Of a stretch of DNA of 28,657 nt, positions 1-28,657 are shown one piece after another. The stretch is from a virus. How positions within the stretch are numbered: the first letter of the stretch is position 1; each line of letters opens with the position of its first letter. Position numbers and translations under genes: made by a program. Location: positions 1 to 28,657 of IMG/VR virus record IMGVR_UViG_3300042516_003293; one strand, written 5' to 3'. The notes under the pieces are model-generated. The model did not search any database and was not told the origin of the DNA. It saw nothing but the letters and a program-made list of their open reading frames with translations.

Positions 1-33
1 GTGATCAATGACCGGAGGGCCGTTCGCGATCAC
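1..33. repeat. Intergenic palindromic repeat, copy 1
   Basis: Copy 1 of a 33-bp repeat that is identical in all four copies. Its ends are GTGATC and GATCAC, a 6-bp inverted repeat, with an inner CGG-AGGG-CCG hairpin. The TGA stop of the minus-strand gene at 30-443 lies inside its GATCAC end. The copy starts at the window edge, so its 7-bp left extension cannot be seen. Confidence 0.9.
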
Positions 34-443
34 GAAGCGATCATAGCAGCTTGCTTCAGGAAGTAGTTATCCGCATCCAAGCGGATGGCCCACTCGTCTG
101 AGCCCTGCCACTCGCCGTCTGCAGCATACCACTCGAAATTCCGCTGGCAGATCCCCTCGCCTGGAACGAAGGCCCCCAGTAGGGCATTCAGGCGTGACTT
201 CGTGGTGCTAGTGCGCCAGCCGCAGTCATCCAAGCGCATCCGCATGGTGTCGGGCTCGACCACGCCGATCAGGTAGCCGTGCAACCTGATCTCAATCTCG
301 CGGTAGTAGCCGGGCGTGTGGGCCGGGCCGTGATGTTCGACACAAACCTCAGTGTTGCCGAGCTTCAGGAGTCGCCCGGTCCTGCAGGAATCGTTGAGAG
401 CATCGCGGATGGCTTGGATCATCCGAGCTTCAGTCTTACGCAT
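30..443 (-). CDS. Small phage protein of unknown function (137 aa)
   Basis: I do not recognise a characterised function. The 137-residue soluble protein has no signal peptide or membrane segment. Its middle part (about residues 45-95) alternates beta-like stretches around RLHG and a GWRT-STTKSRLN segment; I recall similar short hypothetical proteins in phages of aquatic bacteria, unverified. The ATG at 443 is preceded by AGGGA, a good ribosome site, which is the left arm of a small GGGA/TCCC inverted repeat touching the start. Its TGA stop lies inside repeat copy 1, and repeat copy 2 lies about 20 bases upstream. This cassette layout and the minus strand set it apart from the late genes and suggest an early or accessory gene. 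Confidence 0.75.
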   Translation of the reverse strand: MRKTEARMIQAIRDALNDSCRTGRLLKLGNTEVCVEHHGPAHTPGYYREIEIRLHGYLIGVVEPDTMRMRLDDCGWRTSTTKSRLNALLGAFVPGEGICQRNFEWYAADGEWQGSDEWAIRLDADNYFLKQAAMIAS

Positions 444-453
444 GGGAGTTCCC
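444..453 (-). promoter_or_regulatory. Ribosome site inside a start-abutting inverted repeat
   Basis: On the minus strand GGGAACTCCC directly abuts the ATG of the 30-443 gene. The GGGA arm is the Shine-Dalgarno sequence and TCCC can pair with it. The same design precedes the next two genes. Confidence 0.55.
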
Positions 454-463
454 TGTTAACGAT

Positions 464-503
464 GGTGAGCGTGATCAATGACCGGAGGGCCGTTCGCGAT
501 CAC
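464..503. repeat. Intergenic palindromic repeat, copy 2
   Basis: Full 40-bp form: a 7-bp extension GGTGAGC at 464-470 and the 33-bp core at 471-503. It is identical to copies 3 and 4 over 40 bp. The TGA stop of the gene at 500-745 lies in its GATCAC end. Confidence 0.92.
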
Positions 504-745
504 GAGGCTGATACCTCCTGAAGATAGCACACCCCGTCGAACACTTCTGACCAGGCGCCGTTTAGGGCGTCTATGGCCGCCAGCGTCCTGGCCGCGTCGG
601 GCTGAGTGATCCTGCCGCTGGCCTCGTTGATCAGGCGGCATGCCTCCAGCATTCCGAGACGGAAGGCGGCTGCGGGGTCCTGCAGGCTTGCCGCTTCCTC
701 CTGCCGGATCTCCAGCTCGATTGCCATTTCTTTGACTGAAGCCAT
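500..745 (-). CDS. Small helical protein of unknown function (81 aa)
   Basis: I do not recognise this 81-residue protein. It is acidic to neutral, rich in Ala, Glu and Leu, and looks mostly helical, with no cysteine motif or membrane segment. The ATG at 745 is chosen because AGGGAG lies eight bases upstream; longer readings in other frames cross the repeat and lack such a site. The stop TGA is supplied by repeat copy 2, giving the same Ser-stop ending as the neighbouring 30-443 gene. A possible extended -10 (TGC TACAGT) lies 26 bases before the start. It belongs to the same repeat-bounded minus-strand cassette series as its neighbours. Confidence 0.7.
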   Translation of the reverse strand: MASVKEMAIELEIRQEEAASLQDPAAAFRLGMLEACRLINEASGRITQPDAARTLAAIDALNGAWSEVFDGVCYLQEVSAS

Positions 746-746
746 T

Positions 747-757
747 GGGATTCTCCC
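747..757 (-). promoter_or_regulatory. Ribosome site inside a start-proximal inverted repeat
   Basis: On the minus strand GGGA-GAA-TCCC lies one base before the ATG of the 500-745 gene. The GGGA arm is part of the Shine-Dalgarno sequence, so a 4-bp hairpin would occlude it. Confidence 0.55.
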
Positions 758-770
758 TGTGGTTGGATTG

Positions 771-779
771 ACTGTAGCA
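771..779 (-). promoter_or_regulatory. Possible extended -10 promoter
   Basis: TGC-TACAGT on the minus strand, 26 bases before the ATG at 745, resembles an extended -10. At 17-bp spacing the -35 position (794-799) falls inside repeat copy 3 and reads CATTGA, a poor match. Confidence 0.3.
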
Positions 780-782
780 CAC

Positions 783-822
783 GGTGAGCGTGATCAATGA
801 CCGGAGGGCCGTTCGCGATCAC
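783..822. repeat. Intergenic palindromic repeat, copy 3
   Basis: GGTGAGC extension at 783-789 and 33-bp core at 790-822, identical to copies 2 and 4. The TAG stop of the 822-977 gene shares one base with the repeat end. Confidence 0.92.
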
Positions 823-977
823 TAGCGATGCTTAACCACCTTGCAGCCCATGAGATCGCAGGAGTACAGGGTTGCGCTCGTGCTGCTGCTGCTGGGAATC
901 CTCATGCCGCCGAACGGCACAAGGATAGCGAAACCAGCGACGGTGCCGAGAACGATTGCTGCGATGGGTTGGAACAT
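822..977 (-). CDS. Small membrane protein (51 aa)
   Basis: I chose the ATG at 977, giving 51 residues, because AAAGGA lies nine bases upstream and a near-consensus promoter lies 23 bases upstream; an upstream in-frame start would put that promoter inside the gene. Residues 4-22 form one hydrophobic segment rich in Ile, Ala, Val and Gly, so it is probably an inner-membrane protein with a very short N-terminal end. A Ser-rich linker follows, then a tail with two cysteines (YSCDLMGCK). Function unknown; small phage membrane proteins serve in lysis, superinfection exclusion or host takeover, but nothing here picks one. It lies between repeat copies 3 and 4. Confidence 0.7.
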   Translation of the reverse strand: MFQPIAAIVLGTVAGFAILVPFGGMRIPSSSSTSATLYSCDLMGCKVVKHR

Positions 978-978
978 T

Positions 979-989
979 GGATTTGATCC
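979..989 (-). promoter_or_regulatory. Ribosome site inside a start-proximal inverted repeat
   Basis: GGAT-CAA-ATCC on the minus strand lies one base before the ATG at 977. The sequence differs from the two neighbouring genes but the 4-bp arms, three-base loop and position are the same. Confidence 0.5.
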
Positions 990-999
990 TTTCGGTTTG

Positions 1000-1028
1000 A
1001 TTGTAAGGCGTCCGCGTTCGGCTGTCAA
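1000..1028 (-). promoter_or_regulatory. Sigma70-type promoter for the 822-977 gene
   Basis: The minus strand has TTGACA (1023-1028), a 17-bp spacer and TACAAT (1000-1005). That is a perfect -35 and a one-mismatch -10 at ideal spacing. It points to transcription by unmodified host RNA polymerase, as expected for an early gene. Confidence 0.8.
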
Positions 1029-1046
1029 GTCGGCGGCAGTGGAAGC

Positions 1047-1086
1047 GGTGAGCGTGATCAATGACCGGAGGGCCGTTCGCGATCAC
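1047..1086. repeat. Intergenic palindromic repeat, copy 4
   Basis: GGTGAGC at 1047-1053 and 33-bp core at 1054-1086, identical to copies 2 and 3. It closes the cassette series on the right. No minus-strand gene is seen ending at it. Confidence 0.92.
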
Positions 1087-1261
1087 TGTGCTTGATAAAC
1101 ATAGCTCGGTACGATCGATTGCGAATGTATTGTGAGCTTGGTGTGCGCCAGGGATTTGGTCAGGGATTCGGCCAGACATCCGACCACCACTACCCCCCCC
1201 ACCCCCGATTTAGGAAAACTGGTCTTCAGTCAACCCCCCCACAAAATTTTTCAAAAAAACC
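1087..1261. other. Intergenic region with C-tracts between early and late genes
   Basis: No convincing gene. It contains an imperfect 12-bp tandem repeat (CAGGGATTTGGT then CAGGGATTCGGC, about 1149-1172) and three C-runs (C8 at 1193-1200, C5 at 1202-1206, C7 at 1234-1240). It separates the minus-strand cassettes from the plus-strand late genes. Confidence 0.5.
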
Positions 1262-1270
1262 GGTACGCTA
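1262..1270 (+). promoter_or_regulatory. Late promoter motif before the zinc-ribbon gene
   Basis: GGTACGCTA fits GG-N-A-N-N-(A/C)-T-(A/G). The -10 hexamer would be TACGCT; its last base is 21 bases before the ATG at 1290. Confidence 0.5.
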
Positions 1271-1289
1271 TGCTAGCGACCCAACTCAG

Positions 1290-1487
1290 ATGAACAAGCA
1301 TCCAGAGAATGAGGCAATTATAAACGATTTAATCGACGAGATGAATGCGATAAATTTAGTGGATGTATGGTGTAATGGTTGTCAGATGTATCGTCAAGTA
1401 AACAAGGTATATGCACCGTATATAACGACATTGGACTCATGCAGGTTTTGTCGTGTACCCGAGATACCAGAAGTTACGGAATACTGA
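1290..1487 (+). CDS. Small zinc-ribbon protein (65 aa)
   Basis: A 65-residue protein with two CxxC knuckles, CNGC (residues 28-31) and CRFC (51-54), 19 residues apart. This is a treble-clef or zinc-ribbon pattern that should bind one zinc ion. The first 25 residues look helical. Such small ribbons often bind nucleic acid or a protein partner, but no specific role is visible. I chose the ATG at 1290 rather than an in-frame upstream start because the extra N-terminus would be translated from C-tract, low-complexity DNA and because a late promoter motif lies 21 bases upstream. There is no Shine-Dalgarno sequence. It is the first plus-strand gene of the late region. Confidence 0.7.
   Translation: MNKHPENEAIINDLIDEMNAINLVDVWCNGCQMYRQVNKVYAPYITTLDSCRFCRVPEIPEVTEY
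1478..1486 (+). promoter_or_regulatory. Late promoter motif before the 1515 gene
   Basis: GGAATACTG, -10 hexamer AATACT, 30 bases before the ATG at 1515. It overlaps the stop codon of the zinc-ribbon gene. Confidence 0.5.
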
Positions 1488-1514
1488 TCAATAGATAGTT
1501 ACTTTCAGCATCGG

Positions 1515-2021
1515 ATGGCATCACCATTATTACCATATTATAATGGATTGATGTTGACGGATTGGCTTGGCGTCCCTGGCGTTTACGATGGACGGATTGC
1601 CATGGGTGAATCCCTTAGGTATGTGATACAAGTATTTTGCAAGCGTGAGGGAAGGCCAAGTGAATTACCAGATGCGGACCTGAGAGGCCAGCAGATCCCA
1701 GGTGCCAGTGGTTTCAGCAATCAGTACAGTGGATATGCGTTACGTGTAGCTGATGTCAGCAGCGACAGCACATACGAACTGGATGGATCGCGGACGATAC
1801 AACAAAACAGCAGCGGTTTAACATTTCAGGACATATCGGGACATTATGACTATTTGGGCAATGGTCTCAGGGGTCAAATTCAACTGGGTTTGGATGCCCC
1901 CAGGGCTTATCAAATCACAAACATGGGAGGAGTATATAATGGTTCAGGTATTGACGAGTTGATCTATTCGGAGGTCCAGGGTGTACCAATCAGGATGACA
2001 ATTGGCCAGGTAACGACATGA
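1515..2021 (+). CDS. Probable neck or head-tail joining protein (168 aa)
   Basis: I do not recognise a named domain. The 168-residue protein is soluble, largely beta-strand in character, rich in Gly, Ser and Tyr, with no signal peptide. Its place is informative: it overlaps by four bases (ATGA) with a tail-completion-like gene and sits just before the tail chaperone, where long-tailed phages keep neck, adaptor and stopper genes. A role at the head-tail joint is an inference from order only. No Shine-Dalgarno sequence precedes the ATG, but a late promoter motif ends 29 bases upstream. AGG codons for Arg are frequent here and rare in the capsid gene. Confidence 0.55.
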   Translation: MASPLLPYYNGLMLTDWLGVPGVYDGRIAMGESLRYVIQVFCKREGRPSELPDADLRGQQIPGASGFSNQYSGYALRVADVSSDSTYELDGSRTIQQNSSGLTFQDISGHYDYLGNGLRGQIQLGLDAPRAYQITNMGGVYNGSGIDELIYSEVQGVPIRMTIGQVTT

Positions 2022-2548
2022 CGAAGGTCAGGATCAGATCTGGGATGAACCTGGCATCGGAGTTTGGGGATAAGTTATCGAATGAAATCAGCAAACAGTT
2101 ACGGGATCAAAAGATCGATATAAAATTTGACCTGGCCATTGGTTTCAGATTAACCTATAAGGTGAATAAAGACAGTATTACCAAGATCATATCAGAAATC
2201 AACGCAAGGGCAATGGATATTGTTGCTGGCGATATAGCGGACGCATTGAATGCTGCCATGAGCAGTGGGATATGGTCGGGTCAGGATCCTGATATTGTTG
2301 ACAGTGGGGCATTGCTAAGGTCATTGAGGGTGACCAGGGAGGGCAGCGACATACGCATCAGTTATTCGGAGCCGTATGCGGCATTGATACATTATGGTGG
2401 ATATGTAACACCGTACGGCAACAAGTCAGCGGAGCGTGTGTATATACCGGGGAAACCATGGGCAGAATCATTACTGTTTGGCGGCGGACCAATCGCGCAA
2501 TATGACTATTCGGCTGCATATAAAAAAGCACTAGCGAGCATAAATTAA
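2018..2548 (+). CDS. HK97 gp10-like tail completion protein (176 aa)
   Basis: The C-terminal half carries the pattern of the HK97 gp10/tail-completion family: DSGALLRSL near residue 91, then SYSEPYAALIHYGGYV, and a PGKPW near the end. These proteins help finish the tail or join it to the head. The N-terminal 80 residues are charged and helical. Length is within the family range (about 110-180). It overlaps the stop of the 1515 gene by four bases, which suggests coupled translation, and AGGT lies upstream of the start. Family assignment rests on motif memory, not on a search. Confidence 0.75.
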   Translation: MTKVRIRSGMNLASEFGDKLSNEISKQLRDQKIDIKFDLAIGFRLTYKVNKDSITKIISEINARAMDIVAGDIADALNAAMSSGIWSGQDPDIVDSGALLRSLRVTREGSDIRISYSEPYAALIHYGGYVTPYGNKSAERVYIPGKPWAESLLFGGGPIAQYDYSAAYKKALASIN

Positions 2549-2568
2549 CGAGCATCTGTGGGTAAATG

Positions 2569-2577
2569 GGTATACTG
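2569..2577 (+). promoter_or_regulatory. Late promoter motif before the tail chaperone
   Basis: GGTATACTG with -10 hexamer TATACT (2571-2576), 62 bases before the ATG at 2638. It overlaps a perfect 12-bp palindrome at 2573-2584. Confidence 0.5.
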
Positions 2578-2584
2578 TACAGTA
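2573..2584. promoter_or_regulatory. 12-bp palindrome overlapping a promoter
   Basis: TACTGTACAGTA is a perfect palindrome overlapping the -10 hexamer at 2571-2576. It could be an operator for a dimeric regulator. Only one copy was noticed. Confidence 0.35.
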
Positions 2585-2637
2585 CCACCAGGCAGGATAT
2601 CCAAAGTGCTGTCTGACATCAGATCAAAGGTTTGGAT

Positions 2638-3240
2638 ATGAGCAAGTTACCTTTTGTTGTTGAGCCACGGTTGGCACCACGCATCGAACGTATTGGCTCC
2701 GAGGATTCTGGTATCATCGAGATTGAGCGCAGGGGATATTTAACGAGTGGTGAAAAGAATTTTGTACAACAAATTGCGCAACAAGATACGGGCACGATGC
2801 GTTTGATTGAGCTTGCTCGATTGATTTCCAGGGAATACGACTTGGATTTGGAGTTGGCGTATGATTTATTGATAGCATCAATCACGAATCAGGTGCGAGA
2901 AGGTGTACGGGAAACGGAAATCATTGGTAACATTACGAAAGATTACAGCACCCAGGTACAGGATGTAATCAAAGAGATTGCAATTTCAAAATCAAGGGAA
3001 GAATTGGTGATGGCGGCGTGTCTGATCACGCATCGTGTCAACCGTGATTTTGAAACAGCAGACATCATGGAGGTGCATCCTGATATTATCAGCGCACTGG
3101 CGGAATTATACCGTGAAGAAGAAATGAAATCAATTACACGGTTACTGGGTAATTCCGAGGATGCTGCTGACAAGAAAGCTGATGAGGCAGTTAATATCGA
3201 GAAGATCGAAAAAAAGCGCAAGGTGACCCGAGCGAACTGA
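2638..3240 (+). CDS. Tail assembly chaperone, short form (G-like, 200 aa)
   Basis: Zero-frame product of a frameshifting tail chaperone locus. I chose ATG 2638 (AAAGG seven bases upstream) over TTG 2632. The 200-residue protein is mostly helical and charged and ends in a Lys-rich tail. In lambda, gpG and the frameshifted gpGT load onto the tape measure during tail assembly; both are absent from the finished virion. The evidence is architectural: a classical slippery heptamer A AAA AAG at 3210-3216, eight codons before the stop, with a long reading frame open in -1. The order is slightly unusual, because tail terminator and tube genes come after the chaperone rather than before it. Confidence 0.75.
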   Translation: MSKLPFVVEPRLAPRIERIGSEDSGIIEIERRGYLTSGEKNFVQQIAQQDTGTMRLIELARLISREYDLDLELAYDLLIASITNQVREGVRETEIIGNITKDYSTQVQDVIKEIAISKSREELVMAACLITHRVNRDFETADIMEVHPDIISALAELYREEEMKSITRLLGNSEDAADKKADEAVNIEKIEKKRKVTRAN

Positions 3241-3854
3241 TACCATTCCAGGAATATTACTGGACACTGAAGTATTCGTTTCCGGGCGACCCTGAGTTCA
3301 GCGTAAACAACTATTGGTTATTACCGTATGAGTACATCATAGGAGCCGTCAGGGCTGTAAATGAGATACGGTTCCAAAGGTTACATGAATACGAAAGGCC
3401 GTTTGCGATGTTAGCAGCACAGCAAGCGGAAATGAATCGCGATGCAAAGAAAAGGCGCAAACCGTTCGATTTGAATGATTTTTACTTATATGTAGACAGC
3501 AATACATCAGACATGCCAGATGGTATCTATGGTGCTGCGGCAAAACGGTTAATTGAACTGGGCAAATACCCGAGTTGGGCGTTGTTTGTGTACAACGACT
3601 TGAAAGTAAATGCAAAGAACTGTAAGGCACCAAGTGACGATGATCTAGTGCTGATGAATGACACAGCAGTCATACTAGCGCCCAAGGTTATCGATGGTAC
3701 GTGTCACGGGATGTTGTTGGCGCTACGTGATGCGAGCAATCGTATCCTGGAGTTTTCTGATATCACGGGTGAAAACACTATGATACTGAGGATGCCATCC
3801 ATCGAAGGCCAGGTCACGGCAAACGAGGACGCGCAACTCAGGATAATAGCCTAG
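2638..3854 (+). CDS. Tail assembly chaperone, -1 frameshift fusion (GT-like, 405 aa)
   Basis: Join of 2638-3216 and 3216-3854. After AAG at 3214-3216 the ribosome slips back one base and continues with GCG CAA GGT. This gives 193 residues of the short form plus 212 residues of a T-like domain, 405 in all. The T region is open from 3195 to 3854 and has no ATG, GTG or TTG start before 3408, yet the stretch 3216-3407 reads as ordinary protein (Tyr/Trp-rich, then helical). So it cannot be reached whole without a frameshift. The T part ends at TAG 3852-3854, with the stop of the converging HNH gene starting at the very next base. Known GT proteins bind the tape measure and recruit tube subunits. 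Confidence 0.78.
3210..3216 (+). promoter_or_regulatory. -1 ribosomal slippery site A AAA AAG
   Basis: Zero-frame codons are GAA AAA AAG, so the heptamer A AAA AAG is in the correct X XXY YYZ phase. This is the heptamer used by E. coli dnaX. Downstream I see only weak pairing (around 3217-3234 and CCAG/CTGG near 3247-3262). Confidence 0.82.
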
Positions 3855-4256
3855 TTAAGCTGCGTCTTTTTCTGGTGCCATTTGTGGTGACCAGTTACCA
3901 TTAAGCCACTGTCCAATGCGCCATTCAGCGATTGGGCTGTAGAATGATTGCTGGCGGTACCACGTTTTCCAATCCTGGGAGGCCTTTGAGTGATTACAGG
4001 ATACGCAAGCTGGTGTTATGTTATTGGTGCGATCTGGACCACCTCTGGATTTCGGCCTGATGTGATCTATTGTCAGACTCAGATCATCTATTGGCGGTTT
4101 GCCGCAATAAGCGCAACGATAATCCCATGCCCTTTTGATTGATTCTATCCATTGTTTGCGTGCCTCTTTGCGTGTTAAAGCAGACATGTTCGACAAATAA
4201 TCAGATGGGTACTGGTACAATGGCAAATCAACGATGCCATTTAGCCGTCCATTCAT
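3855..4256 (-). CDS. HNH homing-type endonuclease (133 aa)
   Basis: A free-standing HNH nuclease. The zinc knuckles are CAYC (residues 48-51) and CVSC (84-87); the catalytic motif has DH (64-65) followed by IRPKSRGG, then NN (78-79) and CNHSK (87-91). These are the parts of the beta-beta-alpha-metal fold that nicks or cuts DNA. The C-terminal WYRQQSFY...WRIGQWL segment resembles HNH proteins I recall from cyanobacteria and cyanophages. It points against the late genes and its stop directly abuts the stop of the chaperone gene. No intron is seen in the flanking genes, so it looks like an intergenic homing insertion. No Shine-Dalgarno sequence; the 29-residue ORF ends five bases upstream. Confidence 0.92.
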   Translation of the reverse strand: MNGRLNGIVDLPLYQYPSDYLSNMSALTRKEARKQWIESIKRAWDYRCAYCGKPPIDDLSLTIDHIRPKSRGGPDRTNNITPACVSCNHSKASQDWKTWYRQQSFYSPIAEWRIGQWLNGNWSPQMAPEKDAA

Positions 4257-4261
4257 TTGTG

Positions 4262-4351
4262 TTACTTGTCTGTGAAATACTTATCCGTTAATTGCAATAC
4301 TGTATGGCAAGTGTCGATATAGCGGACCAAGTGAAGCTCTAGGTTAGCCAT
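4262..4351 (-). CDS. Small ORF upstream of the HNH gene (29 aa)
   Basis: Begins MANLELHLVRYIDT and ends FTDK, 29 residues, helical in character, five bases before the HNH start. The frame stays open upstream to a CTG at 4391-4393 that overlaps the stop of the 4390 gene, so a 43-residue form is possible. I prefer the ATG at 4351 because a late promoter motif (4375-4383) lies 25 bases upstream. Function unknown; it may simply couple translation into the HNH gene. Confidence 0.45.
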   Translation of the reverse strand: MANLELHLVRYIDTCHTVLQLTDKYFTDK

Positions 4352-4374
4352 GGCTTGGTATTCGACTGTTGATA

Positions 4375-4383
4375 TATGATTCC
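4375..4383 (-). promoter_or_regulatory. Late promoter motif on the minus strand
   Basis: GGAATCATA on the minus strand, -10 hexamer AATCAT, 25 bases before the ATG at 4351. It probably drives the small ORF and the HNH gene. Confidence 0.45.
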
Positions 4384-4389
4384 TAGCGA

Positions 4390-4653
4390 TCAGTCGCCCG
4401 CAGGCCGATTACTGTTTATTTTTACCTGTTTTTCCTGTAATCTTTTTGCTAATTTTTCTCGTCTGAAATTTATCAATTGTGCCTGTTTTTCCAGCTCGGC
4501 GGACTGCTCTCGTGTTACTTCTACGACTTTAATAGAACCGTAATCTGTGACAATTGTGCCAACATCTAAATTGGTGCTATATTCTGCGGCGGCGGGGGAA
4601 CTTAGTGGATCGGGGCAAGAAATTACCGGTTCCAGGTCAGCGGGAGTATCCAT
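4390..4653 (-). CDS. Small protein with C-terminal coiled coil (87 aa)
   Basis: I do not recognise this 87-residue protein. The first half is acidic and Pro/Ala-rich and probably disordered, then there is a short beta-like stretch (TIVTDYGSIKVVEV, about residues 33-46). Residues 48-78 are charged and helical with heptad-like spacing and would suit a coiled coil or a nucleic-acid contact. It lies in the same minus-strand islet as the HNH gene, in a cluster of three genes that interrupts the tail operon, so it may have moved in with the nuclease. A late promoter-like site with one mismatch lies 20 bases upstream of its ATG. There is no Shine-Dalgarno sequence. Confidence 0.6.
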   Translation of the reverse strand: MDTPADLEPVISCPDPLSSPAAAEYSTNLDVGTIVTDYGSIKVVEVTREQSAELEKQAQLINFRREKLAKRLQEKQVKINSNRPAGD

Positions 4654-4671
4654 AAGTTAATAGCAACACAA

Positions 4672-4680
4672 TAGTTAACC
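4672..4680 (-). promoter_or_regulatory. Late promoter-like site before the 4390 gene
   Basis: GGTTAACTA on the minus strand matches the late motif except for the fourth base. The -10 hexamer TTAACT is 20 bases before the ATG at 4653. Confidence 0.35.
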
Positions 4681-4699
4681 AATAATCCACTGCAGAACA

Positions 4700-4708
4700 G
4701 GAAACATA
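4700..4708 (+). promoter_or_regulatory. Late promoter motif before the 4732 gene
   Basis: GGAAACATA, -10 hexamer AAACAT, 25 bases before the GTG start at 4732. With the minus-strand site at 4672-4680 it forms a divergent promoter region. Confidence 0.5.
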
Positions 4709-4731
4709 GAGCATCCCGATAGGTATATGCA

Positions 4732-5184
4732 GTGACGCAACAACTGGTAACATCACCAGAGGTGATATACGACACCTTGACTGGTGACAGTACTTTTATG
4801 AGCTATGTTGGGAGCTATGTGTTCACAAATAGCAACACAACTCTTGACTCCATCAGCATTTTAAGCCCCGGTCAGGACTTGCCACGTCTGAAATCAGTCA
4901 ACGGCATGGAAGTAGTTATACATGACGTCGGTCCAATCAATCGAATTGATTACATAAGTGATGCATCGACCAGCCTGGTTACATGGAAGTGCTATTTAAT
5001 AGCATGGGAAGGAGCAACTGGCGGCACACTGACAGCAGCAATGCGCCGCATGATTGAACTATTCAGTGGTGCGCGATCAATTGAAATTACGCCAGCCAGT
5101 ATTGACGCAGTTGGATCGGAATTAAGAGCATTAACACAAATTTTGGTTACTATTCCTGAGAATTCTATTGTGATTCCACAATAG
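4732..5184 (+). CDS. Probable tail terminator or completion protein (150 aa)
   Basis: A 150-residue soluble alpha/beta protein directly upstream of the tail tube gene, the usual place of the tail terminator (lambda gpU-like), which caps the growing tube and joins it to the head. The pattern fits that fold loosely: an N-terminal helix around residues 8-25, a central beta region with WKCYLIAWEG near residues 84-93, then a long helix (LTAAMRRMIELF) and a final strand. Assignment rests on position and length more than on motifs. The start is GTG with only a weak AGGT upstream and a late promoter motif before it. A minor neck protein is the main alternative. Confidence 0.55.
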   Translation: MTQQLVTSPEVIYDTLTGDSTFMSYVGSYVFTNSNTTLDSISILSPGQDLPRLKSVNGMEVVIHDVGPINRIDYISDASTSLVTWKCYLIAWEGATGGTLTAAMRRMIELFSGARSIEITPASIDAVGSELRALTQILVTIPENSIVIPQ

Positions 5185-5248
5185 CACACCACTTAGTATT
5201 CCAAAATCAACAATTAACCACGTAATCGCCAGTAATCAAGCATATTTT

Positions 5249-5257
5249 GGAACTCTA
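5249..5257 (+). promoter_or_regulatory. Late promoter motif before the tail tube gene
   Basis: GGAACTCTA, -10 hexamer AACTCT (5251-5256). It lies 12 bases before a GTG at 5268 and 45 bases before the ATG at 5301, which favours the ATG as the real start. Confidence 0.5.
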
Positions 5258-5263
5258 GGGTAA

Positions 5264-5281
5264 CGGGGTGGTACTGCCCCG
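5264..5281 (+). promoter_or_regulatory. 5' leader hairpin of the tail tube mRNA
   Basis: CGGGG and CCCCG can form a 5-bp GC stem with an 8-base loop right at the predicted 5' end of the tail tube transcript. Such 5' hairpins can protect abundant phage mRNAs. It would bury a GTG start at 5268. Confidence 0.4.
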
Positions 5282-5300
5282 GATTGTCCCTTCGCCCCGG

Positions 5301-5933
5301 ATGATCTCCGGCAGGACCCTCTTGGCTAATTATAGTGCAGCTTTTGGGTACGATGTGTACATGGTACCCCTGGCCCTTTCCTCTGTTGACACGGCTTTCA
5401 CCGGCGTTACTACCGGTATTGGCGCCAGCGGTGGTTTCATCGATCTTGGCACCAGCAATGCCAATGTCCTGGCAGCCAACAGTACCGTCGCTTATTCTGA
5501 CGGTATCTTCACCGTTGAAGGCAGTGCATTCGCCATGGATGGCACTGATGAAATCGTGCGTCTGTATGGCCTGACCAATGCCAGCCTGGAGACTGATACG
5601 AACTCCGAGGATATCGTTACTTACGACTCTGAGACCAAAGGTTTCAACGTCAGTATCGCTACTTCCAAGACCTGGAGCGTTTCGCTATCTGGCGTGGCCG
5701 ACTTCAAGGACGCTGGCTACCAGATCCTGCGTCTGACGGAACAGAATACGGTGGCAGACGGCCTGCGTGTGAAGTTCGTGCGTCGTGGCCCCACAGGCAC
5801 CGAGGAGACGGTGTATGGCTATGGCACCCTCCAGGGTTACACGGAATCGATTGAAGCCGGTTCTATCGTGTCCTGGGAAGCAACCGTGCAGGGTTACGGC
5901 CCTTATCGCATCGACATCGATGCCAATGCGTGA
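5301..5933 (+). CDS. Major tail tube protein (210 aa)
   Basis: The main tail subunit, forming the stacked rings through which DNA passes. The evidence is the typical tube pattern: a beta-rich protein whose C-terminal half has ETKGFNVSIATSKTWSVSLS, followed by ADFKDAGYQ and a long hydrophilic loop, and a final strand pair (VSWEATVQGYGPYRI). Length suits the family (about 130-250). I chose ATG 5301 over GTG 5268: the intervening codons include CGG for Arg, unlike the CGT/CGC of the gene body, and form a GC hairpin just after a promoter motif. Codon use is richer in GC-ending codons than its neighbours, and a strong terminator follows, as expected for an abundant virion protein. Confidence 0.85.
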   Translation: MISGRTLLANYSAAFGYDVYMVPLALSSVDTAFTGVTTGIGASGGFIDLGTSNANVLAANSTVAYSDGIFTVEGSAFAMDGTDEIVRLYGLTNASLETDTNSEDIVTYDSETKGFNVSIATSKTWSVSLSGVADFKDAGYQILRLTEQNTVADGLRVKFVRRGPTGTEETVYGYGTLQGYTESIEAGSIVSWEATVQGYGPYRIDIDANA

Positions 5934-5963
5934 TATACAGGCCTGAGGTCAGTCTGTTTAATG

Positions 5964-5986
5964 GCCCTCCTAACGGGGGGCTTTTT
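5964..5986 (+). terminator. Intrinsic terminator after the tail tube gene
   Basis: GCCCTCC, loop TAAC, GGGGGGC (7 bp, one T-G pair), then TTTTT. It separates the tube gene from the tape measure gene. Confidence 0.88.
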
Positions 5987-6021
5987 ATTGGTAAAATATC
6001 AGTTTATTTTGGCTTGATATC

Positions 6022-6030
6022 GGCACTATA
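6022..6030 (+). promoter_or_regulatory. Late promoter motif before the tape measure gene
   Basis: GGCACTATA, -10 hexamer CACTAT, 26 bases before the ATG at 6055. It lies just after the tail tube terminator, so the tape measure gene needs a promoter here. Confidence 0.55.
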
Positions 6031-6054
6031 AAACATAGGATTGTATAACTGCTG

Positions 6055-9000
6055 ATGGCTGCCAACGATTCCATAGTCCTTGGCATAAAGACAGAGGATC
6101 GTGGTGCAGCGGCTGGGCTTATCCAGGCACTGGAAAAGGCGGGTCCAGAAGCGCGTGACGCATTACTTAATGCGCTTGGTGACAAAGCGGGAAAAAAGGC
6201 TAATCTTCAATTAGTAATCAAACCAGCCTTTGAGGGAGAGGACCTAGATAAGGTATTCAAGGGTTGGAATTATTCCCTTCAGGAAACTGGTTCATTACAA
6301 GACGAGCTAGCGAAGAAAGCGGAGCGCCTTCAAGGCGTAGAGAAGGGCAGCCTGACAAACCTCAGGGCGCTGGTAAACACATACAAACAGCAGCGAGACG
6401 CCCTATCGCCAACGTTAACTGCCACTGACAGCCTTGGCCGAAGGGTAAACATTGTAAACCAAGAGTGGGCGAATGCGAATGCCAAAGTAGAAAAATTCAG
6501 CCGCTTACTGAACATAGCTGGAGCGTCTAATTTCTGGGATCGCATTAAAGCGGAACTGAACCTGGGCCCACTACTGGCGGCCGGGCGTGCGGTAAGCGAC
6601 CTGGTCAATACGTTCCAAAGTTTGTCTATTATATTTGGACAAGTACAGGGCGTATTTAATACTTTTATTGATTCCCTGGGCAGAGTACAGCAAGTTGACC
6701 TGCTGTTCAAAAGTATTGGCCAAGGACCAGCGGATGTTGCCACTGTTTTCAGCGATTCAACCAGGATTGCTCTGACATATGGCACCAGTCTTAATGTAAT
6801 CCGAGAGGGCTTCGCCCAGTTAACGCCAGCCGTTGTTGCCGCCGGCGGCAATATCAACGATGTGTCTGGCATTGTGGCTGCTTTGTCAAGCAGATTTGCT
6901 GTTTTTGGACTTAGCGCTGACAAAACACAGCGCATAATGAATGGCGTCATCCAGGCCTTTGGTAAAGGCAAGCTGATGGCTGAAGAATTAAACCAGCAAA
7001 TAGCAGAAGCCGACCCTGCGTTTCGCATTGACCTGGTAAATGCCTTAAACAAGCTAGATCCTAAGCTGAAATTAACCACAGCCGGCTTAGGCGAAATGGT
7101 GAAGAATGGGGAATTAACAAACGATGTGCTGCTCAAGGTGCTGCCTGCGATGGGGAAAACCTCGTCAACTTTTGGCGCCCTGGGCAACAGTGCACTTAGC
7201 GCGTCTGTTGCATTGCTCAGGAATGCAGTAACAGTTGAACAGGTTAAGAATCAAATCGCTACGCTGAATCAACTAAACCTGGAGAGTTTAGCTAATCTGT
7301 TTAAGCCGTTACTGGGCTCATTTCTGGCTATTCAAGCCGCCGTAACAGATTTCACTACCGACATATTAAAGCTAGAGGTAACCAAGACCCTGATATCGGT
7401 ATTCAATAGCCTAGCTGTTATCATTGCTACCACCACTGTAGCCATCACGAAGCTGATAACAATTGTTGGATCCCTCCTTAACCCATTCTTGGGTGTAATA
7501 AATGTTGTCGATAGCTTACTTAGCAAGTTAATTGGCTTCAAGCCTATTGTAACTCTTATTGGCGTGGTTATCGCCGCAAATCTTGTCAGGACACTACTTA
7601 CCGCTGCCCTTAGCTTCAAGGCCGTTACTCAATCGGCTCTATTGTTCGGCACTGTACTGAAATCGACCCTTGTTGGTGGCATAGCTGGCTTCAATGCTGC
7701 TGTAACTGGTCTGACAAATATACTCAAGGGCAACTTCCTTGACGGCCTCAAGGGGTTGGCCAATGGTATTGGCGGATTCAACTTCCAGCTTGGAAAGACG
7801 AAGGGTGCAGCCGGTGCGGCAAAGGGTGCAACCAATGAATTTTCTAACATACTGGGCGTTTTACCTGGGGCATTTGCTGATGCTGTTGCCGCCCAAGAAG
7901 CGCTTAGTAATAGCAGCGACAAACAAAGAAACAAACTAGGCCAGCAGGGTAAAGCTGCAGGTGCAGCAGCGCAGGCCACCAGTGCTGCTGCTAATGCCAC
8001 CAGTGCTGCTGCTAATGCCACTGAGGGCGCCGCTGCCGCTGCTGGCTTAGGTGGTAAGGGCCTAGCTGCGTTGGGCGTTGCTGCCATTGTCGCAGGTGGC
8101 GCATGGCTTGCATATGAAAAAACCCTAAAGAGCTCCTGGGAGACGGGTGATACACTGAAGGAAGGCTTAAAATCAATAAACCAAGAACTGGCAAATCAAA
8201 AGACGGCACTAGAAAATACTGCCGATGGGGCGGAAACCTTTAAGCAGGATCTTCGAGAGTCTATCGCAGAAACCGATTCCTTAAAGAGGAATCTTTTTAT
8301 TATTGCTGGAATTGTGATTCCTGGCTTCACGCTATTTAATAAAACCGATTCCGATACCATCTCCGACATAAGGAATAACATTGGTCAGGTAAAGACTCAA
8401 CTAGAAGAAGTAGATGTTGAAGCCCGAAGAGTAACGACGGCTCTGAAGGATTACAACTCCGAGACCGCCGATGAGAGAGCGACGGCATTACTGAAAGCCA
8501 GGGTGGAAGCTCAGGTGAAATCATATGATGTTGTAATTCAAAAGCTGGGGCAACTCAGGGCCGAAAAACTGAAAGAAGCCAAATCCAGTGGAGGTGGACT
8601 CTCTCGGCAAGAAGCGGGCCAATTGATGTCATTATCCAAGCTGCTGGATGATGCTAAGGCCAAGAGAGAAGCGCTGAGAAAAGAAGCAGAAAACAAAGGA
8701 ATAAACGTAAAGGTAAATGACAACGAATTAAAAATAGGCACTCAAAGTCTTGCGTTGCTACAGGAACGAATCAAGACCTTGAAGGCAACAAAAGCAGAGG
8801 CAACGATTGGAACAAAGGGCTACAAGGAGGCTGAGGCACAAATTAAAAGCCTGGAAGGCTTGCTGAAGCTACTTGAATCAGACCCAACCGAAGTCCGAAT
8901 AAAAGTCAATTACGACATAAGTAAAGGGCAACTGGAATCTGCCGTAAGTCAAGCGCAGGCATTGGTTGAGCAATTCAAAGCTCGCCGGGATTTAATAGAA

Positions 9001-10824
9001 TCAGGGTATGACATTCTAAAGGCTGAGATTGGAGCACGAATTACCGCCGCCAAGGATGAGTTAGATACATTGAAGGACCGAGAGGCCTCCTCGGGTGCAA
9101 TAAAAGCAAAAGAAGAAGAAATTGAGGCACTCAAGAAACAGGCGGATAGTGTTGAACGTGCGGGGTTGGTCAATAGGCTGAACAGTCTTGGTCAATCGCA
9201 AAAACTAGAGCAAGAAGTGCTGCGGTTAAAGCAGCAGCAGGCCGCGCTAGATATTCAAAACAAAGTCCGCGAAGCAAATATTAAGTTAAATGAAGCTCAG
9301 CAAGTAATCAATCAAGCGGAAGCTGAGCGAAATAAAGCCGTCAACAGGGGTGTTTCGGGTGAAGCGCTTCAAGGTTATCAGCGTAATGTTGATTTAGCGA
9401 AAGAAAACTATGGCCTTCAGCTTGATATATTGAACGCCGAAAAATCAAGGCTGAATTCATTGCGGCAAACGCAATCAATAGAAACTGAAACACTGGGGAT
9501 AAAGCAAAAAACCGAGGAGGCTACCTTAAGATCTAAGGTAGCACAACTTGACACAGCTAAAGCAACAGCTCAAACCGCAGTAGCGACGGGATTGATAAGT
9601 AGTGCCACCCAGGCAGTATCCAGTGGTTTTATTCAAGTCGGCGATCAGATAAAACAACTCCCTGCCTCGGTTCAGGCTGCTAGCTCCAGCATTCAAACAA
9701 GCGCCGCCACTGCTACTGCCGCTGTGCTGGGCTCTGCGGAAGCCTATAGCAGGGTTTCGGCCGGCGCGAATGCAGCGACCAGCGCTACTGCCGCTTTAGC
9801 CGGTAGCATTATATCATCCAACGACAGCGCAAGAAGCAGCATTGGCCAACTGGGAGATGACATTGGCGGGGTTGCTGGGGAAGCCGCTAGAGCCTCTTCC
9901 GGGTTCAGTGGTATCAGCAGTGCAGTCCAGGCTATTAACACTCAGCGTTTGGCTGAACTAAAAACCACTCTTTCGGACTCTAAGGAAGAAGCATCTAATG
10001 TTGCTGCAGAGCTTGCAAATACTGGTTCAGTCGGCGGTGCTCTGGCTTCGTCTATTCAGCCCTTTACTAACAGCATAAGCGCCACCAAGGATGCCACAAA
10101 CATCCTGTCCGATTCAATATCTAAACTACCAACAGATGCTGCGGCCGGTCTTTCTGACTCATTCGAGGGAGCGGCAATCAGTGCAGGCCTGATAGCTAGT
10201 GCTGATATTGGTGGATCCGTTGGTGCAGCAACAAGAAACAGTAGCGTATTCAGGGACAGCATGTTAGGGGCCGAGGGGGCTGTCGATGGTATCAGATCAA
10301 AGTTACTAGAGCTTGATGGTTTAACAGTTAATGTCAAAGTTGGCGTTGAGGGTGGAGTGCCCGCAAGATGGGCTGGCGGTCCGGTATCGGCTGGGACAAT
10401 GTATCGAGTAAACGAACTAGGAAAAGAATCGTTCCTGTCCGCTGGCGGCAGGTTGTCTGTTATCAACCGACCGGAAAACAGCACATGGAGACCGCCTACT
10501 TCTGGTACGATCATACCAGCACATCTGACTGCTGCGCTTGACATCCCACGAGGTGGAATCAAGTTGCCATCTGGCGCTTCTTCTCGTCTGCACAGGGCAT
10601 CTCGTGCCACCGGCGGCAGTCGTAATGTCTCCGATGCCGTCAAGGCAATTGCCGTGAATATGGACACCGGTTACTTGGCACGGTCCCAGGCGACCCAAGC
10701 GCAGCAATTGGGCAAGCTAACCATGGCCATAAACGAATTAACAAGAAAGAACTGGAACGTTGATGTAAAAGTCAGGAATACTGGTAGTACAGCTTACTTG
10801 GACGCCTTAAACCAGAGACTGTAA
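6055..10824 (+). CDS. Tape measure protein (1589 aa)
   Basis: The longest gene in the window, after the tail tube, as expected for the protein that sets tail length and leaves with the DNA. Residues about 210-400 carry the tape measure core (around GTSLNVIREGF and MAEELNQQIAEADPAFR). Hydrophobic stretches lie near residues 443-520 and 664-689 and may enter the host membrane. An Ala-rich part near 640-690 contains a perfect 21-bp tandem duplication. Residues about 780-1170 are long charged coiled coils. At the usual 0.15 nm per residue the tail would be about 240 nm long. There is no Shine-Dalgarno sequence. The stop TAA shares one base with the next ATG. No lytic or peptidase motif was recognised. 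Confidence 0.93.
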   Translation: MAANDSIVLGIKTEDRGAAAGLIQALEKAGPEARDALLNALGDKAGKKANLQLVIKPAFEGEDLDKVFKGWNYSLQETGSLQDELAKKAERLQGVEKGSLTNLRALVNTYKQQRDALSPTLTATDSLGRRVNIVNQEWANANAKVEKFSRLLNIAGASNFWDRIKAELNLGPLLAAGRAVSDLVNTFQSLSIIFGQVQGVFNTFIDSLGRVQQVDLLFKSIGQGPADVATVFSDSTRIALTYGTSLNVIREGFAQLTPAVVAAGGNINDVSGIVAALSSRFAVFGLSADKTQRIMNGVIQAFGKGKLMAEELNQQIAEADPAFRIDLVNALNKLDPKLKLTTAGLGEMVKNGELTNDVLLKVLPAMGKTSSTFGALGNSALSASVALLRNAVTVEQVKNQIATLNQLNLESLANLFKPLLGSFLAIQAAVTDFTTDILKLEVTKTLISVFNSLAVIIATTTVAITKLITIVGSLLNPFLGVINVVDSLLSKLIGFKPIVTLIGVVIAANLVRTLLTAALSFKAVTQSALLFGTVLKSTLVGGIAGFNAAVTGLTNILKGNFLDGLKGLANGIGGFNFQLGKTKGAAGAAKGATNEFSNILGVLPGAFADAVAAQEALSNSSDKQRNKLGQQGKAAGAAAQATSAAANATSAAANATEGAAAAAGLGGKGLAALGVAAIVAGGAWLAYEKTLKSSWETGDTLKEGLKSINQELANQKTALENTADGAETFKQDLRESIAETDSLKRNLFIIAGIVIPGFTLFNKTDSDTISDIRNNIGQVKTQLEEVDVEARRVTTALKDYNSETADERATALLKARVEAQVKSYDVVIQKLGQLRAEKLKEAKSSGGGLSRQEAGQLMSLSKLLDDAKAKREALRKEAENKGINVKVNDNELKIGTQSLALLQERIKTLKATKAEATIGTKGYKEAEAQIKSLEGLLKLLESDPTEVRIKVNYDISKGQLESAVSQAQALVEQFKARRDLIESGYDILKAEIGARITAAKDELDTLKDREASSGAIKAKEEEIEALKKQADSVERAGLVNRLNSLGQSQKLEQEVLRLKQQQAALDIQNKVREANIKLNEAQQVINQAEAERNKAVNRGVSGEALQGYQRNVDLAKENYGLQLDILNAEKSRLNSLRQTQSIETETLGIKQKTEEATLRSKVAQLDTAKATAQTAVATGLISSATQAVSSGFIQVGDQIKQLPASVQAASSSIQTSAATATAAVLGSAEAYSRVSAGANAATSATAALAGSIISSNDSARSSIGQLGDDIGGVAGEAARASSGFSGISSAVQAINTQRLAELKTTLSDSKEEASNVAAELANTGSVGGALASSIQPFTNSISATKDATNILSDSISKLPTDAAAGLSDSFEGAAISAGLIASADIGGSVGAATRNSSVFRDSMLGAEGAVDGIRSKLLELDGLTVNVKVGVEGGVPARWAGGPVSAGTMYRVNELGKESFLSAGGRLSVINRPENSTWRPPTSGTIIPAHLTAALDIPRGGIKLPSGASSRLHRASRATGGSRNVSDAVKAIAVNMDTGYLARSQATQAQQLGKLTMAINELTRKNWNVDVKVRNTGSTAYLDALNQRL
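7976..8017 (+). repeat. Perfect 21-bp tandem duplication in the tape measure gene
   Basis: Two identical 21-bp units (7976-7996 and 7997-8017) encode ATSAAAN twice in the Ala-rich segment. In-frame slippage here would change tape length by seven residues. Confidence 0.85.
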
Positions 10825-11573
10825 TGACCGTAACCATCTCCAGTCTGACCATAGATAAATTAACGGCGCAGCCATTTGGGTATGACGATCAAGGGGTTCT
10901 GGTAGGTCGCACTTCGCGCAAATTCAGCATAAACGGACTGGTTACGCCTAGTGAATGGTTGGATCTCGTAGATATTTACGATACTTGGCGCAACACCAGA
11001 ATAGACGAACAGGATCCAGCCATCTCTGGTGTACTCGGTAGCACCGTTGGCTTCAGTGGTACCGGTCCAGGCGGTCAGACATGGACTGATATTGAATGCT
11101 GGTTTATCAGTGCGCCAAGTGCTGAGCAAGCGGGTGCATGGCTGTCTGTAAATGTCGAACTAGTAGACGCAGGGCAAGCCTTAGAAGTAATATTAAAGCA
11201 ACAATTAGACGAGTCAGGGCAGAGCGAACTGAAGCCTGATTTTGGTACTATTACGCTTGGCTCTACGACTTTAACATTAACAAAACCGGTTGATACCTAT
11301 GGTCCAGGTCCGACTCTGGAATTGACGGCCGCCGGTACTCATTACCTGTCTGGCCCTTTGACAGTATACAAAATAAAAGACGTCGAGGGAACTACAAATT
11401 TGGCAGGCTGGGATGATGTACGCAGTTGGTATGAAAGTCAAATTGTGGCAGTACCACTTACTGGCAGCTATTTTCCAATAAGTCCACCAACTGCGACGGC
11501 TGAGCGCAAGATAATCAGCGGAAGTCCGGCGGATATTTACACGGTGTCGATTCAACTTGGGCTGGTGATGTAA
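10824..11573 (+). CDS. Probable distal tail protein (249 aa)
   Basis: First gene after the tape measure, overlapping it by one base, the usual place for the distal tail (Dit-like) or lambda M/L-like protein that connects tube and hub. The 249-residue protein is beta-rich, Thr/Gly/Ser-rich, without cysteine clusters. The first 110 residues (ITISSL-type start, then SRKFSINGLVTPSEWLDLVDIY) fit a ring-forming beta domain; the second half looks like a separate beta domain around TLTLTKPVDTYGPG. No decisive motif is seen, so the call rests on order and fold character. One base separates it from the next gene, so the two are surely co-transcribed. Confidence 0.55.
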   Translation: MTVTISSLTIDKLTAQPFGYDDQGVLVGRTSRKFSINGLVTPSEWLDLVDIYDTWRNTRIDEQDPAISGVLGSTVGFSGTGPGGQTWTDIECWFISAPSAEQAGAWLSVNVELVDAGQALEVILKQQLDESGQSELKPDFGTITLGSTTLTLTKPVDTYGPGPTLELTAAGTHYLSGPLTVYKIKDVEGTTNLAGWDDVRSWYESQIVAVPLTGSYFPISPPTATAERKIISGSPADIYTVSIQLGLVM

Positions 11574-11574
11574 C

Positions 11575-14163
11575 ATGACTCTAGACATTAGAGCAACAGT
11601 AGAATGCAGCTTGGGTGAGGTGATCAGTGCTAGCCTGAGTGATGACTACATCCAGGGTAATGGATTGATCAAAACGCAAGGCAGTTGCCTGATAGACGGA
11701 CTCATAACACCACCTGTCGGCACTGTTGTTACTTTTGATTACACAAAGGACGGTGTAACCAGGAGTATTCCGCGCAAAATGCGGGTGCTCAGCAGTTTTG
11801 CTGATCCGTATCGCAGGACGACAGAAGTACAAATGGGTTGTTTGCTGACGTTCCTGTCGGATGCGAGGGAACCAATCGAATGGAGCGCACTGAACGATCC
11901 AAGAAATAGCAATTATACCGAAGAAGACAAGAATATCATTGTGATACCAATAAGCGCAAGTTCTATTGCCTATAGGTGCCTAACGGGCCTGGAAATAGTT
12001 CCATTCAACGATCCTGGATTGACCAATAGCTTTAGTATCGAAACATTTGACTTCAGTTCAGGGTATGTCAACATCTTGAGCGATTTGCTGTATTCGGAGT
12101 CAAAATGCGGATACCTGAACATGAACGACGAATTGGTTATAATTGATTTATCTCAGGAAGGTGGCACCGGTCCACTGTTGTCCGAAGATAAGGTAATTGA
12201 TATTGGCAGCATAAATTCCGGCGCAATTCCGGGCGAGGGCGTAATCGTAAAGTACAATACATTGAAACTGTTTAATTCAGCCGAATTAAAAACCGAGATA
12301 AACGAAGCTGGCCAGGAGGTTCCTGCAGAGACGCCAGACCCTTCAAGTAAAGTTCCCGAGGCGGAAGTACTTGCCGCGCAGGCAATTGCAAATGAAACAG
12401 CTCCAGAAACACTTACCACGGAAGTTAGGGACGCTTACCAAAGAATACTGGTAGCCAGAAATGAAGCTAACACAGAGGTGGGGGCTCCAGCCTTTGGTGT
12501 GTATAACTACAAGCAAAACCCTGGGACGTTGCAAGAATCAACGGTGACAATAGTCACAACGCATGCACCCATTACCGAAACAAGGAAAAATTATTCAGCA
12601 GTTCAAGTTAAAAATCAAAGCGACGGATCTATATCTTACGAAAACGAAAGGCAAACATATGAGCGAACTGTTTCGACAAATGTCCTGGGTATTACTGCCA
12701 GTTCGTTGTTTCAAAATATAGCCGATGTGGCTGCATCCGTAGGACTTGCTCCACCGAACTCTAATCTGGGTGGAGGTTCGCCAACTATTGTTCAAAAAAC
12801 ATTTGAGTATTTCGACAACGGCGACTCAGTAGAGAACGAAATTAAGTACCAGAGTTCAACTCATGTTGCTGCTGAGATGAACCTAGACTGGGCCTATCCA
12901 GTCACGAACGGATACGCGTATGTGAGTTTTGGCGCTGACATGATTCCCGTTGAACAGGTAACTACAGTGAAGAAAGTTACCGCTGGTATTGAGTCAACTT
13001 ATACATATTATTACAGGCTATGGCATCAAACGATAAGTGGACAAATAGCTACAGCCATGGCTTCAAACTCTGGCAAAATCGACAACGCGCAGGCTGCGTC
13101 TAACTATTTCAACAGATCCGTGTATACCGCTGCTGGCGGCACTAGGCCGGGGGTTGTTTTTGACTATATGACCACCAGCATCAGCTACAAGAGCAGTTTC
13201 CCAACAGGTAATGTCACCAGAACCACCAGTGTACTTACCCGGTATGCCGCACCCGCTAATGTTACTAAGCCTGCAACGCTCGAGCCACCACCTGACCCAA
13301 CCCCTGGGCTACCCTCACCTAGAAAGGAACGCAAAATAGGCTTTGCTGACAATGCAGCAACGTCAGCAGACTACAGGACAGAAGGTGTGTCGGAAATAGA
13401 ATTTATTTCCGGCAACTATGGCGCAAAACGAATTACCGAATTCAGTATGCCATATGCCCCAGATGATAGATTCATAAAATCAGGTGATGAGTACTATTCG
13501 GTAAGTTCCGGGGCAGGCTCAAAAGCCAATACTTTTGGTCGCGTACAGAACAGATTATTGCTGGCAAATAGGTCGGGACTAAATGTAACAACAGTTCCAG
13601 AATTATTGCCAAACAACCCTTTTGATCCGATAATCATCGAAGCCAATGGTCTGTCGGCGATGTACAGATTAAATGGTACATCATGGTCTATTGACAGTAG
13701 CGGAGTTGTTGTCAGCAGCGATGGGCTATTCTGGGGCGCAGTGGGTGGAACAGGACAGTTCTGGTTCCCGGTTGCTCCTGGTATAACGTCACTTCCAAGC
13801 ACGCCACCTGCTGTTGACGGGCAGGTAACCGTACCTTATGTTGCCCCTAGTTGGCTGGAAATTATATCAATTACAGCCTCAACTAGAACGAAAGTAGTCG
13901 TTACAAGATTTCAATACTCTTTGAATTTGCTGACCGAGGCAAGCGTACCAGTCCATACTGAGATTGTGGCCACTACAGTAATTGGGCTCAGGTTGGATTC
14001 TGTCCAAATCGGGCTTTCTGCTTTGCCTGTCACGGTAAATCATCCGATAAAAACCTCTGCAGTTCAAATTACCGTAACAGCACCACCGGTGACGACGCTG
14101 CATCCGGTAAAAGCTGGTGCAGTTCAAGTCACTCTAACGGCATTACCCCCGTTGGGCCCATAG
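11575..14163 (+). CDS. Tail hub / tail-associated protein (862 aa)
   Basis: Second gene after the tape measure, where siphophages encode the baseplate hub or Tal-like protein that closes the tail tip. Residues 1-240 resemble hub beta-barrel domains (VTFDYTKDGVTRSIPRKMRV, then YVNILSDLLYSESKCGYLNMN). Residues about 245-300 are an Ala/Glu-rich helical insert. The middle is beta-rich and may bind carbohydrate or form the spike. The last 65 residues contain two and a half imperfect repeats built on VQ-x-T/L-x-A-x-PVT. No peptidase or muramidase motif was recognised. Identity as a hub is inferred mainly from order and size. Confidence 0.6.
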   Translation: MTLDIRATVECSLGEVISASLSDDYIQGNGLIKTQGSCLIDGLITPPVGTVVTFDYTKDGVTRSIPRKMRVLSSFADPYRRTTEVQMGCLLTFLSDAREPIEWSALNDPRNSNYTEEDKNIIVIPISASSIAYRCLTGLEIVPFNDPGLTNSFSIETFDFSSGYVNILSDLLYSESKCGYLNMNDELVIIDLSQEGGTGPLLSEDKVIDIGSINSGAIPGEGVIVKYNTLKLFNSAELKTEINEAGQEVPAETPDPSSKVPEAEVLAAQAIANETAPETLTTEVRDAYQRILVARNEANTEVGAPAFGVYNYKQNPGTLQESTVTIVTTHAPITETRKNYSAVQVKNQSDGSISYENERQTYERTVSTNVLGITASSLFQNIADVAASVGLAPPNSNLGGGSPTIVQKTFEYFDNGDSVENEIKYQSSTHVAAEMNLDWAYPVTNGYAYVSFGADMIPVEQVTTVKKVTAGIESTYTYYYRLWHQTISGQIATAMASNSGKIDNAQAASNYFNRSVYTAAGGTRPGVVFDYMTTSISYKSSFPTGNVTRTTSVLTRYAAPANVTKPATLEPPPDPTPGLPSPRKERKIGFADNAATSADYRTEGVSEIEFISGNYGAKRITEFSMPYAPDDRFIKSGDEYYSVSSGAGSKANTFGRVQNRLLLANRSGLNVTTVPELLPNNPFDPIIIEANGLSAMYRLNGTSWSIDSSGVVVSSDGLFWGAVGGTGQFWFPVAPGITSLPSTPPAVDGQVTVPYVAPSWLEIISITASTRTKVVVTRFQYSLNLLTEASVPVHTEIVATTVIGLRLDSVQIGLSALPVTVNHPIKTSAVQITVTAPPVTTLHPVKAGAVQVTLTALPPLGP

Positions 14164-14170
14164 AAAATTT

Positions 14171-14179
14171 GGAACCATA
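14171..14179 (+). promoter_or_regulatory. Late promoter motif before the 14199 gene
   Basis: GGAACCATA, -10 hexamer AACCAT, 21 bases before the ATG at 14199. Confidence 0.5.
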
Positions 14180-14198
14180 GATAAGCCGTTTCAACAAA

Positions 14199-14624
14199 AT
14201 GTCGACCGTATCTCTATATAACCATACCAGCTCATATGTCATGGATCTTGACCTTGACGGATTCTCATATTATTTGATGCTATGCGCCAGCAGTACATTT
14301 GACGCAACTGATGCAACATTAGCTGATATAACAAAGACCGAGGTGGCAGACGGCAATGGCTACACGACGGGCGGACAAGAATTGATGAATAAAGCGATTA
14401 CGACTGTAAATACGAACAACGCCAAGTTCCTGGCTGACGATGTTGAATGGCCAGTAACCAGCGGCAGCATAACCGCAGATAGTGCTATTCTGTACTACTC
14501 TAATGGAAATACCAACCCGCCACTGCTGCATATCGATTTTGGAGCATCGATTGAAGTTTCATCGGGAAGTTCATTCCTCATCGAATGGGATCCAGATGGA
14601 ATAATTGTGCTGGATACACCGTAA
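14199..14624 (+). CDS. Minor structural protein, paralogue A (141 aa)
   Basis: A 141-residue beta-rich protein without signal peptide. It shares a framework with the next gene: YLMLCASSTFDATDATLAD then TEVADGNGYT here, against VMLCNSSGNSFTAESTVAD then AEVTGSGYV there, followed by a Tyr/Ile-rich strand (ILYYS versus IIIYF). I recall proteins of this type as small virion or tail-tip proteins in phages of aquatic bacteria, but no function is established to my knowledge. There is no Shine-Dalgarno sequence. It stands alone between short intergenic gaps, each with a late promoter motif. Confidence 0.65.
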   Translation: MSTVSLYNHTSSYVMDLDLDGFSYYLMLCASSTFDATDATLADITKTEVADGNGYTTGGQELMNKAITTVNTNNAKFLADDVEWPVTSGSITADSAILYYSNGNTNPPLLHIDFGASIEVSSGSSFLIEWDPDGIIVLDTP

Positions 14625-14641
14625 CGAGATTACAAAATATA

Positions 14642-14650
14642 GGAATTATA
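14642..14650 (+). promoter_or_regulatory. Late promoter motif before the 14685 gene
   Basis: GGAATTATA, -10 hexamer AATTAT, 36 bases before the ATG at 14685. Confidence 0.5.
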
Positions 14651-14684
14651 GCTAAGCAGTACAGGCGTTTCTTCTGTTGTTATT

Positions 14685-15089
14685 ATGGCATTATCCGCAT
14701 TGATTAGCACGAAAGAACTGCAAAGACAGGCGGAATTGTGCCTTGAGGGTAATACAGTCAATGTAATGTTATGCAATTCGAGTGGCAACAGCTTCACCGC
14801 AGAAAGCACTGTAGCCGACTGGCAAACGGCAGAAGTGACTGGGAGTGGCTACGTCAGGTTCAGTCAGACCGTGCAGGCCGGTAGCTACAACTCTGGATTG
14901 GCTTCTTACGTCATACCAAATATTGATGCTGCCTTTGAATGCGACACAACTCCGTTAAGTTACGATAGGATCATTATATATTTTACTGGTGAGACATATA
15001 TCCACAGCATGCTTTCCGAAAACCCGACAATTTCGCTGACACCAGGTCAAGCGCAAACCTACCGCATCAGCCTAAGGCAGGACGACTGA
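14685..15089 (+). CDS. Minor structural protein, paralogue B (134 aa)
   Basis: A 134-residue beta-rich protein related to the preceding gene (see paralogue A): the MLC-x-S-S start of the first strand, the F-x-A-x-x-T-x-AD turn and the E-V-x-x-x-G-Y hairpin line up in the same order. Its C-terminus (SLTPGQAQTYRISL) matches the place of SSGSSFLIEW in paralogue A. It probably sits on the tail tip or head surface. The gene shares its TGA with the ATG of the LamG-like gene (TGATG), so the two are translationally coupled and may form one assembly. There is no Shine-Dalgarno sequence. Confidence 0.65.
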   Translation: MALSALISTKELQRQAELCLEGNTVNVMLCNSSGNSFTAESTVADWQTAEVTGSGYVRFSQTVQAGSYNSGLASYVIPNIDAAFECDTTPLSYDRIIIYFTGETYIHSMLSENPTISLTPGQAQTYRISLRQDD

Positions 15090-16474
15090 TGTCGTTAAAT
15101 CTGAATATCAATGTTGACTTTGATGGCTTACTGGAATCAGCACGTCAACTGGTAAAAGCAAACAGGCAAAAAATAACCAGAAGGGATAATTCGACTGCGG
15201 TAAGGAATGCAGCCAGCACAACTATAGCAACAAAAAATAAAACACTGGGTCAGACTTACCCCGTAGCGCCACCCCCAGGATTTCCACCAACGCAAGCACC
15301 AACGCAATCACGCCCCAGCGTTAATACCGGCACACCCAGTACAATAAATACAAGCCTTCGAACCCAGACAACATCATCTGGGTCCATGGCAAATCAAAAT
15401 ATTGGCGCCCCCAAAAAAGATTTTTATCGCGGATCCAAAATAGGAGCAGGGCCTCGACGAGACGGCGAACTGGGATTCTTGCTGCCCTCTGGCCTGACAT
15501 TTGACACTTCCATTCAGGGACCGTTTGCGCCCGTGTCAGGCTCGTCCAACGGGCTGTCACACACGGAACTAATGAGAGACGGGGCTTTTTTTGCCAGAGT
15601 GAAAGGATATACAAATAACTTTGTGACCAGCCAGGCGGTGGCCTGGGGTGATGGTTATCAACCGGATGGCGCTAACACCATTGTTGACGCACGTCCTCTT
15701 TATTCTAGCGATGGCGGCTACCAAGGCGGCTATTTGACCTACCCAAGGAATCCGCTGTCCAACCTGCCGGACGGTGAAGTCTCGTTTCTGTATTTACATC
15801 ACTTAATTGCTGCGGGCAGCGCGATACGCACAAAGTGGACTGAATCCCAAGGCGGAGGCTTTCAATTAACTTATGCGTCTGGAGAACCGCTTAGATCAGT
15901 GCCAGGCAGCTCGAACAGCAAAGGCTTCACACTTGAATTTATTGTTAAACTCGCAGCCTCCGAGACGGGCGTCGGCTATTCCAGGGTCATTGCAAGTGTT
16001 TTCGCCTCTGACGAGTACGGTTACAACTCCGCAAATGCCTTCAGTATATCGTTCTATGTGGAGGCAATTGATCAACTTAACGATAACGGAGTTGGCACTA
16101 CGTTTAATGGCTACATAATGGGTACAAAAAGCGATAAAAACTGGTATCGGAACGGTAGCTTTATTCATTTTGCCTTTGTTGTGAAATATGAAGGTCCCGT
16201 GTACACCACAGCTTACGTCAATGGAGAGCGAGTAACCAACATCAGTGACTCTATTACCTTCCCGCCTGATGAAATACAATATGGACGATCCAGATTTTTC
16301 AATATAGAATTATTTATGGACGATGCCAACAGAGTCCTCTCCAGCGGCTCGGGTGGCTCGATTACGACAGGTTACCCCGGCAAGTCAACCTTGAAAGCCT
16401 TGCGCTGGACGAACAAGATACTTTATACCGGAAACTCGTTCAACCCACCAACTGACCTTACATCCTTAGCGTAA
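15089..16474 (+). CDS. LamG-like structural protein with disordered linker (461 aa)
   Basis: Three parts can be seen. Residues 1-40 are a helix (LLESARQLVKANRQKITRR) that could anchor the protein. Residues about 45-115 are a Pro/Thr/Ser/Gln-rich linker, likely disordered. Residues about 270-460 have the look of a concanavalin A/LamG jelly roll: FTLEFIVKLAA, then IHFAFVVKYEGPVYTTAYVNG, ending in a LKALRWTNKILYTG strand. These folds bind sugars and are common in phage tips and decorations. It is coupled to paralogue B by TGATG. Whether it is a tail appendage or a head fibre is not clear; it is the last gene before the capsid genes. Confidence 0.65.
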   Translation: MSLNLNINVDFDGLLESARQLVKANRQKITRRDNSTAVRNAASTTIATKNKTLGQTYPVAPPPGFPPTQAPTQSRPSVNTGTPSTINTSLRTQTTSSGSMANQNIGAPKKDFYRGSKIGAGPRRDGELGFLLPSGLTFDTSIQGPFAPVSGSSNGLSHTELMRDGAFFARVKGYTNNFVTSQAVAWGDGYQPDGANTIVDARPLYSSDGGYQGGYLTYPRNPLSNLPDGEVSFLYLHHLIAAGSAIRTKWTESQGGGFQLTYASGEPLRSVPGSSNSKGFTLEFIVKLAASETGVGYSRVIASVFASDEYGYNSANAFSISFYVEAIDQLNDNGVGTTFNGYIMGTKSDKNWYRNGSFIHFAFVVKYEGPVYTTAYVNGERVTNISDSITFPPDEIQYGRSRFFNIELFMDDANRVLSSGSGGSITTGYPGKSTLKALRWTNKILYTGNSFNPPTDLTSLA

Positions 16475-16650
16475 GCCTAGCGACAGGCCCATTGAATCCA
16501 AGCACAAGCACGGATCAATTCTTACATTTAACAGGATAAGGCGCCTCGCTTGATCTGGTTGATATTTGCCAGGAAATTAGACCCACCAGCAAAATGCTTC
16601 ACGACAGAAACTCTACTACGTCAGGTGCCATCAACACCTTAATCATGCAA
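16475..16650. other. Intergenic region without a gene
   Basis: No supported reading frame, terminator or RNA gene seen. A late promoter motif follows at 16651-16659. Confidence 0.5.
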
Positions 16651-16659
16651 GGAATAATA
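16651..16659 (+). promoter_or_regulatory. Late promoter motif before the 44-residue gene
   Basis: GGAATAATA, -10 hexamer AATAAT, 30 bases before the ATG at 16688. Confidence 0.5.
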
Positions 16660-16687
16660 TAGAGACTGATAATAGCTGGAGTTCAGT

Positions 16688-16822
16688 ATGCCACTGCCAA
16701 ACGATTACCAAAAAATTAATCTGTTGACCCAAAGTCAATTGCAAACAAAGGTAAACAGGTATATATTCAACCAACAGCAACTGAATAAAAAAACAGCGGC
16801 AGAAATCGCTAAAAGGTTCTAG
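16688..16822 (+). CDS. Small basic helical protein (44 aa)
   Basis: Starts MPLPNDYQKINLLTQ and ends AEIAKRF; 44 residues, basic, Gln- and Asn-rich. It has one of the clearest ribosome sites among the late genes (GGAG, seven bases before the ATG) and a late promoter motif 30 bases upstream, which makes it a real gene despite its size. The C-terminal part (LNKKTAAEIAKRF) looks like an amphipathic helix. Function unknown; the place just before the scaffold suggests a head-assembly or capsid accessory role, by position only. Confidence 0.6.
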   Translation: MPLPNDYQKINLLTQSQLQTKVNRYIFNQQQLNKKTAAEIAKRF

Positions 16823-16827
16823 TTCTT

Positions 16828-16836
16828 GGCATACTA
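16828..16836 (+). promoter_or_regulatory. Late promoter motif before the scaffold gene
   Basis: GGCATACTA, -10 hexamer CATACT, 34 bases before the ATG at 16869. Confidence 0.5.
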
Positions 16837-16868
16837 GCGGGCACTAAATGGCGTGATGCCTGGTAACA

Positions 16869-17606
16869 ATGCCCGAAGACAACAACAATGCACTTGAGAC
16901 GAGTGTAGATAACACGGAAGAGCAGAAAGCGACGGAAGCCGCAGATGATCGCAGTTATTCCGAAGAAGAAGTTCAGAACCTGCTGAAGGCGCTGAAATCC
17001 GAACGTGAAACGCGCAAGATCTACGAGAAAGAGGTAAAAGAGAAAAGCGCCCAACTGGAGAAGTTTGCGCAAATCAACCCAGACGAATACCGCAAACTGC
17101 AGGAGGAAGCAGCTATCGCTGCGCGTGAAAAGGCTGCGGCCGATGAGCGCACGGCATTGCTGGAGGAAAAGTACGGCAAGCAGGCAGCGGAAGCTGTCCA
17201 GCAGCGAGATGGTGCCTACAAGGAACTGCTGGAGTTCCGTAAGCGTTATTCACTGGAGAAGGTATTCTTCTCCGCTGGCGGTCGCACCGATTCGGCAGAT
17301 GGCGTGTCATTTTTTGACATGTTGGCCAATCAAATCGGTGGCCACTTCCGCCTGGAGCCCGACAACAGTATTACTGTTGTTGATTCCAACGGTGTACCGA
17401 TCCTGGACAAGGAGTCCGGCCGTCGCATCAACCCTGAAGACTACCTGGGTGGATTCAAAACGCATCCAATCTATGGCACCTTCTTCAAGGGCTCCAAGGG
17501 GTCTGGTGCTGGTATCGGCTACGGCGGCACTGACATGAATGGCATGACCAGTGAAGACCTGAGTGCGCTTAGCAGTGATGAGCTGTTCCTGAAGGCATTT
17601 GGCTGA
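16869..17606 (+). CDS. Capsid scaffolding protein (245 aa)
   Basis: An acidic 245-residue protein just before the capsid gene. Residues 1-30 are acidic and disordered. Residues about 30-125 form long charged coiled coils (YSEEEVQNLLKALKSERETR, then repeated Glu/Lys/Ala heptads), the hallmark of scaffolds that template the procapsid and are removed later. The C-terminal 110 residues hold a globular part and a Gly-rich stretch before a short acidic end (EDLSALSSDELFLKAFG), a candidate capsid-binding tail. No Ser protease motif is seen, so it is a plain scaffold. Codon use shifts to CGT/CGC and CTG as in the capsid gene, and a terminator follows. Confidence 0.82.
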   Translation: MPEDNNNALETSVDNTEEQKATEAADDRSYSEEEVQNLLKALKSERETRKIYEKEVKEKSAQLEKFAQINPDEYRKLQEEAAIAAREKAAADERTALLEEKYGKQAAEAVQQRDGAYKELLEFRKRYSLEKVFFSAGGRTDSADGVSFFDMLANQIGGHFRLEPDNSITVVDSNGVPILDKESGRRINPEDYLGGFKTHPIYGTFFKGSKGSGAGIGYGGTDMNGMTSEDLSALSSDELFLKAFG

Positions 17607-17628
17607 TTCAAGCCTAAATATACACAAT

Positions 17629-17654
17629 GGGTCAGCTTTTGCTGGCCCTTTTTT
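17629..17654 (+). terminator. Intrinsic terminator after the scaffold gene
   Basis: GGGTCAGC, loop TTTT, GCTGGCCC (8 bp, one T-G pair), then six T. The next promoter motif begins nine bases later. Confidence 0.9.
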
Positions 17655-17662
17655 AATTTTTA

Positions 17663-17671
17663 GGTATCATA
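17663..17671 (+). promoter_or_regulatory. Late promoter motif before the capsid gene
   Basis: GGTATCATA, -10 hexamer TATCAT, 126 bases before the ATG at 17796. This gives an unusually long leader for this phage. Confidence 0.45.
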
Positions 17672-17795
17672 AGTTTGAGTACCCAGCCCTGAGTTGGTTG
17701 TGATGACCTATCGGGGAGGGTCTAGCGCTAATGGATGAGACATTCATGTAGCGATTTACCTTTCCTGTTTACGTTCATCTACCCCCATAGGAATC
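17672..17795 (+). other. Long leader of the capsid mRNA
   Basis: About 120 bases lie between the promoter motif and the capsid ATG. It holds a six-codon mini-ORF (ATG 17731 to TAG) and, at its end, AGGA five bases before the ATG. No clear hairpin was found. Confidence 0.4.
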
Positions 17796-18698
17796 ATGGC
17801 ATTAACTCTTGCTGAAGCCAAGAAGCATTCTACTAACCCGCAGGAACTCGCGATTATCACCGAGCTTGCTGCTGGTCCCCTGCTGCAAAACCTGCCGTTC
17901 CGTGAAGTTCAGGGCAACGGTCTGTTCTGGAAGCGTGAGGAGTCCCTCGGCGACGTGGGTTTCCGTACGTTTAACGCTGGTTATACCGAAAGCTATGCCA
18001 CCGTCAAGCAGCACAGCGAAGCGCTGAAGCTGTTCGGTGGTGACATCAAGGTTGACCGCGCTATCGTCGACCTGGAGGGCCCCGAGGCTCGCGCCTATCA
18101 GGTGCAAGCCAAGACCCGCGCAATGCGCCTGGCCTTCGAAGGCCTGTTCATCAACGGTGACTCCAACGCCAGTGGCGCTGAGTTCGATGGCCTGGCAAAC
18201 CGCCTGCCCGCTGGCTCCAGCCAGTATATCGCCAACGGCGTTTCCCCCGCTGCTCTGGACACCGGCGCCCTGGACGAAGCTATTGACGCAGTGGATGCAC
18301 AAGGTGGCACCAAGTACCTTGTGATGTCCAAGTCCGCTCGTCGTCATCTGAGCAAGGTGGCTCGCGCCAACGGTCAGATCGACATCGAGCGCAACGACTT
18401 CGGCTATCAGCAACTGTTCTACGGTGGCATTCCGGTGCTTGAACTGGATCGCGACCACCAGAACGTTGCTATCCTGGATAGCGACACCAGCGATCAGTCC
18501 ATCTACGTGGTGGCCTTCGGCAACGATCTGCTGACCGGTCTGCAGAACGGCGGCCCTCAGGTGCGTGACCTTGGTGAAGCGACCGATTCGCCCACTCTGG
18601 TTACTCGCGTTGAATGGTATTGCGGACTTGCTTTAATCAATGGTAGGGCCGCTGCCCGTCTCGCCAACGTGGACGCTACTGCCTCGCTTGCGTCCTGA
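17796..18698 (+). CDS. Major capsid protein (300 aa)
   Basis: The main head subunit, probably of the HK97 fold. A 300-residue protein directly after a scaffold, with the order expected for that fold: an N-terminal arm and E-loop-like segment (residues about 1-90, FRTFNAGYTESYATVKQHSE), the spine-helix region (EARAYQVQAKTRAMRLAFEG near 92-112, FINGDS just after), a P-domain strand (TKYLVMSKSARRHLSKV near 169-185), and a C-terminal A-domain (YGGIPVLELD, then LVTRVEWYCGLALINGRAAARL). There is no N-terminal delta domain, so scaffolding is supplied separately. Codon use is the most GC-ending of all genes here. It has AGGA before the ATG, its own promoter motif and a strong terminator. Confidence 0.92.
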   Translation: MALTLAEAKKHSTNPQELAIITELAAGPLLQNLPFREVQGNGLFWKREESLGDVGFRTFNAGYTESYATVKQHSEALKLFGGDIKVDRAIVDLEGPEARAYQVQAKTRAMRLAFEGLFINGDSNASGAEFDGLANRLPAGSSQYIANGVSPAALDTGALDEAIDAVDAQGGTKYLVMSKSARRHLSKVARANGQIDIERNDFGYQQLFYGGIPVLELDRDHQNVAILDSDTSDQSIYVVAFGNDLLTGLQNGGPQVRDLGEATDSPTLVTRVEWYCGLALINGRAAARLANVDATASLAS

Positions 18699-18715
18699 TC
18701 TTACCGAAGCTTCCG

Positions 18716-18739
18716 GGGGCCGCAGGGCCCCTTTTTTTT
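18716..18739 (+). terminator. Intrinsic terminator after the capsid gene
   Basis: GGGGCC, loop GCAG, GGCCCC, then eight T. This is the strongest terminator in the window. Confidence 0.92.
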
Positions 18740-18815
18740 GTCCAGTTACTTGATCCATGCGAAATATCGGTAGTCACTGGTGGCACTGTTTAGTTGTATG
18801 ACAAATCCACAACTA

Positions 18816-18824
18816 GGAACACTA
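18816..18824 (+). promoter_or_regulatory. Late promoter motif before the 18873 gene
   Basis: GGAACACTA, -10 hexamer AACACT, 50 bases before GTG 18873. The bases after it (ATCTGG) resemble those after the 25466 site (ATCTAG). Confidence 0.55.
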
Positions 18825-18872
18825 ATCTGGTCGAGCCACGTAACGGAAAACTAACTGGAATGAACAAATTCA

Positions 18873-19706
18873 GTGATTTTATCGTCTTCTGATATCCTTA
18901 GGATTGTTTCCAGTGATCCGGTAATCCGGGTATCGGCACGCGTAAAAATAGTTGAAACCAAGCCTCCGATCGAGACTGTTGATAATACCATCATTTACAT
19001 TGGGAAATATCCAACCACTTCAGATTTCGAAGCTACTTGGAATATTTGGATTGCTGATATTTCGAATGAACCGCTGGATATAATCCTGGCGCAACTACAA
19101 AAACTGCTGCCAGGATTTACTGTTACTGATAATGGCATCGTTATAAAGGCAACCGTAACAACGCTCAGGTCTGCAAATACTGAAACCGCACCAGTACCAG
19201 AAGTTAATCGCGAGCAAGGCCTGCTTGCTTTGCTGCAGGCAAGATTCGATGAGCTGAAGCAGTCAATAGAAGATCGGATGCTGATTGTTGGCCCCGGCAG
19301 GGCTGGCAAGGACGGGAAACCAGGTCGTGATGGCAAAGATGGCAAGAATGGTAAGGATGGCGCCAACGGCCAGGACTTAATTGCGACTGAAGCTGAACTG
19401 AATGACCTGAAAGACGTCTTCACCAGTGACGCCCAACGCGGTCAGTTCCTGATGTTTGATGGCGCCTCCTGGGTCGCTCGGTTCGTTCCGCAGATCATCC
19501 GAGCCGGTGGAGGCGGCGGTGGCACGGGCGGCGGAATTGAAGAAGCGCCCATTGACGGTAACTATTACGTCAGACAAGACGGCCAATGGGTCAACCTGAT
19601 TGATGCGTTAGCTGGCCTTGGCAATATTGATGCTGGTGATTTCACGACTGGCCTAGCAGATACCAATAACTCCAGCCAGTTCGATGGTGGAGATTTCAGT
19701 CAATAA
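18873..19706 (+). CDS. Collagen-like tail fibre with charged triplets (277 aa)
   Basis: A virion fibre in four parts. Residues 1-105 are a beta-rich head that probably docks on the virion. Residues about 108-140 form a trimeric-coiled-coil candidate (LLALLQARFDELKQSIEDRM). Nine Gly-X-Y triplets follow (from GRA through GKD, GKP, GRD to GQD, residues about 147-173); Lys/Asp triplets stabilise bacterial collagens by salt bridges. The C-terminus has a Gly-rich hinge and an EAPIDGNYYVRQDGQWV segment seen in many phage fibres. The start is uncertain: GTG 18873 has no ribosome site, and an ATG at 18860 opens a different, 10-codon frame. Unlike the other two collagens, Thr is not enriched. Confidence 0.75.
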   Translation: MILSSSDILRIVSSDPVIRVSARVKIVETKPPIETVDNTIIYIGKYPTTSDFEATWNIWIADISNEPLDIILAQLQKLLPGFTVTDNGIVIKATVTTLRSANTETAPVPEVNREQGLLALLQARFDELKQSIEDRMLIVGPGRAGKDGKPGRDGKDGKNGKDGANGQDLIATEAELNDLKDVFTSDAQRGQFLMFDGASWVARFVPQIIRAGGGGGGTGGGIEEAPIDGNYYVRQDGQWVNLIDALAGLGNIDAGDFTTGLADTNNSSQFDGGDFSQ

Positions 19707-19708
19707 CA

Positions 19709-19717
19709 GGAAAACTA
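19709..19717 (+). promoter_or_regulatory. Late promoter motif before the 19736 gene
   Basis: GGAAAACTA, -10 hexamer AAAACT, 20 bases before the ATG at 19736. Confidence 0.5.
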
Positions 19718-19735
19718 TTCTGATTCACGAAAAGT

Positions 19736-22327
19736 ATGACCACGCCTTCGCCCAGAAATCCAATCAGAATTGCCCGTGGTCTGTATGCAGATCTGTTGGC
19801 ATCTGTAGCGGATCTTTGGGAAGGTGAAATTTGTTTTGCGCAAGATCAAGATACGTTATATGTAAAAGAGAATGGCGCCCTGACACTGGCTTCTGGTGGC
19901 GTCAGTTCATCTTTGGTGCGTGAAATAATTGGCATTGACCAAACTGGCGAACCGATGGGTCACGCCAATCGCGCAGATAGCAACATTTCATTTGACAGCG
20001 GCGAGCGAGTATTTACAATTGAGCCGACCAGTGCATCATTTGACGTATGGTGTCGCGGCATCAAGCACACATACTTCAGCGAGCAAACTGTAACTATACC
20101 TGATGCGACTGGGCTGTATTATGTGTATTTTGATGAAAATGGTGACCTGCAATACCAGACATCATTTTTTGATCTGGAATACCAGGCGCCAACGGCTTAC
20201 ATTTACTGGAACGGCGATACAAACCAAGCTGTATATTTTGGCGATGAGCGTCACGGCATTGTGCTGGACTGGCAGACGCATGAATACCTGCACAGGACAC
20301 GCGGTGCTGCGTTTGCAAGAGGGCTGGAGCTGGTAAGTTACACCGTAACTGGCGGCGGTGCAATAAATGCAGATGCGCAAGTCAGCCTGGAAAATGGAGT
20401 ATTTTTTGATGAAGACATTGAAATAGATGTCACCCATTCCGCCGATCCTGTTCCTAATACATGGCAACAAGATTTACAGGGGCCCGCGCTGATCCCAGTC
20501 TTATGGAGAAATGCTACTTCGTGGACACTTGATGTCGCTTCTGAATATCCACTGAAGGCTGGTACCCTCAGGCCACAATATAACCTAGAGGGGATTGGTG
20601 GATCATGGAGCGCAGTTGATGTTGCTGCTAACAAATATGTCTGCGTATTTGTTATTGCTACAAACAACTTAAACCACCCTGTTGTCTGTATTCTTGGTCA
20701 GGAGCAGCACAACAACTTAGCTGCCGCTCAAACCGAGACCTGGTCTACGCTTAACCTGACGGGATTCCCTTCGCTTGAATTCAGACCATTATATCAACTG
20801 ATCTATCAATGCGGTGCATACGGCAACGCAATCGCCGCCAGGCTCAGGGGTGTCTCTGATCTGCGTTACACGCAAGCAGGTATTTCAATTACCGGCCAGG
20901 TGGGTGCGACGGGTCCAGTGGGCGCTACCGGTGCTATCGGTGCCACTGGTGCAACAGGCATCGGAGAGACCGGTCCTACCGGCATCGAGGGACCAACAGG
21001 TATTACCGGACCCGTGGGCCCGACTGGGCCGATTGGCATTACCGGGCCAACTGGAGTGGATGGTCCGACTGGAGCAAGTGGCCCAACTGGACCGACTGGG
21101 CCCATTGGTGTCACTGGTGCTACTGGTGTGGTCGGTCCCAGCGGACCCACTGGGCCAACTGGCCCTACAGGCCCTATTGGTATCACTGGCGCCACTGGTA
21201 TCGAAGGACCAAGCGGCCCCACCGGGCCTACGGGCCCCACGGGTCCAACTGGACCAATTGGAATTACTGGCGCCACTGGTGTAGTTGGCGTGTCCGGCGC
21301 CACCGGCATTGTCGGTCCCAGTGGTCCCACTGGCCCTACCGGTCCGATTGGCTCAACTGGCCCAACTGGTGTTGCTGGTATCAGCGCAAGTGGCAGAATT
21401 TGGTATTTTGCGCAAGCAGCTTCTGATATCAGTGGATATGAAACATTGCAGCCAGATTCGCCCGATTCGGCGCCGCAAGATGATATGACCGCTGTTGTCA
21501 CTAGCTCCAGTGGTGAGGTACTGATCAATGAGTTTGCCACCGCCGTTGGTGACCCCGATCTCGAAGAACTGCCAACCGGTGAGTATGAGATTCGCTTTTG
21601 GGGCTATGTATCGAGCAACGATGGCGACACGCGGCTTGTGTTCCGTGTCTACAGACGTGCTACGAATGGCACCGAAACTCAGTTATTCTATTTGGATTCA
21701 CCTGAGATTGATGCAACTGCAGCCAGTTACTATAATGAAATCCTGGTCAACACTCAGCCCAATGTAATCGACCCCAGCGACCGTATTGTAACAAAAGTAT
21801 ACGCAAAGACCACCAGCAGCAGCAATATAACTGCACACTTTGTGCATTCTGGTACAACGCCTAGCTCCTGGAGGACCGCTGTTACGTTGGGCTATGTGGG
21901 CCCCCAGGGCCCAACTGGTCCAACTGGCGTAGATGGACCGACTGGCCCTGTTGGCATTACTGGAGCGACTGGTCCAGGGGGCCCAACTGGTCCAACTGGC
22001 GTAGATGGACCGACTGGTCCTAGCGGAGCAATTGGCGTCTCTGGCGCGACCGGACCGACCGGCGTTGTTGGCGTAACTGGTGCTACAGGTGTCGTTGGCA
22101 TTACCGGCGCCACTGGGGCTGTTGGTGTAACGGGCGCCACAGGGGTCGATGGAGTCACTGGAGCAACGGGTGTTGTTGGCGTAAGCGGTGCTACCGGTCC
22201 CACTGGCGTCATAGCGGATGGCAATAAAGGAGATATTACCATTTCAAGTAATGGTATGTTATTAACAGTTAATCCGGTCGTTTATGGCCGACTTCTTGCT
22301 GCCCAGTACGGTGCAGCAATGCCCTGA
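19736..22327 (+). CDS. Large collagen-like tail fibre (863 aa)
   Basis: Residues 1-60 ([20 protein letters not shown]) look like the virion-binding head found in cyanophage-type fibres, from memory. Residues about 60-388 are beta-rich. Residues 390-547 are 52 Gly-X-Y triplets with one break, G-I-GET, near residue 410. Residues about 550-720 form a globular jelly-roll-like domain ([16 protein letters not shown] to VTLGYVG). Residues 722-823 are 34 unbroken triplets. The end is a [19 protein letters not shown] cap of the kind seen on phage fibres. Thr dominates the Y position (GPT, GAT, GIT), unlike the charged collagen upstream. A 39-bp direct repeat in the second block shows recent in-frame expansion. 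Likely a long host-binding fibre. Confidence 0.85.
21907..22017 (+). repeat. 39-bp direct repeat in the second collagen block
   Basis: Two 39-bp copies (21907-21945 and 21979-22017) are identical. The start-to-start distance is 72 bp, or eight Gly-X-Y triplets, so frame and triplet phase are kept. Confidence 0.8.
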
Positions 22328-22345
22328 CCCCCGCCTGTAGTCATC

Positions 22346-22798
22346 ATGGCCGCAAACACCTCACCGATCTGGACGCTGACCCCCAACGTCTCAGGCGCTG
22401 ACATCACAAACACGGTTGCAAACGTCAACACCAGCGCCCCCGGCACCATCGGGACCAACTGCTTCCTGGCGTTCACTTCCGGCGCAGACGGCTCCTATCT
22501 GCAAAAGATCCGCTTCTCCTTCGTTTCAACCACTGGTGTTATCTCTCCCGTCGCCACAACATTGCAGGTGTATTTGTCCACCATCAACACTGGTGCGACA
22601 ACTTCAGCCAACACTGACTTGATCGCTCAAGTCCATGCCGCACCGCAAACAATTACGCTGGTCACAGCAGCACCATACCCGATTGAAATTCCTTTGAATT
22701 TTGCAATCCCGACCAGCAGGTACATCTTAGTAACCCAGTCCGTTGCTCAAACCACCAACGCCAACTGGCACGCAGTTGTAATCGGGGGTAACTACTAA
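22346..22798 (+). CDS. Small structural protein of the fibre module (150 aa)
   Basis: A 150-residue Thr/Ala-rich beta protein beginning MAANTSPIWTLTPNVSG. Similar small proteins are, from memory, common next to tail fibres in phages of aquatic bacteria; they look like jelly-roll virion or decoration proteins, but the function is not known to me. It starts 18 bases after the collagen fibre and shares its last base with the next ATG (TAATG), so the three genes are probably one transcript. No own promoter motif or Shine-Dalgarno sequence is seen. Confidence 0.65.
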   Translation: MAANTSPIWTLTPNVSGADITNTVANVNTSAPGTIGTNCFLAFTSGADGSYLQKIRFSFVSTTGVISPVATTLQVYLSTINTGATTSANTDLIAQVHAAPQTITLVTAAPYPIEIPLNFAIPTSRYILVTQSVAQTTNANWHAVVIGGNY

Positions 22799-23742
22799 TG
22801 CTCAACCTATTTGACATTCCAAAAGCTCAAACAGGTTACTTGAGCGCTTTTCCGGGTTCTTCTTACACTACCAACGAGAACTGGCTGACTTGGGAGAAAC
22901 CTGCCGGGATTAGCATGATTCACATCATGTGCATTGGCCCTGGTGGTGGTGGTAGCAGTGGATTTCCAAGCGCTACCAATACCGCCAGGGGAGGAGGCGG
23001 TGGTGGTGGAAGTGGCAGCGTTTCAACCACGCTAATTCCGGCCGCACTATTGCCTGATATTTTGTACGTTCAGCCTGGAGCTGGAGGAAGAGGAGGCGCG
23101 TCTTCAACAACTACCAGTAATGCTGGAGTAAATGGCTCGAACAGTATTGTCTCCATAGCTCCCATCAATACGGCTTTTTACAACGTTTGTGTCGGGAATA
23201 ACGGAAGTCCGGGTGGCGCAGCAAGTGCAACAGTTGTCGGCGGCGGCGGCAGCGCGGGCAGCGCTATTACGGTAGCTGGTAGTTGCCGCATGGCCTCGCT
23301 AGGAATTTTTACTAGCTTCGCTGGACAGAATGGTGCTGCAGGCGGCGCAGTTGCTAACGGAGCAGGTGCCTCAATTACCTATCCCACAACCGGGATACTT
23401 TTATCTGGCGGTGCTGGAGGAGGTGGGGGTTCAACTGGCGCGGGCGGCGCTATCGCAGCGCCCTCCCTTCAATTTGATACTTTAATCCTTTTCACAGCAT
23501 TATCAGGAGGCGCCGCTGGCGCAACCGCGGGCAACGGCTCTCCTGGGCACCGGCGACATACTCCCCTGCTGTCTTGTGGTGGAAGTGGCGGCGGCTCCAA
23601 TAGCGGCAATGCGCTCGGCGGTCACGGCGGCACCGGCGGGCCTGGCTCCGGCGGTGGCGGTGGCGGCGCTGGTGGAACAACAGGCGGCGGTGGCGCGGGC
23701 GGCAACGGCGGCCCCGGCCTAGTGCTGATTCACTCGTGGTAA
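22798..23742 (+). CDS. Glycine-rich fibre tip / adhesin-like protein (314 aa)
   Basis: After a 45-residue head (LTWEKPAGISMIHIMCIGPGGGG, a pattern shared by many phage Gly-rich proteins), the rest is beta strands alternating with poly-Gly runs, most dense near residues 200-310. Such proteins, as in the T4-like phage S16 adhesin gp38, pack poly-Gly type II helices into a compact sandwich whose variable loops bind the receptor. The final strand GPGLVLIHSW is typical of the group. Here the Gly segments are not as clearly separated by loops as in gp38, so tip adhesin is a likely but not certain role. It directly follows the fibre genes. Confidence 0.75.
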   Translation: MLNLFDIPKAQTGYLSAFPGSSYTTNENWLTWEKPAGISMIHIMCIGPGGGGSSGFPSATNTARGGGGGGGSGSVSTTLIPAALLPDILYVQPGAGGRGGASSTTTSNAGVNGSNSIVSIAPINTAFYNVCVGNNGSPGGAASATVVGGGGSAGSAITVAGSCRMASLGIFTSFAGQNGAAGGAVANGAGASITYPTTGILLSGGAGGGGGSTGAGGAIAAPSLQFDTLILFTALSGGAAGATAGNGSPGHRRHTPLLSCGGSGGGSNSGNALGGHGGTGGPGSGGGGGGAGGTTGGGGAGGNGGPGLVLIHSW

Positions 23743-23763
23743 GCCGGAAAGCCTGATGCAAAA

Positions 23764-23790
23764 ACTGCGGTGACAGCCAGTTACCGCAGT
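23764..23790 (+). promoter_or_regulatory. Strong hairpin between the Gly-rich and GT-MT genes
   Basis: ACTGCGGTGAC, loop AGCCA, GTTACCGCAGT: an 11-bp stem with one G-T pair. No T-run follows on the plus strand, so it is not a standard terminator. A promoter motif begins 14 bases later. Confidence 0.6.
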
Positions 23791-23803
23791 ATAGTCGCCA
23801 TCC

Positions 23804-23812
23804 GCTACACTG
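23804..23812 (+). promoter_or_regulatory. Late promoter-like site before the GT-MT gene
   Basis: GCTACACTG matches the late motif except for the second base. The -10 hexamer TACACT is 23 bases before the ATG at 23834. Confidence 0.4.
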
Positions 23813-23833
23813 TAACCAGATTCAGACCAGCGC

Positions 23834-25432
23834 ATGCGCTTACATTTGGTCGGCATATTCCACACCAAGCATAAAGCATCATTTAGCCACTGCGCCTTTA
23901 CCGGTAAAGCGCTGCGCTTTCCCAAGATGATGCAAAAATATGGTCATCATGTCATTGAATACAGCAACGAAGGCAGTGAAAGCACGGCGGACGAACACGT
24001 GCAAATACTGAATGCCAGTGAGTTTGATGCACTGTATGGATCACGCAAGTCAACTGACTTTTATGGCGACGATGCCACTATAGGAAGCGCTGGACATACT
24101 GCTTTTGAATCTCGCCTGGTTGATGAACTCAGGGAACGCATTCAACCTCAGGACATCGTGTGTCATCCGTTTGGCCACGCCCACCAGCGCCTGATGGAAG
24201 AATTCCCCGATAACCAACATGTAGAAACCGGTATTGGATATCCGACGCTGATGCCATCCAGCTTCAGGATATTTGAAAGCTATGCCTGGATGCACTACCA
24301 TCAGGGCAAGGAAAACAGAAATGGTCGCAACTATGAATGGGTTGTACCAAATTACTACGACTTGGATGATTGGGATCCGAACTACGAGCCTGGTCAATAC
24401 TACGCGTTCTTGGGACGTATCACCAGCCTGAAGGGCATGGATACGTTGCGTGCCATGGCTGACTACCTGAGGTATCCAATCGTCCTGCACGGCCAAGGGA
24501 GCCCAGACAAGTGGGCTCATCCCAACATCGAATACAAAGGCCCCCTGAGTGGTCGTGCCCGCAGTAACTTCTTGGGTGGTGCCAGGGCGCTGCTTGCACC
24601 AACGGTATTTACTGAGCCATTTTGTGGCATGGCCGTTGAGGCAATGTTGTGTGGGACGCCTGTCATCTCAGTGGATTACGGGGCGATGACGGAAACCGTG
24701 CAGCCGGGGATGGGTTTCCGTTGTCACACCCTGCAGGACTGGTTGGAAGCAGCCGATGCGGTTGGCGACCTGGACAGGAAGTTTATCGCCGATACCGCCC
24801 GTGCCAAATACAGCCTGGAAGCGTGTGGTGCCAAATACGACAAAATCTTCAGGCAAATAAATGATCTGTATCGTAAGGGATGGTACGAAGTAAGTTATTT
24901 CAACTATACGGAAATCGAAACAGAAGAAAAGCCCTTTGCTGATCGCCTGGCGGCATGGATAAAAGAAAACATCGGTCCAGTCCATTGCCTGGATATTGGA
25001 TGCGGTCCAGGGACGTATGTTCGCTCACTTCGTAATCTCGGATTGGAAGCCGTTGGTATTGATATCGATGAACGCGTCGACAGCATACCGCATCTGTATC
25101 GACGTAGCATGTTTGACAGCAAGGCGACGGCAGAATTGGTGCTATGTCTTGAGGTCGCCGAACATATTGACAAGGAACTATCGGCAGAGGTTGCTCGCTC
25201 TGTATGCGATAGCGTCAGGAGACCGGGTATCTTGATATGGTCTGCAGCCCACCCAGGTCAAGGCGGCGTCGGACATGTTAACTGCCAACCAAAGGAATTC
25301 TGGCAGGAACTGTTGGAAGCCAATGGTCTTGTGCGTGACGAAAAGCTTGAAACTGAAATGATCGAGTATTTATCAAACGGTTACCATATGGGATGGTTTG
25401 TTCAAAATGCAATGATATTCAAAAAGCCATAA
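23834..25432 (+). CDS. Fused GT-B glycosyltransferase and SAM methyltransferase (532 aa)
   Basis: Residues about 1-365 are a GT4-like glycosyltransferase: YYAFLGRITSLKG (near 189-201) is the donor-site loop with the KG pair, and EPFCGMAVEAMLCGTPV (near 261) holds the E-x7-E motif, with Cys where most families have Gly. Residues about 370-532 are a class I methyltransferase: motif I LDIGCGPGTY (near 386) binds S-adenosylmethionine, the acidic end of strand 2 is GIDIDE, and LCLEVAEHI follows. One polypeptide could thus transfer and methylate a sugar. It sits inside the fibre module, between a Gly-rich protein and a Thr-rich collagen, so a virion fibre is the likely substrate; host surface glycan is the alternative. 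No Shine-Dalgarno sequence. Confidence 0.85.
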   Translation: MRLHLVGIFHTKHKASFSHCAFTGKALRFPKMMQKYGHHVIEYSNEGSESTADEHVQILNASEFDALYGSRKSTDFYGDDATIGSAGHTAFESRLVDELRERIQPQDIVCHPFGHAHQRLMEEFPDNQHVETGIGYPTLMPSSFRIFESYAWMHYHQGKENRNGRNYEWVVPNYYDLDDWDPNYEPGQYYAFLGRITSLKGMDTLRAMADYLRYPIVLHGQGSPDKWAHPNIEYKGPLSGRARSNFLGGARALLAPTVFTEPFCGMAVEAMLCGTPVISVDYGAMTETVQPGMGFRCHTLQDWLEAADAVGDLDRKFIADTARAKYSLEACGAKYDKIFRQINDLYRKGWYEVSYFNYTEIETEEKPFADRLAAWIKENIGPVHCLDIGCGPGTYVRSLRNLGLEAVGIDIDERVDSIPHLYRRSMFDSKATAELVLCLEVAEHIDKELSAEVARSVCDSVRRPGILIWSAAHPGQGGVGHVNCQPKEFWQELLEANGLVRDEKLETEMIEYLSNGYHMGWFVQNAMIFKKP

Positions 25433-25465
25433 CTACTGGTTAGAATTGAAAGTAACTGGCTATAC

Positions 25466-25474
25466 GGTAAACTA
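25466..25474 (+). promoter_or_regulatory. Late promoter motif before the 25494 gene
   Basis: GGTAAACTA, -10 hexamer TAAACT, 21 bases before GTG 25494. Confidence 0.55.
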
Positions 25475-25493
25475 ATCTAGTTGAAATATTTCT

Positions 25494-25826
25494 GTGGTTC
25501 CAGGTCGATACGATATTACAGTCCATCAAAGGGCAACCTTTGAGCGCCAAATCACTCTTGGTATCGACCTGAGTGGCCATGCTGTTTACGCACAGATCTG
25601 GGACTCACTAAAAAGACGAAAGAAAATAGCTGATTTTGAAATAACGATAACGAATGCCGCCACTGGTGAGTTTTTGATGGCACTAAGCTGGGAAGATACG
25701 ACGCCACTCAGGAAAGGAGCTGTTTGGGATTTAATGGTTGAATACGCAGATAACAGCAGGGATTACTGGCTGGAAGGCTCTGTTTCCATTGATCCTGGTT
25801 TAACCGCTCCAGAGGATGCAGGCTGA
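25494..25826 (+). CDS. Fibre-module beta-sandwich protein (110 aa)
   Basis: A 110-residue protein starting with GTG and running [17 protein letters not shown]. The pattern, an opening strand with ATF, a central [18 protein letters not shown], and a final [15 protein letters not shown], is that of small phage proteins found beside tail fibres, sometimes as the N-terminal domain of baseplate or fibre proteins (BppU-like, from memory). It probably attaches the collagen protein encoded next, since its TGA shares a base with that ATG. There is no Shine-Dalgarno sequence; the start is supported by the promoter motif. Confidence 0.65.
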
Positions 25827-26980
25827 TGCCCGATATTACCGTACAAATTGTCACCAATGTCGCTGCTGTTGCAGTTGGCGCTGATGCCGTTGTTGAAACA
25901 GTAACGATTTCTGACGTTGGCCCGCAAGGCCCACAGGGTGCTTCTGGGCCCACTGGCGTACAGGGTGCAACCGGCGTGATGGGGTCTACTGGTGCCCAGG
26001 GGGCAACCGGCTCTGTCGGGCCTACCGGCGACGTGGGCGTGACCGGCGTTACTGGTGTCACCGGTGCCACTGGTATCACTGGAGCCACTGGTGTTACGGG
26101 TGACGCTGGCGCTACTGGCATAGCGGGAGTCACGGGTGCCACTGGTGTGGGAATCACAGGACCAACAGGTGCCACAGGTGTAGGAATAACAGGTGCCACA
26201 GGAGTTGTTGGAATTACGGGAGCAACAGGTGTTCAAGGTACTACAGGTGCTACAGGCGTCGCGGGTCCCACTGGTGCAACCGGCGTTGGCGTGACCGGAG
26301 CTACCGGCGTCGGCGTAACTGGTGCCACGGGTGTTGCTGGTGTTACTGGCGCTACGGGCGCTGTTGGTGCAACTGGCGTTGGTATGACCGGCGACCCAGG
26401 TGCCGACGCACTCTGGAACTTCCGGGGATCGTATAACGGTGGCCTGGACTACGCAGTCGGCGATGTTGCGACCTATGACGGGGAGACCTGGTACCGGATC
26501 AACGCCAATGGTGGCAACGTCGGTGACACGCCATCCGAGGGAACTTTCTGGACCAAGCTCGCGGCGCGTGGCCAAGATGGAGGAGGAGGTGGTGGTGGTG
26601 GTGGATCGCTAGGCTCCACAACCCTGTCTTATACCACGCCACTACTTGCTGCCGGGGACTACGATGACATCACCCTGGCGGGTGGCAATGTATTTAACCT
26701 GCTGGCGATTGGCGCATCTACGCCCGCATGGATTCGTGTTTACGGAACATCTACCGCTAGAGCTGCCGATACCAGAACCGCCCCTGGGGGAATTCCTCCT
26801 GGGTCGGGAAATGATTACTATGCCGAATTGGCAACTGTTGCATCCCCTCAAACCATCAGGTTTTCCCCGGTACCAGTGGTACAGGGAACATCTGGGAATG
26901 CTTATGTGCGGGTCAAAAACCTGGATGACTCTGCACAGGCAATAGAAATCGACTTTACTGTTCTGACTCTGGAATCCTGA
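25826..26980 (+). CDS. Collagen-like fibre with carbohydrate-binding module (384 aa)
   Basis: Residues 1-31 are a short beta-like head. Residues 32-194 are Gly-X-Y triplets, Thr-rich in the Y position, with five one-residue breaks of the form GAT-GV-GxT. Residues about 195-248 resemble a CBM5/12-type carbohydrate-binding module: [20 protein letters not shown], then [10 protein letters not shown] poly-Gly hinge of at least nine Gly follows, and residues about 262-384 form a beta domain ([19 protein letters not shown]) that I recall from cyanophage-type structural proteins. It is coupled to the 25494 gene. Likely a second trimeric fibre that touches host surface sugars. Confidence 0.82.
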
Positions 26981-26982
26981 TC

Positions 26983-28029
26983 ATGGCTGTTACCAAGCAA
27001 ACCTACACGCTCTCGGCAGGCTGGACAGCCTCACAACTGACTGGTATTTACCGGTCGGCGTTCATCGACGCTGGGTTGATGACCGAGTGGTACGACTCAT
27101 TCAACAACTCAAATAATTTTCCGGTCAGAGTACTGGAGGTGGATTACGACCCCACAAAGACCTACGGAAAAACCTACTACGTTTTTTACTTTGAGGGGAC
27201 AACCTGGGTCGGGGTGTCTGTGTGCAGCGGGTGGGATGCAACCAACCATGTCCCCACTGGAACTCAGTCTCTCGATTACCACGTACTGCCCAACAGTGTT
27301 TATACCGTAGGCAGCCTTCTGTTTACTAGCAGGATCGAGCTTAACACGAACGCCGGAGCCGAGTTAAGGCTCGTTCGGTATACATCGGGTGCTGATGTTA
27401 ACCAGAGTTGGTTTATGTTGTACCACTCAGGTACTTCTCGTAGCCGACCCTTTACCATACTGCATGCAAACACCTCGCTCTACTCTTGGCTGGATCTTAA
27501 CAAGGGAATTGTCAGCGGATTTATCGAGTTGTATACCTTCGTCTCTAATAGGAGTGGATTCTTAAGCTTCAGGATGCCCGAGAACATACGCAGATCACTG
27601 CTTACGGGTTACGCACTAAGAGGAAGTCCCGGCAGTGGCAGCGGAAATGGTATTTTCCACAATATAAACTTTTATACCCACTCTTATGGCGCCCTGGGGT
27701 ATCAGAATAACTCGGCAGGTCCTAACTATTCAAACATGGGTAGTGGTTATCTCGCCTGCACCCTCCTGCCCATAGGATTTTCCAGCACCAACCCAGCCTT
27801 TACCTCGGACTACGTCCCAATTTGCTCGGGGGTGCCGTGGTCGGCATTTGCATCGACCCCACTGGCTGCTGATTTTGGCATGTACATGCACTACGCCAAT
27901 AACAATATCACCCTGCTTGATACATTTGTCGTCAGTTCGGGTGTCGAGGAATGGGAAACCGTAACCTATGAAAACAATGGCGCCGTTAATGACGGGGCCT
28001 CACCTGTGTTCCTGGCGAGGGTGGTGTGA
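26983..28029 (+). CDS. Structural protein of the fibre module, unknown function (348 aa)
   Basis: A 348-residue protein two bases after the collagen fibre gene. It begins TKQTYTLSAGWTASQLTGIY and is beta-rich with many Tyr, Ser, Asn and Gly, without signal peptide, coiled coil or catalytic motif. The pattern (a short SAGWTASQL head helix, then FIDAGLMTEWYDSF) looks like virion proteins I recall from aquatic phages, function unknown. The position next to a fibre and the composition suggest a receptor-binding or fibre-associated role. Its TGA overlaps the next ATG by one base, so expression is coupled. Confidence 0.6.
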   Translation: MAVTKQTYTLSAGWTASQLTGIYRSAFIDAGLMTEWYDSFNNSNNFPVRVLEVDYDPTKTYGKTYYVFYFEGTTWVGVSVCSGWDATNHVPTGTQSLDYHVLPNSVYTVGSLLFTSRIELNTNAGAELRLVRYTSGADVNQSWFMLYHSGTSRSRPFTILHANTSLYSWLDLNKGIVSGFIELYTFVSNRSGFLSFRMPENIRRSLLTGYALRGSPGSGSGNGIFHNINFYTHSYGALGYQNNSAGPNYSNMGSGYLACTLLPIGFSSTNPAFTSDYVPICSGVPWSAFASTPLAADFGMYMHYANNNITLLDTFVVSSGVEEWETVTYENNGAVNDGASPVFLARVV

Positions 28030-28211
28030 TGGCGATATTCAACATCTCCGGCCCATCCGTTAACCAGAATGTCTCAAACCAACTGACCGCAGTTTCTGTT
28101 AATGCGATCAGAGTCAAGACAATAAGTGCCTCGTTATCAACCAAGATAACAATGGGTGCCCCCCCTGAACTTCCCTTGGTCGGTCAGATCTGGCCCCTCG
28201 GATTAGTCTGA
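28029..28211 (+). CDS. Small fibre-module protein (60 aa)
   Basis: I chose ATG 28029 over GTG 28026 because it gives the TGATG one-base overlap used by its neighbours. The 60-residue protein alternates Val, Ser, Asn and Thr like a set of beta strands and ends in PLVGQIWPLGLV. The next gene begins with nearly the same element, PLVGQIYPLG. Function unknown; it may be an adaptor strand for the LamG-like protein that follows, or the remnant of a duplicated head. Confidence 0.6.
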   Translation: MAIFNISGPSVNQNVSNQLTAVSVNAIRVKTISASLSTKITMGAPPELPLVGQIWPLGLV

Positions 28212-28657
28212 TGGCACCATACACTCCACTTGTTGGCCAGATATACCCGCTAGGTCGCCCCCAAGCTCAACGTACAAACAGGTACAGGTTGGCGCTTGAT
28301 CCTGGGTCGTATTCCCTGGTGGGTTCAAACCCTGCGGTGACAAGTGATGCCATAACACCAGATCCTTATTTTAGTTCAGTGGTATTACTGCTGGACATGG
28401 AAGGCCCTAATGGTAGCGGTACCTTCATAGACCGTAGTTCAGGGAACAAGACCGCAACACTTGTCGGCAGTCCGACTATTGTAAATACGCAAGCCAGACA
28501 GGGTGACACCAGCTTTTTTGCCAACGGTGGTCCCTACTTGGAATACAGTGGGTCCAGTGATTTTACTTTTCCTGGAGATTTTACAGTAGAGTGCTGGGTG
28601 TGGGGCAGCAGTCCGCAAGTGACTTCATATCCGACCGTCTTTGAACTTGGTTATTAC
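28211..28657 (+). CDS. LamG-like structural protein, cut by the window edge
   Basis: The reading frame starts at ATG 28211, overlapping the previous TGA by one base, and is open for 149 codons to the end of the window. It begins MAPYTPLVGQIYPLGRPQ. From residue about 54 the pattern is that of a LamG/concanavalin A-like jelly roll: VVLLLDMEGPNGSGTFIDRS, then GDTSFFANGG, YLEYSG and FTFPGDFTVECWVW. Such domains sit in phage fibres and bind sugars. The C-terminus is missing. Confidence 0.75.
   Translation, partial: MAPYTPLVGQIYPLGRPQAQRTNRYRLALDPGSYSLVGSNPAVTSDAITPDPYFSSVVLLLDMEGPNGSGTFIDRSSGNKTATLVGSPTIVNTQARQGDTSFFANGGPYLEYSGSSDFTFPGDFTVECWVWGSSPQVTSYPTVFELGYY

Follow-up and report, generated by a model that had tools for sequence, protein, structure and literature searches.

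Short palindromic repeats as probable joints of a small-gene array in cyanosiphoviruses

Introduction

The stretch of viral DNA analysed here would begin with the right end of an array of small accessory genes found in cyanosiphoviruses related to S-CBS2 and the S-CRES phages. We consider, with a probability of roughly two in three, that this array occupies a fixed locus, that it is shuffled by the phages' own annealing recombination at its repeats and that the same repeats also end the genes. The unit would be one small gene, rarely two, between directional palindromes of ~40 nt. Comparison of related genomes shows whole genes to have been moved, lost and reordered, the repeat being the joint.

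Four identical repeats and three genes

The window, namely the whole stretch of 28,657 bases, opens with four exact copies of a 33-nt imperfect palindrome, GTGATCAATGACCGGAGGGCCGTTCGCGATCAC, at positions 1-33, 471-503, 790-822 and 1054-1086 (no match in 100 dinucleotide-preserving shuffles). A 40-nt form opening with GGTGAGC starts at 464, 783 and 1047, the first copy being cut by the contig start, and the 28,657-base record holds no copies beyond these four. The first-pass annotation, made from the letters alone, had described identical copies (33 nt, or 40 nt where complete) splitting three minus-strand genes, which exact matching confirmed. It had also spoken of palindromes and of perfect identity: the inverted arms are indeed present, GTGAGCGTGATC and GTTCGCGATCAC, but they mismatch at two variable positions, and perfect identity holds for the window copies, whereas the copies of most other arrays average ~77-92% alike. 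The features of this region are:

1-33, plus strand: repeat R1, 33 nt, truncated at the contig start (exact copy; covariance model 45.5 bits)
464-503, plus strand: repeat R2, 40 nt (exact copy; covariance model 60.4 bits)
783-822, plus strand: repeat R3, 40 nt (exact copy; covariance model match)
1047-1086, plus strand: repeat R4, 40 nt, nearest to the structural module (exact copy; covariance model match)
30-443, minus strand: cassette gene 1, 137 aa, PF23790 Kyano_Gp96 family (Pfam 5e-17; phrog_554 5.6e-20)
500-745, minus strand: cassette gene 2, 81 aa, TGA stop within R2
771-776, minus strand: extended -10 of gene 2 (TGC-TACAGT), between the gene and R3, close to the latter
822-977, minus strand: cassette gene 3, 51 aa, hydrophobic N-terminus, TAG stop abutting R3
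1000-1028, minus strand: sigma-70-type promoter of gene 3, TTGACA-17-TACAAT, 11/12 consensus matches

The stop codons proved to lie as initially claimed, TCA (that is, TGA) at 30-32 and 500-502 being within repeats and the TAG at 822-824 sharing base 822. Gene 1, whose TGA stop falls within R1, has a 21-nt leader without promoter and belongs to the cyanophage family Kyano_Gp96; its cassette has homologues in the related records G007 (73% nt identity, from repeat to nearly the next repeat) and G030 (77% nt), and its predicted structure is poor (pLDDT 45). Family searches (Pfam, phrog) gave no match for gene 2. Regarding gene 3, a longer frame starting at a TTG was rejected, the ATG at 977 being the likelier start (51 aa), with the near-consensus promoter upstream at 1028-1000; its product, with the hydrophobic N-terminus, may be a small membrane protein. 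No tRNA or tmRNA attachment site was found in the window and an Rfam search gave no match.

The repeat family

The first-pass annotation had proposed to look for the repeat in the rest of the genome and in related phages. While the record itself gave no more copies, exact 33-nt copies occur in three further IMG/VR records, and the family as a whole, searched with degenerate patterns and a covariance model built on 28 copies, extends to 20 IMG/VR records (some representing one phage twice) and to the cultured phages S-CRES1 and S-CRES2. The largest array has 12 full copies (G008). The family consensus is nTGAnCGTGAnCAA(n)CCGnAGGGCCGnTCACGnTCAn, each arm being made of two GTGANC-type hexamers (GTGANC-GTGANC / GNTCRC-GNTCAC); mismatches are frequent at the two variable positions, which do not covary, and the inner CCGnAGGGCCG is conserved beyond pairing needs.

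Several of these traits would suit an operator or another protein site, the GTGANC hexamers being bound by a repressor, a silencer or a replication protein that coordinates the array: two hexamers stand in each arm, 20 columns are invariant in 28 copies, no covariation was found within array repeats in the 28-copy alignment and the 33-nt repeat is exact between phages whose structural proteins are only ~38% identical. We nevertheless judge such a function unlikely to be the main one, as the copies are located at gene ends and not over recognisable promoters, no protein linked to the array is a candidate for binding and the repeat-bounded reordering described below is not explained by binding alone.

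In cultured S-CRES1, two copies flank gp61-gp62 (OQ587939, 32280-32882; L142, 4586-5188), gp62 terminating at the TGA of the repeat, and S-CRES2 (OQ587940) has a repeat pair at the same place. With a repeat pair in a cultured phage, the system is thus open to laboratory test. The record annotates gp62 as an S-adenosylmethionine hydrolase. No repeat match was found in the 18.5 kb around the locus in S-CRES3, nor in S-CBS2 (67.5 of 72.3 kb in one scan, the whole record in another). When the isolates were searched by blastn with a 58-nt query spanning one repeat, S-CRES1 was missed; the arm scan and the covariance model detected it.

A host origin of the repeat was considered and rejected, 84,980 prokaryotic genomes yielding only chance matches and a single family of unrelated palindromes. 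The latter, GTGATCGCAGGGCCGAAGGCCCGTCCGCGATCAC, belongs to a Deltaproteobacteria MAG (isolate RH-26jul17-416), where it is present in at least nine copies, most of them near contig ends (CANJUR010000xxx contigs L055, L073, L074, L076, L088, L102, L103, L115 and L118); these palindromes are probably a REP-like family whose likeness to the phage repeat is convergent.

Locus and right border of the array

The genes to the right of the array form a structural module of cyanosiphovirus type, with the Synechococcus phages S-CBS2 and S-CRES1-3 as relatives; the protein encoded at 2638-3240 is 37-39% identical in amino acids to its S-CBS2 and S-CRES counterparts. Two features delimit this side:

1193-1262, plus strand: conserved noncoding element, right border of the array, CCCCCCACCCCCGATT ... 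CAAAATTTTTCAAAAA, ~15 relatives
1515-3240, plus strand: right anchor, start of the structural module (genes 1515-2021, 2018-2548 and 2638-3240), ordered homologues in relatives

Homologues of the right anchor keep their order in G007, G008, G011, G005, G024, G014, G030, S-CBS2 and S-CRES1, and in those records whose length permits a judgement, the array is immediately to the left of the structural module. Among these phages, G011 is 95.8% identical to the window across 23.7 kb, and both ends of its record fall where the array would be expected. G007 (85,756 nt) is a more distant relative and, given its 127-nt terminal overlap, probably a complete genome. In 16 of the 19 records not judged complete, the outermost repeat is at most 600 nt from the record end, a position that would fit equally a region varying within the population and an assembly break caused by the repeats.

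The border element itself spans ~70-80 nt of the form CCCCC(C)ACCCC(C)GATT-N20-CCCCCTCTAGAAATTTTTnAAAA, with G-tracts on the minus strand, and is found once per locus, between the array and the structural module, in ~15 diverged phages including S-CRES1 and S-CRES3 (among others, L007, 258; L134, 2548; L136, 2664; L122, 14958; L142, S-CRES1, 5203; L182, S-CRES3, 5359). Candidate roles are a late promoter or leader, an origin and a packaging site. Farther into the window, an HNH endonuclease-like gene lies reversed within the structural module (3855-4256, minus strand), the equivalent place being occupied by an HNH gene in S-CBS2, S-CRES1 and S-CRES3, and two tail-region genes contain long collagen-like Gly-X-Y tracts built of related units (20891-22217 and 26033-26405).

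Anatomy of the arrays

Repeat orientation is uniform within each array (head-to-tail), and the spacers, of 186-564 nt (median 305), usually contain one gene each, rarely two, with a median of 79 aa, as called by a simple script. With spacers of this length that are nearly all coding, and not short, uniform and noncoding, a CRISPR array was dismissed. Among 62 array genes, 43 are on the minus strand and 19 on the plus strand. Exact termination at the outer TGA (repeat columns 2-4) is seen for 35 of the 62, and 41 have their stop inside the repeat, 38 of these being in the outer-TGA frame (binomial p = 2e-15), a bias that may reflect selection for a stop instead of a targeting step. Both ends of the repeat bear an outward-facing in-frame TGA-NCG-TGA, and, as the reading frames show, the repeat supplies stops.

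Promoters lie outside the repeats and vary between cassettes. A -10-like element, often extended and ~30 nt before the ATG, is present upstream of about two thirds of the first 46 genes; with a promoter-like element of their own, these cargo genes could work in any order. Of the 46, 13 have only a leader of 17-27 nt after the repeat, without visible promoter. Cargo genes are mostly without assigned function. One cargo protein, of family F3 (L134, 780-1226; L026, L051, L175), has invariant STA-N-HP ... FRA-HDWxH ... QxQKLV motifs and a confident AlphaFold2 model (pLDDT 92), with no match in a PDB search (best E 0.36).

The outward TGA at both repeat ends is also compatible with the repeat being mainly a gene-end RNA hairpin, involved in transcription end, processing or stability, the shuffling being then a passive by-product of repeated homology. 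We regard this as a real possibility, although not the favoured one. It is supported by intergenic hairpins outside the arrays (G007, 8418-8456 and 10242-10277; G011, 73847-73887; G008, 55877, 56239 and 57926; G025 (L051), 11247-11281), which have the same outer arms (GAnCGTGA ... TCACGnTC) with unrelated complementary inner stems, compensatory evidence suggesting that the arms belong to a wider gene-end hairpin type of these phages. Folding is consistent with it as well, the family having a mean z of -2.0 on the plus strand and -2.9 on the minus strand, and one window copy folding moderately (-12.1 kcal/mol, z -1.5). However, most arrays are devoid of a U-tract. In the window, no intrinsic terminator was called at the repeats and they have no T-run; with little T enrichment across the family (T content after repeats of 0.32 and 0.22 vs 0.17-0.26 overall), the repeats are hence not classical intrinsic terminators. 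Moreover, compensatory covariation is missing inside the array, the inner CCGnAGGGCCG is more conserved than pairing demands, and the 13 genes whose leader directly follows a repeat would need read-through.

Cassette shuffling between phages

At the same locus, different relatives have different genes between the repeats, and homologous repeat-gene-repeat units vary in order between phages; for instance, the protein families F1 and F2 follow each other as F1-F2 in G007 and G025 and as F2-F1 in G024. At the nucleotide level, many homology blocks begin and finish at repeats. Close pairs are few and only one, G025 and G032, has a cassette identity of ~90% or more: its backbone is 75.7-79.9% identical and its three common cassettes 90-94%. 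The order in G025 is F19, two others, F3, F1, and in G032 it is F3, one other, F19, F1. Of this pair's 11 interior block ends, nine are in a repeat or at most 1 nt from it (counted with 1-nt margins, the repeats cover 12% of the array), the other two being 37-39 nt outside. All arrays except those of S-CRES1/2 are metagenome-assembled; as the shared cassettes differ by 6-10%, a simple assembly mix-up is argued against. The idea that gene orientation is fixed per cassette was abandoned, because the orientation of F1 relative to the repeats is inverted in G030 and a second family (G007/G030) breaks the rule too.

The initial suggestion that the repeats are recombination points bounding cassettes is therefore strongly supported by varied genes at one locus, by reordering and by repeat-to-repeat homology blocks. 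When gene content between copies is compared across relatives, as the first-pass annotation had advised, both content and order vary, with joints at the repeats; the conservation of gene order in all relatives, named there, together with a lack of the repeat in the rest of the genome, as what would speak against exchange, is not what is seen, since order differs between phages.

The same comparison bears on the possibility of a self-mobile, MITE- or REP-like palindrome inserting at stop codons, in which the repeats move and the genes do not. Although several identical copies do adjoin stop codons, this explanation is largely refuted and appears to us highly improbable: the units shared between phages consist of the gene with both repeats and change order, the copies are confined to one locus and no Y1 transposase (PF01797) was found in any of 12 records.

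Similarity among repeats

Two repeats from one array resemble each other more closely (0.83) than two from separate arrays (0.73). When homologous cassettes of different phages are compared, their flanking repeats show no greater similarity than other pairs of repeats, and deep comparisons gave no linkage of repeat halves to cassettes. A repeat is thus a property of its array and, unlike an integron attC site, does not travel with a cassette. Across 10 arrays and 70 repeats, adjacent copies resemble each other more than other pairs in the centre (0.885 vs 0.781) and the right arm (0.904 vs 0.844; permutation p = 2e-4 each), the left arm giving p = 0.13, and small repeat changes run as a gradient along the G008 array. 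Such a neighbour pattern would be expected from cassette insertion turning one repeat into two, and likewise from local gene conversion. Local duplication or conversion would also suit the perfect identity of the window copies, since in other arrays, too, neighbours are more alike than distant repeats.

These results have to be set against integron-like site-specific recombination, in which the repeats would be attC-like sites, folded as single strands, then cut and joined by a tyrosine recombinase, either one of the host or one of a family not recognised. In favour of this, the arrays consist of one-gene cassettes, the imperfect palindrome is directional and frequently contains the stop codon, its mismatches are conserved and the minus strand folds (mean MFE -17.2 kcal/mol); moreover, some phages hold attC clusters without integrase (PMC9892861). 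Conversely, the RYYYAAC...GTTRRRY layout is present in 0 of 81 repeats (GTTRRRY anywhere in 3), genes are on both strands (43:19), repeats go with the array and not with the cassette, and sequence as well as structure is conserved, without covariation. In addition, none of the array phages searched, among which G007 is apparently complete, gave a match to tyrosine or serine recombinases (PF00589, PF00239). We therefore find this mechanism improbable, and the resemblance to integrons noted in the first pass holds as an analogy only, attC boxes, recombinase, uniform gene orientation and cassette-linked sites all being missing. The single PF00589 match came from a relative without repeat array, G015 (IMGVR_UViG_3300035670_000114), which does encode a tyrosine recombinase (25660-26172; 4e-20).

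Recombination machinery and proposed mechanism

Genes of an annealing pathway are present in these phages. A Sak/Rad52-like SSAP is encoded by G007, G008, G011 and S-CBS2 at 49-51% aa identity to the S-CRES1 protein, a PF12684 RecE-like exonuclease by all six searched records longer than 59 kb, and an SSB by array phages. Rad52-like phage recombinases are able to exchange short, diverged sequences (PMC3945230). With these genes present and no site-specific recombinase family found, we infer homologous exchange at the repeats.

In the mechanism that we propose, the repeat would have two jobs. The first is gene closure: having outward TGAs on both ends and a foldable strand, it ends a gene arriving from whichever side, as the sequence shows, with a putative effect on termination or RNA stability. 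The second would be to offer a common homology for cassette exchange, insertion, deletion and occasional inversion, the Sak/Rad52-like SSAP, the RecE-like exonuclease and the SSB presumably acting on ~40 bp of homology and cassette insertion presumably converting a single target repeat into two. The sequences show the array, its locus, the reordering with repeats as joints and the frame in which the stops lie; which enzyme acts, the duplication of the target repeat and any benefit to the phage are the parts that we infer. Two observations weigh against annealing recombination as the driving force: identical homologies of 24-40 nt are near the lower limit for its efficient action, and S-CBS2 has the same SSAP and exonuclease, yet no array.

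A more speculative proposal is that these phages evolved a locus dedicated to gene exchange, comparable to an integron but lacking an integrase, in which the palindrome would be kept uniform by insertion-linked duplication and conversion. An unrecognised site-specific recombinase or repeat-binding protein might serve this locus. A uniform, symmetric stop-codon palindrome would then allow any relative's cassette to fit in either direction. We consider this rather doubtful and retain shuffling by the phages' own annealing recombination as the best explanation.

Comparison with known systems

Among described systems, the arrays come closest to the PeSLs (promoter-early stem-loops) of T4-like phages, short conserved elements between genes at which small genes are shuffled; work by Arbiol in 2010 and Comeau in 2014 reportedly credited them with shuffling by homologous recombination. 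As with PeSLs, a short intergenic stem-loop is repeated among small accessory or early genes and marks the borders of shuffling. However, a PeSL combines an early promoter with a stem-loop, while the cyanophage repeat has no promoter inside, is symmetric with stops at both ends and is found in cyanosiphoviruses at a single locus in one orientation. A passage of PMC4503421 cites the PeSLs of T4-like phages for small-gene shuffling.

CALINs lack an integrase by definition, and those of phages are closest in layout, failing on attC boxes and orientation. Integron arrays and phage CALINs (PMC9892861) share with the cyanophage arrays one-gene cassettes, head-to-tail directional palindromes, a stop often located in the site and a mostly uncharacterised cargo; in contrast, the cyanophage arrays have no attC boxes or integrase match, their genes are on both strands, many with their own promoters, and their sites are homogenised per array.

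The likeness to mycobacteriophage repeats raised in the first pass is partial. Among the start-associated repeats (SAS/ESAS) of cluster K mycobacteriophages, an ESAS precedes the translation start, accompanied by a 13-bp SAS, and remains associated with its gene family (PMC3203893). These too are short dispersed repeats, containing imperfect inverted repeats, beside small non-structural genes, but the cyanophage repeats are found at gene ends, on stop codons, and do not stay with the gene. The Campylobacter group II phages CP21/CP220 have repeat blocks of 1-2.9 kb, made of 72-86 bp units, between modules of 28-55 kb (PMC4546147); there as well, repeats border homologous modules that get rearranged, whereas in cyanophages a single 40-nt repeat stands between single genes.

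Finally, the differences from REP/BIME palindromes deserve attention. The latter are imperfect, 35-40 nt long, located directly after stop codons and associated with RAYT transposases; the cyanophage arrays have no Y1/RAYT transposase, take the form of an array and move the gene with the unit.

Concluding remarks

Phage mosaicism has mostly been inferred from scattered junctions, whereas here exchange is seen at defined, gene-sized joints, with cassettes that are traceable between phages and within cultured S-CRES1. Phage genomes are usually without repeated sequences (PMC3945230), a statement to which the cyanophage repeat array is a clear exception. The array provides a natural setting in which to ask whether short repeats and a phage annealing recombinase suffice for a cassette system of the integron type. 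It also draws attention to a pool of small accessory genes, for the most part uncharacterised, in the viruses of Synechococcus, an important primary producer.
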